A DNA stretch of 64,000 nt from Candidatus Promineifilum breve (GTDB lineage Bacteria; Chloroflexota; Anaerolineae; Promineifilales; Promineifilaceae), in the NCBI RefSeq assembly GCF_900066015.1, contig NZ_LN890655.1:2086726-2150725 (forward strand), in the 5' to 3' direction. The position numbers were made by a program, and so were the translations under genes. The notes beneath the pieces are model-generated. The model was not told where the DNA came from, searched no databases, and saw nothing but the letters and a program-made list of their open reading frames with translations. Numbering within the stretch: position 1 is the stretch's first letter; every line of letters starts with the position of its first letter. Positions 1-64,000 of this stretch are shown here, in pieces.

Positions 1-237
1 AAGGGCAAGATGGTCCTGATTGAGGGACATTTAAGACCCGATCCGCAAACTGGTTCCCCCAAAATGTATACCCGTCAGGACGGGACAATGGGCACATCTT
101 TTGAGGTAACGGCCGAGCTTGTCCGTTTCCTGAGCGGCCGTGAAGATGGCGGCGGCGCCAGCGGCTATGACGACCGCGCTTCTTCCGGCGGCGGCGGCAA
201 GCCCGCGGCCCAGGAAGAAGACGATATTCCCTTCTAG
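1..237 (+). CDS. ssb: Single-stranded DNA-binding protein, C-terminal part
   Basis: The window opens inside this gene: the frame is already open at base 1 and the true start is upstream. The 78 visible residues cover the last strands of an OB fold followed by a Gly/Ser/Ala-rich disordered tail. The protein ends in EEDDIPF, the acidic tip that SSB proteins use to recruit partners of replication, recombination and repair. The tip and the low-complexity linker together are diagnostic. The internal ATG at base 10 is a methionine within the OB fold, not the start. Confidence 0.92.
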   Translation, partial: KGKMVLIEGHLRPDPQTGSPKMYTRQDGTMGTSFEVTAELVRFLSGREDGGGASGYDDRASSGGGGKPAAQEEDDIPF

Positions 238-263
238 CCCCAGGTTCAACGACAAAGCGTAAA

Positions 264-380
264 GGGTAGCAAGTGGCGGGTAGCGAGTGGCGAGTGGCGA
301 CTTGCTACCCGCCACCCGCTACTCGCCACCCGCTACTCGCGACCCGCTACTCGCCACCCGCTATTCGCCACCCGCCACCC
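264..380. repeat. Palindromic array of 7/14-nt units after ssb
   Basis: Five tandem 14-nt units of the form GCCACCCGCTACTC, each two related heptads, run from 311 to 380. They are preceded on the same strand by the complementary phrase (gggtagcaagtggcgggtagc...). GGGTAGCAAGT at 264-274 pairs perfectly with ACTTGCTACCC at 300-310, so the RNA would fold into a long hairpin. The array lies between two convergent genes and may act as a terminator for both. The last codons and the stop of arsM are written in the repeat. Confidence 0.85.
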
Positions 381-1179
381 GCCCCGTCACCCGCGCGCTG
401 AACAGACGCGCCGGGCCGCTCTCGGCCGGCAGGCCGGCCAGTTCCACCCCCGGCTCAGCCTTATCCACAATCGACACGTCCACGAAGCCCGCGGCGCGCA
501 TGGCCGCGGCATAGGCCGCTACGTCCTCGGCCCCGCTGACGCAGCCGGCCCAGGCCGAACGGTCGGCCCGCTCCTCGGCGGTGAATTGCCCGCGCGTCAT
601 CATATCCGACACGGCCACGCGCCCGCCCGGTCGCAACACGCGATAGGCCTCGCGGAAGACGGCCGCCTTGTCGGGGCTGAGATTGATGACGCAGTTGGAC
701 AGAATCACGTCCACCGAGTCATCGGCCACGGGCAAGGCCTCGATGAAGCCGTGGCGAAATTCGACGTTGGATAGTCCCACGGCGGCCTTGTTGCGCTCAG
801 CCTTGGCCAGCATCTCCGGCGTCATGTCCACGCCGATGACGTGGCCGCCCGGCCCCACCTGCCGCGCGGCCATGAAGGCATCGATGCCGCCGCCGGAGCC
901 GAGGTCGAGCACCGTCTGCCCCGGCCGCAGCCCGGCGAGGGTAATCGGGTCGCCGCAACCCAGCGACAGGCCGGTCACCTCCTGCGGCAGCCAGCTCGTG
1001 TCGGCGCTATACAGGTTGCCATAGAGCGCATCGAGCGAGACGTCAACCGTCGCGCCGCAACAATCGCTGTCGCTGGAGCAACAACCGGCGTCACCGCCCG
1101 CCTCGGCCAGACGGCCGTACCGCTCGCGCACTGCTTCGTGAATCTGTTCTTTCTCCGGGGTCATTTCCTCATACCTCAT
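361..1179 (-). CDS. arsM: Arsenite S-adenosylmethionine methyltransferase
   Basis: Class I SAM methyltransferase of 272 residues that methylates trivalent arsenic in the cytosol. The SAM site is [10 protein letters not shown] near residue 91. The three cysteines known to bind As(III) in ArsM are visible in the contexts LGCGDP, SNCVIN and AGCVSG. Two CC pairs near residues 33 and 40 are a common N-terminal addition. The gene lies just downstream of an ArsR-type regulator on the same strand, 36 bases apart, which supports arsenic-induced expression. The last residues (RVAGGE) and the stop are encoded by the intergenic repeat array, so the C-terminus may have been altered by repeat insertion. 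Confidence 0.93.
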
Positions 1180-1196
1180 ATTGATATATATCGATG
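1180..1196 (-). promoter_or_regulatory. Near-palindromic AT-rich site between arsR and arsM
   Basis: The 16-nt sequence ATTGATATATATCGAT is a palindrome except for one mismatched pair and stands directly before the arsM start. ATCGATAT recurs at the arsR start (1553-1560). ArsR/SmtB proteins bind short AT-rich inverted repeats, so both are candidate operators. The assignment is by position and symmetry only. Confidence 0.45.
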
Positions 1197-1215
1197 GGTG
1201 GCGGCAAAAAATTTT

Positions 1216-1554
1216 CTAGCCGGCGTTGACGGTAATTTTGTCCACACCCACGTCCACACGCTCCGGGGCGAACACGCGCATGATCTGGCCGCAGCAGACG
1301 GCCACCTTGGCCTGATCGAGCGAGTAGAACACCTGCTTGCCTTCGCGCCGCACGTAGACGAGACCGGCCTCGCGCAGCACAGCCAGGTGGTGGGAGACGG
1401 TCGGCTGGCCGACGCCGCCCAGTTCCTCGACGATGTCGCCCACGCACAGCCAGCGGCAACACAGCAGGCTCATCACCCGTTGCCGCGTTTCGTCGGCCAT
1501 CGCCTTGGCGAAGATCACCGGATCGGCCGTGCTACCCATCACATTGACGTTCAT
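1216..1554 (-). CDS. arsR: ArsR-family metalloregulator
   Basis: Winged-helix repressor of 112 residues. The recognition helix region reads GQPTVSHHLAVLREAGLV. Cysteines occur at the start of the DNA-binding domain (LLCCRWLCVGD) and near the C-terminus (VAVCCGQ). These are places where ArsR paralogues bind As(III) or other thiophilic metals, although the exact ligand set cannot be fixed by eye. It precedes arsM and probably represses both genes. The start codon is only a few bases downstream of the predicted transcription start, so the message may be leaderless. An alternative start is the ATG five codons in. Confidence 0.93.
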   Translation of the reverse strand: MNVNVMGSTADPVIFAKAMADETRQRVMSLLCCRWLCVGDIVEELGGVGQPTVSHHLAVLREAGLVYVRREGKQVFYSLDQAKVAVCCGQIMRVFAPERVDVGVDKITVNAG

Positions 1555-1564
1555 CGATATGTTT

Positions 1565-1592
1565 ATTATACAAATGGCGAAAGGAATGTCAA
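1565..1592 (-). promoter_or_regulatory. Consensus sigma70-type promoter of arsR
   Basis: Reading the minus strand, TTGACA (1587-1592) is followed after 16 nt by TATAAT (1565-1570). Both hexamers match the consensus perfectly. Transcription would begin around 1557-1559, within a few bases of the arsR ATG at 1554, and the ATCGATAT candidate operator overlaps that start point. Confidence 0.75.
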
Positions 1593-1599
1593 TACACCG

Positions 1600-1640
1600 G
1601 AGAGATCAATCCGTCCCATCCGTGAAATCCGTGCCCATCC
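1600..1640. repeat. ATCCGT short-period repeat
   Basis: Four copies of ATCCGT at about 9-10-nt spacing fill most of the gap between the convergent-side end of hom and the arsR promoter. The same phrase, more degenerate, recurs upstream of hom at about 2709-2810. It resembles the ACAGATT arrays at 8835-8902 in period and placement. Confidence 0.6.
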
Positions 1641-1644
1641 GTGG

Positions 1645-2679
1645 TTAATTCATTCTCCGGTTCAACTCCAGCAAATCGCTCAGCACCCCATAGCCCGTCT
1701 CCACCCGCCCCGCGCCGGGGCCGGTAATGGTCACCTCGCCCAGCAGCTTGGTGACGAAGGTGACGGCGTTCATGGCCCCGGAGACGGAGGCCAGCGGGTG
1801 GCTCTGCGGCAGGCGAATCGGCCGCACACTGGCCTTCACCATGTCCGGCGCGCGCTCCACCCAGCCGACCAGCTTCCACACCTCGCCCACCTTCTGGGCC
1901 CGGACGATGTCCTTGCTGGTCAGTTCGCGGATGCCCTCGCGCTCCACGTTGGCCAGCTTGAGGGGTATGCCCAGCAGCAGATTGGCCAGGATGACGATCT
2001 TGATCGCCGCGTCGTAGCCGTCGACGTCGGCCGTGGGGTTGGCCTCGGCGTAGCCCTTCTCCTGGGCCTCTTCCAGGGCCGATTTGTAGGATTCGCCCTC
2101 GGCCATGCGGGTCAGGATGTAGTTGGTCGTGCCGTTGAGGATGCCCTGGATGCGCAACACGCCGGCATCGGCCAGCAGGTCGCGGCCGACGCGCAGCAGC
2201 GGCGTGCCGCCCATCACCGTGCCCTCGACGCCCAGCATGACGCCACGCTCGGCGGCGGCGGCCGACAGTTCGGGATAGAAGAGGGCCACCGGCCCCTTGT
2301 TGGTCGTCACCACGTGGCGATCCTGGCGGATGGCGGCGCGGATGTAGCCCGCCGCCGGCTCGCCGCTGAGCAGGTCGCTGGAGGTCAATTCGACGATGAC
2401 GTCGGCGTTGCTCTCGTCGATGATGCGCGATACGTCCCAACCGCTATAGGGCGCGGCCAGGGTATCGACCCGTTTGGTCTGCTCATAGGCGGCCAACAGC
2501 GCGCCGGGATCAAATCCTTCGGGGTTGTAGATGCTGCCGTGCCGCCCGGTATTGACGGCCACCACCCGGAACTCCGCGCCGTGTTGCCCGGCCAGCGCCG
2601 GGCCGTGGTCGCGCAAAATGGTCGCCAGGCCCTGGCCGACGTTGCCAAACCCGATGAGGGCCAGTCGATAGGTACGCAT
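1645..2679 (-). CDS. hom: Homoserine dehydrogenase
   Basis: NAD(P)-dependent reduction of aspartate semialdehyde to homoserine for threonine, methionine and isoleucine synthesis. The 344-residue protein has a Rossmann start (LIGFGNVGQG), the TTNKGP segment, and the catalytic region NPTADVDGYDAAIK containing the conserved Asp and Lys. It lacks the ACT domain of longer homologues, like short archaeal and Thermus-type enzymes, so feedback inhibition by threonine is not evident. I chose the ATG at 2679 because the Rossmann motif follows at once; an upstream frame extension to 2727 has no family similarity. Confidence 0.92.
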   Translation of the reverse strand: MRTYRLALIGFGNVGQGLATILRDHGPALAGQHGAEFRVVAVNTGRHGSIYNPEGFDPGALLAAYEQTKRVDTLAAPYSGWDVSRIIDESNADVIVELTSSDLLSGEPAAGYIRAAIRQDRHVVTTNKGPVALFYPELSAAAAERGVMLGVEGTVMGGTPLLRVGRDLLADAGVLRIQGILNGTTNYILTRMAEGESYKSALEEAQEKGYAEANPTADVDGYDAAIKIVILANLLLGIPLKLANVEREGIRELTSKDIVRAQKVGEVWKLVGWVERAPDMVKASVRPIRLPQSHPLASVSGAMNAVTFVTKLLGEVTITGPGAGRVETGYGVLSDLLELNRRMN

Positions 2680-2704
2680 AATCGCTTGTCCGTCCTTCTT
2701 AAGA

Positions 2705-2815
2705 ATTATTGCCCACGGATTGGACACAGATTTCGCGGATTAAAACGGATTTGGTCGATCTTGTCCGTGTCCAGCCGCGTCGATCCGTGTCAGCCGCGTT
2801 CGATTCATTCGCCAT
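2705..2815. repeat. Degenerate CGGATT/ATCCGT repeat upstream of hom
   Basis: The stretch holds scattered copies of cacggatt, gcggatt and acggatt, followed by the complementary phrases gtccgtgtc and gatccgtgt. It can fold into an imperfect hairpin. It belongs to the same family as the block at 1600-1640 and sits between divergent hom and the glycosidase gene. Confidence 0.5.
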
Positions 2816-2886
2816 CGATAAGCGGCCGATTGTATCACACAATTGCTTGCTACCCCCGCCCCGACGCCATACACTAGTGAGTTTGG

Positions 2887-4725
2887 ATGAATATTTTTAC
2901 GATGGCGCGTGTTCGGCGCGCCTTTTCAATGCTGGTGTTGATCGCGGTGGGTGGAGCCTTATCGAATGGCCCGGCCGCGGCGCAGACCGAACCGACAGCG
3001 ACAACCGAGGCCACGCCCGCGGCGAGCGAGACAGCCACCACCAGTGACGGCGCGGCGGCCGAATCGCCCACGCCGACGCCCTCCCCCACCCCCGGTCGGC
3101 CCATCGACATCCGCTTCGGCGTCATCGAGAGCTACGAAGACCCCGGCGCGGCCGGGCGGCTGGGCGTGGCCTGGACGCGGGCCCGCTTCCAGTGGGCCGA
3201 CGTGGAGCCGACCGGCCCCGACGATTGGGAGCCGCCGCTCGACGACGAGGCCCTGGCCGCCGAGCTGGCCGCCGGGCGCGAGGTGGTCGGCCTGCTCATC
3301 GGCGTGCCGCAGTGGGCGCGCGACCGGCGCGGCCTGCCGCGCGGTCTCGCTCTGCCGCCCGACGACCCGGACAACACCTGGGCCGTCTTCGTCGGCGACG
3401 TGGTGGCCCGCTATGCCGGGCGCATCGACCGCTGGATCATCTGGAACGAGCCGGACATCGACGACCGCGACGCTCCCGGCCACACCTGGGACGGCACGGC
3501 GGCCGAGTTCTTCCAGCTCCAGCGCACGGCCTATCTGGCGGCCAAGGCGGCCAACCCCAAGGCGGTCATCCATCTGGCGGCCTTCACTTACTTCTGGGAT
3601 CCCGGCTACTTCGCCCACTTTCTCGATCTGGCCGCGGCCGACCCCGACGCGGCGGCCAACAACTATTACTTCGACGTCGCCACGGCCCACCTCTACTTCC
3701 AGCCCAATGGCGTCTATAACGTCCTCTACGCCTTCCGGCAGGTCATGGACGACCGCGGCCTGGCGCACCCCCTGTGGCTGGTGGAAACCAACGCCCCGCC
3801 GATGAACGACCCGTATTGGGTAGTGGACAACTGGACGCTGGCCGTCGATTTGAACGAGCAGGCGGCGTTCATCCCGCAGAGCATCGCCGCCGCGCTGGCC
3901 GCCGGGGCCGAGCGCGTGGCCGTCTACAAGCTGAAGGACACGGCCGGCGACCGGGCGGCCAACCCGGAGCCGTTCGGCTTGATTCGCTGGGACGAGAGCC
4001 GCCGCCCGGCCTTCGATGCCTATCGCGTCGCCATTCGCCTGATGGCCGGCACGACGGCCGCCACCCGCGAGCGCTGGGACGGCGTGGGGCAGGTGCGCCT
4101 GAGCCAGCCCGGACAGACGACCACCGTCCTGTTCACCCGCCTGCCGGATGGGCAAACGGCGCGCGTGGCGGCCACGGCCGACGAGGCCGAACTGATCGAT
4201 ATGTGGGGCGAGCGGGAGACGATCACCGCCGAGGCTGGCGTTTTCACCGTCGAATTGCCGGGGGCGCTGTGCCTGCAAACCATCGCCGACTACTGCATGA
4301 TCGGGGGCACGACGTACTATCTGATCCAGGCGGATGACGGCCGACCGCCGGCAACCGTCAGCCGGCCGACGGAAGAGAGCGCTACGACCGCCACGCCGCG
4401 ACCCTTAGCGACGACCGCGCCATCGCCAACGAACGAGCCGACCATCACGCCGTCGCCGACCACCGCGCCAACGTCCACGCCATTGCCAACGCTGACCGCT
4501 ACAACAATGCCGTCACCCCGCGCGGCGACGGCCACGCCGGTCGCCGCGGCCGTGGCTGAGCAGCCGCCCGCGACCCCGGCCGCTGAAGCCACGCCGGTTA
4601 ACGCGGGCGCGGCGGGCGCTTCGGGGCTGGCGAGCTATTCCGGGTTGGTAGTGTTGGGGCTGGGCGTGGCGCTGGGTTTGGGGCTGCTGGGCTGGGGGCT
4701 GGCCGGCCGTCGCGCCGGGAAATAA
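2887..4725 (+). CDS. Surface-anchored glycoside hydrolase, GH39/GH5-like clan A
   Basis: Secreted protein of 612 residues. A signal peptide (about 1-32) is followed by a Thr/Ala/Pro-rich spacer. A TIM-barrel domain (about 72-400) carries IIWNEPD with the acid/base Glu188 and WLVETN with the likely nucleophile Glu300, the two-glutamate arrangement of clan GH-A. After a beta domain comes a Thr/Pro-rich stalk of roughly 100 residues (about 470-575). A C-terminal transmembrane helix followed by RRAGK should anchor the enzyme facing outward. The closest match is to xylosidase-type GH39 or unclassified clan A enzymes; substrate unknown. Confidence 0.8.
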   Translation: MNIFTMARVRRAFSMLVLIAVGGALSNGPAAAQTEPTATTEATPAASETATTSDGAAAESPTPTPSPTPGRPIDIRFGVIESYEDPGAAGRLGVAWTRARFQWADVEPTGPDDWEPPLDDEALAAELAAGREVVGLLIGVPQWARDRRGLPRGLALPPDDPDNTWAVFVGDVVARYAGRIDRWIIWNEPDIDDRDAPGHTWDGTAAEFFQLQRTAYLAAKAANPKAVIHLAAFTYFWDPGYFAHFLDLAAADPDAAANNYYFDVATAHLYFQPNGVYNVLYAFRQVMDDRGLAHPLWLVETNAPPMNDPYWVVDNWTLAVDLNEQAAFIPQSIAAALAAGAERVAVYKLKDTAGDRAANPEPFGLIRWDESRRPAFDAYRVAIRLMAGTTAATRERWDGVGQVRLSQPGQTTTVLFTRLPDGQTARVAATADEAELIDMWGERETITAEAGVFTVELPGALCLQTIADYCMIGGTTYYLIQADDGRPPATVSRPTEESATTATPRPLATTAPSPTNEPTITPSPTTAPTSTPLPTLTATTMPSPRAATATPVAAAVAEQPPATPAAEATPVNAGAAGASGLASYSGLVVLGLGVALGLGLLGWGLAGRRAGK

Positions 4726-4752
4726 AAAAAGGCGCAACCGAACGGTTGCGCC
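4721..4752. terminator. Bidirectional intrinsic terminator
   Basis: A perfect 10-bp stem, GGCGCAACCG pairing with CGGTTGCGCC around a 2-nt loop (4731-4752), has a run of seven A on its left. Read on the minus strand it is a strong stem plus U-tract terminator for spoVS. It may also stop the converging glycosidase transcript. Confidence 0.9.
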
Positions 4753-4779
4753 TCTGGCTACCAAATCGTGGGGGGTTAA

Positions 4780-5103
4780 TTACAGCGTCGGCTCAATCAA
4801 GAAGCGAATGGCGGTGCGCTCCTGATCATCGATATCGACATCGACAAACGAGGGCACGCAGGCGATGTGGACGCCCTCTTCGGCCAGATAGCCCTTGGCG
4901 ATCACGATGGCCTTGACGGCCTGGTTCACCGCGCCGGCGCCGATGGCCTGAACCTCGGCGCGATCGGCTTCGCGCATAACGCCGGCAATCGCCCCGGCCA
5001 CGGCCGCCGTCCGCGAGCGGGCCGACACCTTAATGACATTCAGCGTCTTAAGGCCGGAGCCATTGGTGTGTAGGATTGGTTGTGTTAGAGTGTTGTCCAT
5101 CAT
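4780..5103 (-). CDS. spoVS: Stage V sporulation protein S homologue
   Basis: A 107-residue SpoVS protein: about 20 variable residues followed by the conserved core (NVIKVSARSRTAAVAGAIAG ... IGAGAVNQAVKAI ... FLIEP). SpoVS has an Alba-like fold and is thought to bind nucleic acid. In Bacillus it influences sporulation stage V, but homologues are widespread in Chloroflexi, Thermus and other non-spore-formers, so a sporulation role is not implied here. Two adjacent ATGs (5103 and 5100) are possible starts. AAGGAG lies about 13 nt upstream. Confidence 0.95.
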   Translation of the reverse strand: MMDNTLTQPILHTNGSGLKTLNVIKVSARSRTAAVAGAIAGVMREADRAEVQAIGAGAVNQAVKAIVIAKGYLAEEGVHIACVPSFVDVDIDDQERTAIRFLIEPTL

Positions 5104-5159
5104 GGTTGCTTTGTAACTCCTTTGCTTGCTGGTATGTTAGTCTGCCTGCAATGCTACGG

Positions 5160-5185
5160 TTAACAGCATACCATTACTCTGTTAA
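5160..5185. promoter_or_regulatory. TTAACAG/CTGTTAA inverted repeat between spoVS and murJ
   Basis: Two 7-nt arms, TTAACAG (5160-5166) and CTGTTAA (5179-5185), lie in the AT-rich divergent gap upstream of spoVS, centre to centre 19 bp. Arm spacing of about two helical turns suits a dimeric regulator. No regulator can be assigned. Confidence 0.45.
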
Positions 5186-5263
5186 TTTTTAATAGGTATT
5201 AACTCCAATATTTATTTGGTGGAATGACCGGAAATTACCCACGCCCCGGTCGCCGATTTAGAC

Positions 5264-6886
5264 ATGAAAAGTACGCCACAACCGCAAGCGCCACCCGCCG
5301 ATTCCGGCCGGAATCAGGTATTCCGGGCGGCGGGGCTGGTGGCGGCGCTGGCCTTGCTCAGCCGTGTGCTGGGGCTGGTGCGGGAGATCGTCGTGCGCCA
5401 ATACCTGGGCGTCACGACGGTGGAGGCCACGGCCTTCGATGTCGCCAGCCGCTTCCCGGAGGCCATCTTCCTCATCGTGGCCGGCGGGGCCATCGGCTCG
5501 GCCTTCATCCCGACCTTCACCGCCTACTTCAGCCGCGACGACGAGCCGGGCGGCTGGCAGCTTTTCTCGGCGGTCATCAATCTGGTCACGGTGGTGACGA
5601 CGATCATCTCGGTGCTGGTGATGGTCTTCGCCGCGCCGTTCATCACCTTTTTCTACGCCGAAAACGTGGCCCGCGAGCCGGCCCTTCTGCCGCTGACGGT
5701 TGACCTCATGCGCATTATGCTCCTGTCGCCGATCATCTTCGGCATCAGCGGCATCCTCATGGCCGCCCTCAATGCCCGGCAGCATTTCCTGTTGCCGGCG
5801 CTGGCCCCCTCGGTCTACAACGTGGGCATCATCGCCGGCGGCGCGGTGGGGGCCATGTTGGGCGGCGGCGACCCGCGGACGACGGCCTTTGGGCTGGCCT
5901 GGGGCGTGGTGGTGGGGGCACTGGGCCATCTGCTGATCCAGCTGCCCGGCCTGCGCGGCCAACGCGCCCGCTACCGGCCGCTGCTGACCCTGCGCGACCC
6001 CGGCGTGCGCCAGGTCTTGCGCCTCATGGGGCCGCGCGTGCTGGGCCTCTCCTTCAGCGAGGTCAACAAGTTCGTCATCCTGTTCCTGACCGGGACGATG
6101 GCCCTGGGGGCGCTGCCGGCGCTCAACGTGGCCTTCCGCATCCTGATCATGCCCCAGGGCATTTTGGGGCAGGCGCTGGGCATCGCCGCCTTCCCCACGC
6201 TGGCCGCCCTGGCGGCGCGCGCCGCCCACGGCGAGATGCGGGCCATCCTGGGCAGTTCGCTGCGGCTCATCCTCTTTCTGGGGCTGCCGGCCACGGCCTT
6301 GCTGATGCTGCTGGCCGAGCCGTACGTGGTCATCCTGTTCGAGCGCGGCCTGTTCGACGCCGAGGCCACGCTGCTGGTGGCCGCCGCGCTGCGCTTCTAC
6401 GCCGTCGGCCTCATCGCCCTGACGGCCATCGAGGTCATCGCCCGCGCCTTCTACGCCCTGAGCGACACGCTGACGCCGGTGCTGGCCGGCGGGGCGCAAA
6501 TCGTGCTCATGTGGCTGCTCAGCCTGTGGTTTCGCGACGCGGTGTTCCCGGGGCTAGGTCTATTGCCGCTGGGCGGGCTGGCGCTGGGCTTCAGCCTGTC
6601 GAACGTGATCGAGGTGGGGCTGCTGCTGTGGCTGTTGCGCGGCCGTCTGGGTGGGCTGGAAGGGCGGGCGCTGCTGTCGGGCGGGCTGCGCATGGGCGCG
6701 GCCACGCTGGCGATGGGGGCCGCTATCCTGGGGCTGTTACAGGTCATCCCGACCGGGGCGATGTGGGCGCGGGCCGTGGGCGGCACATTGGTCGGGGGGC
6801 TTGTCTACCTGCTGGCGGCGTGGGTGCTGCGGGTGGAGGAACTGCGGCAGATGGTGGGGTTGGCGCGCCGCCGCCTGGGGCGCTGA
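5264..6886 (+). CDS. murJ: Lipid II flippase MurJ
   Basis: Integral membrane protein of 540 residues of the MVF/MurJ branch of the MOP superfamily, which moves lipid II across the cytoplasmic membrane for peptidoglycan synthesis. Visible family signatures are the N-terminal ALLSRVLGLVREI, the FRLGAIA-like segment near VASRFPEAIF, and about 14 hydrophobic helices. Length is typical (about 510-550). The gene stands alone, divergent from spoVS and followed by a terminator. Confidence 0.93.
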   Translation: MKSTPQPQAPPADSGRNQVFRAAGLVAALALLSRVLGLVREIVVRQYLGVTTVEATAFDVASRFPEAIFLIVAGGAIGSAFIPTFTAYFSRDDEPGGWQLFSAVINLVTVVTTIISVLVMVFAAPFITFFYAENVAREPALLPLTVDLMRIMLLSPIIFGISGILMAALNARQHFLLPALAPSVYNVGIIAGGAVGAMLGGGDPRTTAFGLAWGVVVGALGHLLIQLPGLRGQRARYRPLLTLRDPGVRQVLRLMGPRVLGLSFSEVNKFVILFLTGTMALGALPALNVAFRILIMPQGILGQALGIAAFPTLAALAARAAHGEMRAILGSSLRLILFLGLPATALLMLLAEPYVVILFERGLFDAEATLLVAAALRFYAVGLIALTAIEVIARAFYALSDTLTPVLAGGAQIVLMWLLSLWFRDAVFPGLGLLPLGGLALGFSLSNVIEVGLLLWLLRGRLGGLEGRALLSGGLRMGAATLAMGAAILGLLQVIPTGAMWARAVGGTLVGGLVYLLAAWVLRVEELRQMVGLARRRLGR

Positions 6887-6902
6887 ACGGGCCAACCAGG
6901 CA

Positions 6903-6930
6903 ACAAAAAAGGCCCGGCGGGCCTGTTTCG
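6903..6930. terminator. Bidirectional terminator between murJ and a convergent gene
   Basis: The GC stem GGCCCGCCGGGCC-type palindrome (about 6911-6923) has a run of six A on its left and TGTTTCG on its right. It is best read as terminator of the minus-strand gene ending at 6958 and a weaker one for murJ. Confidence 0.8.
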
Positions 6931-6957
6931 TTCGTTCCGATGGGGCGGGCAAAGCGA

Positions 6958-7779
6958 TTAGTTGCCCGCCGCCGCCGCCGCGTCGTTCATGGTGGCCGAC
7001 GCCTGGCCCATCAGTTGGTCGTTGACCCAGATCTCCAGCGTGTACGTCCCCTCGCCGAAGCCTTCTTCGGGGCTGAGGTAGATGTAGCCGGGGCCGTCGT
7101 CGCCGTAGGCCCATAGCTCGTTGCCGCCGTCGATCACCTGACCGTCCTGCCGCCAGATCCACGACCAGACCATGCCGTCGGCCATATCCTTATAATCGAA
7201 CGTGGCGTAGAGGGTGAAGAACCCTTCGCCAAAGATGTTGGCCGGATTGACGGCCTTGTACTCTTTGGTGACGGTGCTGGAGAGAACGACCGTGCCGAGG
7301 TCGGTGGTCGTCTTTAGCTCAACTTTCGGTTCGATTTGGTCGTAAGCGGCGGGGAGTTCGGGGGCCAGGGTGGAGAGGCTATCGGCATTGAGCAGGACGT
7401 TGGCGATGCCGCCGCCACGGGTGACGGTTTCGGCTTCGGCCGCCTCGCGCTCGGCGATGGACGGCTGCTCCATCATCTCCTGGATTTCGGCCGTGGCCGG
7501 CTTGGCGCGGGTGATGAGGGCCATGCGGATCGTCGTATCGGCCGGCGACCGCCAACCGTAGACGCCGATGCCCCCAGCCAGCAGCGTGAGCACAGCAAAA
7601 ACCGTCAGGTAGGATTGCATCCTCTTGGCGGCCTGCTGGCGCATGAAAAAATAGGGCGACCGCTTGGTATCGCGCCAAAGCTTCATGGACACCAGCAGCG
7701 CCACGACGGCCAATACCAGCAGCAACCCTAATAGCCAGGGTAATATAGTTCCGGACAACAACAGACTAAGGCTACTCAA
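6958..7779 (-). CDS. Uncharacterised two-helix membrane protein
   Basis: Family not recognised. I chose the TTG at 7779 because GGAAGAGGA lies at ideal distance before it; the frame runs open to a TTG at 7842 without such a site. The product of 273 residues has a transmembrane helix near residues 12-32, a basic cytoplasmic loop (MKLWRDTKRSPYFFMRQQAAKRMQ), a second helix, and an extracytoplasmic domain of about 200 residues. That domain is rich in beta strands, with GEGFFTLYATFDY, MVWSWIWRQDG and FGEGTYTLEIWVND. The last part resembles Ig-like or CARDB-like folds that end bacterial surface proteins. Confidence 0.7.
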   Translation of the reverse strand: MSSLSLLLSGTILPWLLGLLLVLAVVALLVSMKLWRDTKRSPYFFMRQQAAKRMQSYLTVFAVLTLLAGGIGVYGWRSPADTTIRMALITRAKPATAEIQEMMEQPSIAEREAAEAETVTRGGGIANVLLNADSLSTLAPELPAAYDQIEPKVELKTTTDLGTVVLSSTVTKEYKAVNPANIFGEGFFTLYATFDYKDMADGMVWSWIWRQDGQVIDGGNELWAYGDDGPGYIYLSPEEGFGEGTYTLEIWVNDQLMGQASATMNDAAAAAGN

Positions 7780-7926
7780 ACAGTTCCTCTTCCAGATTCG
7801 TTTTGAATTATAGGCAATCGGCCGCTGCTCCGCAAGTAGCAAGGCCGTGGGCGGCCCCGGCTAAAGGCTAAATGCCCCTAAAGTGCCGCTATTTTGCCTC
7901 TATAAGGGTGATTTATGAGCGCCGGG

Positions 7927-8823
7927 TTAGTAAGCCCGCTTAACCGGCGACAAGCCGGCGGCAGCGGCGCGGCGCGACGGGCGAAACTCCTCGCGGTCGA
8001 GCCATTCGTCCACGGCCTGGGCCAGGGTCAGTTCGCCTTTCAGGATACGCTCACGATAGACGGCCGCCCAGCGCGTGCGCACGTCGCGCGCCAGCCGGAA
8101 TTGCACCAGCGATAACTCCGCCTCCGGCCCGGCCTCGTCCATGAAGCCCGACGTGAAGTAGTCGCGCTCGGCCGCCGCCCGGTCGTAGGCCACGCGCTCA
8201 ATCGCCGCTTGCCAGCCGCCGGCCCGTGTCCAGGTCAGGCGGCCATAGGCGGCGCGGCCGTCGCCGTCGCCGGGGATGCCGACGGAGCCGGTATTGACGA
8301 TGAGCGCGCCATCCAGCGTCCGCAGGTGGGGCACGTGGGTGTGGGCGGTCAGAAAGACGGCCGCCCCGCCCACGACGCGCCGCCGTGCTTCCTCGTCACT
8401 GGTGAAGGGGTAGATGCCGGCCCGATTGCCCAGCAGTGTGCCGTGCATGGCCGCCAGCCGCGACCCGTCTGGGGCGACGAAATCCCAGCGGTCGGGCAGC
8501 GCGCCCAGTTCATCGACCCGGCCGCCCAACTGCTCATACGTCCAGCGGCTGAGGCGGATGAGGTCGTAGGCCGGGCCTTGGCGCGGCATGGCCGGGTCGC
8601 GCCATTCGGCTACGTACTCCTCGTGATTGCCGCGCAGGATGAGCCAGCCGTCGCGCTGCCGCCGCTGGGCCACGTAATCCCAACAGGCGGGGTTACGGGG
8701 GCCATCGTTCACCACATCGCCATTTACCAGCACCACATCGGGCCGCCAGGCGTCGATGTCGGCCGCCGTGGCCGCCAGCGCGGGCCAGTTGCCGTGGATG
8801 TCGGACAGAACGGCGAGTTTCAT
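7927..8823 (-). CDS. Calcineurin-like metallophosphoesterase
   Basis: A 298-residue phosphoesterase of the YfcE/MPP superfamily. Metal-binding motifs in order are LSDIHGN near the N-terminus, NGDVVNDGP, LRGNHEEY, a later GTLLG, and THTHVP. They supply the Asp, His and Asn ligands of a dinuclear centre. The start at 8823 places MKLAVLSDIHGN at the N-terminus. The substrate cannot be inferred; relatives cleave phosphodiesters or phosphomonoesters. The gene is followed at its 5' side by a palindromic repeat and then a crotonase gene on the same strand. Confidence 0.9.
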   Translation of the reverse strand: MKLAVLSDIHGNWPALAATAADIDAWRPDVVLVNGDVVNDGPRNPACWDYVAQRRQRDGWLILRGNHEEYVAEWRDPAMPRQGPAYDLIRLSRWTYEQLGGRVDELGALPDRWDFVAPDGSRLAAMHGTLLGNRAGIYPFTSDEEARRRVVGGAAVFLTAHTHVPHLRTLDGALIVNTGSVGIPGDGDGRAAYGRLTWTRAGGWQAAIERVAYDRAAAERDYFTSGFMDEAGPEAELSLVQFRLARDVRTRWAAVYRERILKGELTLAQAVDEWLDREEFRPSRRAAAAGLSPVKRAY

Positions 8824-8834
8824 CGGGAAAGGAG

Positions 8835-8902
8835 AATCCACAGATTACACAGATTTCACAGATGGAAGACAAAATCCTTGAAATCTGTGTAATCTGTGGA
8901 TT
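8835..8902. repeat. Perfect 24-bp inverted repeat of ACAGATT units
   Basis: The arms at 8835-8858 and 8879-8902 are exact reverse complements and are themselves built of 9-nt units (CACAGATTA, CACAGATTT). They enclose a 20-nt loop. The element fills the gap between two same-strand genes and would make a stable RNA hairpin. A related CACAGATT/AATCTGTG pair flanks the array at 55267-55381. Confidence 0.85.
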
Positions 8903-8904
8903 TC

Positions 8905-9696
8905 TTATTCTTCCTGCCAGCGCGGCTTGCGCTTTTCCAGGAAGGCGCTCATCCCCTCGCGCCCCTCGTCGGCGGCGCGGCGGCGGGCGATGGTCTCGGC
9001 CGTGTAGTCGCGCACGCTCTCCGTGGGGCGGAAGGCGACGGTGTGGATGAGTTGCTTGATCGTCGCCTGCGCTTCGGGCGCGGCCTGCAATAGCTGGGCC
9101 ACGCGCTCGGCCACGACGGCGTCGAGATCGCTCTCGGCCACGACGTGGTGGGCCAGCCCGATGGCCTGGGCGCGGCGGGCGTCGAAGCGCTCGCCGGTCA
9201 GGAATAGCTCGCGGGCCGGGCCGGGGCCGATGCGGGCCAGCACGAAGGGGGAGATGACCGCCGGGACAATGCCCAGCCGCGCCTCGCTGAAGGCGAAGGT
9301 GGCCCGCTCCACGGCCACGACGATGTCGCAACAACTGACCAGCCCCACCCCGCCGCCGATGGCCGCGCCGTTGACGCGCCCCACCACCGGCCGCGGGCAA
9401 TGATCGATCGCCAGCATCAGATCGAAGATGGCCTGGCCGTCGGCCACGTTCTCGTCGAAGGAGTAATCGGCCGCGGCGCGCATGAAGGTCAGGTCGGCCC
9501 CGGCGCAAAAGGAGCGCCCGGCCCCGGTCAGCACCACGACGCGCACGTCGTCACGGCCCGGCAGCGCGTGGAAGACGGCCGTCAATTCGGCCATGAGGGT
9601 CGGGTTCAGGGCGTTGTGCTGTTCGGGGCGGTTGAGGGTGACGGTCAGCACCCCGGCCGTTTGTGTCACAGTGATGGCTTGGTATAGTGTGCTCAT
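8905..9696 (-). CDS. Enoyl-CoA hydratase/isomerase (crotonase) family protein
   Basis: A crotonase of 263 residues. The oxyanion-hole segments are CAGADLTFM and VNGAAIGGGVGLVSCCD. The segment FSEARLGIVPAVISPFV carries the second catalytic glutamate and is characteristic of methylglutaconyl-CoA hydratases of leucine breakdown, so a LiuC-type role is plausible. No other leucine-degradation gene is near, and generic enoyl-CoA hydratase activity remains possible. Confidence 0.88.
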   Translation of the reverse strand: MSTLYQAITVTQTAGVLTVTLNRPEQHNALNPTLMAELTAVFHALPGRDDVRVVVLTGAGRSFCAGADLTFMRAAADYSFDENVADGQAIFDLMLAIDHCPRPVVGRVNGAAIGGGVGLVSCCDIVVAVERATFAFSEARLGIVPAVISPFVLARIGPGPARELFLTGERFDARRAQAIGLAHHVVAESDLDAVVAERVAQLLQAAPEAQATIKQLIHTVAFRPTESVRDYTAETIARRRAADEGREGMSAFLEKRKPRWQEE

Positions 9697-9719
9697 AGTA
9701 TCGTTCTATGCGGGGCGAG

Positions 9720-9775
9720 GTTCGTAGTGGACAACTTTAGTTGTCCCCACGGCGCTGAAGCGCCGCACTACGAAC
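9720..9775. repeat. Cloverleaf-type intergenic palindrome
   Basis: Outer arms GTTCGTAGTG (9720-9729) and CACTACGAAC (9766-9775) pair perfectly. They enclose two complete inner hairpins: GACAAC-TTTA-GTTGTC (9730-9745) and GGCGC-TGAA-GCGCC (9751-9764). The result is a three-way junction. It lies between ftsH and the crotonase gene and shows no coding potential. Confidence 0.85.
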
Positions 9776-9790
9776 GGCGACCCACTAAAT

Positions 9791-9820
9791 GAAAAGGGGC
9801 AGCTAGGAAGCTGCCCCTAC
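9791..9820 (-). terminator. Intrinsic terminator after ftsH
   Basis: Stem GGGGCAGCT/AGCTGCCCC (9796-9804 with 9809-9817) has GAAAA on its left, so on the minus strand the hairpin is followed by TTTTC. It lies 25 bases downstream of the ftsH stop. The stem carries the flanks GGGGC/GCCCCTAC common to other palindromes of the window. Confidence 0.65.
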
Positions 9821-9844
9821 AATAGCACCTGTCGGGCCGTTGGG

Positions 9845-11776
9845 CTAGATCGCTTCGACCGGCTGGGGCGGGTTGGCCGGCTGCCCGGCGGGGATGGGCG
9901 CGGGCGCGGGGTCGGGCACGACGCCATTGCCGGGCATCGGCTCATTCATCAGCTTTTCGAAGGCCGGCCGGTCGAGCGTTTCCACATTTATCAGCGTCGT
10001 CGCCAACTGCACCATGCGGTCGTGGTTTTGTTCGATGACGTCGAGCGCCCGACCGTAGTTCTCTTCCAGGATGCGCTTGACCTCGGCGTCGATGGATTGG
10101 GCCGCTTCCTCGCTGTAATCGCGGCTGCTGCCGAAGAAGCCCATCTCGCGGCCGACGAACGGGTTGGCCGAACCGCCGCCATAGGTGGGCAGGCCCAGCT
10201 TGTCCGACATGCCGTACTCCATGACCATGGCCCGCGCCAGGCGGGTGGCATTTTGCAGGTCATTCGACGCGCCGGTGGTGACGCGGCCGAAGAAGTGCTC
10301 CTCCGAGGCCCGGCCGCCCAGGGCCATGGCGATCTGGTCATCGAAGAATTCGCGGCTATAGAGGGCGCGGTCTTCGGGCAACGACATGACGTAGCCGCCG
10401 GCCCGGCCGCGGGGCACGATGGTGATCTTCTGCACCGGGTCGGTGTGGCTCAGGAAGAAGCTGACAATGGCGTGGCCCGCCTCGTGATAGGCCACGGTCA
10501 TCTTGTCGTCCTCGCTCATCACCCGGCTCTGGCGCTCCGGCCCCATGACCACCCGGTCGAAGGCGTCCTGGAACTCCAGCAGGCCGATGGTGCGCTTGTC
10601 GCGGCGGGCGGCGAAGATGGCCGCCTCGTTGATCAGGTTCTCCAGGTCGGCCCCGGAGAAGCCGGCCGTCAGGCGGGCCGTATCCTTGAAGCTGACCTCA
10701 CTGGCGATGGGCTTGCCGCGGGCATGGACCTGCAAGATCTTCTCGCGCCCGGCGATGTCCGGCAAATCGACGAAGACCTTGCGGTCGAAGCGGCCGGGAC
10801 GCAGCAGGGCCGGGTCGAGGATGTCGGCCCGGTTGGTGGCGGCGATGACGATGACGTTGGTCTCGTTATCGAAGCCGTCCATCTCCACCAGGATTTGGTT
10901 GAGAGTCTGCTCGCGCTCATCGTGGCCGCCGCCCAGGCCCGCGCCGCGCTGGCGGCCCACGGCGTCGATCTCGTCCACGAAGACGATCGACGGCGCGGCC
11001 GTCTTGGCCTTCTCGAACAGGTCGCGCACGCGGCTGGCGCCCACGCCGACGAACATCTCGACAAATTCGGAGCCGGAGATGTGGAAGAAGGGCACGCCCG
11101 CCTCGCCGGCCACGGCCCGCGCCAGCAGGGTCTTGCCCGTGCCCGGCGGGCCGACCATCAACACACCCTTGGGGATGCGCGCGCCGACCTGCACGAACTT
11201 CTCCGGCTCGCGCAGGAATTGCACGACCTCGGCCAGCTCCTGCTTGGCTTCCTCCACGCCGGCCACGTCGTCGAAGTTGACCGTCGGCCGGTTGGCGTCG
11301 GTCAGGTTGCGGGCGCGGCTGCGGCCGAAGCCGAAGATGTTGTTGCCGCCGCCGCCCTGCATCTGGCGAAAGCCGCGCATGAAGATCCAGATGAGCAGCA
11401 ACACCGGGCCGACACCCAGCAAAATGCTGGTGAGCGTGTTCCAGGTCGATTGGTCGCGCACCATCATGTTGTTGTTGAGGTCGGCGGCGGAGATGCCGAA
11501 GAATTCAAATGTCTCAAAGAGGCTATCGGACGGGGATTTCACCGCGCCAAAGGTACGGTCGTCGTCGAGCAGGATCTGCAGCCGGTCGCCGGAAACAGTC
11601 AACTGTTCCACTTCGCCGGCGCGGATATAGTCGGCCATCTCTTGCAGCGTGATTTGCTCCGGCCCACTGAAGCGACCGCTCAGAAAAAGCTGTAGCCCCA
11701 GGATCACCGCGAAGATGGTGATGATCCATACCCAGGTGGGAATACTGGGGCGGTTATCGTTCTGTTGATCATCCAT
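9845..11776 (-). CDS. ftsH: ATP-dependent zinc metalloprotease FtsH
   Basis: Membrane-bound AAA+ protease of 643 residues that degrades misfolded membrane proteins and regulatory proteins. Two N-terminal helices (about 14-34 and 113-136) flank a periplasmic-side domain. Walker A is GPPGTGKT at 209-216, Walker [12 protein letters not shown] near 264, the arginine-finger region GRFDRKV near 328, and the zinc site HEAGH at 431-435. The protein ends in a Pro-rich tail. It is a stand-alone gene with its own terminator; FtsH paralogues are common in this phylum. Confidence 0.97.
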
Positions 11777-12113
11777 AGCAACGCAAACTCCAGTTCGTCA
11801 AAAAAGCGTCTCGCGGTCGGGCGCCGCGCCGCGCCGGTGGTCGAGTGTTAAGGTCGGCCGTTGGGGTCGCGCTGCTCGGGAGTAGCGTTTCGCTACCAGG
11901 CTACCTTCATCGCGCCCAACCATGACCCTCATCTAAGCTTATCAAATAATCGCCATCGCGCCTAAATCCAGAGTAATCCTTTCATCATTGGTTTAACGAC
12001 CCGGCTTGATTTTCAGGCGACGACCTTACCCATTGGCACGGCGCGCACGATGTGCCCGGCGCGGGATCGCCGGCACGTCGGCCAATGAACCAATCGACGC
12101 AAGCCACCGAAAA
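11777..12113. other. Intergenic region between divergent ftsH and the polyol operon
   Basis: No gene is visible. The first part is the ftsH leader. A GC-rich stretch near 12035-12080 has short dyads but no convincing terminator. No clear ftsH promoter could be chosen by eye. Confidence 0.5.
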
Positions 12114-12138
12114 TTCACATATGTGAAAGTTTTTCACA
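12114..12138 (+). promoter_or_regulatory. Candidate operator of the SorC-type regulator
   Basis: A perfect 14-bp palindrome TTCACATATGTGAA (12114-12127) is followed by a third half-site TTCACA (12133-12138). All three half-sites stand just upstream of the -35 box, the usual place for an activator. The phrase TATGTGAAAGTTTTTC within it recurs with one base less upstream of gatB at 40614-40628. A SorC site is inferred from position next to the regulator gene. Confidence 0.6.
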
Positions 12139-12141
12139 ATA

Positions 12142-12170
12142 TTGATTTTTTAGCCCGCTTATGCTACACT
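12142..12170 (+). promoter_or_regulatory. Sigma70-type promoter of the polyol operon
   Basis: TTGATT (12142-12147) and TACACT (12165-12170) are separated by 17 nt. The predicted start lies about 50 nt upstream of the regulator's ATG. It is the only good promoter before a run of same-strand genes with short gaps that reaches at least the Enzyme I gene. Confidence 0.65.
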
Positions 12171-12226
12171 CATTTTGTTGGTTAGCAGGAAGAGGGAAAC
12201 CTGAACGGTGTGGCAAGGGAAGTTGG

Positions 12227-13183
12227 ATGACGCCCTACGATCGCCTTGAACTTTTAGCGACAGTAGCCGACCTCTACTACGTAGAGCGTTGCAGCCAGGC
12301 GGAAATTGCCAACCGGCTGGGCTACTCGCGGTCGGCTGTCTCCCGTATGCTGACGGAAGCCCACGAGCACCAGCTCATCGAAATCCGAATCAATCACCCC
12401 ATGCAGCGGGTCAGCCAACTGGAGTACGCGCTGCGTTCCCGGTTTGGTCTGGAAACTGTCTACGTGGCCCAGCGCGGCTTTTTGGCCTATGAACGGATGC
12501 TGATGCAGCTTGGCCGGCTGGCGGCCAGGTCTTTGGATGAGGTGTTGGCCGAGTCGACGATAATCGGTATCTCCTGGGGGACAGCCGTCTACGAGGTCGT
12601 CAATGCCCTGTCGCCGCGGCGCCTGCGAGGGGTCGAGGTGGTGCAACTGATCGGCGGGCTGGGCAAGGGGGATCCGCAAATCGACGGCCCCGGCGTTGCC
12701 ATGCGTCTGGCCGAGCGCCTGGGCGGCCGCTACCATTCGCTCAACGCGCCGCTCATCGTCGACAACGAGCAAACCCGCCAGTCGCTACTGGCGTCGCGGG
12801 TCATTCAGGACACCATGCAATTGGCCCTGCGGGCCGATCTGGCCGTCGTCGGCATCGGCAGCGTGGAATCGAGCCGCTCCAGCCTGTTGCGCACTGGATA
12901 CCTGACAGCCGAAGAACTGGACGAGATCGGCCGCACCGGGGCCGTGGGCGACATCTGCGGCACGCACTTTGACGCCAACGGCTGCATCCTGGACATCGAC
13001 GTCAACCGGCGCGTGGTGGGCATCAATTTGCGCGAACTATTGGACGGGCGCTGCCGGGTCATCGGTGTCGGGGGCGGCCGTCTGAAGGCCCCGGCCATCG
13101 CCGGCGCATTGCGCGGCAACTTGATCGACGTCCTCATCACCGACAGCAACGCCGCCGAACAAGTTTTGTCCATGATGAGTTGA
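12227..13183 (+). CDS. SorC-family sugar-responsive transcriptional regulator
   Basis: A 318-residue regulator with an N-terminal helix-turn-helix (SQAEIANRLGYSRSAVSRML, about 20-45) and a C-terminal phospho-sugar-binding SorC domain (GISWGT, VVQLIGGLGKG, VVGIGSVESS, CGTHFDANG, GVGGG). SorC members respond to phosphorylated sugars or polyols and act as activators or repressors of the adjacent operon. It is first in the PTS operon and probably autoregulated through the palindrome just upstream. The ATG at 12227 follows GGGAAG; the frame is open upstream to 12161, but that part overlaps the promoter. Confidence 0.9.
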   Translation: MTPYDRLELLATVADLYYVERCSQAEIANRLGYSRSAVSRMLTEAHEHQLIEIRINHPMQRVSQLEYALRSRFGLETVYVAQRGFLAYERMLMQLGRLAARSLDEVLAESTIIGISWGTAVYEVVNALSPRRLRGVEVVQLIGGLGKGDPQIDGPGVAMRLAERLGGRYHSLNAPLIVDNEQTRQSLLASRVIQDTMQLALRADLAVVGIGSVESSRSSLLRTGYLTAEELDEIGRTGAVGDICGTHFDANGCILDIDVNRRVVGINLRELLDGRCRVIGVGGGRLKAPAIAGALRGNLIDVLITDSNAAEQVLSMMS

Positions 13184-13203
13184 GGAATAGGGAAGGAACC
13201 GCA

Positions 13204-13482
13204 ATGTCCGAAGTAACCGTCACCATCCATCACGAAGCCGGCCTCCACGCCCGACCCCTGGCGAAGTTCGTCAAAGTCGCCAAGCAATATGATGCCGCCA
13301 TCGAGGTAACCAACCTGACCCGCGGCAAGGGGCCGGTAAATGGGGCCAGCCCGGTGAAGCTGCTGCTACTGGCGGCGCTACAGGGGCACGAACTGAAGAT
13401 CAGCGCCGGCGGCCCGCAGGCCGACGAAGCATTGCAGGCGTTGCAGACCCTGGTAGCCAATAACTTTGAAGAGGAATCATGA
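13204..13482 (+). CDS. ptsH: HPr-family phosphocarrier protein
   Basis: Phosphocarrier of 92 residues that passes phosphate from Enzyme I to the IIA proteins. His15 in GLHARPL is at the canonical position. The usual regulatory Ser46 region reads GASPVKLLLLAAL here, so HPr-kinase control is uncertain. It overlaps gutM by four bases (ATGA). A second HPr exists as a domain of DhaM in this window, so this copy probably serves the glucitol-type PTS. Confidence 0.9.
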   Translation: MSEVTVTIHHEAGLHARPLAKFVKVAKQYDAAIEVTNLTRGKGPVNGASPVKLLLLAALQGHELKISAGGPQADEALQALQTLVANNFEEES

Positions 13483-13910
13483 GCCAGATTGTCGATACCA
13501 TTGCCCAGAATGCCGGGTTCTTCTTTATCCTGTTGGCCGTCATGTGGGCCGCCCAATTCGTCCTGGCCTATGTCCAGATGCGCCGCTTCAACCGGCGGAT
13601 ACTGGAAGTACGCCAGTGGGGCAAGACGGCCGTGGGGCTGGGCGGCGATCGCTACCGTGGGCGGGCCTATGCCGTGCTGACGGCCGACGAGAAGGGCAAC
13701 ATCGTCAACGCTGATTTTTTCAGTGGCTCGACCGTATTTGCTCGCGTGCGTCCGGCGCCCGAAGTGGTTGGGATGACCATCGATCAGATTCTGGCCGATC
13801 CGGAAGCTATCCCAACGTCGAAAAAAGGCCGCCTGGCGTTCGTCAGCGCCGCGACCTATCTGAAAGAGGCGTTTCAGGCTAAGCCCAACAACCAGCCCAG
13901 CCATGCCTGA
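13479..13910 (+). CDS. gutM: Glucitol operon activator protein GutM
   Basis: A 143-residue GutM/SrlM protein with an N-terminal membrane helix (about 12-32, FFFILLAVMWAAQFVLA) and the conserved QMRRFNR and RGRAYAVLTAD segments. In enterobacteria GutM is an auxiliary activator of the glucitol operon; its mechanism is not settled. The helix suggests that it sits at the membrane, perhaps with the IIC subunits encoded next. Its presence supports a glucitol-type specificity of the operon. Confidence 0.88.
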   Translation: MSQIVDTIAQNAGFFFILLAVMWAAQFVLAYVQMRRFNRRILEVRQWGKTAVGLGGDRYRGRAYAVLTADEKGNIVNADFFSGSTVFARVRPAPEVVGMTIDQILADPEAIPTSKKGRLAFVSAATYLKEAFQAKPNNQPSHA

Positions 13911-14039
13911 GGGCTGAATCATCGTAGCAAGCAACGCAAGGAGGCGCCTATCGCATTCATTCACCCAACAACGCGGCTTCAATCGTAGCGTGGAATTGAT
14001 CCTTATTTCGAGAAGAGAACAAAGCTTAGGAGGTTCGTG

Positions 14040-14597
14040 ATGGATTTTCTTGTAAGTTTAGCCGAGGGCTTTATCGGCCTCTTCCAGGAAGGGGCTGCGG
14101 TATTCGTAAGCCTGGTAACCGGGATTGTGCCGTTGCTGATCATCCTGTTGACGTTCGTCAATGCCCTGATCGCCCTGATTGGCCCGGATCGGATCAATCG
14201 GGTCGGCGAGTGGGCGGCGCGTCCGGGCCTGGTCTACTATCCGGTGCGTTACATTCTTCTGCCGTTTTTGTCGGTGTTCTTCCTGACCAACCCCATGGCC
14301 TACACCATGGGCCGTTTCCTGCCGGAGCGCTACAAGCCGGCCTTCTATGATGCGGCCGTATCCTACGTCCACCCGCCGACGGGCATCTTCCCCCACATCA
14401 ATCCGGGCGAGTTGTTTGTCTGGCTGGGCATCTCGGCCGGCATCACCTCGTTGGGTCTGTCCATTGTCCCCCTGGCCGTGCGCTATCTGCTCATCGGCCT
14501 GGTCGTTATTTTCATCCGCGGCATCGTCACCGAACTGATGACCGCCCGCATGTGGCCCCGCACCGATGCCGTTGAGGCCACCACCACCGCCTACTAG
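14040..14597 (+). CDS. srlA: PTS glucitol/sorbitol-type IIC subunit, first half (SrlA-like)
   Basis: Membrane subunit of 185 residues matching SrlA/GutA (EIIC1). Typical stretches are GFIGLFQEGAAVFVSLVTG, the FLTNPMAYTMGRFLPE loop and the conserved YVHPPTGIFPHINPGE segment. With the following gene it should form the translocation channel for a hexitol or other alditol. AGGAGGT before the ATG at 14040 is a strong ribosome-binding site. Confidence 0.92.
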   Translation: MDFLVSLAEGFIGLFQEGAAVFVSLVTGIVPLLIILLTFVNALIALIGPDRINRVGEWAARPGLVYYPVRYILLPFLSVFFLTNPMAYTMGRFLPERYKPAFYDAAVSYVHPPTGIFPHINPGELFVWLGISAGITSLGLSIVPLAVRYLLIGLVVIFIRGIVTELMTARMWPRTDAVEATTTAY

Positions 14598-14626
14598 ACA
14601 CCTGAACCCCGATTTGGAGAAATACC

Positions 14627-15169
14627 ATGAATTCACTCAACCGTTTTCTTTCTCGTCTCGGTCGGGCGGTCGGCGGTGTCGTCGGTACGCTCTACCAGGC
14701 CGGCCGTGAGGCCATCGATCAGGTCATCGTCAACATTCTGCCGTTCATGGCGTTTATCGCCCTGGTCATCGGCATCATCCTGAAGACAGGCATCGGCGAC
14801 TGGATCGCCAACGCGCTGGCCCCCTTGGCCGGCAACATCTGGGGTCTGCTGGTCATTTCGTTGATCTGCGCCATCCCGGTATTGTCGCCCCTGCTCGGCC
14901 CGGGCGCGGTCATTGCCCAGGTCGTGGGCACGTTGATCGGCAGCACGCTGATCGCCAGCGGCGCCATGGCCCCCCATCTGGCGCTGCCCGCGCTGTTCGC
15001 CATCAATCCGCAGGTCGGCTGCGACTTCATCCCGGTCGGTCTGGCCCTGGGCGAAGCGGAGCCGGAGACGGTGGAGGTCGGTGTGCCGGCGGTATTATTC
15101 TCGCGGCTCATCACCGGGCCACTCGCGGTCGTCCTGGCCTGGCTGGCCAGCTTCGGCCTTTATTCCTAA
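14627..15169 (+). CDS. srlE: PTS glucitol-type IIC subunit, second half (C-terminal part of SrlE)
   Basis: The 180 residues match the C-terminal membrane part of enterobacterial SrlE: ILPFMAFIALVIGII, GDWIANALAPLAG, LLGPGAVIAQVVGTLIG, HLALPALFAINPQ, CDFIPVGLALGEA. In E. coli this part is fused behind the IIB domain. Here it is a separate gene, and the IIB domain follows it as the next gene, so the order is permuted. The protein carries no phosphorylation site itself. Confidence 0.9.
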   Translation: MNSLNRFLSRLGRAVGGVVGTLYQAGREAIDQVIVNILPFMAFIALVIGIILKTGIGDWIANALAPLAGNIWGLLVISLICAIPVLSPLLGPGAVIAQVVGTLIGSTLIASGAMAPHLALPALFAINPQVGCDFIPVGLALGEAEPETVEVGVPAVLFSRLITGPLAVVLAWLASFGLYS

Positions 15170-15190
15170 TCGAGAACGAGGTTCGCGCGT

Positions 15191-15224
15191 GATGGTCGGG
15201 AGCGGGTAATCGCTCCCGACCATC
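15191..15224 (+). other. Stable hairpin between the two SrlE-derived genes
   Basis: A perfect 14-bp stem (GATGGTCGGGAGCG with CGCTCCCGACCATC) closes a six-base loop. There is no U-tract, so processing or mRNA stabilisation that changes subunit ratios is more likely than termination. Confidence 0.7.
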
Positions 15225-15255
15225 GACAGCCCTATTGTGACTTAGGAGACTCCAC

Positions 15256-15639
15256 ATGTCCGAAGAAAACCAGTATCGTCGGGTCAAGATTTCGGCCGGC
15301 AAGCGCGGCTGGGGCGGCCCTCTGATCATCGCACCTACCCCGAAGAAACCGTATATCTATTGCGTCACGGGCGGCGGCATCCATCCCATCGCCCAACGCA
15401 TCGCCGATCTGACCGGGGCCATCGCCTTCGACGGGTTCAAATCGAAGCGTGACTTCGACGAGATCGCCGTGGCCGTCATCGACTGTGGCGGCACGGCCCG
15501 CATCGGCGTCTACCCCATGAAGGGCGTGCTGACTGTGGACATCTATAACACCAAGCCGTCCGGCCCGTTGTTTCGCTTCATCAAGGCGGACAACTTTGTG
15601 TCCGGTGTCACGGCCGATGATATTCAGCTCATCGATTGA
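15256..15639 (+). CDS. srlE: PTS glucitol-type IIB subunit (N-terminal part of SrlE)
   Basis: Soluble IIB protein of 127 residues corresponding to the N-terminal domain of SrlE. It retains GWGGPLII, VTGGGIHPIAQRIADLTG, DGFK and AVIDCGGT; Cys77 in the last motif is the phosphorylated residue. It accepts phosphate from IIA and passes it to the sugar in the IIC channel. Its stop overlaps the start of the IIA gene. Confidence 0.92.
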   Translation: MSEENQYRRVKISAGKRGWGGPLIIAPTPKKPYIYCVTGGGIHPIAQRIADLTGAIAFDGFKSKRDFDEIAVAVIDCGGTARIGVYPMKGVLTVDIYNTKPSGPLFRFIKADNFVSGVTADDIQLID

Positions 15640-16004
15640 TTGACGTGAACAAATACGAAGGGCAAATCACAGCCATTGGGCCTTATGTGGTCGAGTTCCT
15701 GGAAGCCAACATCCTGGTGCTCTTCGGTCTCAGCGCGCCGGAGGAACTGGCGGAGTTTGCCGTGCTCCACGACGGCACAACCCTCCACGCGCCTCTGGCC
15801 ACCGGAGATACGCTTTACGTTGGCTCTTCCAGCTTTCAAATTCTGGCCGTCGGCGAAGTCGCCAACGCCAACCTGGCCAATCTTGGTCACCTGGTGGTGA
15901 AATTTAACGGGGAAAACGAGCCTGAGCAGCCCGGCGATGTGTGCGCCGAAGCCCTACCATTACCGGAAATCGCCGTGGGCATGCGAATTCGCATTGAAGG
16001 ATGA
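15636..16004 (+). CDS. srlB: PTS glucitol-type IIA subunit
   Basis: A 122-residue SrlB/GutB homologue. His45 in FAVLHDG aligns with the phosphorylated histidine of enterobacterial SrlB. VGEVANANLANLGHLVVKFNG is the best-conserved stretch. The frame begins at TTG (15636), overlapping the IIB stop (TTGA); the GTG at 15645 is an alternative. Close coupling suggests equal production with IIB. Confidence 0.92.
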   Translation: MIDVNKYEGQITAIGPYVVEFLEANILVLFGLSAPEELAEFAVLHDGTTLHAPLATGDTLYVGSSSFQILAVGEVANANLANLGHLVVKFNGENEPEQPGDVCAEALPLPEIAVGMRIRIEG

Positions 16005-16010
16005 CATATC

Positions 16011-17315
16011 ATGACTACGCTACGCGAGCGTCTAAGAGCATATGAAGCAGAGCACGGCCCGATTCGGGTCGGCCTGGTCGGCGCGGGCCAGATGGGCACC
16101 GGCCTGATGAGCCAAATGGAGAAGATGGACGGTATGAAGGTGGTGGCCGTGGCCGACGTGTTGCCCGGCCGGCCCAAAGCCGCCTACGTTGAATCGAGTG
16201 TTGCCGCCGAACTGGTGCACGAGACCGACGACGCCGGCCGGGCCGCCGCGCTCATCGCCGACGGCCGCCGCGTAGCCACGTCCTCCAGCGATCTGTTGGC
16301 CCGCATCGACAACCTCGACGTCATCGTCGAGGCGACCGGCATCCCGGAGATCGGCGCGGCCGTCTGTCTGGCGGCCATCGAGGCCGGCAAACACACGGTC
16401 AATATGAACGTTGAGGCCGACGCCACCGTCGGCTACTACCTGGGCCGCCTGGCCGCAGAGCACGGCGTCACCTATACCCTGTCGGCCGGCGACGAGCCGG
16501 GAACCATCAAGGAACTCTATGACTTTGCCGACGCCCTGGGCTTCCAGATCGTCACCATCGGCAAGGGCAAGAACAATCCCCTGGATCGCACCTGTAACCC
16601 CGACCACGTGGCCGAGAAAGCGCGGCGCAACAACATGAGCGCCAAGATGTTGGCCTCCTTCGTCGACGGCACCAAGACGATGGTCGAGATGACCGCCGTC
16701 GCCAACGCCACCGGCTACGCGCCGGAAGTACGCGGGGCCTATGGGCCAAAGTGCACCGTGCCCGAACTGGCGAAGGTCTTCGTGCCCAAGGCCGCCGGCG
16801 GCATTTTCGATGCCCCCGGCGCGGTCGATTACGCCGTCGGCGACGTGGCCCCCGGTGTCTTCGTCATCATCACCACCGACCAGCCGAAGATCATCACCGA
16901 CCTGCGCTATCTGCGGCTGAACGGCCACGGCAATTACTGGGCCATCTATCGGCCCTATCACCTGGCAAACCTGGAGACGCCTATCTCGGTCGCCAACGCC
17001 TTCCTCGACCGGCGGGCGACCATCGTCACCCTGCGGCCGCCCGTGGCCGAAACCATCGCCGTCGCCAAGCGCGACCTGCAACCGGGCGACACCATCGACG
17101 CCCTGGGCGGTTTCACGGTCTATGGCATGATCGACAAGGCCGAGGCCGCCCGCGACGAGCAAATTGTGCCCCTGGGCCTGGTGGTTGGCGCCCAGGTCTT
17201 GCGGCCGGTCAAGATGGGCGAGCCGGTTCGCTATGGCGACATCCATCTCAAGGAAGGCCAGGTCATCACCGAGTTGCGCCGCCGCCAGGACGAACTGTTG
17301 CGCGTGGCCGCCTAG
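16011..17315 (+). CDS. NAD(P)-dependent dehydrogenase with C-terminal SAF domain
   Basis: A 434-residue protein of the homoserine-dehydrogenase-like group with an SAF domain. The Rossmann motif is VGLVGAGQMGTGL (about 20-32). The central domain has VNMNVEADATVG and SAGDEPGTIKELYDFA. The SAF region (about 345-425) contains QPGDTIDALGGF and PVRYGDIHLKEG. The family occurs in sugar- and polyol-acid pathways, but it is not a biosynthetic homoserine dehydrogenase: that gene is already present at 1645-2679. Placed directly after the PTS genes, it probably oxidises the phosphorylated polyol or a product of it. Confidence 0.8.
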   Translation: MTTLRERLRAYEAEHGPIRVGLVGAGQMGTGLMSQMEKMDGMKVVAVADVLPGRPKAAYVESSVAAELVHETDDAGRAAALIADGRRVATSSSDLLARIDNLDVIVEATGIPEIGAAVCLAAIEAGKHTVNMNVEADATVGYYLGRLAAEHGVTYTLSAGDEPGTIKELYDFADALGFQIVTIGKGKNNPLDRTCNPDHVAEKARRNNMSAKMLASFVDGTKTMVEMTAVANATGYAPEVRGAYGPKCTVPELAKVFVPKAAGGIFDAPGAVDYAVGDVAPGVFVIITTDQPKIITDLRYLRLNGHGNYWAIYRPYHLANLETPISVANAFLDRRATIVTLRPPVAETIAVAKRDLQPGDTIDALGGFTVYGMIDKAEAARDEQIVPLGLVVGAQVLRPVKMGEPVRYGDIHLKEGQVITELRRRQDELLRVAA

Positions 17316-17333
17316 TGAACACAGGAAACAGCG

Positions 17334-18041
17334 ATGCCCAAGTCTGCGGTGCGGGAAACGTACCACTATCTGGTCGGTTCAGTCGGCCACTGGTCGGCGC
17401 CGGTTAGCCGGACGCTGGACGAGCGCGTGCGCGACACGCTTATCCCGCGCCGCAGCCGTGAGGCATTTGTCGCCGCCGTCCGCTCGGCCGCCGCCGCCGG
17501 CCTGACGGCCGGCACGCTGTCGGAGGCCAGTATACGGCTGGGGCAAGAGAAGTTCGCCATCACCACCCGCACGTGTCGGGCCTCGGCCATAACCGAGGAT
17601 GACCTGACCGTGGCCGCCCTCCATGACCGTTGGGTTATTGGCCGCGAGGAGTTGCCGCGCTTCGCGCCCCTCCATCGCCTTTTCTATCGCGCGACAGCCG
17701 CCGGCGCGGTGCTGCTCACTCAGCCGGTGGCCGCCCTCACCATTGCCGCGCGTCGCCTCGCGCCGCCCGCCCATTTGTTGGCGGATGCGGCGGCCGACGT
17801 CGGCGATCTGATTTGTTTCGATTTCCAGCCCGGCGATGACGTCTTGGCCGAGACGGATGACGCCAATTGGCCGGCCATCGCCACAGAATTAATAGCCATC
17901 ATCAGCGAGCGACAGGCATTGCTTCTGCCGGGCTACGGTCTGCTCACCTGGGGCAATGACCTGGGGCAGGCCGTCGCGCGCGCCGAGGCTGTCGAGCGCT
18001 GGTGCGCCATCGCCTTAAACTATTATGATGCAAATGAATGA
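17334..18041 (+). CDS. Class II aldolase/adducin-fold protein without metal ligands
   Basis: The 235 residues follow the class II aldolase pattern: [16 protein letters not shown] matches the G-N-x-S phosphate loop, [11 protein letters not shown] matches the E-x-x-x-H...Y helix, and [11 protein letters not shown]...[16 protein letters not shown] matches the final segment. The catalytic Glu, the H-x-H pair and the third His that bind Zn are replaced (FAPLH, LLTQP, GYG). It is therefore either a non-catalytic homologue or an enzyme with changed chemistry. It overlaps the start of the E1alpha gene. Confidence 0.7.
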
Positions 18042-19041
18042 GAAAACCGCACCCGGTAGCGATGCCGCAGAAGTCAATGTGGCGGGCATCCTGGATGAGA
18101 TCGGCCCGGAGCTGGCCCGCGAGATGCTCTACCGCATGATGCTGACCCGCGCCTTCGAGGAGAAAGCGCTGGAACTCTATTCACTGGGCCAGGTTCACGG
18201 CACGATGCACCTGTCGATTGGGCAGGAAGCGACGGCCGCGGGGGCCAATTTCGCCCTGACCAACAACGACTACCTGATCAATACCCACCGCGGCCACGGC
18301 CACATGCTGTGCTGGGGCAGCGACGTGGATCGGATGATGGCCGAGTTTCTGGGGCGCGAGGCGGGCTTCTGCCGCGGCCGCGGCGGTTCGATGCACATCG
18401 CCGACGTGGAGCGCAACAACCTGGGGGCCAACGGCATCGTCGGCGGCGGGCTGCCCATCTCCGTCGGCGTCGGCCTGAGCATCAAGTTTCGCCGCACCGA
18501 CCAGGTATGCCTGACCATCTTCGGCGATGGCGCGGCCAACGAGGGCGCGTTCCACGAGGCGCTCAATATGGCTTCCATCTGGGACTTGCCCATCATCTAT
18601 CTGTGCGAAAATAATCAATACGCCATGTCGATGTCGGTCAAGCGCGCCTTCAATATCGAGCGCATCAGCCGGCGCGCCTGCGCCTATGGCATTGTCGGCG
18701 TCACCGTGGACGGCAACGACCCGCTGGCCGTCTATCAGGCCGTCAGCGAGGCCAAGGCCCGCGCCCAGGCCGGCGACGGCCCGACGCTCATCGAGAGCCT
18801 TACCTACCGTTGGAAGGGGCACTCCAAGAGCGACCGCGAGGCCTACCGCACGCGCGAGGAAGTCAAAGAGTGGCAGGGGCGCGACCCCATCCCCCTCTTT
18901 GCCGGCGTCCTGGGCTTGCCGCCGGCCGAAATCGACGCGCTGCAAGCCAGAGCATCGGCCCGCATCGAGGAGGCGGTCACCTTCGCCAAGAACAGCCCGG
19001 AGCCGGAATTAAGCTCCATCATGGAGGGGGTCTATGCGTGA
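18025..19041 (+). CDS. Thiamine-diphosphate-dependent dehydrogenase E1 alpha subunit
   Basis: A 338-residue E1alpha of the acetoin/pyruvate dehydrogenase type. The ThDP motif runs from [18 protein letters not shown] to [18 protein letters not shown] and the [11 protein letters not shown] region are the substrate-channel signatures, and [12 protein letters not shown] is the phosphorylation-loop region. Short E1alpha/E1beta pairs of this size are typical of acetoin dehydrogenase (AcoAB) and of Gram-positive-type PDH. The start overlaps the preceding gene; ATGs at 18025, 18028 and 18034 are possible. Confidence 0.92.
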
Positions 19042-20020
19042 GTTAACCTACGCCGAGGCGCTGCGCGAGGCGCTGCGCCAGAAAATGACGGCCGACGAGC
19101 GGGTGTTCATCCTGGGCGAAGACGTGGGCATCTATGGCGGCGCGTTCGCCGTCACCGCCGGGCTGTTCAACGAATTCGGCGAGAACCGGGTCATCGACAC
19201 GCCCATCTCCGAGGCGGCCATCACCGGGGCCTGCGTCGGCGCGGCCCTGACCGGCATGTTGCCCGTGGGCGAGATCCAGTTCATGGATTTCGTCACCCTC
19301 AGCATGGAGCAACTGGTGTTGCAAGCGGCCAAAATTCGCTTCATGTTCGGCGGCAAGGCCACCGTGCCGATGGTGCTGCGTATGCCCGGCGGTTCGGGCA
19401 CGGGCGCGGCGGCCCAGCACTCCGAAAGCCTGGAGAACTGGTTCGTCCACGTGCCGGGCCTGAAGGTCGTCATGCCCAGCACGCCCTACGACGCCAAGGG
19501 GCTGCTCATCGCCGCCATCGAGGACGAGAACCCGGTCATCTTTGTGGAGCACAAGCTGCTCTATCGCACCAAAGGCCACGTGCCGGAGGAGATGTACCGC
19601 GTGCCGCTGAGCCAGAGCAACGTCGTGCGGCCGGGGCGCGATTTGACCGTGATCGCCACGTCGATCATGGTGTCGCGGGCAGTGGAGGCGGCCGAGAAGC
19701 TGGCGGCCGAGGGCATCGAACTGGAAATCATCGACCCGCGCACGCTGAACCCGCTGGACGAGAAACCCATTGTCGATTCGGTCATCAAGACCGGCAAGGC
19801 GCTGGTCGTCCATGAGGCGGTGCAGACCGGCGGCTTCGGCGGCGAATTGGTGGCGCGCATCGCCGCCAGCGAGGCGTTCGACTATCTCGACGCGCCCGTG
19901 CGCCGGCTGGCCGGCCTGGACATGCCCATTCCCTACAATCGCACGCTGGAGTACCACACCGTGCCCCAGGTGGAGGCCATCGTCGCCGAAGCGCGCCGGC
20001 TGGCGCGGGGGGAGTATTAG
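19034..20020 (+). CDS. Thiamine-diphosphate-dependent dehydrogenase E1 beta subunit
   Basis: E1beta of 328 residues, overlapping E1alpha by eight bases. Recognisable stretches are [44 protein letters not shown] and [13 protein letters not shown]. It forms the alpha2beta2 decarboxylating component. Together with the next gene it should oxidatively cleave a 2-oxo acid or acetoin-type ketone and load an acyl group on lipoate. Confidence 0.93.
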
Positions 20021-20072
20021 GCATCAAAGGGGGAGCGGCGGCGCGATCCGTTAGCCGAGCGGGGTCGGAACT

Positions 20073-21458
20073 ATGGCCAAAGAAGTCATCATGCCCAAGT
20101 TTGGGTTCACCCAGGAAGAGTCGCAGATCGTCGAATGGCTGGTGAAAGAGGGCGACAAGGTGGATGCGGGCGATCCACTGCTGGAAGTGACCACCGATAA
20201 AGTCAACATGGAAGTCGAAGCGCCGGCGGCGGGCATCGTCGCCGGCATCAGCGCCGCCGCCGGCGACATTGTGCCGGTGACGCGGGTTATTGCTTATATA
20301 TTGGCCCCTGGTGAGGGGTTGCCTCAGGGAGCAGGGGAGCAGGGGGGCAGGGGAGCAGGGGAGACAGCAGTGGCGACGGCCCCGTTGTCTTCAACGGCCC
20401 CGTCGTCCGCGACGGCCCCGTTGTCTTCAACGGCCCCGTCGTCTGCGACGGCCACGCCCATCGCCACGCGGGTGGCTGCCGCGTCCGGCGTCGAATTGAG
20501 CCGGGTGGCGGGCACGGGGCCGGGCGGCCGAGTGACGCGCCAGGACGTGGAAAGCTTCCTGGCCGCCCCGCCGGCCGCCGACGGCAAAGCGCGGGCCACG
20601 CCGGCCGCGCGGCGTCTGGCGCGGGAATCAGGGATCGATCTGGCCGCCGTCGCCGGGACGGGGCCGCGCCGGCGCATTCAGGCGGACGACATACAGGCCG
20701 CGCTGGACACCACCACGCCCGCCGCGCCGCCGGCTACCCAAGCGGTGGCCGGGCCGGCAACGGCCATCGAACCGCAGCGCCAGCCGTTCAGCACCATGCG
20801 CCGCACCATCGCCCGCGCCATGCAGCGCAGTATGCAGGAAGCCCCTCATATCACCTTCCAGGCCGACATCGACATGACCGCCATCCAAAATCTGGTGGCC
20901 CGCGCCAACGAACGCCGGGCGGCGGACAGCGACAAGATGACGCTGACGGCGGCGCTGACCCGCGCCGTGGCCTGGGCGCTGGGGCGCAATCCGGCCCTCA
21001 ACAGCCACCTGGGCGACGACGAGTTGCTCGTGTGGCCGGTGGTCAACGTCGGCATCGCCGTGGCCCTCGACGATGGGCTGATCGTGCCGGTGGTCAAGGA
21101 CGTGGCCGCCACGGGCATCGGCCGCCTGTCGGACGAGATCCGCGACCTGGGCCGGCGGGCCAGGGCCGGCAAGCTGCGGCCCGAAGAGCTGGCCGACGCC
21201 ACCTTCACCATCTCCAATCTGGGCATGTTCGGCGTCGACCGCTTCACGGCCATCATTAACCCGCCCCAGGTCGCCATCCTGGCCGTCGGCCGGGCCAACC
21301 GGCTGTTCGTGCCCGGCCCGGACGACCAGCCGGTGGTGCGTCCCATCTGCACCATGACCCTGTCGGCCGACCATCGGGCCATCGACGGGGCCACCGCGGC
21401 GCGCTTTATGGGCGATCTGCGCGAGGTGGTGGAGAATCCGGCATTGATGGTAGTTTAA
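20073..21458 (+). CDS. Dihydrolipoamide acyltransferase E2 with two E3-binding domains
   Basis: A 461-residue E2. The lipoyl domain (1-75) carries the lipoylation site DKVNMEV. A low-complexity linker encoded by a GGGGAGCA-type repeat follows. There are two peripheral-subunit-binding domains, about 130-165 ([15 protein letters not shown]) and 172-210 ([15 protein letters not shown]), where one is usual for this subunit type. The catalytic domain (about 235-461) ends with SADHRAIDG, the conserved His-Asp pair. No E3 dihydrolipoamide dehydrogenase gene is adjacent. Confidence 0.92.
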
Positions 21459-21534
21459 TCATGTCCCGCGCGACAATTTGTCGGGGAAGACCGGCAGGCT
21501 GCCGGCGATCCAGGGAATTGATGGTGAGGTAACT

Positions 21535-23247
21535 ATGTCCCACACGGTAAACGGCATCCCCGCTTCGCCCGGCATCGTCATCGGCCCCACGTGGACCTTC
21601 AGCCCGCCGCGGGCCGACGTCGAAGCTTATACCGTCGCCAATCCCGGCGTCGAGCAGTTGCGCGTCCGGGCCGCCGTCGCCGCCGCTGTCGAACAACTGG
21701 CCGCGCTGGAAGAAAGAGCGCGGGCAACCATCGGCGACGAGGAGGCCGAAATCTTCGCCGCCCACCAGATGCTGATCGAGGATGATGACCTGCTGGCCGA
21801 CATCCATAATCTGATCGAAACGCGCCACGTCAACGCCGAGGCGGCCGTCCACGAGATCATTGAGGCCACCGCCGAATCGATGCTGGAACTCGACGATGAT
21901 TACTTTCGGGCGCGGTCGGCCGACATGCGCGACATCGGCCGGCGGGTCATCTATGCCCTCATGGGCGTCACCGCCGACGTCGGCCGGCTGCCGCCCGAGC
22001 CGTCGATCATCATCGCCGACGACCTGACGCCGTCCGACACCGTCCAGTTCGACCCGGCCAACGTGCTGGGCCTGGCCACGGTGCGCGGCGGCCCCACGTC
22101 GCATACGGCTATTCTGGCCCGCAGCCTGGGCATCCCGGCCGTCGTCAGCGCGCCGGTTGAACTGGGCAGTCTGGCGAACGACACCCCGGCCATTCTCGAC
22201 GGCCTCTCCGGCCGCGTCACTTTCTTCCCCACCACGGACGAGGTAGAGGAGGCCCAGGCGCAGCGCCGCGATTTCCTGGAGCGATTGGCCGGCGACCACG
22301 CCACCCGCCTCGAGCCGGCCCTCACCCGCGATGGCGTCCACGTTGAAGTCGTGGCTAATATCGGCAATGCCGAAGACGCCCGCCGGGCCATCGACAACGG
22401 CGCGGAGGGGGTGGGCCTGTTCCGCACCGAGTTCCTCTACCTGGATCGCGACACGCTGCCCGGCGAAAACGAGCAGATCGCCGCCTATCGGGCCGTGGCC
22501 GAGATCATCGGCGACCGGCCGCTGGTGGTGCGCACACTCGACATCGGCGGCGACAAGGCCGTGCCCTACCTGGGCTTTGCCGCCGAGGCCAACCCGTTTC
22601 TGGGCTGGCGCGGCATCCGGCTGATCGACCACCACGCCGACGTGCTGCTGGGCCAGTTTCGCGCCCTGTTACAGGCCTCGGTCGGGGCCGATCTGCGCAT
22701 CATGGTGCCGATGGTCGCCAGCGTGGAGGAAGCCGTCCAGGCGCGGGGGATATTGAACGAGGCCCAGGTCGCCCTGCACGCCGAGGGCCGGCCGCAAGCC
22801 GAGCGCGTGCAGTTCGGCGTGATGATCGAGGTGCCCGCGGCGGCGCTGATGGCCGACAAGTTGGCCGAAGTGGTCGATTTCTTCAGCATCGGCACCAACG
22901 ACCTGACCCAGTATACGCTGGCCGTCGACCGCACCAACGAGCGGGTGGCCGCGCTGGCGACGCCGTTTCATCCGGCCGTGCTGCGCCTCATCGCCCAGAC
23001 CATCGAGAAGGCCCACGCCGCCGGCAAATGGGTCGGCCTGTGTGGTGAGTTCGCCGCCGACCCGGCGGCCGTGCCGGTCTTGCTCGGCCTGGAGCTGGAC
23101 GAGTTTAGCATGGCCCCGTCGGCCATCCCCACGGTCAAGGCCGCCATTCGCCGCCTGGACCGGGCGGAATGCCGGGCCATCGCCCAGGACGTCCTTAACT
23201 TGCCCACCGCCGCGGCTGTGCGAGAATACCTAGCGGCGCACTCGTAG
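21535..23247 (+). CDS. ptsI: PTS Enzyme I (PEP-protein phosphotransferase)
   Basis: Soluble 570-residue Enzyme I that takes phosphate from PEP and gives it to HPr. His190 in GGPTSHTAIL is the phosphorylated residue. PEP-binding motifs in the C-terminal half are VGLFRTEFLYLD, TLDIGGDKAVPY, FSIGTNDLTQY and the Cys-containing VGLCGEFAAD. The ATG at 21535 follows GAGGT and gives the standard N-terminus (GIPASPGIVIG). The stop codon TAG is the first part of the repeat GTAGGTGG that fills the following gap. Confidence 0.96.
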   Translation: MSHTVNGIPASPGIVIGPTWTFSPPRADVEAYTVANPGVEQLRVRAAVAAAVEQLAALEERARATIGDEEAEIFAAHQMLIEDDDLLADIHNLIETRHVNAEAAVHEIIEATAESMLELDDDYFRARSADMRDIGRRVIYALMGVTADVGRLPPEPSIIIADDLTPSDTVQFDPANVLGLATVRGGPTSHTAILARSLGIPAVVSAPVELGSLANDTPAILDGLSGRVTFFPTTDEVEEAQAQRRDFLERLAGDHATRLEPALTRDGVHVEVVANIGNAEDARRAIDNGAEGVGLFRTEFLYLDRDTLPGENEQIAAYRAVAEIIGDRPLVVRTLDIGGDKAVPYLGFAAEANPFLGWRGIRLIDHHADVLLGQFRALLQASVGADLRIMVPMVASVEEAVQARGILNEAQVALHAEGRPQAERVQFGVMIEVPAAALMADKLAEVVDFFSIGTNDLTQYTLAVDRTNERVAALATPFHPAVLRLIAQTIEKAHAAGKWVGLCGEFAADPAAVPVLLGLELDEFSMAPSAIPTVKAAIRRLDRAECRAIAQDVLNLPTAAAVREYLAAHS

Positions 23248-23380
23248 GTGGAACTTCCCAGTTCCACCTTCCCCTGGGCAAGTGGAACTTCGATGCGCTG
23301 CGCAACGCGCTCACCAGCCGGGATTGAACTTCCCAGTTCCACCTTCCCCTAAGCAAGTGGAACTGGAAGTTCCACCTACA
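23244..23380. repeat. GTAGGTGGAACTTCC palindromic repeat
   Basis: Two hairpin units share GGAACTTCCCAGTTCCACCTTCCCC and a closing GTGGAACTGGAAGTTCCACCTAC, with a short unrelated piece (gatgcgctgcgc) between them. The outer arms (near 23244 and 23366) are complementary. The same family, with GGAGCTTCCAGCTCCACC, makes up the tandem block at 44640-45055. Confidence 0.85.
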
Positions 23381-23387
23381 TTATGTT

Positions 23388-24215
23388 ATGTTAAACTATC
23401 AGCATACCCTCGATACGGCCGTCGCCATCGCCCGCGAGGCAGGCGCGCTCCTGATGGAAGGCTTCGGCCAGGTCAAACAAATTGAGCGCAAGAGTTCGGC
23501 CGTCGATTGGGTGACCCAATACGACAAGGCCTCCGAGGCGCTCATTACCGGTCGCTTGCACGCCGCCTTCCCCGACCACGCCCTGGTGGGCGAGGAAGGC
23601 ACCAACACCGGCGATGCCGGCGGCTACCGCTGGTACATTGACCCACTCGATGGCACCGGTAACTATGCCCACGGCTTCCCCATCTTTTGCGTTTCGATGG
23701 GCCTCTATCACGCCGGCGAGCCGGTGCTGGGTGTCATCTACGATCCCGTGCTGGATGAGTGCTTCACGGCCATTGCCGGCCAGGGAGCCTATCTGGACAC
23801 AGCGCAGGGGCGTCGGCGGCTACAGGTGACGGCCGAGACGGAACTGGTGGCCGGTCTGCTGGCGACGGGCTTCCCCTATGATGTCCACACCAGCCCGCGC
23901 AACAATCTGGACTATCTGGGCGGGTTCCTCGTGCGGGCACAGGGTATCCGGCGGCCCGGTTCGGCGGCCCTCGACGTGGCCTACGTTGCCGCCGGCCGGC
24001 TGGACGGTTATTGGGAATTGAAGGTCTATAGTTGGGATATGTCGGCGGCCATCCTGATGGTGCAGGAAGCGGGCGGCCGGGTCACATTTCTCGACGGCCG
24101 GCCCATCACGCTGGAGCATCGCTTCGATGTATTGGTCAGCAATGGCCTGCTGCATGAGCAGATGCTAACCGTCATCCGCCAAACGGAGGCGGCCACCGCT
24201 CCCATAGGAGCCTAG
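23388..24215 (+). CDS. Inositol-monophosphatase-family phosphatase
   Basis: A Mg-dependent, lithium-sensitive-type phosphatase of 275 residues. The metal sites are GEEGT (Glu near 66), WYIDPLDGTGNYAHG and YSWDMSAAILMVQEAGG. Family members hydrolyse inositol phosphates, 3'-phosphoadenosine 5'-phosphate, fructose 1,6-bisphosphate or sugar-alcohol phosphates. Its place in a polyol island favours a sugar-alcohol phosphate, but this is inference. A four-base gap separates it from the next gene, so the two are probably co-transcribed. Confidence 0.88.
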   Translation: MLNYQHTLDTAVAIAREAGALLMEGFGQVKQIERKSSAVDWVTQYDKASEALITGRLHAAFPDHALVGEEGTNTGDAGGYRWYIDPLDGTGNYAHGFPIFCVSMGLYHAGEPVLGVIYDPVLDECFTAIAGQGAYLDTAQGRRRLQVTAETELVAGLLATGFPYDVHTSPRNNLDYLGGFLVRAQGIRRPGSAALDVAYVAAGRLDGYWELKVYSWDMSAAILMVQEAGGRVTFLDGRPITLEHRFDVLVSNGLLHEQMLTVIRQTEAATAPIGA

Positions 24216-24219
24216 GATC

Positions 24220-26202
24220 ATGCACCCGACCGGCATCGGCATCGGTCACGAGGCGTTGGTCGCCGCCTGGCAGGCGTTCATGGAAAACGGCCGGGCGGAG
24301 GAAATCGCCGGCGGCATCGACCCGGCCGTCGTCCGCTCGTGGCGGCGCTGTGTCTACCGCTTCAATCCCCAGTCACGGCCGCGCCCGGCGTCGATCAGCC
24401 GCAACGCGCTCTATTCCATCATTCGGGCGCAGCAAGACCTGATCACCATCGCCACACCCTTCATCGAGGACATCCACCAATTCACCGAAGGGTCGCGCTA
24501 TGCCGTGGCCCTGGCCGACGGCGCGGGCTGCCTGCTCATCATCGGCGGCGACCCGACGGCCGTGGAACAGGCCGGCGCGTTGGGCTTCAGCCAGGGAACT
24601 TACTGGTCGGAGAACAGCGCCGGTACCAACGGGCTGGGGTTGGCCCTGATGGAAGCCATGCCGGTGCAGGTGGTGGGGGCGGAGCACTATTTCAGCTATC
24701 TCCACGAGTTCGTCACCGCCGCCGCGCCCATCCACGACGTGCGCGGCCGGGTGATTGGGCTGTTGGGCATGATCGGGCCGCGCGACCCGGTCACGTCCCA
24801 CACGCTGGGGCTGGTCATGGCGGCGGCGCGGGCCATTGGCAACCAGCTTCAGGCCAACTGGTATCTGGAAGAGGCCAACCAGCACCTGGGCCAGGTCAAC
24901 ACCATCCTGGGGGCCATCGTGGAGGGCGTCATCGTCTGGAACCAGCAGGGCGAAATCCGCCACGTGAACGAGCAGGCGGCCAACATGCTCCAGATCAACC
25001 CGCGCACGGTCGTGGGCCGGCCGCTGGCCGACGTGGTACGGCTGCCGCCGGAACTGGTGACGGCCATCGACGCCGGCGACGAGTTTCGCGATGTGGAGGT
25101 GAGCCTCCAGGCGCTGGGGCGCGACGTGCGCTGCGTGGTGACGCTGCGGCCCATCTTCGAGGCCGGGGCGCAACCGGTCAGCTACGTGGCCCTGCTCAGC
25201 CCCATCGAACACGTGCGCCAGATCGCCCAGCAGCAGTATGGCGCGCAGACCGGCCTGAGCATCGAGGACATCCAGGCTGATTCGCCCGGAATGCGGCGCG
25301 TGGTGCGCCAGAGCCGCACGGCGGCCCGCGGCGCGGCCCCGGTGCTCATCCTGGGCGAGGGCGGCGTGGGCAAGAACCTGCTGGCGCGGGCCATCCACAA
25401 CGACGGGCCGCGGGCCGATAGGCCGTTCATCGACATCAATTGCCGGGCCATCCCCCACGAATTGATGACCCGCGAGATATTGGGGCGCGAGCAGGACACC
25501 AACACCCGCGGCCAGCCCAGCAAATTCGAGTTGGCCGACGGCGGCACGCTGCTGCTCGACCAGATCGAGAACCTGACGCTGGAGCTACAGGCAGCGCTGC
25601 TCCACGTCATCGAGACGCGCCACGTGACCCGGCTGGGCAGCTCCCAACCCATCCCGGTTGACGTGCGCATCGTGGGCGCGACGACGGCCAACCTCGAAGA
25701 GCTAGTGGCCCAGGGCAACTTCCTGTCGCACCTCTATTACCGCTTCGGCGTGTTCAAGATCGACGTGCCGCCGCTGCGCGAACGGGTGGAGGACATCCCT
25801 CTGCTGGCCGAGCGCTTTCTGGCCCGGCAGACGGCGCGCGAGGAGCGGCCCATGTGGATTGAGGATGAGGCGGTGCGCTTTCTGACGCGCTACCCGTGGC
25901 CGGGCAACGTGCGCGAACTGGAGAGCGCGCTGGAGCGAGCCATGAGCCAGAGCCGCGATAGCGTCATCCGGCCGGGCGACCTGCCGGAGATGGTGCGCAA
26001 CGGCCGCGTGCTGAGCGGCCGCCATCCGCTGGCCCAGCCGGTGCTGTCGGTGGACGAAGCCGAGCGCGAGGCCATCTTCCGCGCCGGGTGGGCTTGCAAC
26101 GGCCGGGTGACGGAGATGGCCGGGCTGTTGGGCATCGGCCGCTCGACCCTGTGGCGCAAGATGAGACAGTTGGAAATTTCGCCGTCAATTTTCAAGAATT
26201 GA
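24220..26202 (+). CDS. DhaR/AcoR-like AAA+ transcriptional regulator with degenerate sigma54-contact motif
   Basis: A 660-residue protein: an N-terminal GAF-type sensor (about 30-215), a PAS domain (about 225-330), an AAA+ domain (about 350-590) and a Fis-type helix-turn-helix (about 625-655). Walker A GEGGVGKN is at 379-386, Walker B is LDQI rather than LDEI, and the arginine region PPLRERVED is present. The GAFTGA loop that contacts sigma54 is absent: that part reads REQDTNTRGQPS (423-434). E. coli DhaR, also of this family, acts at a sigma70 promoter, and the same is likely here. It faces the glycerol/dihydroxyacetone genes. Confidence 0.9.
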   Translation: MHPTGIGIGHEALVAAWQAFMENGRAEEIAGGIDPAVVRSWRRCVYRFNPQSRPRPASISRNALYSIIRAQQDLITIATPFIEDIHQFTEGSRYAVALADGAGCLLIIGGDPTAVEQAGALGFSQGTYWSENSAGTNGLGLALMEAMPVQVVGAEHYFSYLHEFVTAAAPIHDVRGRVIGLLGMIGPRDPVTSHTLGLVMAAARAIGNQLQANWYLEEANQHLGQVNTILGAIVEGVIVWNQQGEIRHVNEQAANMLQINPRTVVGRPLADVVRLPPELVTAIDAGDEFRDVEVSLQALGRDVRCVVTLRPIFEAGAQPVSYVALLSPIEHVRQIAQQQYGAQTGLSIEDIQADSPGMRRVVRQSRTAARGAAPVLILGEGGVGKNLLARAIHNDGPRADRPFIDINCRAIPHELMTREILGREQDTNTRGQPSKFELADGGTLLLDQIENLTLELQAALLHVIETRHVTRLGSSQPIPVDVRIVGATTANLEELVAQGNFLSHLYYRFGVFKIDVPPLRERVEDIPLLAERFLARQTAREERPMWIEDEAVRFLTRYPWPGNVRELESALERAMSQSRDSVIRPGDLPEMVRNGRVLSGRHPLAQPVLSVDEAEREAIFRAGWACNGRVTEMAGLLGIGRSTLWRKMRQLEISPSIFKN

Positions 26203-26203
26203 T

Positions 26204-26253
26204 ACGTTTCAATATGAAACGTGAGGTTTGATCTTTCGTTTCTAATTGAAACG
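26204..26253 (+). promoter_or_regulatory. Paired CGTTTC/GAAACG dyads, candidate DhaR-like sites
   Basis: Dyad 1 (26204-26222) is ACGTTTCA-ATA-TGAAACGT, perfect over eight bases. Dyad 2 (26237-26253) is CGTTTC-TAATT-GAAACG. Their centres are 32 bp apart, about three helical turns, so both face the same side. Dyad 2 ends 15 bp upstream of a -35 box. A further CAGAAACG...CGTTTCTG pair lies at 26553-26591, close to glpF. Confidence 0.7.
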
Positions 26254-26268
26254 TTTTTTGCTGATCGC

Positions 26269-26297
26269 TTGACCCCCACCCCATGACCCATTAAGAT
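26269..26297 (+). promoter_or_regulatory. Sigma70-type promoter of the glycerol/DHA operon
   Basis: TTGACC (26269-26274), 17 nt, then TAAGAT (26292-26297). No -24/-12 sigma54 element (GG and GC ten bases apart in the right context) is evident in this gap. Transcription from here gives a leader of about 310 nt before glpF. Confidence 0.55.
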
Positions 26298-26302
26298 GTA
26301 GC

Positions 26303-26619
26303 TTGTGTGTGTTGCACAACCCGGCTGCCTGCTGATTGGATAAGGTGCATACCACATTCTGTCCGTCAATCATTGCTGCTGTCTACGCCGCACGTCTATG
26401 AGTACCGTGGGGAAGCTGCTCAGCCGTTCTGATCCTTCACATAGGTTCCGGCTGTCCGTTTGTGGTGCTTGTTTAGCGTGTCTGGAAGAGGAGGTTCTAA
26501 CTATCGAAGAAACTATCCCTCAATTCCCCCCTGGGCAATGCGACTTCCAAAACAGAAACGTCTTTGTCTTTCAACATTTTCAACGTTTCTGACAGCACAA
26601 GAGCAAAAAGGAGCGAACA
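26303..26619 (+). other. Long leader upstream of glpF
   Basis: About 310 bases without a convincing gene. Short open frames exist but lack ribosome-binding sites and family similarity. It contains the inverted pair CAGAAACG (26553-26560) and CGTTTCTG (26584-26591), which could be a hairpin in RNA or another operator pair. AAGGAG precedes the glpF ATG. Confidence 0.5.
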
Positions 26620-27345
26620 ATGAGTGCATATATTGGTGAAGTAATCGGCACAATGCTGCTTATCATCCTCGGCGATGGCGTCGTCGCCAACGTCGTCCTG
26701 GGCAAGACCAAGGGCAACAGCGCGGGCTGGATCGTCATCACCACGGGCTGGGCCTTGGCCGTCTTCGTGGCCGTCATGGTCACCGGCACCATCAGTGGCG
26801 CGCATCTGAACCCGGCCGTCACCGTCGGCCTGGCCGTGGCCGGCAGCTTCAGCTGGGGCCAGGTCCCCGGCTACATCATCGCCCAGCTCGTCGGCGCCTT
26901 CCTGGGCGCGGTCATCGTCTGGTTGGCCTACTACCAGCACTGGGCGGCCACCCCCGACCCCGGCTCGAAGCTGGCCGTCTTCTCGACCGGCCCGGCCATC
27001 CGCAACACGGTCTGGAATCTGGTTACCGAGATCATCGGCACCTTCATGCTGGTCTTCGGCGTGTTGGGCATCCGCGGCGCGGTCATGGGCACCGAAGCGA
27101 TCGACCTGGGCGCGTTGGGCGCTTTGCCGGTGGCCTTCCTGGTGTGGGGCATCGGCCTCTCGTTGGGCGGGCCCACGGGCTATGCCATCAATCCGGCCCG
27201 CGACCTGGGGCCGCGCATCGCCCATTTCCTTCTGCCCATCCCCGGCAAGGGCGGCTCCGACTGGGGCTACTCGTGGATCCCGGTCGTTGGGCCAATCGTG
27301 GGCGGCATCATCGGCGCTCTGTTGTGGGGCATCCTGGGCTGGTAA
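26620..27345 (+). CDS. glpF: Glycerol uptake facilitator (aquaglyceroporin)
   Basis: MIP-family channel of 241 residues with six membrane helices and two half-helices. The NPA boxes are HLNPAVTVG and [11 protein letters not shown]. Asp directly after the second NPAR marks glycerol-conducting members rather than water-selective aquaporins. It heads the glycerol/dihydroxyacetone operon and supplies glycerol or other small polyols to the kinases encoded downstream. Confidence 0.95.
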
Positions 27346-27366
27346 GCCCACCAGCGGACTAATTGC

Positions 27367-27398
27367 GGCGCTTCCCGCTCATGGGGGCGGGGAGCGCC
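27367..27398 (+). other. Hairpin between glpF and dhaK
   Basis: GGCGCTTCCCGC pairs with GCGGGGAGCGCC around a short loop (one mismatch). No U-tract follows. It probably protects or separates segments of the operon mRNA. Confidence 0.6.
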
Positions 27399-27428
27399 AC
27401 CAGACATGAGACCACACAAGGATTACCC

Positions 27429-28505
27429 ATGAAAAAATTGATCAATGCGGTTCCCGACGTCGTCAAAGAACAACTGGAGGGCATGGCCGCCGCCCACCCC
27501 GATCAACTGAAAGTCCATTACGATGACGCCAACTTCGTCTATCGCGCCGACGCGCCGGTGCCCGGCAAAGTGGCGATTATCTCCGGCGGCGGCAGCGGCC
27601 ACGAGCCGATGCACGGCGGCTTCGTCGGCATGGGCATGCTCGACGCCGCCTGCCCCGGCGAAGTCTTCACCTCGCCCACACCGGTGCAGATGTACGAGGC
27701 GGCCAAGATGGTCAACAGCGGCGCGGGCGTGCTGTTTCTGGTGAAAAACTACACCGGCGACGTGCTCAATTTCGAGACGGCCGCCGAATTGGCCCACGGC
27801 GACGGCATCCCCGTCCAGAACATCCTCATCGACGACGACGTGGCTGTGAAGGACAGCCTCTATACCGCCGGGCGGCGGGGCGTGGGCACCACAGTCCTCG
27901 TCGAGAAGATCGTCGGCGCGGCGGCCGAGGCCGGCTACAACCTGGATCAATGCGCCGACCTGGCCCGCAAGGCCAACAGCTACGGGCGCAGCATGGGCAT
28001 GGCCCTGACTTCCTGCACTGTGCCCGCCGCCGGCAAGCCCACCTTTGAACTGGGCGAGAACGAGATGGAGTTCGGCATCGGCATCCACGGCGAGCCGGGC
28101 CAGAAGCGCATGCCCTTCACCACGGCCGACGAGGTGACCAAGCTGATGGCCGAGGAGATCATCACCGACCCGGCCTACACGCGCGTTGTCCGCGAATGGG
28201 ATCGCGACGCCGGCGACTGGGTCGATATATCGCTGACCGACGAACCCCTCAAGAAGGGCGACCGGGTCATCGCCTTCGTCAACAGCATGGGCGGTACGCC
28301 CGTCTCCGAGCTATACGCCGTCTATCGCAAGCTCGATGAAGTGTGTAAAGCCCACGGCATCGAGATCGCCCGCAATCTGATCGGCCCCTACATTACCTCG
28401 CTGGAAATGGCCGGCATGTCGATCACCCTGCTGAAGGCCGACGACGAAATCCTGAAATTCTGGGACGCGCCGGTGAAGACGCCGGGCTTGCGGTGGGGCG
28501 TCTAA
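27429..28505 (+). CDS. dhaK: PTS-dependent dihydroxyacetone kinase, substrate-binding subunit
   Basis: DhaK of 358 residues binds dihydroxyacetone covalently as a hemiaminal through a histidine, here His220 in [23 protein letters not shown] (from about 53, including His58) forms the rest of the pocket. The C-terminus lacks the fused ATP-binding DhaL domain of ATP-dependent kinases, and a separate dhaL follows three bases later, so this is the PEP-dependent type. The matching phosphodonor is the DhaM fusion encoded at 34431-36971. Confidence 0.96.
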
Positions 28506-28508
28506 ACA

Positions 28509-29138
<630 letters not shown>

Positions 29139-29228
29139 CAGTGGGCAGTGGGTAGTGGGTAGTGGGTAGTGCTCAGTCAGAAACTGACCACTGACCACTG
29201 ACCACTAAGCACTATCCACTGACCACTA
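29139..29228. repeat. Palindromic heptad array (AGTGGGT / GACCACT)
   Basis: The left half is five to six 7-nt units of the type AGTGGGT (29139-29179). The right half is GACCACT repeated three times, then AAGCACT, ATCCACT and GACCACT (29183-29228). The halves are complementary and fold into one long imperfect hairpin between dhaL and glpK. Similar CCACTG heptads are at 55282-55367, and one-sided heptads at 62965-62999. Confidence 0.9.
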
Positions 29229-29249
29229 ATTAGCAAAGGAGAATTCACA

Positions 29250-30758
29250 ATGGCGGATTACGTTGCAGCAGTCGATCAGGGTACCACCAGTACCCGGTGC
29301 ATGATTTTCAACCATCACGGTTTGCCGGTCGGCATTCACCAGATGGAGCACAAGCAAATCTATCCCCAGGCCGGTTGGGTCGAGCACGATCCGATGGAGA
29401 TCTGGGCCAGGACGCAGGACGTCATCAAGGGCGCGCTGAAGAACGCCGGCATCACGGCCAAGGACATCGCCGCCGTCGGCATCACCAACCAGCGCGAGAC
29501 CACTGTCGTCTGGGACAAGAAGACGGGGCAGCCCTACTACAACGCCATCGTCTGGCAAGACACGCGCACCGACAAGCTCATCAAGGATTTCGAGGGCAAC
29601 GTCGGCCAGAACCGCTTCCGCGATAAGGTCGGGTTGCCGCTGGCGACCTACTTCTCCGGCCCCAAGGTGCGCTGGATTCTGGATAACGTGCCCGAGGCCA
29701 AGGCCGCCGCCGAGCGCGGCGACGCTGTCTTCGGCAACATCGACACCTGGGTCATCTGGAATCTGACCGGCGGCGTCGACGGCGGCGCGCACGTCACCGA
29801 CGTATCCAACGCCAGCCGCACGATGTTGATGAACCTCAAGACGCTGGATTGGGACGCCGACATCGCCCAGATCATGGGCGTGCCCCTCAGCATGCTGCCC
29901 AAGGTCATGCCCTCCTCGGCCGTCTATGGTCATACGCGGGAAAACGGCCCGTTCGGCGGCCGTATCCCCGTCAGCGGCGACCTGGGCGACCAGCAGGCGG
30001 CCACCGTGGGCCAGGCGGCCCTCAGCCCCGGCGAGGCCAAGAACACCTACGGCACCGGCTGCTTCATGATCATGAACACCGGCACCGAGATCGTGCCGTC
30101 GAAGAACGGCCTGCTGACCACCCTGTGCTACAAGTTCGGCGACAAGCCGGCCGTGTATGCCCTGGAAGGCTCCATCGCCATCACCGGCGCGCTGGTGCAG
30201 TGGCTGCGTGACAACCTGAACTTCTTCGACTACAGCCCGCACATCGAGGATTACGCCAAGTCCGTGGAGGATAACGGCGGCGTCTACTTCGTGCCCGCTT
30301 TCTCCGGCCTGTTTGCGCCCTATTGGAAGTCCGACGCCCGCGGGGCCATCGTCGGCCTGACGCGCTACGTCAACAAGGGCCACATCGCCCGCGCCGCGCT
30401 GGAGGCCACCGCCTATCAGACCCGCGAGGTGCTGGACGCCATGAACGCCGACTCCGGCGTGCCGTTGACGGCGTTGAAGGTCGATGGCGGCATGGTCTAC
30501 AACGACACCCTGATGCAGTTCCAGGCCGACGTGCTCGGCGTGCCGGTCATTCGGCCGCAGGTGGCCGAGACGACAGCCCTGGGCGCGGCCTATGCCGCCG
30601 GTCTGGCCGTCGGCTTCTGGAAGAGCGAGGACGACATCCGCGAGAACTGGGCCATGGCCAAGACGTGGGAACCCGACCCCGACAGCAAGGCCGGCACCGA
30701 GAACTACCGGATGTGGAAGAAGGCCGTCACCCGCACCTTCGATTGGGTAGAGCACTGA
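29250..30758 (+). CDS. glpK: Glycerol kinase
   Basis: FGGY-family kinase of 502 residues, typical for GlpK. It phosphorylates glycerol to sn-glycerol 3-phosphate. The N-terminal DQGTTSTR phosphate loop, the substrate segment [11 protein letters not shown] and [31 protein letters not shown] and [10 protein letters not shown] are all present. Residues needed for IIA-Glc inhibition in enterobacteria are not evident. The product feeds GlpA, encoded next. Confidence 0.97.
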
Positions 30759-30811
30759 GCTTGAGCCGGCTGCCGCAAAGGCCGGCCGCGGTTAACCTGC
30801 CGACGTAGTAG

Positions 30812-30853
30812 TTCAGGGATCGGGCAGTGGGCGGCCACCGCCTGATCCCTGAA
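30812..30853 (+). other. Hairpin between glpK and glpA
   Basis: TTCAGGGATC (from about 30812) pairs with GATCCCTGAA (to about 30853), with GC-rich inner pairing (GGGCGG/CCGCC). No U-tract follows. It is one of several hairpins that mark the longer gaps of this operon. Confidence 0.65.
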
Positions 30854-30881
30854 TGGTTATTGGGAGAGCAACGAGGACACG

Positions 30882-32042
30882 ATGGCGTCATTTCATGCAG
30901 TCATCATCGGCGGCGGCGGGACGGGGGCGGCCGTGGCCCACGACCTGACCCTGCGCGGCTACAAGGTCACGCTGGTCGAGCGCGGCGAGGTCACGTCGGG
31001 CACGACCGGCCGCCACCACGGCCTGCTCCACAGCGGCGCGCGCTATGCCGTGAACGACAAGGAGTCGGCCGTCGAGTGCATCGAGGAGAATATGATCCTG
31101 CGCCGGATCGCGCCCGGCTCATTTGAACTCAACGACGGCTTATTTATTGCCCTGACCGAGGAAGAGGCCGCCTATAGCCACGAATTCATCGAGGCCTGCC
31201 ATGAGTGCGGCATTCCCGCCCGCCGCCTGACGGCCCGCGAAGTGCTGGAGCGCGAGCCGAACGTCAACCCCAAAGTCCTCATGGGCGTCCAGGTTCCCGA
31301 CGCCACGATGGACGCCATGCGCATGCCCCTGCGCTTCTTCGCCACGGCCCAGCACGCCGGGGCGACGATTAAGCCCTATACCGAGGTGGTCGATTTCATC
31401 AAGCGCGGCAACGCCGTCAGCGCCATCCGCGTGCGCGACCACACGACGAATAAGGAGTACGAGATCGGCGGCGACATTTTCATCAGCGCCGCCGGGGCGT
31501 GGAGCGGGCGGGTGGGGGATATGGTCGGCGTCGATGTGCCCATCCGGCCGTCGCCGGGCGTGATGCTGGCCGTGCGCGGCCGGCTGTGCAATATGGTCGT
31601 CAACCGGCTGCACAAATCCGGCGACGGCGACATCATCGTGCCCCAGCGCGCCCTGTCGGTCATCGGCACCAGTTCGTGGGTCGTGGAAGACCCCGATAAT
31701 CTGGGCCTGCCGCAAGACCACATCGACATGATGATCAAGTACGGCTCCGAATTGGTGCCGGGGGTGCGCACGGCCCCCTTCCGCGCGGCCTGGTCGGCGG
31801 CCCGGCCGCTCATCGGCCCGCGCGGGGCCGACACCGGCCGCGAATTGAGCCGCACGTTCAAATGTTTCGACCACGCCGACGAAGGCGTGGAGGGCTTCGT
31901 CACCATCACCGGCGGCAAGGCGACGACCCTGCGCGGCATGGCTGAGACGACGGCCAATGTCGTCTGCCGGAAGATGGGATACGAGGCGCCCTGCGGCACG
32001 CGCGATTTCGTGTTGCTGCCGCATACGGCCTATTATGCCTGA
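30882..32042 (+). CDS. glpA: Glycerol-3-phosphate dehydrogenase flavoprotein, short GlpA type
   Basis: A 386-residue FAD protein with clear similarity to the catalytic part of anaerobic GlpA: IIGGGGTGAAVAHDL, TTGRHHGLLHSGARYAV, VPDATMDAMR, SAAGAWSGRV, SVIGTSSWVVED, RPLIGP and TITGGKATTLRGMAE. E. coli GlpA has about 150 further residues with a Cys-rich [2Fe-2S] BFD domain; this protein stops after CRKMGYEAPCGTRDF. No glpB follows. The next genes encode SdhB-, SdhC- and SdhD-like subunits, so electrons probably leave through these. Confidence 0.9.
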   Translation: MASFHAVIIGGGGTGAAVAHDLTLRGYKVTLVERGEVTSGTTGRHHGLLHSGARYAVNDKESAVECIEENMILRRIAPGSFELNDGLFIALTEEEAAYSHEFIEACHECGIPARRLTAREVLEREPNVNPKVLMGVQVPDATMDAMRMPLRFFATAQHAGATIKPYTEVVDFIKRGNAVSAIRVRDHTTNKEYEIGGDIFISAAGAWSGRVGDMVGVDVPIRPSPGVMLAVRGRLCNMVVNRLHKSGDGDIIVPQRALSVIGTSSWVVEDPDNLGLPQDHIDMMIKYGSELVPGVRTAPFRAAWSAARPLIGPRGADTGRELSRTFKCFDHADEGVEGFVTITGGKATTLRGMAETTANVVCRKMGYEAPCGTRDFVLLPHTAYYA

Positions 32043-32089
32043 GCGCGGGCGAGTAGTGGGGCAGTATTCAGTGGTCTTAGAGAGGACTC

Positions 32090-32812
32090 ATGGCCGAACA
32101 GTTAATCGATTTCAAGGTCTTTCGTTATAAGCAGGGCCAGGCCGAGCCGACGTACCAGACCTTTCGCACGCCGTGCGACGAGAACACCACCGTGCTGGTG
32201 GCCTTGCAGGACATTCGCCGCGATCAGGACAGCTCGCTCATCCTGCGCCATTCCTGCCACCACGCCAGTTGCGGCACGTGCGGGCTGCGCATCAACGGCC
32301 GCGAGGAATTGGGCTGCGTGGTCAAGGTGCTGGAGTTGGGCACAGCGACGGTCACGGTGGAGCCGATGCGCAACATGCCGGTCATCAGCGATCTGGTGGT
32401 CAACATGGCCCCGTTCTACGACCGCTTCAACCGCGCCGGACTGCCCTTCATCCGCGAGAGCGAATATCTGGACGAGGCCGAGGTGGCCGAGGGGCTGGAG
32501 AGCTATTCGCGCTGCGAGAACTGCATCGAGTGTAATTTGTGCGTCTCGGCCTGCCCCATCATGGGCAGCGATGAGTTGTATCTCGGCCCGGCCACGCTGG
32601 CCGCCGTATGGCGCGTGGTCGAGGAGCCGCGCGGGCTAGAGACGCGGCCGTTGCTCGACTGGGTGGATAGCCAGAACGGCTGCTGGCGCTGCCACGTGGC
32701 CTACGAGTGCAACGCGGCCTGCCCGTCGGAGGTCTACCCCGGCGACAAGATCATGGCCCTGCGCCGCGAGTTGACCAAGCGCAAGTTCCGTGGGTTCTTT
32801 GGGAGAAGATGA
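32090..32812 (+). CDS. SdhB/FrdB-like iron-sulfur subunit
   Basis: A 240-residue three-cluster iron-sulfur protein. The [2Fe-2S] ligands are Cys56, 61, 64 and 76 (C-x4-C-x2-C-x11-C). Ferredoxin-like Cys142, 145, 148, 151, 155 and Cys198, 201, 207, 211 bind the [4Fe-4S] and second cluster, as in succinate dehydrogenase and fumarate reductase. No SdhA is encoded nearby; the flavoprotein in the operon is GlpA, 47 bases upstream. It should connect the flavin to the membrane anchors. Whether it belongs to an ordinary succinate dehydrogenase is the main alternative. Confidence 0.9.
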   Translation: MAEQLIDFKVFRYKQGQAEPTYQTFRTPCDENTTVLVALQDIRRDQDSSLILRHSCHHASCGTCGLRINGREELGCVVKVLELGTATVTVEPMRNMPVISDLVVNMAPFYDRFNRAGLPFIRESEYLDEAEVAEGLESYSRCENCIECNLCVSACPIMGSDELYLGPATLAAVWRVVEEPRGLETRPLLDWVDSQNGCWRCHVAYECNAACPSEVYPGDKIMALRRELTKRKFRGFFGRR

Positions 32813-32813
32813 T

Positions 32814-33218
32814 ATGCACGACATTCAACCGACCACCGATCCGGCGCGGCCCAAGTCGCCGTTGCGGGCCTGGTTCGATATTCGCGGCCGGGGGCTGGGG
32901 ACGTTGGCCTTTGCCCTCAATCGCCTGACGGCCATCGGCCTGACGATCTATCTCTTCCTGCATCTGGTCGTGCTGAGTCAGTTGTTGCGCGGCCCGGAGG
33001 GCTGGAACAGCTTCGTGGCCCTGGCCCGCTCGCCGCTGTTCCTGGCGCTCGACGTCGTGCTGCTGTTCGGCGTGGTCTATCACATGTTCAACGGCATCCG
33101 CGTGGCTCTGGTGGGCATGGGCGTGGCCCATCGGCAGCAGCGCGGCTTGTTCTATGGCCTGGTGGGCATCGGCCTGGTCTTGTTCGTCGTTGGGGCAGTC
33201 CTGATCTTCACCAAGTGA
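32814..33218 (+). CDS. SdhC-like cytochrome b membrane anchor subunit
   Basis: A 134-residue protein with three membrane helices. The N-terminal NRLTAIGLTIYLFLH matches the S/N-R-x-T quinone-site helix of SdhC, with His50 in helix 1. YHMFNGIR with His90 matches the S-x-x-Y-H-x-x-x-G-I-R-H heme-ligand helix. It starts one base after the iron-sulfur gene and should carry part of the quinone site and heme b. Confidence 0.85.
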   Translation: MHDIQPTTDPARPKSPLRAWFDIRGRGLGTLAFALNRLTAIGLTIYLFLHLVVLSQLLRGPEGWNSFVALARSPLFLALDVVLLFGVVYHMFNGIRVALVGMGVAHRQQRGLFYGLVGIGLVLFVVGAVLIFTK

Positions 33219-33247
33219 CGCCGCCATTGCGCCAGAGGAGTTAATCG

Positions 33248-33643
33248 ATGGATAACACGATCTCTCGCCGCTCGCTCGATCAAATGGCCGCCCAGCGCGA
33301 CCGCTCCGGCTCCATGTGGCTCGTCCAGGCCATCACCGGGCTGCTGCTGGTGGCCCTGCTGGGCACGCACATGATCGTCCACCACTTCGTCGTCGAGGGC
33401 GGTCTGCGCGACTTCCAGCAAGTGATGGACTACGTATCGAACCCCCTCGTCATGGTCATCGAGATATTATTCGTCATCTGCGCCACGGTCCACGGGCTGC
33501 TGGGGGTGCGCTCGATTCTGGTTGACCTGCGGCCGAGCGCCCGCGCGCTGGGTATCATCGAATGGGGTTTGCGGATCGTGGGCCTGGTCACCATTGTCTA
33601 CGGCATCTATCTGGCCGTGGCCCTGCAACGGATGGCGGGTTAG
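33248..33643 (+). CDS. SdhD-like membrane anchor subunit
   Basis: A 131-residue protein with three helices. Helix 1 contains GTHMIVHHF (His41, 45, 46), and helix 2 ends in VHGLLGVRSILVDL (His82), the pattern of SdhD-type anchors. Together with the preceding gene it gives the two-subunit, six-helix anchor of type A/B or C succinate:quinone oxidoreductases. An AGGAG-like site precedes its ATG. Confidence 0.85.
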   Translation: MDNTISRRSLDQMAAQRDRSGSMWLVQAITGLLLVALLGTHMIVHHFVVEGGLRDFQQVMDYVSNPLVMVIEILFVICATVHGLLGVRSILVDLRPSARALGIIEWGLRIVGLVTIVYGIYLAVALQRMAG

Positions 33644-33645
33644 CC

Positions 33646-33873
33646 ATGACCAAAAAAGCCGCGCCGCCCGCCGCGCCCAAAGAGGAACCATCTCCGCCAA
33701 CGGACAACCGCTGGTACTGGATTCGGACGGCGCTGATCACCGTGTTGACCTTCGCCGTCGTCATGTGGTACGCCTATCCGGCCCGCGGCAACGTCGCCAT
33801 CCTGTGGGCGGGCGGGCTGGCCGCGGCTATTCTGGCCTATTTCGTATTCAGTTATTACAAGCTCTATCGCTAA
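33646..33873 (+). CDS. Small two-helix membrane protein of the GlpA/SdhBCD-like operon
   Basis: Family not recognised. The 75 residues comprise a Lys/Pro/Glu-rich N-terminus, a helix from WYWIRTALITVLTFAVVMWY and a second from ILWAGGLAAAILAYFVFSYY. It begins two bases after the SdhD-like stop, which suggests translational coupling and possibly an accessory subunit of the same membrane complex. Confidence 0.7.
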   Translation: MTKKAAPPAAPKEEPSPPTDNRWYWIRTALITVLTFAVVMWYAYPARGNVAILWAGGLAAAILAYFVFSYYKLYR

Positions 33874-33874
33874 C

Positions 33875-34459
33875 ATGATCACGCGGGTGGGAGACGACGC
33901 TTCGGTCTGGGAAAGCCGCTGGGCGCCTTATGATGAGGCCGTCTATGGGCGCGTCCTGGAGTGGGTGCCGGACGGCGCGGCCGTGCTCGACATCGGCGCC
34001 GGCGATCTGCGGCTGGCGCGGCGGCTGGCGCGGCGGGCGCGAGTGGTCTACGCCATCGAGCAGCACGCCGGCCTGATTGCCGGGCCGCCATTGCCCGACA
34101 ATCTGATCGTCACCATCGGCGACGCCCGCGCCCTGCCCTTTCCGCCGGTCGACGTGGCCGTGCTGTTGATGCGCCATTGCCGCCATTTCGCCCTCTATCG
34201 CCGCAAGCTGGAAGCTGTTGGCTGCGCCCGGCTCATCACCAACGCCCGCTGGGGGCTGGACGTGGAATGGATCGACCTGACGGCCCGGCCGCGGCCCTAT
34301 GCCGGGTTGGCGCTGGGCTGGTACGCCTGCCGCTGCGGCGCGACCGGCTTTCGCCCCGGCCAGCCGGAGGAGCTGACACCTGAACTGGCGGAAACTATTT
34401 TTGAAGTAGACGATTGCCCCGAGTGCTATCATGGTCGGAATCGTTATCGTCTCTCATAG
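33875..34459 (+). CDS. SAM-methyltransferase-like protein with C-terminal cysteine knuckle
   Basis: A 194-residue Rossmann-like protein with a class I methyltransferase motif I (VLDIGAGDLRLARRLA) and post-I acidic residue (VYAIEQH). The usual motif IV is weak. The C-terminal part has CRCGATGF and DCPECYHG, four cysteines that could bind zinc. It overlaps the dhaM start by 29 bases, so the two are translationally coupled. Its substrate and its link to polyol metabolism are unknown. Confidence 0.6.
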   Translation: MITRVGDDASVWESRWAPYDEAVYGRVLEWVPDGAAVLDIGAGDLRLARRLARRARVVYAIEQHAGLIAGPPLPDNLIVTIGDARALPFPPVDVAVLLMRHCRHFALYRRKLEAVGCARLITNARWGLDVEWIDLTARPRPYAGLALGWYACRCGATGFRPGQPEELTPELAETIFEVDDCPECYHGRNRYRLS

Positions 34460-36971
34460 CGCCCGGTTGGCCGAGGGGGTGCGCGAGCTGGCCCAGCAGA
34501 TGACGCAGGGGCGTGTACCGCTGGCCCTCGCCGGGGGCCTCGATGACCCCGAACACCCCATCGGCACCGACACCATGAAGGTACTGGCGGCCATCGACGC
34601 CGTCTATAGCCCCGACGGCGTGGTGGTGCTCATGGATTTAGGCAGCGCCCTGCTGAGCGCCGAGACGGCATTGGAGTTTCTGCCCGACGATCGGCGCGGC
34701 CACGTCTTCCTGAGCCGGGCGCCGCTGGTGGAAGGGGCGCTGGCCGCCGCCGTCCAATCCATGATTGGCGCGCCCGTGGCCCAGGTGCTGGCCGAGGCCG
34801 AGAGCGCGCTGGGCGCGAAACAGGAGCAACTGGGCGGCGCGGCCGAACCATCCCCGGCCGCCGCCCCACCGCCCCCCGCCGAACCGGCCGCCGAGCAAAT
34901 CACCCTGCTGGTGGGCAACCGCCTGGGTCTCCACGCCCGCCCGGCGGCCCGCTTCGTCGCCACCGCCGCGCGCTACGAGGCCGACGTGCGCGTGCGCAAG
35001 GGGGACAAATCGGCCAATGCCAAGAGCATGAACCAGGTCGCCATTCTCGGCGTGCGCCAGGGGGACGCCATCGTCGTCAGCGCCGCCGGCCCCGACGCCG
35101 CCGCCGTGCTGGCCGCCCTCTCTGCTCTGGCCGCCGACAACTTCGGCGACCCGCAAGATACGAGCGATGAGCAACGAGCTACAAGTGCGACGACGATCCC
35201 CATCCCCCCTGCCCCCCTGCTCCCCCGCTCCCCTGCTCCGCCCACCGACGCCTTGCCCGGCATCGCCGCCTCCCCCGGCGTGGCCGTAGGGCCGGCGGTG
35301 CTCTACCGGCCGCGCCTGCCGGAGGTGATCGCCCGGCTGGTGGACGACCCGGCGGCCGAATGGCAACGCCTGTTGGATGCCATCGCCGCCGCGCGCCAGG
35401 AGATCGAAGCGCTGCATCGCCACGCGCTGGGTCAGGTCGGCCGCGAGGAGGCGGCCATCTTCGAGGCCCACCTGCTCTTCCTGGAAGACCCGACCACGCT
35501 CGACGCCGCGCGGGCCACGATATTGGCCGAGTCGCTCAACGCCGAGGCCGCCTGGCAGCGCGAGACGGAGGCGCTGGCCGCGACCTTCGCCGAACTGGAA
35601 GACGCCTATCTGCGCGCCCGCGCCGCCGACATCGAGGACGTGGCCCGCCGCGTACTGCGCCGTCTGATGGGCGTCGCCCCGCCGGCCCTCAATTTTGCCG
35701 CGCCGTCGGTGCTCATCGCCGCCGATTTATCGCCGTCGGACACGGCGCGGCTCGATCGGGCGCAGGTGCTGGCGATCTGCACCGAGTTGGGCGCGGCCAC
35801 GGCCCACAGCGCCATACTGGCCCGCGCGCTGGGCATTCCGGCCGTCGTCGGCCTAGGCCCAAACGTGTGGCAGGTGGCCGACGGGCAGCGCGTGGCCGTC
35901 GATGGCGACGCCGGGGCGCTATGGCCGCAACCGGACGAGGCGCAACTGGCCGACTTCAACGCCCGGCGCGCGGCGTGGCTGGCCGACCAGCGCCGGGCGC
36001 AGGCTGCCGGGCAGGCCGCGGCCGTCACCCGCGACGGCCACGCCATCGAGATCGCCGCCAACATCGGCGGCCCCCACGATGTCGGCCCGGCTTTGGCCTA
36101 TGGGGCCGAGGGCGTGGGCCTGTTCCGCACCGAGTTCCTGTTCATGGATCGGCCGGCCGCGCCCAGCGAAGCGGAGCAACTGGCGGCCTACCGGCAGGCG
36201 GCCCGGCTGGTGGGCGACCGGCCGCTGATCATCCGCACCCTCGACGTGGGCGGCGACAAGCCGCTGCCCTATCTCGACCTGGGCCAGGAGGCCAACCCGT
36301 TTCTGGGCTGGCGGGCCATTCGTTTCTGCCTGGTCCGGCCCGACATTTTCATGCCGCAACTGCGGGCCATCCTGCGGGCGGGCGTCGATGAGGACGGCAC
36401 GCGGCGCAACGTGCAGATCATGTTCCCGATGATCGGCGCGCCAGACGAGTTGCGCGCGGCGCGGGCCATGCTGGAGCGCGCCGCCGACGAACTGCGGGCC
36501 GAGGGGCTGCCCTTCGCCGAGGACATGGCCGTGGGGATCATGATCGAAGTGCCGTCGGCCGTGGCCGTGGCCGACCTGCTGGCCCGCGAGGTCGATTTCT
36601 TCAGCATCGGCACCAACGACCTGACCCAGTACGTCATGGCCGCCGACCGGGGCAACGCCCGCGTGGCCGGGCTGGCCGACGCCTTCCAGCCCGCGGTGTT
36701 GCGGCTGGTGCGCGACGCGGCCGTGGCCGCCCACGCGGCGGGCATCTGGATCGGCATGTGCGGCGAACTGGCCGGCAACCCCCTGGCGACGCCGCTGCTG
36801 CTGGGGCTGGGGCTGGACGAGTTGAGCATGAGCGCCCCGGCCATCCCGGCGGTCAAGGCCGCGGTGCGCGAGATGACGCTGGATGAGGCGCGGCGGATCG
36901 CCGGGGCGGTGTTGGCGTTGGATTCGGCGGAGGCGGTGAGGGGCTATTTGAGCCGGCTGGGGTCGGAATGA
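34431..36971 (+). CDS. dhaM: DhaM: IIA(Man-type)-HPr-Enzyme I fusion
   Basis: An 846-residue multiphosphoryl transfer protein that re-phosphorylates ADP on DhaL. Domain 1 (1-125) is the mannose-type IIA of DhaM with His9 in IVSHSARLAEG. Domain 2 (about 156-237) is HPr with His168 in GLHARPAARF. Domain 3 (about 275-846) is a complete Enzyme I with His459 (TAHSAIL) and the PEP-binding half (VGLFRTEFLFMD, TLDVGGDKPLPY, FSIGTNDLTQY, IGMCGELAG). Enterobacterial DhaM has only the N-terminal part of Enzyme I. The linker at about 245-272 contains a CCCCTGC-type repeat. Confidence 0.95.
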   Translation: MVGIVIVSHSARLAEGVRELAQQMTQGRVPLALAGGLDDPEHPIGTDTMKVLAAIDAVYSPDGVVVLMDLGSALLSAETALEFLPDDRRGHVFLSRAPLVEGALAAAVQSMIGAPVAQVLAEAESALGAKQEQLGGAAEPSPAAAPPPPAEPAAEQITLLVGNRLGLHARPAARFVATAARYEADVRVRKGDKSANAKSMNQVAILGVRQGDAIVVSAAGPDAAAVLAALSALAADNFGDPQDTSDEQRATSATTIPIPPAPLLPRSPAPPTDALPGIAASPGVAVGPAVLYRPRLPEVIARLVDDPAAEWQRLLDAIAAARQEIEALHRHALGQVGREEAAIFEAHLLFLEDPTTLDAARATILAESLNAEAAWQRETEALAATFAELEDAYLRARAADIEDVARRVLRRLMGVAPPALNFAAPSVLIAADLSPSDTARLDRAQVLAICTELGAATAHSAILARALGIPAVVGLGPNVWQVADGQRVAVDGDAGALWPQPDEAQLADFNARRAAWLADQRRAQAAGQAAAVTRDGHAIEIAANIGGPHDVGPALAYGAEGVGLFRTEFLFMDRPAAPSEAEQLAAYRQAARLVGDRPLIIRTLDVGGDKPLPYLDLGQEANPFLGWRAIRFCLVRPDIFMPQLRAILRAGVDEDGTRRNVQIMFPMIGAPDELRAARAMLERAADELRAEGLPFAEDMAVGIMIEVPSAVAVADLLAREVDFFSIGTNDLTQYVMAADRGNARVAGLADAFQPAVLRLVRDAAVAAHAAGIWIGMCGELAGNPLATPLLLGLGLDELSMSAPAIPAVKAAVREMTLDEARRIAGAVLALDSAEAVRGYLSRLGSE

Positions 36972-37300
36972 TTTGAGGTCGCGCCGGGTTCATGCGTTTT
37001 GACGAATTAATGCGGATAACCCAGGTGTAGGGGCCAGGCAACCGGGAAGGGATTTGGCCGATAACCTGAGCCTCCGCTCCCGGTTGCCTGGCCCTCTGGA
37101 GCGAAGAGGGCTAGGCGACGGCGAGACAACGTTCTATGTTCGGACCAGGTTAGTCGCCGTCGCCTAGCCCCTACGACCGGCCAGACGTGGCCCCTCTACG
37201 GCCTTGGCTGAAGAGAGGCGAGGCGGCGGCGAGACGAGATTCATTGCTCCAACAACGCCTATCGCCGCCGCTGCCCCCTACACCACATTAATTTGAAAAT
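36972..37300. repeat. Three consecutive REP-like hairpins between convergent operons
   Basis: Hairpin 1: GGGGCCAGGCAACCGGGA (near 37030) with its complement ending at about 37094. Hairpin 2: GGGCTAGGCGACGGCGA (near 37108) with its complement at 37153-37169. Hairpin 3: GGCGGCGGCGA (near 37221) with TCGCCGCCGC near 37262. Each is bounded by a form of TAGGGGC or GCCCCTA. They occupy the gap where dhaM and the gat operon converge, and no gene is visible. Confidence 0.8.
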
Positions 37301-37340
37301 TTCCAAAAACGCACTGGAAAGGTGCCGCGCCACCTCTTCA

Positions 37341-37390
37341 ACCGGCTTCAGCCGGGTTTTGTGTGCCAGCGGCGGGTTTGAACCCGCCGC
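37341..37390. terminator. Terminator hairpins between dhaM and gatA
   Basis: CCGGC-TTCA-GCCGG followed by GTTTTG (37342-37361) is a plus-strand intrinsic terminator. A perfect palindrome GCGGCGGGTT-TG-AACCCGCCGC (37369-37390) follows and could serve the minus-strand gat operon. Confidence 0.65.
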
Positions 37391-37420
37391 AATTAGGCGC
37401 CAACATTCGTAAGCGTGCAT

Positions 37421-37900
37421 TTAGACCGCCGCGACACCCTCCAGCACCCGCCGAATCGCCACCTCATCCCCAGCCGCCACCAGTTGGGCGATCAGGTCGG
37501 GGTCTTGCAGCACGCCGGCGATCTCCTGGAGCATCTCCACCTGCGATTTAGCCTCCTCCATCGCCATCAGGATCACCAGTTGCACCGGCACAGCCTCATC
37601 GGGGTCGATCATGTTGCGGAATTCGACCGGCCGGGCCAGCGTCGCCAGGGCCAGGGCGGGCGTGATGACGTGTTCGATGTCGGTATGGGGAATGGCGGCG
37701 TTGAATTGGCCGTCGAGGGGCAGGCCGGTGGGCAGTTGCGCCTCGCGGTCGAGCGCGGCCTGGACGAAGGTAGCGCGGACGCAGCCGGCGGCGTGCAGAC
37801 GCTGGCCGAGGGCGGTGATGACGGCGCGCCAATCGGCCGCGTCGAGGTGGACACAGACGGCGGTGGGGGCGAGTAAGTCAAGAATTCGGGTCGAGGCCAT
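37421..37900 (-). CDS. gatA: PTS fructose/galactitol-type IIA protein
   Basis: A 159-residue IIA of the mannitol/fructose/nitrogen (type 2) fold. The phosphorylated residue is His72 in AAIPHTDIEHV. Residues around VILMAMEEAKSQVEMLQEIA match the family helix that contacts HPr. With gatB and gatC further upstream it completes a galactitol-type Enzyme II. It is the last gene of the minus-strand operon, and the ATG at 37900 begins MASTRIL. Confidence 0.9.
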   Translation of the reverse strand: MASTRILDLLAPTAVCVHLDAADWRAVITALGQRLHAAGCVRATFVQAALDREAQLPTGLPLDGQFNAAIPHTDIEHVITPALALATLARPVEFRNMIDPDEAVPVQLVILMAMEEAKSQVEMLQEIAGVLQDPDLIAQLVAAGDEVAIRRVLEGVAAV

Positions 37901-37909
37901 GAGGCACAC

Positions 37910-38332
37910 CTATTTGCTTTGTTTTTCCCGCGGCGCGGGCGCGGCCGGCTGTTCGGCATAAAGCGCGGCCAACGCGTCGGGCGGAAGGAGTTGTTGCAGG
38001 GCGCGGGCGGTCTTGAGCCGGGGCACGATGGCGCGCGGCCCGGCGATGAGCGGCCAGGCCGTGGCCCGCAAGCCCTCTTCCCAGGGTACGCCGTCCTGCG
38101 CCAACCGGCCGCCGATCTCACGGGCGGATTTCCTGCCGCCCGTGGCGGCATAGCGGACCTGTAGCCCGGCCAAAATGGCCGCTTGCGCCCGGCGATAGTT
38201 CCAGCGCGACAGAAACAGGATGGCGAAGTAGAGCAGGATCAGGCCATTGATCCACAGGCTATTGGCCAGATAAAAATCGAGCAAGCGCTGGCCCCACGGC
38301 CCCAGCATGGAGCGGGTGAAGATGTCAACCAT
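37910..38332 (-). CDS. Unknown membrane protein in the gat-type PTS operon
   Basis: Family not recognised. The 140 residues have one clear membrane helix (about 27-43, LWINGLILLYFAILFL) followed by an RWNYRRAQ basic segment and a soluble C-terminal region rich in Ala, Leu and Pro. It overlaps the preceding gene by eight bases and precedes gatA by nine. It could organise the Enzyme II at the membrane or act like GutM does in glucitol systems, but that is speculation. Confidence 0.65.
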   Translation of the reverse strand: MVDIFTRSMLGPWGQRLLDFYLANSLWINGLILLYFAILFLSRWNYRRAQAAILAGLQVRYAATGGRKSAREIGGRLAQDGVPWEEGLRATAWPLIAGPRAIVPRLKTARALQQLLPPDALAALYAEQPAAPAPREKQSK

Positions 38333-38630
38333 TGGTTCCCAGATGGGCGGCCAGCGCCGTCCAGATGGCTTCGGCCAGTGGTTGCAGTTCGTCGGTCGTT
38401 TGCCGGTCGCCGGTGATGATCAGCAGGGCCGTGGCCGGTTTGCCGGGGCGGGCCGAGAGGTTGGCCTGGACGTCGCCGGCGGGGTCGGCCCGTTTGGCCA
38501 ATGCCAGCCAGCCGATGGGCCGTAACTTTTGGGGCTGGAAGCCGGCGGCGGCAAAGGCCGGCTCGAATCCGGCATAGAGCTGGTCGGCCGACACGTTGGC
38601 AAAGGGGCGGCTGAGTTCCAATTTCGCCAT
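38325..38630 (-). CDS. Unknown small soluble protein in the gat-type PTS operon
   Basis: Family not recognised. The 101-residue product starts at MAKLELSRPF and shows alternating strand and helix segments: a WLALAKRADPAGD stretch, TALLIITGDR, then a helix to the C-terminus. The start at 38630 gives a clean N-terminus; the open frame upstream reaches 38654. It lies between gatC and a membrane protein gene, with coding overlaps that indicate a real operon member. Confidence 0.6.
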   Translation of the reverse strand: MAKLELSRPFANVSADQLYAGFEPAFAAAGFQPQKLRPIGWLALAKRADPAGDVQANLSARPGKPATALLIITGDRQTTDELQPLAEAIWTALAAHLGTNG

Positions 38631-38730
38631 GCGGGTTTCTCCCCAATCAAACAACCGGCCGGGGCGGCTAAGGCCACACCCCGGCCGGCAGTTGAACGAT
38701 CAGGCTACCGAATAGAAACGAACGATCCGC

Positions 38731-40173
38731 TTAGTCGCCGGGGGCCATGCGCACGTCCGGCTGGACGCTCAGGTCGGCGTCTTCCCCGTCGCGCGGCGCG
38801 CCGGCCAGCCGCTCCCACGGCCCCGGATTGCGGCGGAAAAGGAACATCAAGACCAATACCAGCACGGCCAGCGCGCCAATACCGATCCAGCCCATGGTAC
38901 GGCCCATCAGGTGGAAGAGGAACGGCGGCCACAGGAAGCCGTCGGCGATACTGATGATCTGCGCCGCCCCTTCGGGCATGGTGAAGTTGGCTTGCGCCGC
39001 CGCGGCCGTCATGGCCGGGGCCAGCGCCGTGCCGATGTAGAAGCCCAGGCCCAGCACGACGATGCCGGCGATGACCATGCGGAAGATGTTACCGCGCATG
39101 ATCGGCGCGAAGCCGGCCACCACGAACGGGATGACCGCCAGATCGGCGAACAGGATGACCTGATTGCCGGGCAGGATGAGGCTCATCAGAATGGCGATGG
39201 GCACCAGCAACAGGGCGGTGGAAATGGCCGCCGGGTGGCCGATGAGGATGGCCGAGTCGAGGCCGATGTAGATCTCGCGATCCGAGGCCCGCCGGTGCAG
39301 GAAGTCGCGCGCGGCTTCGGAAATCGGAATCAACCCTTCCATCAGGATTTGCACCATGCGCGGCAGCAGCAGCATGACCGCCGCCAGATTCATGGCCGTC
39401 TGCAACACCTTGACCAGAATGTCCATGAACGAGCCGGCGTTGTAGAAGGCCAGGATGCCCAGACCGAGACCAATGAACAGGCCCAGGATAATCGGGTCGC
39501 CGAAGATGCCCCAGCGCCGCTGGATGTTGTCGGGGTCCCATTTGACCTTGTTGACGCCGGGGATGCGCTCCAGCACCCAATTGACGCCGATGGCGAAGGG
39601 TACGCCAGGGCCGGTGGTCATGTGGGGGATGGAGATGCCCGGCAGGCCGTAGAAGTGCTGGATGGCCTTGGCTACCCAGTCGCCGAAGAAGAGCGCCCAG
39701 GCCGCGGCCACGGCCGCCGCGAACAGACCCAGCGGGACGCTATTGGCGGCGATGGCGACGAAGGAACCGATGAAGGCGAAATGCCAGAAGTTCCAAACGT
39801 CGATGTTGAGCGTCTTGGTCAGACGCAGCAGCAACAGGGCGACGTTGACCAGGATGGCGATGGGGATGACCCACAGGCCGACCTGGGTGGAAAAGGCGAT
39901 AGCCGCCGCGGCCGGCCAACCGACATCGATGACGTTGCGCTCCAGGCCGGTGTTGGTGACCATGGCCTGGCCCACCTCCGTCAGCGTGCCCCACATCAAA
40001 TTGATGACCAGGTTGATGCCGATGAAGGCGATACCGATGGTCACCGCCGAGCGAAAGGCGCGGCCGGGCTTTGTTCCCAGTATGACAGCCAGGAAGAAGA
40101 TAATGACCGGGAGAAGAACGGTGGCGCCAAGGTTATCAAAGACGGACTTTATAGCAGTTAAGAAGGTGTCCAT
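38731..40173 (-). CDS. gatC: PTS galactitol-type IIC permease
   Basis: A 480-residue membrane protein of the GatC (PTS_EIIC type, AG superfamily) group. Typical segments are GRAFRSAVTIGIAFIGINLV, MVTNTGLERNVIDVGWP, FWHFAFIGSFVA, DREIYIGLDSAILIGHPA and FGDPIILGLFIG. It forms the dimeric channel for a hexitol or related polyol. The C-terminal 30 residues are a charged cytoplasmic tail not seen in E. coli GatC. No galactitol dehydrogenase or tagatose pathway gene is nearby, so the substrate may differ. Confidence 0.93.
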   Translation of the reverse strand: MDTFLTAIKSVFDNLGATVLLPVIIFFLAVILGTKPGRAFRSAVTIGIAFIGINLVINLMWGTLTEVGQAMVTNTGLERNVIDVGWPAAAAIAFSTQVGLWVIPIAILVNVALLLLRLTKTLNIDVWNFWHFAFIGSFVAIAANSVPLGLFAAAVAAAWALFFGDWVAKAIQHFYGLPGISIPHMTTGPGVPFAIGVNWVLERIPGVNKVKWDPDNIQRRWGIFGDPIILGLFIGLGLGILAFYNAGSFMDILVKVLQTAMNLAAVMLLLPRMVQILMEGLIPISEAARDFLHRRASDREIYIGLDSAILIGHPAAISTALLLVPIAILMSLILPGNQVILFADLAVIPFVVAGFAPIMRGNIFRMVIAGIVVLGLGFYIGTALAPAMTAAAAQANFTMPEGAAQIISIADGFLWPPFLFHLMGRTMGWIGIGALAVLVLVLMFLFRRNPGPWERLAGAPRDGEDADLSVQPDVRMAPGD

Positions 40174-40244
40174 AACTTGCAGCCTCCCAAAGCTCGTACG
40201 GTTGACGAGCGATGCGCATAAAAGAGGATGAAATAGCGGCTAAC

Positions 40245-40529
40245 TTATTTCAACGCGTCGGCAATTTGTTCGATAACTGCCTCCTTTCCGATGCCGGTCA
40301 GGAACGCCAGCGTCTGAATGACGGGGACGTCCAGGTCCTTGGGCACCGGAGTCGTCGTCACGATGAGGTCGTAGCCGGGGGCCAGACCCCTGACTTCGGT
40401 CGCTTTGCACTGGCGGGTGATCACGGGGATGCCACGGGCCTTCAGCGCCTCTTCAATCCCCTTGGCGACGACCGTTGAGGTCGCAATCGCCGTGCCGCAA
40501 GCAACCAGAATCCTTTTGGGTGACGCCAT
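40245..40529 (-). CDS. gatB: PTS galactitol-type IIB protein
   Basis: A 94-residue IIB with the P-loop-like phosphocysteine motif ILVACGTAIATSTVV (Cys11), characteristic of galactitol/lactose-type IIB proteins. It is first in the minus-strand operon, after a strong AAGGAG site. It receives phosphate from GatA and transfers it to the substrate in GatC. Confidence 0.95.
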   Translation of the reverse strand: MASPKRILVACGTAIATSTVVAKGIEEALKARGIPVITRQCKATEVRGLAPGYDLIVTTTPVPKDLDVPVIQTLAFLTGIGKEAVIEQIADALK

Positions 40530-40565
40530 GTGAATCTCCTTGGGTTTTCTTCTTATCTACTATTA

Positions 40566-40628
40566 ATTATAGGTGGCGAATAGCAAAGTCAAGTTTTGCA
40601 GGCAGTCGTCAATTATGTGAAATTTTTC
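40566..40628 (-). promoter_or_regulatory. Promoter and candidate SorC-type site of the gat operon
   Basis: On the minus strand TTGACT (40587-40592) is followed after 15 nt by a perfect TATAAT (40566-40571). Upstream, TATGTGAAATTTTTC (40614-40628, plus-strand reading) repeats the phrase TATGTGAAAGTTTTTC of the polyol promoter at 12120-12135 except for one missing base. Shared control of the two PTS operons is inferred. Confidence 0.55.
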
Positions 40629-40834
40629 CAGCCGGGCCGCCTGGGAAAAAGTTGACGGACATTCCCCAGAGCCTGATTCGCCACGATTACAGCTAACATA
40701 CAGGTTTTGACCGGCTGCTGTACAGTCACAAATGTCATTAGATCATGGTGATGTTTGTAACCTCAACCAGGCCTGAATACCCACGAAAAAACGGCTACAA
40801 TTCACGAAGCTGACGGGTAGAACCGAAGCTGGAG
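40629..40834. other. Divergent intergenic region between gatB and a TSUP transporter
   Basis: No gene is seen. A hairpin TTTTTCCAG...CTGGGAAAAA spans about 40623-40650, and a weaker dyad ACAAATGTCAT/ATGTTTGT lies near 40730-40757. Either may be regulatory. Confidence 0.4.
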
Positions 40835-40840
40835 ATGCCC

Positions 40841-41611
40841 ATGCCTCTTGAGCCATTCCAATACGTCCTCATCGCCCTGGCGGCCGTGGCCGCGGGGGCG
40901 GTCAATGCGCTGGCCGGCGGCGGCACGCTCATCACTTTTCCCACGCTAACGGCCGTCGGGCTGCCGGCGGTGGCGGCCAATGTCACCAATACGGTGGCCC
41001 TCAGCCCCGGCTATCTGGGGGCCACGCTGGCCCAGAAGACAGCCATCCTCGACCAGCGGCGGCGGCTCTATGCGCTGCTGCCGGCGGCGGCGCTGGGCGG
41101 GCTGGCCGGCGGTCTGCTGCTGCTGAACACCAGCGAGAAGCTCTTCCGCGAACTGGTGCCCTTTCTGATCCTGCTGGCCTCGCTGCTGCTGGCGGCCCAG
41201 GAACCGCTCAAGCGTTGGCTGACGGCGCGCGCTGCCGACCGGCCCAGCCGCCCGCGCAGCGAAGCCTGGGCGGCGCTGCCCATCTTCTTCGCCGCCATCT
41301 ATGGCGGCTATTTCGGCGCGGGCCTCAGTGTCATCATCCTGGCCGTGCTGGCCCTGACGCTCGACGACTCATTGACCCGGCTCAACGCGCTGAAGCAGGC
41401 CGTGGCCTTTGCCGCCAATCTGGCGGCGGCGGCGCTGTTCCTCTTTTCCGGGCAGGTGGTGTGGTCGGCGGCGGCGGTCATGGCCGTGGGGGCGCTGCTG
41501 GGCGGGGCGTTGGGCGGGCGGCTGGCCGGGCGCATCCCGCCGGCCACACTGCGCAAGGTGGTCGTCACGCTGGGCATCGCCATCGCCATCATCTACTTCA
41601 TTCGCGGCTAA
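40841..41611 (+). CDS. TSUP (TauE/SafE) family membrane transporter
   Basis: A 256-residue membrane protein of the sulfite exporter TauE/SafE family, with two four-helix repeats. Signatures are [32 protein letters not shown] in the first half and [16 protein letters not shown] in the second. Family members move sulfur-containing organic anions, and the substrate is unknown here. I prefer the ATG at 40841 because GGAG stands six bases before it; an ATG at 40835 is in frame. Confidence 0.9.
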
Positions 41612-41794
41612 AGACCCCACCGGGGCGGCTGCTCCCCCATTCGCCGGGCAACAACTCGCGCGCCGGCCCGTCAGGTCTAGGGCGCAAATGTGCCATGCCC
41701 TATACCCGGTGCACATTGCGGCGACGGGCTGTCGGCGGCTATCATGTCCGTAATAACCACATCCCACTTTAGTCCGACCATAGGAGTACGAGAC

Positions 41795-42010
41795 ATGAAC
41801 GAAGATATTTTCATGGGCAAATGGGCCCAATTGAAAGGCAAGATTAAGCAGGAATGGGGCAATCTGACCGACGATGACCTGGATCGCATCAGCGGCAAGC
41901 GGGAAGAGGTCGTTGGCCTGGTTCAGGAACGCTACGGCTGGGAGCGCGAGCGCGCCGAGACCGAACTGAACACGTTCCTCGATCGGGAATTTGGGCCGGC
42001 CAAGGTCTAA
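41795..42010 (+). CDS. CsbD-family stress protein
   Basis: A 71-residue CsbD-like protein. The hallmark is GKWAQLKGKIKQEWGNLTDDDL followed by GKREEVVGLVQERYGW. CsbD of Bacillus is a general-stress protein of unknown activity. The protein is small, charged and probably a helical bundle. The site TAGGAG precedes the ATG at 41795, and a terminator follows. Confidence 0.92.
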   Translation: MNEDIFMGKWAQLKGKIKQEWGNLTDDDLDRISGKREEVVGLVQERYGWERERAETELNTFLDREFGPAKV

Positions 42011-42037
42011 AGACACCCCGCTCGACACCTTCATAAC

Positions 42038-42076
42038 AAACCCTTCCCCGGTAACCCCGCGGAAGGGTTTCCTGTT
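42038..42076 (+). terminator. Intrinsic terminator after the csbD-like gene
   Basis: AAACCCTTCC (42038-42047) pairs with GGAAGGGTTT (42061-42070) around a 13-nt loop. The stem ends in A/T pairs and is followed by CCTGTTAT. Confidence 0.75.
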
Positions 42077-42124
42077 ATGGCAACCGGCGCGCCGCGCACC
42101 ATCGAACACAAGGGAGAATAGAAG

Positions 42125-43132
42125 ATGGCTTCAGCCTTCGCCCCAACCACTACCCCCGCGGGCAGCCGCCCGGCCATTCGCACCCACGAATTGACCAAGA
42201 AATTCGGCGATAGTCTCGTCGTCGATCACGTCACGATGACCATCCCGCGCGGGTCGATCTTCGGCTTCATCGGCCCCAGCGGCTGCGGCAAGACGACGAC
42301 CATGCGCCTGATGCTGGGCATCTATCAGGCCACGGCCGGCGTCGTGGAAGTGCTGGGCCGCTCGCCCGACCATTTCACCACCGCCGACCGTGAGCGCATG
42401 GGCTACATGCCGCAACTGTTCGTCATGTACCCCGATCTGACCATCTGGGAGAATCTCAACTTTGCCGCTTCGCTCTATGGCATGTCGTTGCGCCGCCATC
42501 GCCGGCTGCACGACATCCTCGAATTGGTCGAACTAGCGGGTCACGAGAAAAAGCTGGCCCGCAACATCTCCGGCGGCATGCGCCAGCGGCTCAGTCTGGC
42601 GGCGGCCCTCATCCACGACCCCGACCTCATCTTCCTCGATGAGCCGACGGCGGGCATCGATCCCGTGCTACGCAACAAGTTCTGGGAGCATTTCAAGTTC
42701 CTGAAGGCCGCCGGCCATACCCTGTTCATCACCACGCAATACGTGGGCGAGGCCGCCTTTTGCGATTACGTCGGCGTCATGCGCGAGGGGCGGCTGCTCA
42801 TGGTGGAGACGCCCGCCGAACTGCGCCGCCGTGCCCTGGGCGGCGACGTGATCGTGGTGAAGCCCAACCGCCTGCTCGATTTCAACGAATTGCGCGACCT
42901 GCGCGCCGAGCCGTTTGTCCTCGACCGGCAGGTGACCATCAACCGCGACCTGTCACTACAGGTCGTCGTCAATGACACGGGCACGGCCCTGCCGGCCATC
43001 TTCGCCTGGATGGAAAGCCACGGCTTCGCGGTCGAATCGGCCGGGGAGTATAACCCGCCGTTCGACGACGTGTTCGTCATGCTGCTGGAAAACGAAGCCG
43101 CCCGCGAGGCCAACGAGGCAGCCAATGCGTAG
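42125..43132 (+). CDS. ABC transporter ATP-binding protein (ABC-2 exporter type)
   Basis: A 335-residue ATPase. Walker A is GPSGCGKTTT, the signature is ISGGMRQRLS, Walker B is LIFLDEPTAGIDP, and the switch His lies in LFITTQYVGEA (T-x-Q where a switch His is common, so the exact residue is unclear). The C-terminal 100 residues form the extra domain of DrrA/CcmA-type exporters. It overlaps the permease gene by eight bases. The pair resembles drug, polysaccharide or lipid exporters. Confidence 0.93.
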   Translation: MASAFAPTTTPAGSRPAIRTHELTKKFGDSLVVDHVTMTIPRGSIFGFIGPSGCGKTTTMRLMLGIYQATAGVVEVLGRSPDHFTTADRERMGYMPQLFVMYPDLTIWENLNFAASLYGMSLRRHRRLHDILELVELAGHEKKLARNISGGMRQRLSLAAALIHDPDLIFLDEPTAGIDPVLRNKFWEHFKFLKAAGHTLFITTQYVGEAAFCDYVGVMREGRLLMVETPAELRRRALGGDVIVVKPNRLLDFNELRDLRAEPFVLDRQVTINRDLSLQVVVNDTGTALPAIFAWMESHGFAVESAGEYNPPFDDVFVMLLENEAAREANEAANA

Positions 43133-44630
43133 CATCGCCCAATTCTTCATCCGTATCTTCGCCTTTGTGCGCAAGGAGATCATCAGTATCCTGCGCCAGC
43201 CGCGACTGGTCTTTTCGCTCATCCTGGGGCCGTTTATTATCCTGTTGCTGTTCGGTGTCGGCTATCGCGAGACGCCGCGCGCCCTGCGCACCCTGTTCGT
43301 CGTGCCCGAGGACAGCCCCATGTTGCCCGTGGTCGAGGAGTACGCCACCCGGCTGGGCGAGCAGATCAGTTCACAGGGCATCATCAGCGACCCGGCCGAG
43401 GCCGACCGCCGCCTGCGCGCCCGCGAGGTCGATCTGGTCGTCGTCGTGCCGCCCGACCCGTCGGCCAGTGTGCGGGCCAACGAGCAGGCCGTCTTCACCC
43501 TCTATCATTACGAGATCGATCCCTATGAGCGCACCTACATCGAGATATTGGGGCGCAATTACGCCGACGAGATCAACCGGCTGGTGCTGATCACCGCCGC
43601 CGATCAGGGCAAGGTGGAGGCGCGCACCATGCAGGAGCAGATCGGCGGGGCGCGCCAGGCCGCCGCCGCCGTCCGCGTGGCGCTGGAGGCCGGCAACGAA
43701 ACGGACGCCCGCGCCGCGGCCGAGCAGTTGACCGAAGATTTGGGGCTGCTGGCCGTCGCCACCGGCTCCGGGCTGGCCCTGCTGTCGGGCGTCGATGAGG
43801 CCACGGGGGTCGAGACGTTCCAGACCCGGCTGGACAACTTGCAGCAGCTGGCCGGTACACTGGCCGCCGGCTCCACGGCCGTTGCCGCCGAGCAGGCCCA
43901 GACGGCGGCGACCATCGAGGCCGACCTGGGCGAGATCGATACTCTGCTGGGCGAGTATCAGGGCCTCGAATCGCAGGTGCTGGTGTCGCCGTTCGTGGCC
44001 GAGACGCGCAGCATCAGCGACACCAGCCTCGGCCCGACCGACTTCTTCGTGCCGGCGGTCATCGCCCTGCTGATGCAGCACATCGCCATTACGCTGGCCG
44101 GGCTGTCGATCGTGCGCGAGCGGCAGGACGGGCCGATTGAGCTATTTCGCGCCTCGCCGGTGTCGGCCTTCCAGACGCTGGTGGGCAAGTTCATTAGCTA
44201 TCTCATCCTGACCCTGATCTTGGGGGCCATCCTGACGGCGCTGGTGGTCTATGGGTTGGGTGTGCCCATGCTGGGCAACTGGTGGGATTACGCGCTGGTG
44301 ATGGTGGCCCTGTTGTGCGCCTCGCTCAGCCTGGGCTTCTTCCTGTCGCTGTCGGCCAAGACCGATAGCCAGGCCATTCAATCGGCGATGGTTGTTCTGC
44401 TGGCGAGCATCTTCTTTGGCGGCTTCTTTCTGGCCCTCTACCGCCTATGGGAACCGGTGCAGGTGGTGTCGTGGGCGCTGCCGGTCACCTATGGCATAAA
44501 TTTGCTACAATCGGTGATGTTGCGCGGGCAGGCTCCGGCCCTGCTGTTGTTGGGCGGGCTGTTTCTCTATGCGGTGATTTTCTTTCTGATCGATTGGTGG
44601 CGATTAAGCCGAGTAATGGCCCGGCAATAA
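43125..44630 (+). CDS. ABC-2 type permease with large extracytoplasmic domain
   Basis: A 501-residue permease of the ABC-2/YhgE-Pip type. An N-terminal helix (LVFSLILGPFIILLLFGVGY) is followed by an external domain of about 280 residues containing coiled-coil-like segments, then five to six helices (from about 300). It pairs with the overlapping ATPase gene. Its last 12 codons and stop (encoding WWRLSRVMARQ) are also the first part of each unit of the 114-bp tandem repeat that follows. Confidence 0.9.
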   Translation: MRSIAQFFIRIFAFVRKEIISILRQPRLVFSLILGPFIILLLFGVGYRETPRALRTLFVVPEDSPMLPVVEEYATRLGEQISSQGIISDPAEADRRLRAREVDLVVVVPPDPSASVRANEQAVFTLYHYEIDPYERTYIEILGRNYADEINRLVLITAADQGKVEARTMQEQIGGARQAAAAVRVALEAGNETDARAAAEQLTEDLGLLAVATGSGLALLSGVDEATGVETFQTRLDNLQQLAGTLAAGSTAVAAEQAQTAATIEADLGEIDTLLGEYQGLESQVLVSPFVAETRSISDTSLGPTDFFVPAVIALLMQHIAITLAGLSIVRERQDGPIELFRASPVSAFQTLVGKFISYLILTLILGAILTALVVYGLGVPMLGNWWDYALVMVALLCASLSLGFFLSLSAKTDSQAIQSAMVVLLASIFFGGFFLALYRLWEPVQVVSWALPVTYGINLLQSVMLRGQAPALLLLGGLFLYAVIFFLIDWWRLSRVMARQ

Positions 44631-45055
44631 CCGGTTTACCGACCGTAGGTGGAGCTTCCAGCTCCACCTTCACCCAGCGGGCGGAACTGGAAGTTCCGCC
44701 TACGAGCTTGGTGGCGATTAAGCCGGGTGATGGCCCGACAATAACCGGTTAACTGACAGTAGGTGGAGCTTCCAGCTCCACCATCACCCAGCGGGCGGAA
44801 CTGGAAGTTCCGCCTACGAGCTTGGTGGCGATTGAGCCGAGTAATGGCCCGGCAATAGCCGGTATACCGACCGTAGGTGGAGCTTCCAGCTCCACCTTCA
44901 CCCAGCGGGCGGAACTGGAAGTTCCGCCTACGAGCTTGGTGGCGATTGAGCCGGGTGATGGCCCGGCAATAACCGGTTTACCGACCGTAGGTGGAGCTTC
45001 CAGCTCCACCATCACCCAGCGGGCGGAACTGGAAGTTCCGCCTACGAGAGGGGTT
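44595..45055. repeat. 114-bp tandem repeat, four copies, containing a duplicated gene tail
   Basis: TGGTGGCGATTAAGC-type starts lie at 44595, 44709, 44823 and 44937, and GTAGGTGGAGC at 44645, 44759, 44873 and 44987; the period is exactly 114. Each unit holds the permease 3' end with stop codon, then ACCGGTTTACCGACC, then a palindromic pair (GGTGGAGCTTCCAGCTCCACC and GGCGGAACTGGAAGTTCCGCC). Copies differ by a few substitutions. The ribosome-binding site of the next gene follows directly after the last copy. Confidence 0.95.
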
Positions 45056-45059
45056 GGCG

Positions 45060-46370
45060 ATGACGAACGGCAAAGCGGAATTGAATCTGCCCGATCTGTC
45101 GGCCCGCACGTTAGTGGCGGCGACGCTGGTGGTGGCCCTGGTGGTGGGCGGCTTCTGGCTGCTCTTTCGCTTCCATCAGGCCGTGCTCATCTTGATCGCC
45201 GGCATCATCGTCAGTCTGGCCCTGGCCCCGGTGGTCGACCGCCTGCGGGCGCGGGGCGTGCGGCCGGGGGTGGCCGTCGGCATCCTGTATGGGCTGCTGC
45301 TCATTCTGGCGATCGCCTTTCTGCGCTTCGGCGCGCCGCTGGTCGTCGATCAGGCGGCCAACATCAGCGCGCAGTTGAGCGAAGGGTATGCGTCGATTCG
45401 CCAGAACCTGCAACGCACGCCCAGCCTGCTGGTGCAGCGCCTGGCCGAGCAATTGCCCGAAGAGCCGGGCCTGCCGGGGATGACCACCGAAGCCGCGCCG
45501 CCGGCCGCGGAACCAGCGCCGGAAGCGCCCGATGCCACCTCCCCCTTCGATGAGGTCATGCGCTACGGCGGGCTGGGGGCCAATGCGCTGTTCCAGATCG
45601 CGGCCATTTTCCTGATCGCTTTCTTCTGGACGATTGAATCGGAGCGCATCAAGCGGTCGGCCGTGGCCCAGTTGCCGATGAACCGGCGCGAACCGGCGCG
45701 GGAGTTCATCGGCCAAATCGAGGGGCGCGTCGGCGGCTACGTGCTGGGGCAGTTGATGTTGTGCGCCATCATCGGCGCGCTGTCGCTGGCGGCCTATCTC
45801 CTCATCGGCCTGCCCTACGCGCTGGTGCTGGCCCTCTTCGTGGCCGTCATGGAGATCATCCCCTTTGTCGGCCCGATCATCGGCGCGGTGCCGTCGATCA
45901 TCATCGGCTTTTCCCAGTCGCCGACGACGGCGCTATGGGCGGTGGTCGCCTCGCTGGTCATCCACCAACTGGAGTCCAACGTCTTCGGCCCACGGGTGAT
46001 GAAGCGCACGCTCAACATGCGCCCGCTGGTGACGCTGCTGGCCCTGACGGCCTTCGGCACGCTGTTTGGCGTGTTGGGGGCCATTGTCGCCCTGCCGCTG
46101 GCCTCGGTGCTGCAACTCATCTTCGACCGCTTCCTGGTGGAAGCGCCGCAAACGGAGAGCAACGCCGACCGCGACAAGCTGGGCCGGTTGCGCTATGAGA
46201 CGCAGGAGCTAATGGAAGACGTGCGCAAGGTCATCCGCCGCCGCGAGACGGAAGCGCCGGAAAGCGGCCTGCCCGAATCGGAGACGGTGGAAGACACGCT
46301 GGAAGCCATCGCCCTCGACCTGGATAGCCTGCTGGCGCGCTATCGCAAGACGGAGGAAACAGGCGCATGA
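45060..46370 (+). CDS. AI-2E/PerM-family permease 1
   Basis: A 436-residue membrane protein of the AI-2E (PerM/TqsA) family with about eight helices, including the conserved LMLCAIIGALSLAAYLLIGLPYALVLALF and IPFVGPIIGAVPSIIIGF. A Pro/Ala/Glu-rich insertion (about 140-165) lies in the external loop, and an acidic cytoplasmic tail ends the protein. Members export small molecules or ions (autoinducer-2, Na+/H+ exchange in some); substrate unknown. The ATG at 45060 follows GAGAGGGG; the frame extends upstream only into the repeat. Confidence 0.9.
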   Translation: MTNGKAELNLPDLSARTLVAATLVVALVVGGFWLLFRFHQAVLILIAGIIVSLALAPVVDRLRARGVRPGVAVGILYGLLLILAIAFLRFGAPLVVDQAANISAQLSEGYASIRQNLQRTPSLLVQRLAEQLPEEPGLPGMTTEAAPPAAEPAPEAPDATSPFDEVMRYGGLGANALFQIAAIFLIAFFWTIESERIKRSAVAQLPMNRREPAREFIGQIEGRVGGYVLGQLMLCAIIGALSLAAYLLIGLPYALVLALFVAVMEIIPFVGPIIGAVPSIIIGFSQSPTTALWAVVASLVIHQLESNVFGPRVMKRTLNMRPLVTLLALTAFGTLFGVLGAIVALPLASVLQLIFDRFLVEAPQTESNADRDKLGRLRYETQELMEDVRKVIRRRETEAPESGLPESETVEDTLEAIALDLDSLLARYRKTEETGA

Positions 46371-47602
46371 AACGGTTAGCTTTCTACGCGGCGGTCATCG
46401 CGGCCACGCTGGCCCTGGTCATTTTGCTGTGGCAATTTCGCAGCGTCGTCATCCTGCTCATCCTGTCGCTGGTGCTGACGGCGGCGCTACGGCCGACGGT
46501 GGAGTGGTTCGTGGCCCGCGGTCTGCGGCCCGGCCTGGCCCGCGTGCTGGTCTATGTGCTGGTGTTCGGCGTCATCGGCCTCAGTCTGGCGCTCATCAGC
46601 AGCCCGCTGCTGAACGAGTTACACATGCTTAGCAACTATCTGATCGTGCTGTATGACAGCACCTATCAGGAGTGGCTGACCGCGTCCGGCCTGCTGCAAA
46701 CCCTGGCCGCGCAACTGCCCGCGCCCAACGAACTGGGCGAGACGATGGCCGGGCCGGCGGGCGGGGCGGCGCTGCGCTTCCTGTTCGGCGTCACCCAGAA
46801 TACGGCGGCGGTCGTCGCCGGGTTGGTGGTGGTCATCGTCCTGAGCCTGTACTGGAGCGCCGACCGCAGCCACTTCGAGCGGCTGTGGCTGTCGCTGTTG
46901 CCGGCCGGCAGCCGCATTCAGGCGCGGCGCATCTGGCAGGCCACGGAAGGGTCGATGGGGGCCTACGTGCGTAGCGAGTTCGTGCAGTCGTTCCTGGCCG
47001 CCGTCCTGCTGGCTGTCGGCTATCGGCTCATCGGCCTCGATTACCCTATTTTGATGGGCATTCTGGCCGGGCTGCTCTGGCTCATCCCGCTGGTGGGTTT
47101 CTTATTTGCGGCCCTGGCCTCGTTTTTGCTGGGGCTGGCCTCGGTCGGCGGGCTGCCGGTGGCCCTGGGGGCGCTGGCCCTGACAGTGGCGGTGCTGGCT
47201 TTCCTGGAGTTCGTCGTCGAGCCGCGTCTGTTCCGCCGCAATCAGTTTAGTGGCGTGTTGATCATCTTCCTCGTCCTGGTGATGGTCGATGCCTACGGCA
47301 TGACCGGCTTTCTGCTGGCCCCGCCACTGGCCGTGGCCCTCCAGGTGCTGGGCAGCCACCTCATTCGGGCCATGCGCCAACAGCCGACGACGGCCATCGA
47401 GTTCGCCACGCTGGAGGCGCGGCTGGCCGCGGTCAGCGCGCGCTACAATGGGCAAACGGCGCTGGATGGTCAATCGGTGCTCGATGGCGCGGCCACGGCC
47501 GACGGCCAACCGCTGCCCATGCCGCCCGACATCGCCAGCCTGCATGGGCGGCTGGCGGCGCTGGTGGCCGGGGCGCGGCAAAATGCGCTGGAAGAGCTAT
47601 AG
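46367..47602 (+). CDS. AI-2E/PerM-family permease 2
   Basis: A 411-residue paralogue of the preceding protein, overlapping it by four bases (ATGA), so the two are surely co-translated. YRLIGLDYPILMGILAGLLWLIPLVGF and FLVLVMVDAYGMTGFLLAPPLAVALQ are the family motifs. The pair may form a hetero-oligomer. Confidence 0.88.
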   Translation: MKRLAFYAAVIAATLALVILLWQFRSVVILLILSLVLTAALRPTVEWFVARGLRPGLARVLVYVLVFGVIGLSLALISSPLLNELHMLSNYLIVLYDSTYQEWLTASGLLQTLAAQLPAPNELGETMAGPAGGAALRFLFGVTQNTAAVVAGLVVVIVLSLYWSADRSHFERLWLSLLPAGSRIQARRIWQATEGSMGAYVRSEFVQSFLAAVLLAVGYRLIGLDYPILMGILAGLLWLIPLVGFLFAALASFLLGLASVGGLPVALGALALTVAVLAFLEFVVEPRLFRRNQFSGVLIIFLVLVMVDAYGMTGFLLAPPLAVALQVLGSHLIRAMRQQPTTAIEFATLEARLAAVSARYNGQTALDGQSVLDGAATADGQPLPMPPDIASLHGRLAALVAGARQNALEEL

Positions 47603-47620
47603 CCGGGCGTGGGGTCGCGC

Positions 47621-48790
47621 TCAGATTGGCGGCGGCGGCGGGGGTGGCGGCGACGATGAGGGTAACTTGGCCCCATTGCGCACCACCGTGACCGCCCGAT
47701 CCCACATGCCGCGCATGCGGCCCAGGGCCATCTGTTGCTCGGCCGAGTCGGCGGCCGCGCCGGTGCCGGCCGTGCGCAGCAGGATGGCGACCCAACGCGT
47801 GCTTTCGAACCCCTGCAGGACGCTCAGGATGAGCAACGTCAGCGGCGTGGACAGGATGGCCCCCACCGCGCCCAGCAACCAGCCCCAGACGAACAAAGAG
47901 ATGACCACCACGGCCGGCGAAATCTTGAGTTGGTTGCCCAACATGCGCGGCTTCACCAGATTTTCCACCGTGCCGTTGATGAGGGCGTAGCCGATCAGGA
48001 CGCCCAGGGCGGCCAGGGGGCCATCGTTCAGGAAGGCCAGCGCCAACGGCGGGAGCATGGCGATCCAGAAGCCGACGGCCGGGATATAGCCCAACATCGC
48101 CGACAGCAAGCCCCACAGCAGGGCCAACTCAACACCCATCACAAACAGAAATATCGTATTGCCCAGGCCGACCAGGAAATTTAGCGCCGTGGTCAACGTC
48201 ACGTAGCGGCGCACGTCGGTCGTCAGGGCCGCCGCCTGCTGGATCATGGGGTGGTCGGTGCGCAAGCCCAGGCGGGCGCTACTGGGCAAGGCCAGGGCCG
48301 AACTGAGCATGAAGGCGAAGATGAGCATGACCAGGAAGGCTTGCGACAAGCCGATGAAAAGGGCCGTGACCAGCGTCGTGGCGATGCCGGTCAGCCGCTG
48401 GCTGGTGATCAGGCTCTGGATGGCCGTAGTCACCTCTTCGATCTGCACGCCCATTACGTCACTCTGGGCGTCGAGGGCCGAGTCGGCCTGTGCCGCCGCC
48501 ACGCGCAACGTGGGCATGACTTCGGCCAACTGGGCCATGCCGATGAAGATGATCAGCAATACCAGACCGAGGATACTCAACACGACGAGAAACGTGAGTA
48601 CCAGCGACAGCCAGCCGGGCACGCCGCGCTGGCCGAACCAGGCCGGCAACGGGATCAGGGTGATGGTGATCACCACCGATAGCAGGATGGGATTGAGAAT
48701 AAAGGCCAGGTCACGAATACCGGCGATGATGATGAAGATGCTGGCCAGCCCAACCAGGAAGTAGAGCAGCGGCCGTGATTGTTCAACCAT
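47621..48790 (-). CDS. AI-2E/PerM-family permease 3
   Basis: A third AI-2E permease (389 residues), convergent with the second. The helices ALLWGLLSAMLGYIPAVGFWIAMLPPLALAF and INGTVENLVKPRMLGNQLKISP fit the family best of the three. The C-terminus ends in a run of Pro and Ser (SSSPPPPPPPPI) encoded by GGCGGCGGC-rich DNA just before the stop. Confidence 0.9.
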   Translation of the reverse strand: MVEQSRPLLYFLVGLASIFIIIAGIRDLAFILNPILLSVVITITLIPLPAWFGQRGVPGWLSLVLTFLVVLSILGLVLLIIFIGMAQLAEVMPTLRVAAAQADSALDAQSDVMGVQIEEVTTAIQSLITSQRLTGIATTLVTALFIGLSQAFLVMLIFAFMLSSALALPSSARLGLRTDHPMIQQAAALTTDVRRYVTLTTALNFLVGLGNTIFLFVMGVELALLWGLLSAMLGYIPAVGFWIAMLPPLALAFLNDGPLAALGVLIGYALINGTVENLVKPRMLGNQLKISPAVVVISLFVWGWLLGAVGAILSTPLTLLILSVLQGFESTRWVAILLRTAGTGAAADSAEQQMALGRMRGMWDRAVTVVRNGAKLPSSSPPPPPPPPI

Positions 48791-48867
48791 GTTATCTTGC
48801 CTGTGAACGCATAATTCGCCGTCGGGCGATTGCCGACGGCTAAAATAATTATACGCGAAATTTTCTC

Positions 48868-48902
48868 AGACCTGACAGGTTTGGAACAAATCTGTCAGGT
48901 CT
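48868..48902. repeat. AGACCTGACAG inverted repeat
   Basis: AGACCTGACAG (48868-48878) and CTGTCAGGTCT (48892-48902) enclose a 13-nt loop that itself has GTTTG/CAAAT complementarity. It is a free-standing hairpin between divergent genes and may be another member of the mobile palindromes of this genome. Confidence 0.75.
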
Positions 48903-49035
48903 AAGAACTTTGCACCTCAAGCGATGTCCGGCATAATATCATCCCTGCTTTCCTGAGAGACAGACCCGCCGTGGCGCCACGACGGCCCGCGCCGCGTTCA
49001 ACAATCGCATTAGCTCCTGCCGACGAGGCCCAACG

Positions 49036-51249
49036 ATGACGACGCCGCCCCTCTCGCCATCCGACACCGATCGGCCGCCCGGCCGGCGCGCCGGTTTTCG
49101 GCCGGCGCAGCTTGTGCCCGCGCTGCTGGGCGGCTCCCTGCTGGGCATCCTGGAGATAGCGCTGGCGACTTCCTTCGCGGCGCTCATTTTCAGCGGCGAT
49201 CTGGCCCCTTACCTGTCGCGGGGCATCGGGCTGGCCCTGTTCTCCTCGGCCGTGGCCCTGGCCCTGAATTCGCTCCTGACCTCTTATCCGGCCCTGCTGG
49301 GCGGCAACCAGGACGCCCCGGCGGCCATCATGGCCGTCATGGCCGCGGGCGTGGCCGCGCTGACCATCGGCGGCGAGGCCCGGCTGGCGACGGTGGTCGT
49401 GATGCTGGGCCTGACGACGCTGGCGGCGGGGCTGTTTTTGCTGGGGCTGGGCGTGTTCCGGCTGGCCGGGCTGGTGCGCTACCTGCCCTATCCCGTGGCC
49501 GGCGGCTTTCTGGCCGGCACCGGTTGGCTGCTGTTGGTGGGCGGCATCGGCACCATGTCGCACCGGCATTTTTCGCTGGCCGAGTTGCCCGATCTGCTGG
49601 CCCCGGCCGCGCTGCCCTATTGGCTGCCGGGGGCGCTGCTGGGGGCACTCATCCTGGCCCTCTCCGGCCGCATTCGCCATTATCTGTTTCTACCGTGCAT
49701 TATCGCCGCCACCATCATCGTTTTCTTTCTGGTGGCCGCGCTCTTCGGCCGCTCGCCGGCGGCGTTGAGCGCCGGCGGCTGGCTGCTGGGGCCGTTTCCG
49801 GCCGGCCGGTTGTGGCAGCCGGTCAGCGCCGCCGAACTGGCCGCCGTGGAGTGGCCGGCCATCTGGCCGCAACTGCCGAATCTGATCAGCGCCGTGGTCA
49901 TCAGCGCCATCGCCCTGTTGCTGAACGCCAGCGGGCTGGAGCTGGCGACCCGGCGCGACATCGACATGAATCGCGAGATGAAGGCCGCCGGGGTAGCCAA
50001 TCTGGCGGCGGGCCTGGGCGCAGGCCTGATCAGCTACGCCCAACTGAGCCTGACGGTATTGTCGGAGCGGCTGGGGGCGGCCACGCGCCTGACCGGGCTG
50101 GTGGCGGCGGCCATCTGTGGTGTGGGGGCGCTGCTGGGCGGGGCGGCGCTGGGCTACGTGCCGACGATTGTCTTCGGCGCGCTGCTGGTCTATCTGGGGC
50201 TGTCGTTTCTGTGGGAGTGGGTCGTCGTGGCCCGCCGGCGCTTGCCGACCATCGACTACGCCATCGTCCTGCTCATCCTGGGCGTCATTGCCGCCGTGGG
50301 CTTTCTGCCGGGCGTGGTGGTGGGCATCATCGCCGCCGTGATCATGTTCGTCGTCAGCTACAGCCGCACCAGCATCGTCAAGCACGCCTTGAGCGGGGCG
50401 ACATTCAAGAGCCGCGTGACGCGCAACGCCGACGACCGGGCGGCGCTGGAGGCACTGGGCGATCAGGCGTATTTCCTGCAACTCCAGGGCTTCATCTTCT
50501 TCGGCACGGCCAACGGGCTGCTGGAACAGGTGCGCGCCCGCGCCCGATCCACGCCGACGCGCTACGTGGCCCTCGACTTTCGCCAGGTCATCGGCCTCGA
50601 CTCGACCGCGCTGCTCAGCTTCGACAAGATGCGCCAGTTGGCCCGCGAGAATGGCTTCACCCTGTTGCTGTCGGGGCTGTCGCCGGGGCTGCGCCGCCAG
50701 TTCAGCCGCGGCGGCATCGAGGCCGAGCCGAACGTCGTGCGCTTCGACGCTGATCTGGATCGGGCGGCCGAGTGGTGCGAGGATCAGATTTGCGCCACCG
50801 CCGCCGACGCCGAGCGCCCGTTGGCGAGCTATTTGCAGGACATTGTGCCCGGCGAGGCGACGCGGCGGCTGGTGGGCTATATGGCGCGCCTGACGGTCGA
50901 GCAGGGCGAGCATTTGATCGAGCAGGGGGCCGAACCGGACGATCTGTTTTTCATTGAAGCGGGCCAACTGACGGCCCATCTGGAAGTGGCCGATGCCCCG
51001 CCGCTGCGGCTGGAGACGATGCAGGGCGGCCGGGCGGTGGGCGAGCTGGGCTTCTATCTGGGCACGCGCCGCGCCGCGGCGGTGGTGGCCGACCGGCCCA
51101 GCGTGGTCTACCGGCTGTCGCAGGCGACGCTGGCCCGCATCGAGCGCGACGACCCGGAGGCGGCCCACGCCTGCCACCGTGTCGTCGTCCATCTGCTGGG
51201 CGAGCGGGTGTTGCATCTGGTGCGGGCGGTCGATGCGCTACAGGCCTAG
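49036..51249 (+). CDS. SulP-family anion transporter with STAS and cyclic-nucleotide-binding domains
   Basis: A 737-residue fusion. Residues about 15-450 form a SulP/SLC26 membrane domain with GGSLLGILEIALATSFAALIF, NALLTSYPALLGGNQDAP-like features and a UapA-like core. A STAS domain (about 465-580) contains VIGLDSTALLSFDKM. A cNMP-binding domain (about 615-735) shows EQGAEPDDLFFIEAGQL and GELGFYLGTRRAAAVVAD. SulP proteins carry sulfate, bicarbonate or other anions; the regulatory domain suggests gating by cAMP or a related nucleotide. Confidence 0.9.
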   Translation: MTTPPLSPSDTDRPPGRRAGFRPAQLVPALLGGSLLGILEIALATSFAALIFSGDLAPYLSRGIGLALFSSAVALALNSLLTSYPALLGGNQDAPAAIMAVMAAGVAALTIGGEARLATVVVMLGLTTLAAGLFLLGLGVFRLAGLVRYLPYPVAGGFLAGTGWLLLVGGIGTMSHRHFSLAELPDLLAPAALPYWLPGALLGALILALSGRIRHYLFLPCIIAATIIVFFLVAALFGRSPAALSAGGWLLGPFPAGRLWQPVSAAELAAVEWPAIWPQLPNLISAVVISAIALLLNASGLELATRRDIDMNREMKAAGVANLAAGLGAGLISYAQLSLTVLSERLGAATRLTGLVAAAICGVGALLGGAALGYVPTIVFGALLVYLGLSFLWEWVVVARRRLPTIDYAIVLLILGVIAAVGFLPGVVVGIIAAVIMFVVSYSRTSIVKHALSGATFKSRVTRNADDRAALEALGDQAYFLQLQGFIFFGTANGLLEQVRARARSTPTRYVALDFRQVIGLDSTALLSFDKMRQLARENGFTLLLSGLSPGLRRQFSRGGIEAEPNVVRFDADLDRAAEWCEDQICATAADAERPLASYLQDIVPGEATRRLVGYMARLTVEQGEHLIEQGAEPDDLFFIEAGQLTAHLEVADAPPLRLETMQGGRAVGELGFYLGTRRAAAVVADRPSVVYRLSQATLARIERDDPEAAHACHRVVVHLLGERVLHLVRAVDALQA

Positions 51250-51267
51250 TAGGCTCTGGGACTGGCT

Positions 51268-51726
51268 ATGAACGATCCTGTTGAGTATGTCGCCGGGGAC
51301 GAAGCCTGGCGCGAGCGCATCGGGCGCGAGTGGAGCGAGATGGCCGCCCGCCACATGCACGTGGACGACGGCTTCTCTATCGTCGCCACGTCCGGCGGAG
51401 CGCCGGTGGGACTGATCGCCGTCGTCTGGCGCGACCTGCCGCCGCCGCTGCCGGCCACGGTCGAAGCGTTCATCGACATCATCGAGGTGCGGCCCGCCTT
51501 TCGCCGCCGGGGCATCGCCGCGCGGCTGGTTCAGATGGCCGTGGCCCGCTCAGGCGAGCATAGCGCGTATCAGCTGCGGGCCTGGAGTTCGGCCGATAAG
51601 ACCGAGGCCATCCCCATGTGGCGGGCGCTGGGCTTTGGGCTGTGCCCGGCCACGGTTTACCCGCGCGGCGAGCAGGTGGATGGTTATTTTGTGGCGCTGG
51701 TGCTCGGTGCGTCGGGCGCGCCGTGA
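51268..51726 (+). CDS. GNAT-family N-acetyltransferase
   Basis: A 152-residue acetyltransferase. The acetyl-CoA motif A is IIEVRPAFRRRGIAARLVQMAV, with WSSADKTEAIPMWRALGF as motif B. The substrate is unknown. Its 3' end overlaps the convergent nucleotidyltransferase gene by 43 bases. Confidence 0.85.
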   Translation: MNDPVEYVAGDEAWRERIGREWSEMAARHMHVDDGFSIVATSGGAPVGLIAVVWRDLPPPLPATVEAFIDIIEVRPAFRRRGIAARLVQMAVARSGEHSAYQLRAWSSADKTEAIPMWRALGFGLCPATVYPRGEQVDGYFVALVLGASGAP

Positions 51727-52487
51727 CTGGACAACAGGTCACGGATTGCGCCGCCGATGGCCGGTTCCACGGCGAAGTGGGCCTCGAGCAGGGTTAGAAT
51801 AGCCGCGGTGGCCGCCGGGCTGTGGTCGTAGCCGGGCAGCAGCGCCGGCAAGTCGGCGGCCAGCGCGGGGAAGCGCTGCTCGAAGCGGCGCGGCCCGTCA
51901 AACAGATCCGCCGTGCTCGCCGAGCTAACAGCCATTAACCCGGCCAGATCGATCACCCTGTCCACCGCGAAGCCCTGGATGAAGCGGAAGGCCGATAGCT
52001 TCTCGCCGCGATAGAAACGGCACAACCCCACGTAGAGATTGGTCAGCGCCTCGCCCAGTAGATGATCGACCACGGGCGGGGAGCGGCGCGGCGGCCACTC
52101 GCGCGGCGCGGCCCACGCGTCGGGCACGCCGGCGCGCCGCCATACCAGCCGGCCCGGCGCGTAGGCCGCCGTCAGCAGTTCGTCGGGCGTGAAGACGGCC
52201 ATTTCGCCATAGATGCCGTCGGCATAGAGGAATTTGTAGCCGTCGATCGTATTGCGAAAGCGGTAAACGAGCGGATGGGCCGCCGCCAGCCAGGCCAGAT
52301 CGGCCAGGAAGGCCGGCTTATCGCCCGACTCCACGATGACGAAAAAATCCAAATCGGAGTACTCGTCCAGCCGCTCCAATTCGCGGCCGACGGAGCCGAG
52401 GCCGATGAGGGCCAGCGCGCCGGGAGAGTGGGCCAATGAGCGGCCGATGGCGTCAAGCCGCTGGAGGAGATCGTCGGGGCGGGTCAT
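51684..52487 (-). CDS. Nucleotidyltransferase-domain protein
   Basis: A 267-residue protein with the polymerase-beta-type nucleotidyltransferase motif GLGSVGRELERLDEYSDLDFF near residue 30, where Asp-x-Asp binds Mg. The helical C-terminal part resembles aminoglycoside adenylyltransferase-like proteins, but substrate-specific residues cannot be assigned. It overlaps the convergent GNAT gene. Confidence 0.75.
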   Translation of the reverse strand: MTRPDDLLQRLDAIGRSLAHSPGALALIGLGSVGRELERLDEYSDLDFFVIVESGDKPAFLADLAWLAAAHPLVYRFRNTIDGYKFLYADGIYGEMAVFTPDELLTAAYAPGRLVWRRAGVPDAWAAPREWPPRRSPPVVDHLLGEALTNLYVGLCRFYRGEKLSAFRFIQGFAVDRVIDLAGLMAVSSASTADLFDGPRRFEQRFPALAADLPALLPGYDHSPAATAAILTLLEAHFAVEPAIGGAIRDLLSSHGAPDAPSTSATK

Positions 52488-52514
52488 AGCCGGGTGCGCC
52501 GGAGAAGAGCCGGG

Positions 52515-53150
52515 CTAGGGAATCCACACCCGCCGCACGCCGGCCGCCACGCCGGTGGCCGCGCCGCCCGTGGCCGGATCGAGGGTGTAGATAGTCGTCG
52601 TCCATTGCGGGGCGCTGTCGTCGAAGGCCGTTGTCGCGTCGCCCACAAGATAGGTGTAGGGCGTGGCGCATTCATAGCCGGCTGTGCCCGTGTCGAGGAC
52701 GACCGGCTCGGCCGCGGCGCGGATGGCGCAGGTCAGGCCGCTGTCCAGTTCCACGAAGAAGATGACCGCCCGGTCAATCGACGGCGGCGGGACGGACGGC
52801 AGGGGCGCGGCTGGGCTGATGAGGACGGCATAGTCGCCAGCGACGGGGTTGGGGCGGCAGATGAGCCGCGTGCCGCCCAGGGCGAAGCAGGGTTCGGTCG
52901 GCTGGCCTCCCTCGGGCAGGCAGCGGTGGGTTCCGGGGACGAGCGATGACTCGGCGCACGTGCCGCTAGCCGGGTCGCCGCTGACGGCGATTGAGGTCGG
53001 GTCGAATTTGATCACTTCGGTTGCGTTGGTGATCTGTTGCGGGCCGACTGCGCCGGATGATTGATCGGGCGCGTTAGGTGTACTACTCGTGCAGGCCGCG
53101 AGGGCGATCAGAACTAAGATGACGGAAACGAACTGCCGCGTTGGATTCAT
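52515..53150 (-). CDS. Lipoprotein of unknown function
   Basis: A 211-residue protein with a lipoprotein signal peptide: hydrophobic VILVLIALAAC, the Cys at about residue 20 being the lipidation site. The mature part is rich in Ser, Thr and Pro and has seven cysteines, some of which could form disulfides (GTCAES, HRCLP, EPCFALGG, LICRPN). No domain is recognised. Confidence 0.75.
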   Translation of the reverse strand: MNPTRQFVSVILVLIALAACTSSTPNAPDQSSGAVGPQQITNATEVIKFDPTSIAVSGDPASGTCAESSLVPGTHRCLPEGGQPTEPCFALGGTRLICRPNPVAGDYAVLISPAAPLPSVPPPSIDRAVIFFVELDSGLTCAIRAAAEPVVLDTGTAGYECATPYTYLVGDATTAFDDSAPQWTTTIYTLDPATGGAATGVAAGVRRVWIP

Positions 53151-53167
53151 GGTTGTTGTCCAGGTTA

Positions 53168-53203
53168 CAGGTGCAACGCACTTCAGAAAGTGCGTCGCAC
53201 CTG
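53168..53203. repeat. CAGGTGC...GCACCTG hairpin
   Basis: CAGGTGC-AACGCACTT pairs with AAAGTGCGT-CGCACCTG across a three-base loop, with one bulge. It lies between two minus-strand genes and resembles the other stand-alone palindromes; it may work as terminator of the regulator gene. Confidence 0.65.
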
Positions 53204-53210
53204 GGCTGGA

Positions 53211-54050
53211 TTATAGCGCATTGTCGCCGTTGGCGGATGGGGGGGTGCAGGCGAAGAATTGATAGCCCCGGCCGCGCACGGTGACGATGGGGTTTGTCTG
53301 GGGGAGATAACGGTCCAGTTTGCGCCGCAGACGGTGGATGTAGGGGCGGATCAATTCGCCCGCTTCGGCGTCGCTCAGGTGGTAGCTCCAGGCCAGGCGG
53401 GCCAGCTGGGCCGTGGTCAGGGTCTGATTGGGGTGGGTCATCAGGCAGGCCAGGACGGCCGACTCGCCCCGGCTCAACTCCACGGTGTGGGGCACATCGC
53501 CCAGCACCGAGGCCTGGCGTTGGGAGTAGTCAAGGCTGAGCGGCGGGGCCACGATGACGGCCGGGGCGACGGGCGCGCTCGCATCCGGCGCCAGGCCGTC
53601 GGCGTTGCGCGCCGCCTGGCGCACGTAGCGGCCCAGTTGGCGCTTGAGGGCGGCCAACGAGTGCAGGGTGCGGTCGATCGATTCGAGGATCATCGTCGCC
53701 GCGACGGGCTTGACCAGGTAATCGGCCGCTCCCACCTGGACGGCGGCGATGGCCGTGGGCAGCGTCGGCCGGCCGGTCAGGATCACCAAAGGCAGGTCGG
53801 GTTGCAGGCGGCTCACCTCGTGGAGGAGGGCCACGCTGTCGCCGTCGTCGGCGTCCAGGTCGAGCACCAGGCCGTCGTAGTCGCCGTCGGCCAGCCAGGC
53901 CAGGGCCTGAGTGGCGAGGGCCGTCGGCCGGACGGTGTGACCGGCGGCAATGAGCAGGCGGGCCAGTTCCGCGCGGGCCACAAGCTCGCCCTGGAGCAGT
54001 AAAATCTGTGGGCTGAAGGGTTGAGCGAATTGATTCGAGCTTGTATTCAT
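53211..54050 (-). CDS. OmpR-type response regulator with atypical receiver
   Basis: A 279-residue protein: receiver domain (about 15-130), linker, and winged-helix OmpR/PhoB domain (about 175-265, with TTAQLARLAW and VTVRGRGYQFF). The phospho-acceptor Asp is in LVLDLDADDGD, Thr in VILTGRP and Lys in DYLVKP. The acidic pair normally found after the first strand is replaced (LLLQGE). Mg binding may be weakened, so this could be a phosphorylation-independent regulator. No histidine kinase gene is adjacent. The ATG at 54050 was preferred over a TTG far upstream. Confidence 0.85.
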   Translation of the reverse strand: MNTSSNQFAQPFSPQILLLQGELVARAELARLLIAAGHTVRPTALATQALAWLADGDYDGLVLDLDADDGDSVALLHEVSRLQPDLPLVILTGRPTLPTAIAAVQVGAADYLVKPVAATMILESIDRTLHSLAALKRQLGRYVRQAARNADGLAPDASAPVAPAVIVAPPLSLDYSQRQASVLGDVPHTVELSRGESAVLACLMTHPNQTLTTAQLARLAWSYHLSDAEAGELIRPYIHRLRRKLDRYLPQTNPIVTVRGRGYQFFACTPPSANGDNAL

Positions 54051-54485
54051 AGCGGCCAGGCCTGAGGCCGAGCAATTTTTTCGGTGGACAATCTCAATGG
54101 ATGGCCCATCCTGTCCGAATGGCATCGCCAAAATCGATGCTGTTCGGTTGTATTCTTCCGCTACGAATCAGTTAGGTAAAAACCAATAGAAGCCGGCCGA
54201 CCAACCAGGCAAAAAGCGCCTGGAGCAATATACAAGAAGAATAAAAACGTTACGCTTATTGTCAATTCTAAAGGGCTTGTTAGCAAGACCTACATGACAA
54301 AAGTCCTGAGTAAATACACCTAGTCTAATTAAATAGTAGACCGGCGTCATACTTTTGTCAAACACAATCTTGCCGTAAGAATGGTAGCGCATGAAGGTTA
54401 CAATCTGTGTTACAGGCAGAGTAGTACGCCGATTGGCCGGCCGCGCGCCGACCCGGCAACCAGAGAAAAAGACCCGCTATCCCCA
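54051..54485. other. AT-rich intergenic region
   Basis: About 435 bases without a supported gene and with lower GC than the surroundings. It contains the hairpin CCAGGC-AAAAAGC-GCCTGG (54205-54223) and several short direct repeats, and no RNA gene that I recognise. It may carry the promoter of the response regulator. Confidence 0.5.
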
Positions 54486-54514
54486 TTTACATTTCTCTCT
54501 GCCTGATCTATAGT
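54486..54514 (+). promoter_or_regulatory. Sigma70-type promoter upstream of a SnoaL-like gene
   Basis: TTTACA (54486-54491), 17 nt, TATAGT (54509-54514). The predicted start leaves a leader of about 75 nt to the ATG at 54597, which is preceded by TAGGAG. Confidence 0.6.
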
Positions 54515-54596
54515 ATTGACCAAAGAAAGACCCGTTACAGCCAGTTTCGGAGTTCTATCTTAGACACGCGGTCAACCAAATAATAGGAGAATAATC

Positions 54597-54992
54597 ATGT
54601 CAGTTGAAAGCACCCGTGCCGTAATGACCCGCTATTTCGATTCCGAGCATTCCGATGTCAATATGATGGCCGATGACGTCGTGTTTACGATCATGGCCAC
54701 CGGACAGGAGCATCACGGCCGCGAGGGGGTGATGGGGATGCTCAACTATTTCTACCATTACGCCTTTGACGCGACGGCCTCCGCCGAAAACACGATCTTC
54801 GACGACGGGAAGGCGTTGGTGGAGGGGCATTTCATCGGCAAACACATCGGTGAATTCGCCGGCATTCCGGCCACAAACAAGGACGTGAACGTGCCGATCT
54901 GCGTGGTTTACGATCTGGAAAACGACCAGATCAAAAGAGGCCGGGTTTATTTTGAAATGCCGGTCTTGATGCAGCAGTTAGGCGTGATGTAA
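54597..54992 (+). CDS. SnoaL/NTF2-like protein
   Basis: A 131-residue cone-shaped NTF2-like fold protein. A helix (STRAVMTRYFDS), DDVVFTIMATGQEHHGREGVMGML, and strands ending in RGRVYFEMPVLMQQLG match SnoaL-like polyketide-cyclase or ester-cyclase groups. The family includes hydrolases, isomerases and stress proteins; no activity can be assigned. Confidence 0.8.
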   Translation: MSVESTRAVMTRYFDSEHSDVNMMADDVVFTIMATGQEHHGREGVMGMLNYFYHYAFDATASAENTIFDDGKALVEGHFIGKHIGEFAGIPATNKDVNVPICVVYDLENDQIKRGRVYFEMPVLMQQLGVM

Positions 54993-55064
54993 CGTTGCTC
55001 GCGCCGTCATCTGCTATAATCAAGGCTGGGGCGGCGCGTATCCGCCGAATTCCCACGAGGTAAT

Positions 55065-55259
55065 ATGATGCGGCGATTATCCATAAGTGGTGGAACGTTA
55101 CTGTTCACGTTGGCGGCGGCGCTCCCGGCGCTGGCCCAGGAAGAAAACCCGCTGGCTCATGCCCGGCTCTTCACCGGCGGCACGGCCTGGGGGATGATTG
55201 GGGTGACTGTCTTGCTGATGATCTTGTTTATGGTCTGGGCAAGACGCGGGCCGAATTAA
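55065..55259 (+). CDS. Small secreted or membrane protein
   Basis: A 64-residue protein with an N-terminal signal-like helix (LLFTLAAALPALA, cleavage likely after ALA) and a second helix (WGMIGVTVLLMILFMVW) ending in ARRGPN. The topology is like short subunits of membrane complexes. The GAGGT site precedes two ATGs (55065, 55068). No homologue family is recognised. Confidence 0.65.
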   Translation: MMRRLSISGGTLLFTLAAALPALAQEENPLAHARLFTGGTAWGMIGVTVLLMILFMVWARRGPN

Positions 55260-55261
55260 AA

Positions 55262-55385
55262 GAGAAACCACAGATTAATAATAGTGGGCAGAAGGCAGTG
55301 GACAGTGATCAGTCTGTCCACTGCCCACTGTCCACTGTCCACTGCCCACTGCCCACTGTTCACTCTATTCAATCTGTGGGTTTTT
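55262..55385. repeat. Composite palindrome: CACAGATT arms around CCACTG heptads
   Basis: Outer arms ACCACAGATT (55267-55276) and AATCTGTGGGT (55371-55381) are complementary with one bulge. Inside, CAGTGGAC-type units (55282-55310) pair with seven heptads of the form (G)TCCACT/GCCCACT (55314-55367). It joins the two repeat families seen separately at 8835-8902 and 29139-29228. It separates a small plus-strand gene from a minus-strand gene. Confidence 0.9.
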
Positions 55386-56571
55386 ATTCTTCCATCCACG
55401 TCACGCGCAGATCAAACCCCCGTTTGAGCAATTCCTCGGCGAAGGCCGGGCCGGGCAGGGCCAACTCCACCGGCAGGCCGCCGCGCGGCGTGCGGCCGTG
55501 GGCCTGGGCGGCGCAGATGATGGCCGCGTGCCAGCCGGTGGTGCGCTCCATGGCCGTGAAACCGGTGGCCTCGTCGTAGCGGTCGAAGAGATCGACCACC
55601 ACCTCGCGCTCGGCCCCGTCCCGCAGGCCGCGGCCGATGATGCGCACGATGACCAGATCGCGCTCGTCGGGCTGGGCCTCGATCTTCGGCCCCAGCACGG
55701 CGTGGAGCAGATGGCGCGGGGCAATCCGGTGGCCGTCCACCTCGACCGGCTCCAGTTCGATCAACCCGGCATCGCTGAACGCCTTCCACTGGGCAAAGTG
55801 GCCCGGCCAGCGAATGGTCTTGTTTTGCAGCGTGCGCAGTTGGCCGGCCCACGTCCAGGGCATGGTGCTGGTGCCGCCGGCGGTGGTGAACGCTTCCAAT
55901 ACGCCCACGTCGCCGCCAAAGTCGATCAACTCGTACTCTTCGGGCCGGAAGCAGCCCATCTCCACCAGTTGGCCGTCGCGGATGAAAACCGTCTCACCGA
56001 AGTATTCGTTGGTCAGCCCCTCGATGTTGAAGGTCAGGATGTAGTGCCACGGCGGTTGCGGCTCGGCGGGGATGCCGCCATCGTACATGATCAGGTCGTG
56101 GCACTGATCGAACAGGCTCATGGTGTAGGCGCAGAGCGAATTGCCCAGGCCCGGCACCTGGCCGCAGTCGGGCGTCAGGGTGATGCCGGCGGCTTTGGCC
56201 TCGGCGTCGAGGGCCAGTTGGGCGCGGGTCTGGTCGGTGTTGCCGCCGAAGTCGGCCATGCTGGCCCCGGCGCGGACGGCGGCGCGGGCCAGGGGCAGGT
56301 TGAAGAAGTAGGGCACGCCGGAGATGAAGGCGTCGATGTTGTTCGCTTTTAGCAGTTCAACAACGGCATCGCTGTCGCGCACGTCCAGCGCGGCGGCCGT
56401 GGCGACGGCGCGGCCGGCCAGGCGGTTGACGCGCGCCGCCGAGCGTTCGGCGGCGCTCAGGTGCATATCGGCCAGCAGGATGCCGGCGGCGTCGCCGTGG
56501 ACGGCCAGGTCGTAGGCGGCGGCTGTACCCTGGCGGCCGGAGCCGAGGATGGCGTAGTGGTAGGACATCAT
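55384..56571 (-). CDS. Saccharopine-dehydrogenase-family protein, lysine 6-dehydrogenase-like
   Basis: A 395-residue NAD(P)-binding protein. The Rossmann motif is AILGSGRQGTAAAYDLAVHG. TPDCGQVPGLGNSL and YDGGIPAEPQPPWHYILTFNIEGLTNEY are features of lysine 6-dehydrogenase and related saccharopine reductases. Lysine 6-dehydrogenase makes allysine from lysine. Residues near CFRPEEYELIDFGG fit, but specificity is inferred. It is a monocistronic-looking gene. Confidence 0.8.
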   Translation of the reverse strand: MMSYHYAILGSGRQGTAAAYDLAVHGDAAGILLADMHLSAAERSAARVNRLAGRAVATAAALDVRDSDAVVELLKANNIDAFISGVPYFFNLPLARAAVRAGASMADFGGNTDQTRAQLALDAEAKAAGITLTPDCGQVPGLGNSLCAYTMSLFDQCHDLIMYDGGIPAEPQPPWHYILTFNIEGLTNEYFGETVFIRDGQLVEMGCFRPEEYELIDFGGDVGVLEAFTTAGGTSTMPWTWAGQLRTLQNKTIRWPGHFAQWKAFSDAGLIELEPVEVDGHRIAPRHLLHAVLGPKIEAQPDERDLVIVRIIGRGLRDGAEREVVVDLFDRYDEATGFTAMERTTGWHAAIICAAQAHGRTPRGGLPVELALPGPAFAEELLKRGFDLRVTWMEE

Positions 56572-56584
56572 TCTATTCCTTCGT

Positions 56585-56791
56585 TTATTGGGCTGCCGAA
56601 TTACCTTCGGCGATTAATGCCTTTTTGACATCCTCTAATGATTCGAGTGGCTCATTTTCCCGTTCTCGGGCAACCAGGACATCATAGATATCTTCCCAAA
56701 TCTCGCTGTATCGCTCCAGGTCCAGGATGACGGCCTTTTGTTTCCCCGACGTATCAGTCACGAATTGAATCCCTTCAAGTACCATGCTCAT
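56585..56791 (-). CDS. Orphan antitoxin-like protein (Phd/YefM type)
   Basis: A 68-residue protein with VTDTSGKQKAVILDLERYSEIWEDI, a strand-helix pattern seen in Phd/YefM- and RelB-type antitoxins, and an acidic C-terminal helix. No toxin gene adjoins it: the next gene on the same strand, 13 bases on, is a metabolic dehydrogenase. Confidence 0.65.
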   Translation of the reverse strand: MSMVLEGIQFVTDTSGKQKAVILDLERYSEIWEDIYDVLVARERENEPLESLEDVKKALIAEGNSAAQ

Positions 56792-56906
56792 CTTGTCTCC
56801 AGTCCGAGTTGCGTAATGACAATTATACCATAAGACATTGGCACTTCTTCAGTATCTGTTCGCTACACTTCTTGCATACTAGCCACGTAAGCACATAGGT
56901 AAAGGA

Positions 56907-57146
56907 ATGATACGTAAGGTATTTAAGGTAGAAAATAATCTGGTAGTTTCTCTCCCCAAGGAAACGATCGATTTACTGGGCCTTCACGAGGGGAGCGAAA
57001 TTGAAGTAACCGTTGACACCGGGGCACGGCGGATTTTGCTCTCACCGGCCAAGGCCAATGTTGTGGACATTGACACCGAATTTGCCCGGCAGCTGGACGA
57101 GTTCATCGCGCTATATCGCCCGGTGTTGGAAGCCCTGGCGAAATGA
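56907..57146 (+). CDS. Orphan AbrB/MazE-type antitoxin-like protein
   Basis: A 79-residue protein. The swapped-hairpin AbrB/SpoVT domain reads VENNLVVSLPKETIDLLGLHEGSEIEVTVD, and the tail FARQLDEFIALYRPVLEALA resembles antitoxins paired with Doc toxins. The expected toxin gene does not follow. It is divergent from another antitoxin-like gene 115 bases away. Confidence 0.75.
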   Translation: MIRKVFKVENNLVVSLPKETIDLLGLHEGSEIEVTVDTGARRILLSPAKANVVDIDTEFARQLDEFIALYRPVLEALAK

Positions 57147-57263
57147 CGGTCAATGCCGTCGCGTTAGCTTTTTCTCAGAATTTCCCCTTTTTACTCTGAT
57201 CCGTGGTATAAACATTAGAACATACGGGCGAAACAGGTCGGCAGCGGCCCGCCCGGGGGTACG

Positions 57264-57334
57264 AGGCGCCACCTCCTGCGAAGGAGAAGCGCCTTTGCTT
57301 TGTCAATCTGAAGTTAAACTCTCAAGAGGAGGTG
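57264..57334 (+). promoter_or_regulatory. Structured leader with possible anti-Shine-Dalgarno switch
   Basis: A hairpin AGGCGC (57264-57269)/GCGCCT (57289-57294) with inner stem CTCC/GGAG (57273-57276 with 57283-57286) precedes the small gene. CACCTCCT (57270-57277) within it is perfectly complementary to the gene's ribosome-binding site AGGAGGTG (57327-57334). Two exclusive structures are therefore possible, one exposing and one hiding the site. Confidence 0.5.
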
Positions 57335-57339
57335 CCGCA

Positions 57340-57537
57340 ATGGCATTCATGTTTACGAACAGCAAGGGTAAGTCTTACTACTTGCACACCAAGAAGGTCG
57401 AGTTGAAGGGCGGCCGTACGCAGCAGTTGTACTTCTTCGCCAAGGAACCGGGCCAGGGCGCGCTCGACGCGGTCCCGTCCGGCTACCAGGTGGCCGAGTC
57501 GAAGAACGGGCTGCCCGTCCTGAAGAAAGCGGCCTAA
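57340..57537 (+). CDS. Conserved-looking small protein, 65 residues
   Basis: The product begins MAFMFTNSKGKSYYLHTKKVELKGG and ends in PSGYQVAESKNGLPVLKKA; the pattern of basic strands suggests a compact beta fold. I have seen no assigned function for such proteins. An excellent site, AGAGGAGGT, precedes the ATG, and a strong terminator follows, so high expression is likely. The leader can fold against the ribosome-binding site. Confidence 0.8.
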   Translation: MAFMFTNSKGKSYYLHTKKVELKGGRTQQLYFFAKEPGQGALDAVPSGYQVAESKNGLPVLKKAA

Positions 57538-57552
57538 TCAACGTAGCCGAAT

Positions 57553-57590
57553 AAAAAAAGGCGGAGTCGAAAGCGACCCCGCCTTTTTTG
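57553..57590. terminator. Strong bidirectional terminator
   Basis: AAAAAAAGGCGG...CCGCCTTTTTTT with an inner GTCG/CGAC stem. A-run, GC stem and T-run make it efficient on both strands. It ends the small gene and the convergent GH6 gene. Confidence 0.92.
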
Positions 57591-57620
57591 TTATTGATTC
57601 TAGAGGTTGCCTACCGGCCG

Positions 57621-58901
57621 CTAGGGAAGGAGCGGCGGGTTGGCGTTATGGGCCAGGTCGAGCGCCATCTGGGGGAACCAGGCGCCGGCCGCGGGATCGA
57701 TGATACCCCACTCCGGGTCAACCGTCTCGCCCGCCGGGCCGAGGCCGCGGGTGCATTCGCCGTCCGACTCGCCGGGGATCTTGATCCACAGGTAAGCGTC
57801 GATCAACGCGTGGCCGGTGTCGGCCGAGGGCAAGAGGCCCAGGCCGCGGCCGGGCGGGTTGCACCAATCCTGCGGGTCGGGGTAGCCTGGCGGCGGCGTC
57901 CACGGCCCCTGGCCGTTGCGGCTGGTGTCGATGACGAAGGTCTGCAACCCGGATAGGCCGGGGTAGGCCCCCTGGCTCTCCACGTTATCGGTGTACCACT
58001 GGTCGGTCAGGCCCCAGGTGGAGAAGTCGTTGGGATTGGCCGGGTAATATTGGCTGGCACACCAGTCGAAGTGGCCGTTGCCCCACGAGGCGGGGTCGGT
58101 GGCGAACCAGAGGCACTTGGCGACCCACGTGCCGTACTTCTCCAGGTGTTCCGTCAGCCGGTAGTTGGAGACGTTGAGGAAGAAGCCGTCGGCGCGGGCG
58201 ACACCGGCCTGGGCCAGACGGTGAGCGGCGTCGCCGGAGCCGAGCCAGCCGCTGTGGGTGCCGTCGAGGTAGACGCGCACGTTGGGCTTGGCCTTCAACA
58301 CGTCCACGGCGTAGTTAAGCATGGCGAAGCGCTCGTCGGCGGCGGTGGCCTCGTCGGCCTCGGCCGGGCGGCACCATTCGTAATCGCCGGCCTGGGCGGG
58401 CAGGCCGCGGAACTGCTTGTACCAGGGGATAATGCCCAGCCCGTCCGGCTCGAGGATGACGATGGCTTCGTCATTGCCGATGCCGGCGGCGAAGCCGTCG
58501 ATCCATTTCATGTACTGCTCAGCCGTCTTGGCCCCCCCGGCCGAGAACTGGGCGCAGTCGCGGAAGGGGATGTTAAAGGCCACCAGGACGGGGACCGCAT
58601 CTTTGTGGGCGGCGCGCCGGACGGTGAGCCGGACCTGTTGCCTTACCCTGGCCGGCGTGCCCTTGGTGAACCATACGGCTGAGGGCGTCCTGATCATCTT
58701 CCGGATCAGCCGGGCGTCGCCGGTGTCGCCCGAGGCGAATAGCTGGGCCATCTGCCGGCGGGCAACCTGGTTGGGCGGTGGGACGTAGAACTCGGTAGCG
58801 GGGTCGATCTCCCCGGCGAGGGTGGCCGGCACGGCCGCGATGAGCGCGACCAGGACAGCGCCTAACACAAGCACCAATCTGAACTTTCGTCGAATGTCCA
58901 T
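57621..58901 (-). CDS. Secreted glycoside hydrolase family 6 enzyme (cellulase type)
   Basis: A 426-residue protein with a signal peptide (about 1-29, ending in ATLAGE). VPVLVAFNIPFRDCAQFSAGG is the GH6 motif with the Asp next to Cys. IVILEPDGLG contains the catalytic Asp of the V-x-E-P-D motif. YLDGTHSGWLG and NVSNYRLTEHLEKYG follow as in endoglucanases and cellobiohydrolases. DTSRNGQGPW and GESDGEC are conserved near the C-terminus. It lacks an attached carbohydrate-binding module. It hydrolyses beta-1,4-glucan outside the cell. Confidence 0.93.
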   Translation of the reverse strand: MDIRRKFRLVLVLGAVLVALIAAVPATLAGEIDPATEFYVPPPNQVARRQMAQLFASGDTGDARLIRKMIRTPSAVWFTKGTPARVRQQVRLTVRRAAHKDAVPVLVAFNIPFRDCAQFSAGGAKTAEQYMKWIDGFAAGIGNDEAIVILEPDGLGIIPWYKQFRGLPAQAGDYEWCRPAEADEATAADERFAMLNYAVDVLKAKPNVRVYLDGTHSGWLGSGDAAHRLAQAGVARADGFFLNVSNYRLTEHLEKYGTWVAKCLWFATDPASWGNGHFDWCASQYYPANPNDFSTWGLTDQWYTDNVESQGAYPGLSGLQTFVIDTSRNGQGPWTPPPGYPDPQDWCNPPGRGLGLLPSADTGHALIDAYLWIKIPGESDGECTRGLGPAGETVDPEWGIIDPAAGAWFPQMALDLAHNANPPLLP

Positions 58902-59067
58902 TTTCTGCTCCTATTAGGGTGTTGAATCGTGTATGCGGACACGAAAGATTGGGCGCGGGCGTCCGGCGCGGCCTACGTGCCGCGAATGGGGCGAAAAAAC
59001 CGGTAGCGGCAGCCAGGCGGAGGACGCTCTTGCTCTTATCTGATTATCATTTTTCTTATGCGGCGTG

Positions 59068-59724
59068 TCAACGATTTTTGTTGACTGAAGGGTCGATCCC
59101 GCCCCGAAGCGTAGCCACGACCGCATAGCGCTCGTCTGACACTGCGCCGCCCCACAATGACGGCTGGTCGCTCAAATCGTGAACCGTTACATCCATCAGC
59201 GAAGGCGGCAAGGCCGCTATAACTTCTTCGGTGTGCAGCCCGCCACCCGTGTGCCAATACCCCTCGATTAGAATCAGCTGACCTTCAGGGGCCAGCAATT
59301 TGGCCCATCTTCGCACTACTCCGGCCGGCTCCGGTAAGGCCCAGAGGACGTGACGGCTGAGGATGACGTCGTAGCGCGCCGGGGCCAGTTGGGGATTAGC
59401 TACATCGCCCACCATGAATTCCACTGGTCGTCCGGCAGCGTCGGCCTTCGCCTGGGCCAAGGCGATCATGGCCGGTGACCAGTCGATGCCTGTAACCCGG
59501 TGGCCCAAACCGGCCAACAGGAGGCTTAGCGTACCCGTACCGCAACCGGCATCCAGGATCGTAGCGACCCCTGGCGGGAGCCATCCGACGAGCAGTTCCA
59601 GCCACGCCCGGCGCACGACCGGATGGCGCAAGCCGTGATCCGGCTCATCATCGAAAGATGAGGCCTGATCGTCCCAATAGCGAGACGTTTGGAAATCGGG
59701 TAATTCAACATTGGTGTTCATCAT
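59068..59724 (-). CDS. Class I SAM-dependent methyltransferase
   Basis: A 218-residue methyltransferase: ILDAGCGTGTLSLLLAGLGHRVTGID is the SAM site, with VEFMVGDVANP and VILSRHVLWALPEP as motifs II and IV. The N-terminus contains TSRYWDDQASSFDDEPDHGL, typical of small-molecule methyltransferases. The ATG pair at 59724/59721 follows GGAGA. Substrate unknown. Confidence 0.88.
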   Translation of the reverse strand: MMNTNVELPDFQTSRYWDDQASSFDDEPDHGLRHPVVRRAWLELLVGWLPPGVATILDAGCGTGTLSLLLAGLGHRVTGIDWSPAMIALAQAKADAAGRPVEFMVGDVANPQLAPARYDVILSRHVLWALPEPAGVVRRWAKLLAPEGQLILIEGYWHTGGGLHTEEVIAALPPSLMDVTVHDLSDQPSLWGGAVSDERYAVVATLRGGIDPSVNKNR

Positions 59725-59779
59725 CAGTGACTTTCTCCACTCGCTGGTTACGCCCAGATAACCGGCCAAGCCTATACAG

Positions 59780-60328
59780 CTAGGCCTCCTCATCAGCGGC
59801 GAGATACTCCGCACGCAGCAAGCCAAAGCGCAGGCGATCGTGGCGACGGCCGTTGAGGAAGACCGCGGCGCGGTCGCGCCCTTCCGGGACAAAGCCGCCC
59901 TGCTCCAGACCGCGCGCGGCGGCGGTGTTGTAAGCGAGCGTTGACGCGCTGATGCGGGCCAAGTCGAATTGATTGAAGGCGTAGTCGAGCAACAGGCGCG
60001 CCGCTGCCCGGCCATAGCCCTGGCCCCGATCGGCGGCGCGGGCGATGCCCAGGCCCAGTTCGGCCGTCCGATTTCGCCAATCGATAGCCGACAACTGGAT
60101 ATCCCCCAGCAGCCGGCCGTCCAGGGTAAAGATACCTAGATGCAGCCGGTCCTTCTCCTGCCCGGCCTGTATCTCGGCAAACCACGCCTCGGCCCCTTCG
60201 ACCGTTAGTCCCAGATGCAGCGGCTCGGTCGGTTGCGGGGCGGCCGGCTCGTAAGCTTCCCACAATTGGCGGCAATCGTCGCGTTCCAGCGCGCGCAAGA
60301 CAACCCGTTGACCTCGCAGTTCGATCAT
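59780..60328 (-). CDS. RimJ/RimL-type N-acetyltransferase
   Basis: A 182-residue GNAT. LGLGIARAADRGQGYGRAAARLLLDYAF is the acetyl-CoA loop, and LAYNTAAARGLEQGGF the second motif. Members acetylate protein N-termini, ribosomal proteins or antibiotics. The substrate here is unknown. Confidence 0.9.
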   Translation of the reverse strand: MIELRGQRVVLRALERDDCRQLWEAYEPAAPQPTEPLHLGLTVEGAEAWFAEIQAGQEKDRLHLGIFTLDGRLLGDIQLSAIDWRNRTAELGLGIARAADRGQGYGRAAARLLLDYAFNQFDLARISASTLAYNTAAARGLEQGGFVPEGRDRAAVFLNGRRHDRLRFGLLRAEYLAADEEA

Positions 60329-60381
60329 GGTGGGAACCTCCGGATGTGGCGATTGGTCAGCGGCTCTTTCATGGCCGCAGC

Positions 60382-61311
60382 CTAATGGACAGATTGGCTA
60401 TAGGTTTCGACCGCCCGGCGTGTGGTATACCAGTTGCGTCCGCGTTTGATCGCCTCCAGGCGGCCGGTGCGAGCCAAGAGGCTCAGGTATTCCTGGCTGT
60501 AGGGCGAATTCTGAGCCGCCTCGCGTAAGGGCAGCCACTCATCGCCGGGCAGCGGCGGAACGGTCTGCGGCGTGGTTGCCTCCAAATAGAGCATCAGGGA
60601 ACGCTCCACGGCGCGGCCGACGAGATTCGTCAGCGAGGTGGCGTCTCCCCGGTCGGCCGCGGCCAGGGCGCGATAGTACTGCGCTCGATTGGCGCGGGCG
60701 ATGATGGCCGGCGGGTAGGCCGCGCGGAGCAAAATCAGGTTCATCACCAGGCGAGACGTGCGGCCGTTGCCGTCGAGGAACGGGTGAATGGCGACGAGGC
60801 GGTGATGCGCCACGGCGGCCAGTTCGACCGGCTCCCCACGGTCTTCCTGCCCGGCCAGCCAATCGGCCCAATCGGTCAGGCGCGACGCCACTTCCCAGGC
60901 CGGCGGCGGATCAAACGACGCGCCCACGATGCGAACGGGGAGTTGCCGGTACTGCCCGGCGTTCTCGTCATCGATGCGGGCCATCACCAGCGCGTGTAGC
61001 CGGCGAACGGTTCCCGGTGTGATGGGCTCATTGCCGGCGGCCAGTGATTCAACCAGGCCGATCGCCTCACGATGATTGACGACCTCGAAATGCTCGCGCA
61101 GGCTTTTGCCGCCGATGGTGACGCCCTGTTCCAGGATGAGTTGGGTCTCGCGCAGGGTCAGGGTATTGCCCTCGATGGCGTTGGAGTTGTAGGTCCATTC
61201 TACGGCCAACTGCTCTTCGAGGCGACGGACGGCGGGCGCGGGCAGGGGGCGGCGGGCGTCGAGTTCGGCTTTTTTGGTGTGCAGGCGAATGAGCAAACGG
61301 CTATCGAGCAT
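60382..61311 (-). CDS. Fic-family AMPylator-type protein, self-inhibited class
   Basis: A 309-residue Fic protein. The active site is HPFLDGNGRTSR (His176). An N-terminal inhibitory motif SNAIEGN (43-49, Glu47) marks class II Fic enzymes that inhibit themselves. The C-terminal 60 residues form a small winged helix (SPYSQEYLSLLARTGRLEAIKRG). Fic proteins transfer AMP from ATP to target hydroxyls; the target is unknown. No separate antitoxin gene is present or needed. Confidence 0.93.
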   Translation of the reverse strand: MLDSRLLIRLHTKKAELDARRPLPAPAVRRLEEQLAVEWTYNSNAIEGNTLTLRETQLILEQGVTIGGKSLREHFEVVNHREAIGLVESLAAGNEPITPGTVRRLHALVMARIDDENAGQYRQLPVRIVGASFDPPPAWEVASRLTDWADWLAGQEDRGEPVELAAVAHHRLVAIHPFLDGNGRTSRLVMNLILLRAAYPPAIIARANRAQYYRALAAADRGDATSLTNLVGRAVERSLMLYLEATTPQTVPPLPGDEWLPLREAAQNSPYSQEYLSLLARTGRLEAIKRGRNWYTTRRAVETYSQSVH

Positions 61312-61407
61312 AGGGCATTATATCGGATAAGCTGATATTTAACGAATCCGATACAGTGATTCGCCAGGGCTGACCTACCAGTGGTATGGCAATGGGTTAG
61401 GCGATCT

Positions 61408-62226
61408 CTATCTTCTGGCACAGCCACCGGCAACGAACTCCCGCCACGCCCTTTCCACGTCCGCCAGCGGTCGGCCCAGCACCCGTTCTAAATCGTCCGG
61501 CGCGCGCAGCAGCGCGTTTAGCCCGTCCAGCCCATCGGTGGCAACGATGGACGCCACCAAGGTATAGGCGAACAGATCAGCCGCCGGTACGTCGGCGTAC
61601 TGCGCGCGCATCTGCTCCAGCGAGGGCAGGGCGACGCCGACCAACCGCTCCCGACAGGCGCCATCATACACCTCATGCGGCGCCAGGGTGACCGCCGTTC
61701 CCTCCTCCAACCAGTCCGGCAGTTCCGGGGCAATTTGGTCGAGCGCCAAATGGACGAACTCATGCACGGCTACGCTGACGCCATCGGCATAGGTCAACTC
61801 CGCTCGCCCGGAGCTGAGTGGCGAAACCATCTGGATACGCCCATCGCCGGACAGCGCGAAGAAGCCGCGCATCGCCGGGTTCATCACACCCCGGTCGAAG
61901 GCGGCCTGGTCGGCGAACACCTCCACCGTAACCGAGAAATCGCAGGCGATGCCCAGCGCATCACAGACGGGCGGCGCGCCCTGGCGCAGCGCCGCGGCGA
62001 TATCGTCCAACACGTAGGCCGGTACGCCCTCCCCCGCCACGGCGATTAGCTCAGGGTCTACCGTAGGCGAGGCGGGCGACGCCGGAGAACCGGACGGCGT
62101 CGGGTCGAGGGGGGCGGTCGCTGCCGGCGGCCGTGTTTCAACGACTACGGGGGCGCAGCCGAGCAGCAACCACGCCCCGGCCGTCAGGACGAAGAAGGCG
62201 TTGGCGACAAAGGATGGCCTCACCAT
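61408..62226 (-). CDS. Lipoprotein with HExxH metallopeptidase-like motif
   Basis: A lipoprotein of about 272 residues: hydrophobic signal ending in WLLLGC, a Pro/Ser/Ala-rich spacer, then a domain with VHEFVHLALDQI and WLEEGTAV, which together give the zinc site H-E-x-x-H plus Glu of the peptidase MA/gluzincin type. The protein would act outside the membrane. The ATG at 62226 is preferred; a GTG one codon earlier is possible. Enzymatic activity is not certain. Confidence 0.8.
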   Translation of the reverse strand: MVRPSFVANAFFVLTAGAWLLLGCAPVVVETRPPAATAPLDPTPSGSPASPASPTVDPELIAVAGEGVPAYVLDDIAAALRQGAPPVCDALGIACDFSVTVEVFADQAAFDRGVMNPAMRGFFALSGDGRIQMVSPLSSGRAELTYADGVSVAVHEFVHLALDQIAPELPDWLEEGTAVTLAPHEVYDGACRERLVGVALPSLEQMRAQYADVPAADLFAYTLVASIVATDGLDGLNALLRAPDDLERVLGRPLADVERAWREFVAGGCARR

Positions 62227-62247
62227 CACCTCGCATGGCTAGCGGCG

Positions 62248-62730
62248 CTAGGCTACCGGGGCGCGGCCGCGCGCCTTGTTTGGGTCGCGCATCTCGATCA
62301 GGCGCACGCCGACGCCGTAGGTGACGAACTCGCCGGTCGGGACGATCTCGACCAGGCACGAGCCGGCGATCAACGCGCTGTCGTCGGCCATCGGCCCCAG
62401 CAGCTTTTTCAGCAAGTCGGGCATGGCTTCGCCCGCGCCGCAGATGCGGGCCGTGCCCTGAAAGGTGATCGTCGCCTGGGGGATCTTCATCCAGGGCATG
62501 ATCGGCACGCGCTTGGCGATGGGGATGGTGACGGAGACGTGGGGATTGGCGGCGATGTGGCGCACTTTCCACGTGTCGCGGTCGGTGATGAAGTAGAGCT
62601 TGTGGTCGCCCACGGCGTAGAGGATGCCCACCGTGCGCGCTTCGTGGCCGGCCGTCACCATACCGACGACGGCGAACAGTTCTTTCTCGATGGCTTGCCA
62701 GACTTGTTGTGAGGTGAGTTGTCTCGGCAT
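62248..62730 (-). CDS. Pyridoxamine 5'-phosphate oxidase-family (flavin-binding split barrel) protein
   Basis: A 160-residue split-barrel protein. HEARTVGILYAVGDHKLYFITDRDTWKVRHIAANPHVSVTIPI is the typical strand set that binds FMN, F420 or heme. Residues for pyridoxamine phosphate are not evident, so a general FMN- or F420-binding stress protein is more likely. Confidence 0.85.
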   Translation of the reverse strand: MPRQLTSQQVWQAIEKELFAVVGMVTAGHEARTVGILYAVGDHKLYFITDRDTWKVRHIAANPHVSVTIPIAKRVPIMPWMKIPQATITFQGTARICGAGEAMPDLLKKLLGPMADDSALIAGSCLVEIVPTGEFVTYGVGVRLIEMRDPNKARGRAPVA

Positions 62731-62837
62731 GATGTGCTCCCCATTGTTGACCGAATTCTCTTACAGTATATTCGTTATCTCGCTTCTTGACACCCGCCCA
62801 CCCCCATGCTAGACTGTCGCTCACAGTCAAATAGCAA

Positions 62838-63201
62838 ACGACGCGGAGTCGGACGAGTAGCCCGCACAGCGAGCCGCCAGAGAGTTGACTCACAGGCTGA
62901 AAGGTCAACGGCAGGCGCGGCGGGGGAATGGACCGAGGAGTCGCCGGAGCGAATACAGTGATCACAGTGGGTAGTAGATAGTGGTCAGTGGACAGTAGCT
63001 TCGGTCGGGGTGGCTTCCGTTAGCAGAGCCAAGGCCTTTTGAAGTGGTCAGGAATCAGTCGAGCCGTCTCGCACTGACGGATTGACCCACTAATAACGGG
63101 CTGAACGAGTGGGGTCGCGGCGGGCGCGGCCCAAGCAGGGTGGCACCACGGGAGATTTTGACGCTCTCGTCCCTAGTAGGGGACGAGGGCGTTTTTATTT
63201 T
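62838..63201 (+). promoter_or_regulatory. Tryptophan T-box riboswitch leader
   Basis: Stem I features in order: GGACGAGTAG (62851-62860), AG bulge AGAGAG (62879-62884), apical GGCTGAAAGG (62895-62904) closed by GTTGAC/GTCAAC, and the specifier TGG (62929-62931) in the context GAA-TGG-A. The T-box sequence AGGGTGGCACCACGG is at 63137-63151. An intrinsic terminator (stem 63162-63173 with 63180-63191, then TTTTTATTTT) follows. Uncharged tRNA-Trp should bind and favour antitermination of the downstream trpB. A heptad array has expanded the region after Stem I. Confidence 0.93.
62965..62999 (+). repeat. Heptad array inside the T-box leader
   Basis: Five exact 7-nt units: CAGTGGG, TAGTAGA, TAGTGGT, CAGTGGA, CAGTAGC. 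The same unit type builds the arrays at 29139 and 55282. Here there is no complementary partner half, and the array lies between Stem I and the antiterminator domain. Confidence 0.8.
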
Positions 63202-63208
63202 GTCGCAA

Positions 63209-63273
63209 TCGCTATCGCTATCGCAATCGTAATCGAAGATCGATAGCGATAACGATTGCGATAGCGATAGCGA
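63209..63273 (+). repeat. Perfect 22-bp hairpin of ATCGCT units upstream of trpB
   Basis: The left arm (63209-63230) is built of ATCGCT hexamers, and the right arm (63252-63273) is its exact complement. It lies between the T-box terminator and the trpB ribosome-binding site, so it is in every read-through transcript. Confidence 0.9.
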
Positions 63274-63308
63274 AAGAGATTGGGAAACTCATATAGAGGA
63301 GGACAACA

Positions 63309-64000
63309 ATGACCGAGCAAACCAAGTTTCTGTTAGACGAGAGCAAGCTGCCGCAGGCGTGGTACAACATCAACGCCGACATGCCCGTGCCGCCACAGCC
63401 GGTGCTGCATCCGGGCACGCTGGAGCCGGTGACGCCCGACTTTCTGGCCGTGCTGTTCCCGATGTCGCTCATTCTGCAGGAGATCAGCGCCGAACGGTAC
63501 ATCGAGATACCGGAGCCGGTGCGCGAGGTCTACAAACTGTGGCGGCCGACGCCCTTCCTGCGCGCCCGGCGGCTGGAGATGGCGCTCGATACGCCGGCCC
63601 ACATCTACTACAAGTACGAAGGGGCCAGCCCGGTGGGCAGCCACAAGCCCAACACGGCCGTGCCGCAAGCCTTCTATAACAAGGAGGCGGGCACGAAGGC
63701 GCTGACGACCGAAACCGGCGCGGGGCAATGGGGTTCGGCCCTGGCGATGGCCTGCGCCTTCTTCGGCATCGATCTGGAAGTGTACATGGTCAAGGAGTCG
63801 TACCATCAGAAGCCGTACCGGCGGATTATGATCGAGAGCTACGGGGCGACCATCTACCCCAGCCCGTCGAACAACACCATGTACGGCCGCGCCCTGCTGG
63901 CCGACAACGCCGACGCGCCCGGCTCGTTGGGCATCGCCATCTCCGAGGCGGTCGAGGCGGCGGCCACGTCGGGCGGGGCCAAGAAGTACAGCCTCGGCTC
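63309..64000 (+). CDS. trpB: Tryptophan synthase beta subunit, TrpB2 type (cut by window end)
   Basis: The first 230 codons are visible; the frame is open at the window end. [17 protein letters not shown] contains the lysine that forms the PLP Schiff base, and [13 protein letters not shown] the glutamate region. The long N-terminus ([40 protein letters not shown]) marks the TrpB2 branch, found in archaea and various bacteria, which acts on indole and serine often without TrpA. The T-box upstream reads a Trp codon, which agrees. GAGGAGG precedes the ATG. Confidence 0.95.

Follow-up and report, generated by a model that had tools for sequence, protein, structure and literature searches.

How do electrons from glycerol 3-phosphate (G3P) reach the membrane when a glycerol operon carries glpA followed by genes of the succinate dehydrogenase type, with neither glpB nor glpC? 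This question is raised by the genome of Candidatus Promineifilum breve (5.03 Mb, 99.96% complete), in a stretch of 64,000 nucleotides analysed as a whole and called the window below. We propose that glpA, sdhB, sdhC and sdhD encode one complex II-like G3P:(mena)quinone oxidoreductase. We infer both the complex and its activity, and we give this reading a probability of roughly 0.86.

A glycerol operon with complex II-type genes

The cluster runs in the order glpF-dhaK-dhaL-glpK-glpA-sdhB-sdhC-sdhD-(two-helix ORF)-methyltransferase-dhaM (Table 1), and the GAF-PAS-sigma54-HTH gene ahead of it is its probable regulator. The sequence-only reading had described a GlpA core that stops before the BFD domain, no glpB or glpC behind it, an SdhB-type subunit and two His-bearing SdhC/SdhD-type anchors instead, a two-helix ORF two bases further on, and no SdhA. 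This description holds: the protein ends at residue 386 and its profile match at position 378 of 530, a profile search of the window genes finds no SdhA, GlpB or GlpC in the stretch, the iron-sulfur subunit matches dhsB, both anchors match Sdh_cyt and succ_dehyd_cytB and carry conserved His residues, and the ORF starts at 33646, after the sdhD stop. GlpK and GlpF had been placed just upstream; both are indeed upstream, but dhaK and dhaL sit between glpF and glpK. By tblastn the small ORF has homologues only within the genus, and comparable two-TM ORFs of 72-103 aa follow sdhD in several other genera (other Anaerolineae loci). Its product may be an accessory or fifth subunit.

Table 1. Genes of the glycerol cluster in the window, with the matches and conservation that identify them.
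Feature	Position	Strand	Evidence and conservation
DhaR-like GAF-PAS-sigma54-HTH regulator (probable)	24220..26202	+	Pfam domains; kept upstream in Promineifilum relatives
glpF-type MIP glycerol channel	26620..27345	+	TIGR00861 above cut-off; 34/40 related loci
dhaK, dihydroxyacetone kinase subunit	27429..28505	+	TIGR02363, 475 bits; 36/41 related loci
dhaL, dihydroxyacetone kinase subunit	28509..29138	+	TIGR02365, 261 bits; 38/45 related loci
glpK, glycerol kinase, G3P supply	29250..30758	+	TIGR01311, 745 bits; upstream in 51/55 related loci
Short glpA, 386 aa; FAD subunit of the DAAO fold, BFD absent	30882..32042	+	TIGR03377, 2-378/530
sdhB-like three-cluster iron-sulfur subunit, 240 aa	32090..32812	+	dhsB, 2e-52
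sdhC-like membrane anchor, 134 aa	32814..33218	+	Sdh_cyt, 9e-14; TM His50, His90; Arg37
sdhD-like membrane anchor, 131 aa	33248..33643	+	Sdh_cyt, 2e-9; TM His41 (His46), His82
Small two-TM protein, 75 aa	33646..33873	+	Start two bases past sdhD stop codon
Small methyltransferase-like gene	33875..34459	+	Weak Methyltransf_25; downstream of sdhD in 24/59 related loci
dhaM-like phosphotransferase, EIIA-man + HPr + enzyme I fusion	34431..36971	+	Pfam domains; downstream in 42/59 related loci

A GlpA cut down to its catalytic core

The flavoprotein is 40% identical to E. coli GlpA and shares with the GlpABC system the catalytic core and a glycerol operon. In the alignment, E. coli GlpA runs on into a cysteine-rich BFD domain, which the window protein lacks together with its four Cys; because this C-terminal third is absent, the protein scores below the TIGR03377 cut-off. 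GlpB and GlpC are missing too, GlpB genome-wide (no TIGR03378 match in the source genome) and GlpC at the locus. In a tree, short GlpA stands apart from long GlpA, E. coli GlpA and GlpD with 100/100 support.

The invariant R54, Y55, R308 and K346 of short GlpA align with R54, Y55, R317 and K354 of E. coli GlpD, which we take to be G3P-site residues. His233 of GlpD was tried as a further marker and set aside, its position being conserved neither in E. coli GlpA nor in the hybrid GlpA. The AF2 model (pLDDT 88) finds its best PDB matches among GlpO and GlpD structures. These proteins share with short GlpA the DAAO fold and the arginines, tyrosine and lysine of the G3P site, and differ in having no Fe-S partner subunit.

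The source genome also has a separate GlpD-like gene (C1, ~944-947.5 kb; L021:3091-6530), whose product ends in a C-terminal hydrophobic helix and which adjoins a gene whose product was assigned by eye as a GlcD/alkyl-DHAP-synthase-like FAD oxidase. The complex is therefore not the sole candidate G3P dehydrogenase of this organism.

An iron-sulfur and cytochrome b module of the complex II type

All eleven cluster Cys of the SdhB-like subunit, those of the 2Fe-2S, 4Fe-4S and 3Fe-4S centres, are invariant in the alignment of its relatives, so that ligands for all three clusters are present as in complex II. Its AF2 model, with a pLDDT of 78 and a poor stretch at 120-144, matches E. coli FrdB and SdhB, and the best named match of the protein, among the matches listed, is 87% in Promineifilum MAGs (Chloroflexota). 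In trees, the SdhB-like proteins form a clade of their own with 100/100 support, apart from canonical SdhB and FrdB and from the same genome's own SdhB (45 versus 27 sequences); the split recurs at 100/100 after other SdhB types are added (27 versus 40 sequences). There is thus no tight grouping with true SdhB, an outcome that would have spoken against the sequence-only reading. The [2Fe-2S]-loop signature CxH[AG]SC was considered as the mark of an altered flavoprotein interface and dropped, because canonical Chloroflexota SdhB also has His there and because the sample was biased by the scan patterns.

In the SdhC-like anchor, H50, H90 and the quinone-site Arg37 are each kept in 36/36 sequences; in the SdhD-like anchor, H41 and H82 are kept in 29/29 and H46 in 28/29. 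Trp164 of SdhB and Tyr83 of SdhD, presumably quinone-site residues in E. coli, are not conserved in the hybrid subunits. The His pairs (SdhC H50/H90, SdhD H41/H82) would serve as bis-His ligands and fit a type A cytochrome b, with two anchors and probably two hemes. Type A complex II is defined by just these two features (PMC10739449). The window system would share with it the three-cluster subunit and two anchors with four transmembrane His, and differ in having a DAAO-superfamily flavoprotein instead of SdhA.

The anchor may vary, since in four loci of peatland Chloroflexi (L045, L110, L113, L118) glpA and the sdhB-like gene stand without recognisable sdhCD and are followed by a PanE/ApbA-like reductase and by plsY (G3P acyltransferase). 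These are possibly an anchor-free variant tied to lipid synthesis.

A separate succinate dehydrogenase in the same genome

Could the module instead be a second SDH/FRD membrane module, which serves the SdhA of the genome in trans and adjoins glpA merely by operon packing? The SdhB-like protein is, after all, a clear member of the dhsB family, and the genome has a single SdhA gene, at C1:630734-632491 on the contig that carries the window. Yet this gene is already provided for. A genome search for a separate sdhA with another sdhBC set, a check that the sequence-only reading called for, found it in a full sdhCDAB operon, preceded by sdhC and sdhD and followed by an sdhB of its own. Because the genome has its own sdhCDAB, the situation of a lone sdhA with only the SdhBCD of the window does not arise, and at the window locus GlpA alone occupies the upstream place.

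The distribution of the genes tells against service in trans as well. The SdhB-like protein occurs in 10/52 genomes of the family and in 11/400 drawn from the phylum, and GlpA adjoins its gene in 18/18 loci fetched from these samples; most of the 18 carry the complete glycerol operon. Scanning GTDB genomes yielded 178 relatives, of which the best 80 (Chloroflexota, Actinomycetota) were kept; no archaeal loci were among the scan matches listed. MAG contigs are short; of the best 80 loci, 68 have at least 1.2 kb upstream, and in 67/68 the gene immediately before the SdhB-like one encodes short GlpA. SdhC (70/76) and SdhD (63/70) are near-constant neighbours in this set, as is GlpK (51/55), while SdhA is found beside the gene at 0/80 loci. 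These loci were picked via the SdhB-like gene. The arrangement is far beyond chance. The lone exception, L097, has the SdhB-like and SdhC-like proteins fused (L097:1383-2549, 388 aa), with no glpA in 1.4 kb upstream. Among 396 Actinomycetota genomes drawn, 12 carry glpA-sdhBCD, four of which were already among the 80, and in 12/12 GlpA immediately precedes the SdhB-like gene. SdhA lies elsewhere in 21/22 genomes with short GlpA or the SdhB-like gene (the exception is 68% complete), and GlpB is missing from 21/22 of these hybrid genomes. One genome (L047 and L112, G449:C214) holds a canonical-type glpA with glpB and a hybrid glpA-sdhBCD within ~8 kb.

GlpA and the SdhB-like subunit are inherited together

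Starting from GlpA is the less biased direction, and we searched 121 genomes of the phylum in this way. The loci hold short GlpA (386-395 aa, 49-100% identity to the window GlpA), long BFD-containing GlpA (514-585 aa, 38-42%) and one divergent protein of 525 aa. An SdhB-like gene is directly downstream in 5/6 short and 0/23 long GlpA, and a recognisable GlpB is in the flank of 16/23 long GlpA loci. The sixth short GlpA (G088, L207) stands alone, and a different contig of its genome carries an SdhB-like gene from the hybrid clade (L208:4374-5108, G088:C33), which has neither sdhA nor sdhCD nor glpA as a neighbour. The pair is thus retained even when unlinked. Of 13 loci with other types of SdhB, most have an SdhA-like gene next door; with the separate 100/100 clade and the empty count for SdhA, these findings make service to SdhA in trans very improbable. 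At one locus (L218:4783-5496), an SdhB homologue without the Cys of the 2Fe-2S site adjoins an SdhA-like protein of 545 aa.

Pairwise distances of GlpA and of the SdhB-like protein correlate at 0.91 across the 28 loci with seven operon genes and at 0.86 across 46 loci (range 0.84-0.91). The corresponding values are 0.59 and 0.44 for GlpA against GlpK, and 0.68 and 0.51 for the SdhB-like protein against GlpK. Partial on GlpK, the first correlation is still 0.80-0.82, reached by 0/2000 Mantel permutations, and in the near clade taken separately the value is 0.85, versus 0.70 for GlpA and GlpK. SdhC and SdhD, both short and divergent, track the SdhB-like protein less than GlpA does. GlpA and the SdhB-like protein are specifically inherited together, a result that does not imply contact between them.

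Discussion

We envision that GlpK would supply G3P and that short GlpA, given its active-site residues, would oxidise it to DHAP on FAD. Electrons would then pass from the FAD to the 2Fe-2S, 4Fe-4S and 3Fe-4S centres of the SdhB-like subunit, rather than through a BFD cluster, GlpB and GlpC, and on to quinone, at a site to which the SdhC/SdhD-type anchors contribute, probably beside two b hemes. The DHAP made on this route would join that from DhaKLM. With GlpA in the place of SdhA, electrons from glycerol breakdown would thus go directly to membrane quinone. The proposal that GlpA replaces SdhA, made from the DNA letters, has come through the tests run (separate sdhCDAB, own SdhB-like clade, no GlpB, co-inheritance), with complex and activity at the level of inference.

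The same complex might run backwards, using menaquinol to turn DHAP into the G3P needed in lipid synthesis, and plsY beside glpA-sdhB in some peatland Chloroflexi would suit this direction. We find it very unlikely: the usual neighbours, a glycerol channel, glycerol kinase and DHA kinase, are a catabolic set, and the reaction would be uphill, because the DHAP/G3P couple lies ~0.1 V below menaquinone. That short GlpA acts alone, as a soluble oxidase (type 2 GlpO-like) or a peripheral dehydrogenase, and the Sdh-like genes serve something else, is scarcely credible: its model resembles GlpO and GlpD, its length equals that of Mycoplasma GlpO (4x9m) and the Sulfolobus G3PDH by itself reduces quinone in vitro (PMC11962113), but the type 2 GlpO profile scores far below the GlpA profile, and it would be left unexplained why the protein is nearly always paired, and inherited, with the SdhB-like one.

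We return to a GlpA seated on a complex II-type module. The sequence-only reading knew of no description of such a complex; this is correct for bacteria as far as the open-access literature goes, and not for archaea. Archaea related to Thermofilum have sdhB, sdhC and sdhD counterparts behind glpA, and a GlpA-SdhBCD complex has been drawn (Schmerling et al. 2025, Commun Biol, PMC11962113, Fig. 9b), a membrane G3P dehydrogenase being proposed for Thermofilum pendens and relatives from synteny only (PMC11962113). The architecture is therefore not categorically new, and we found no other description in the literature covered. The window has the gene order of the Thermofilum type as given in that text, glpA-sdhB-sdhC-sdhD with sdhBCD counterparts replacing glpB and glpC; the likeness is one of gene order, and the system here is bacterial. 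The Sulfolobus acidocaldarius GlpA-CoxG (PMC11962113) likewise joins a GlpA lacking BFD to a substitute partner in the membrane, in its case a small CoxG-like protein instead of an Fe-S and cytochrome b module. What is new is the bacterial lineage in two phyla, with its trees, co-inheritance and heme ligands. Bacterial glpA is said to co-occur consistently with glpB and glpC (PMC11962113), a statement that the occurrence in two bacterial phyla contradicts.

A G3P-oxidising GlpA thus appears to have taken the place of complex II SdhA in many Chloroflexota and in some Actinomycetota. Such an enzyme would be the first G3P dehydrogenase of bacteria to be assembled on complex II components, and it would extend to bacteria a diversity that the 2025 archaeal survey (PMC11962113) gave as absent there. 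A class of G3P:menaquinone oxidoreductases in which two hemes form a wire across the membrane, coupling glycerol oxidation to proton motive force in two bacterial phyla, is a tentative and rather doubtful extension; if true, the SdhBCD module would be a general socket for unrelated flavoproteins. Already on our main reading, this electron module can accept a flavoprotein of another fold family. The top family models label this set as succinate dehydrogenase subunits plus a partial GlpA; glycerol respiration will therefore probably be misread in uncultured Chloroflexota, Promineifilum among them.
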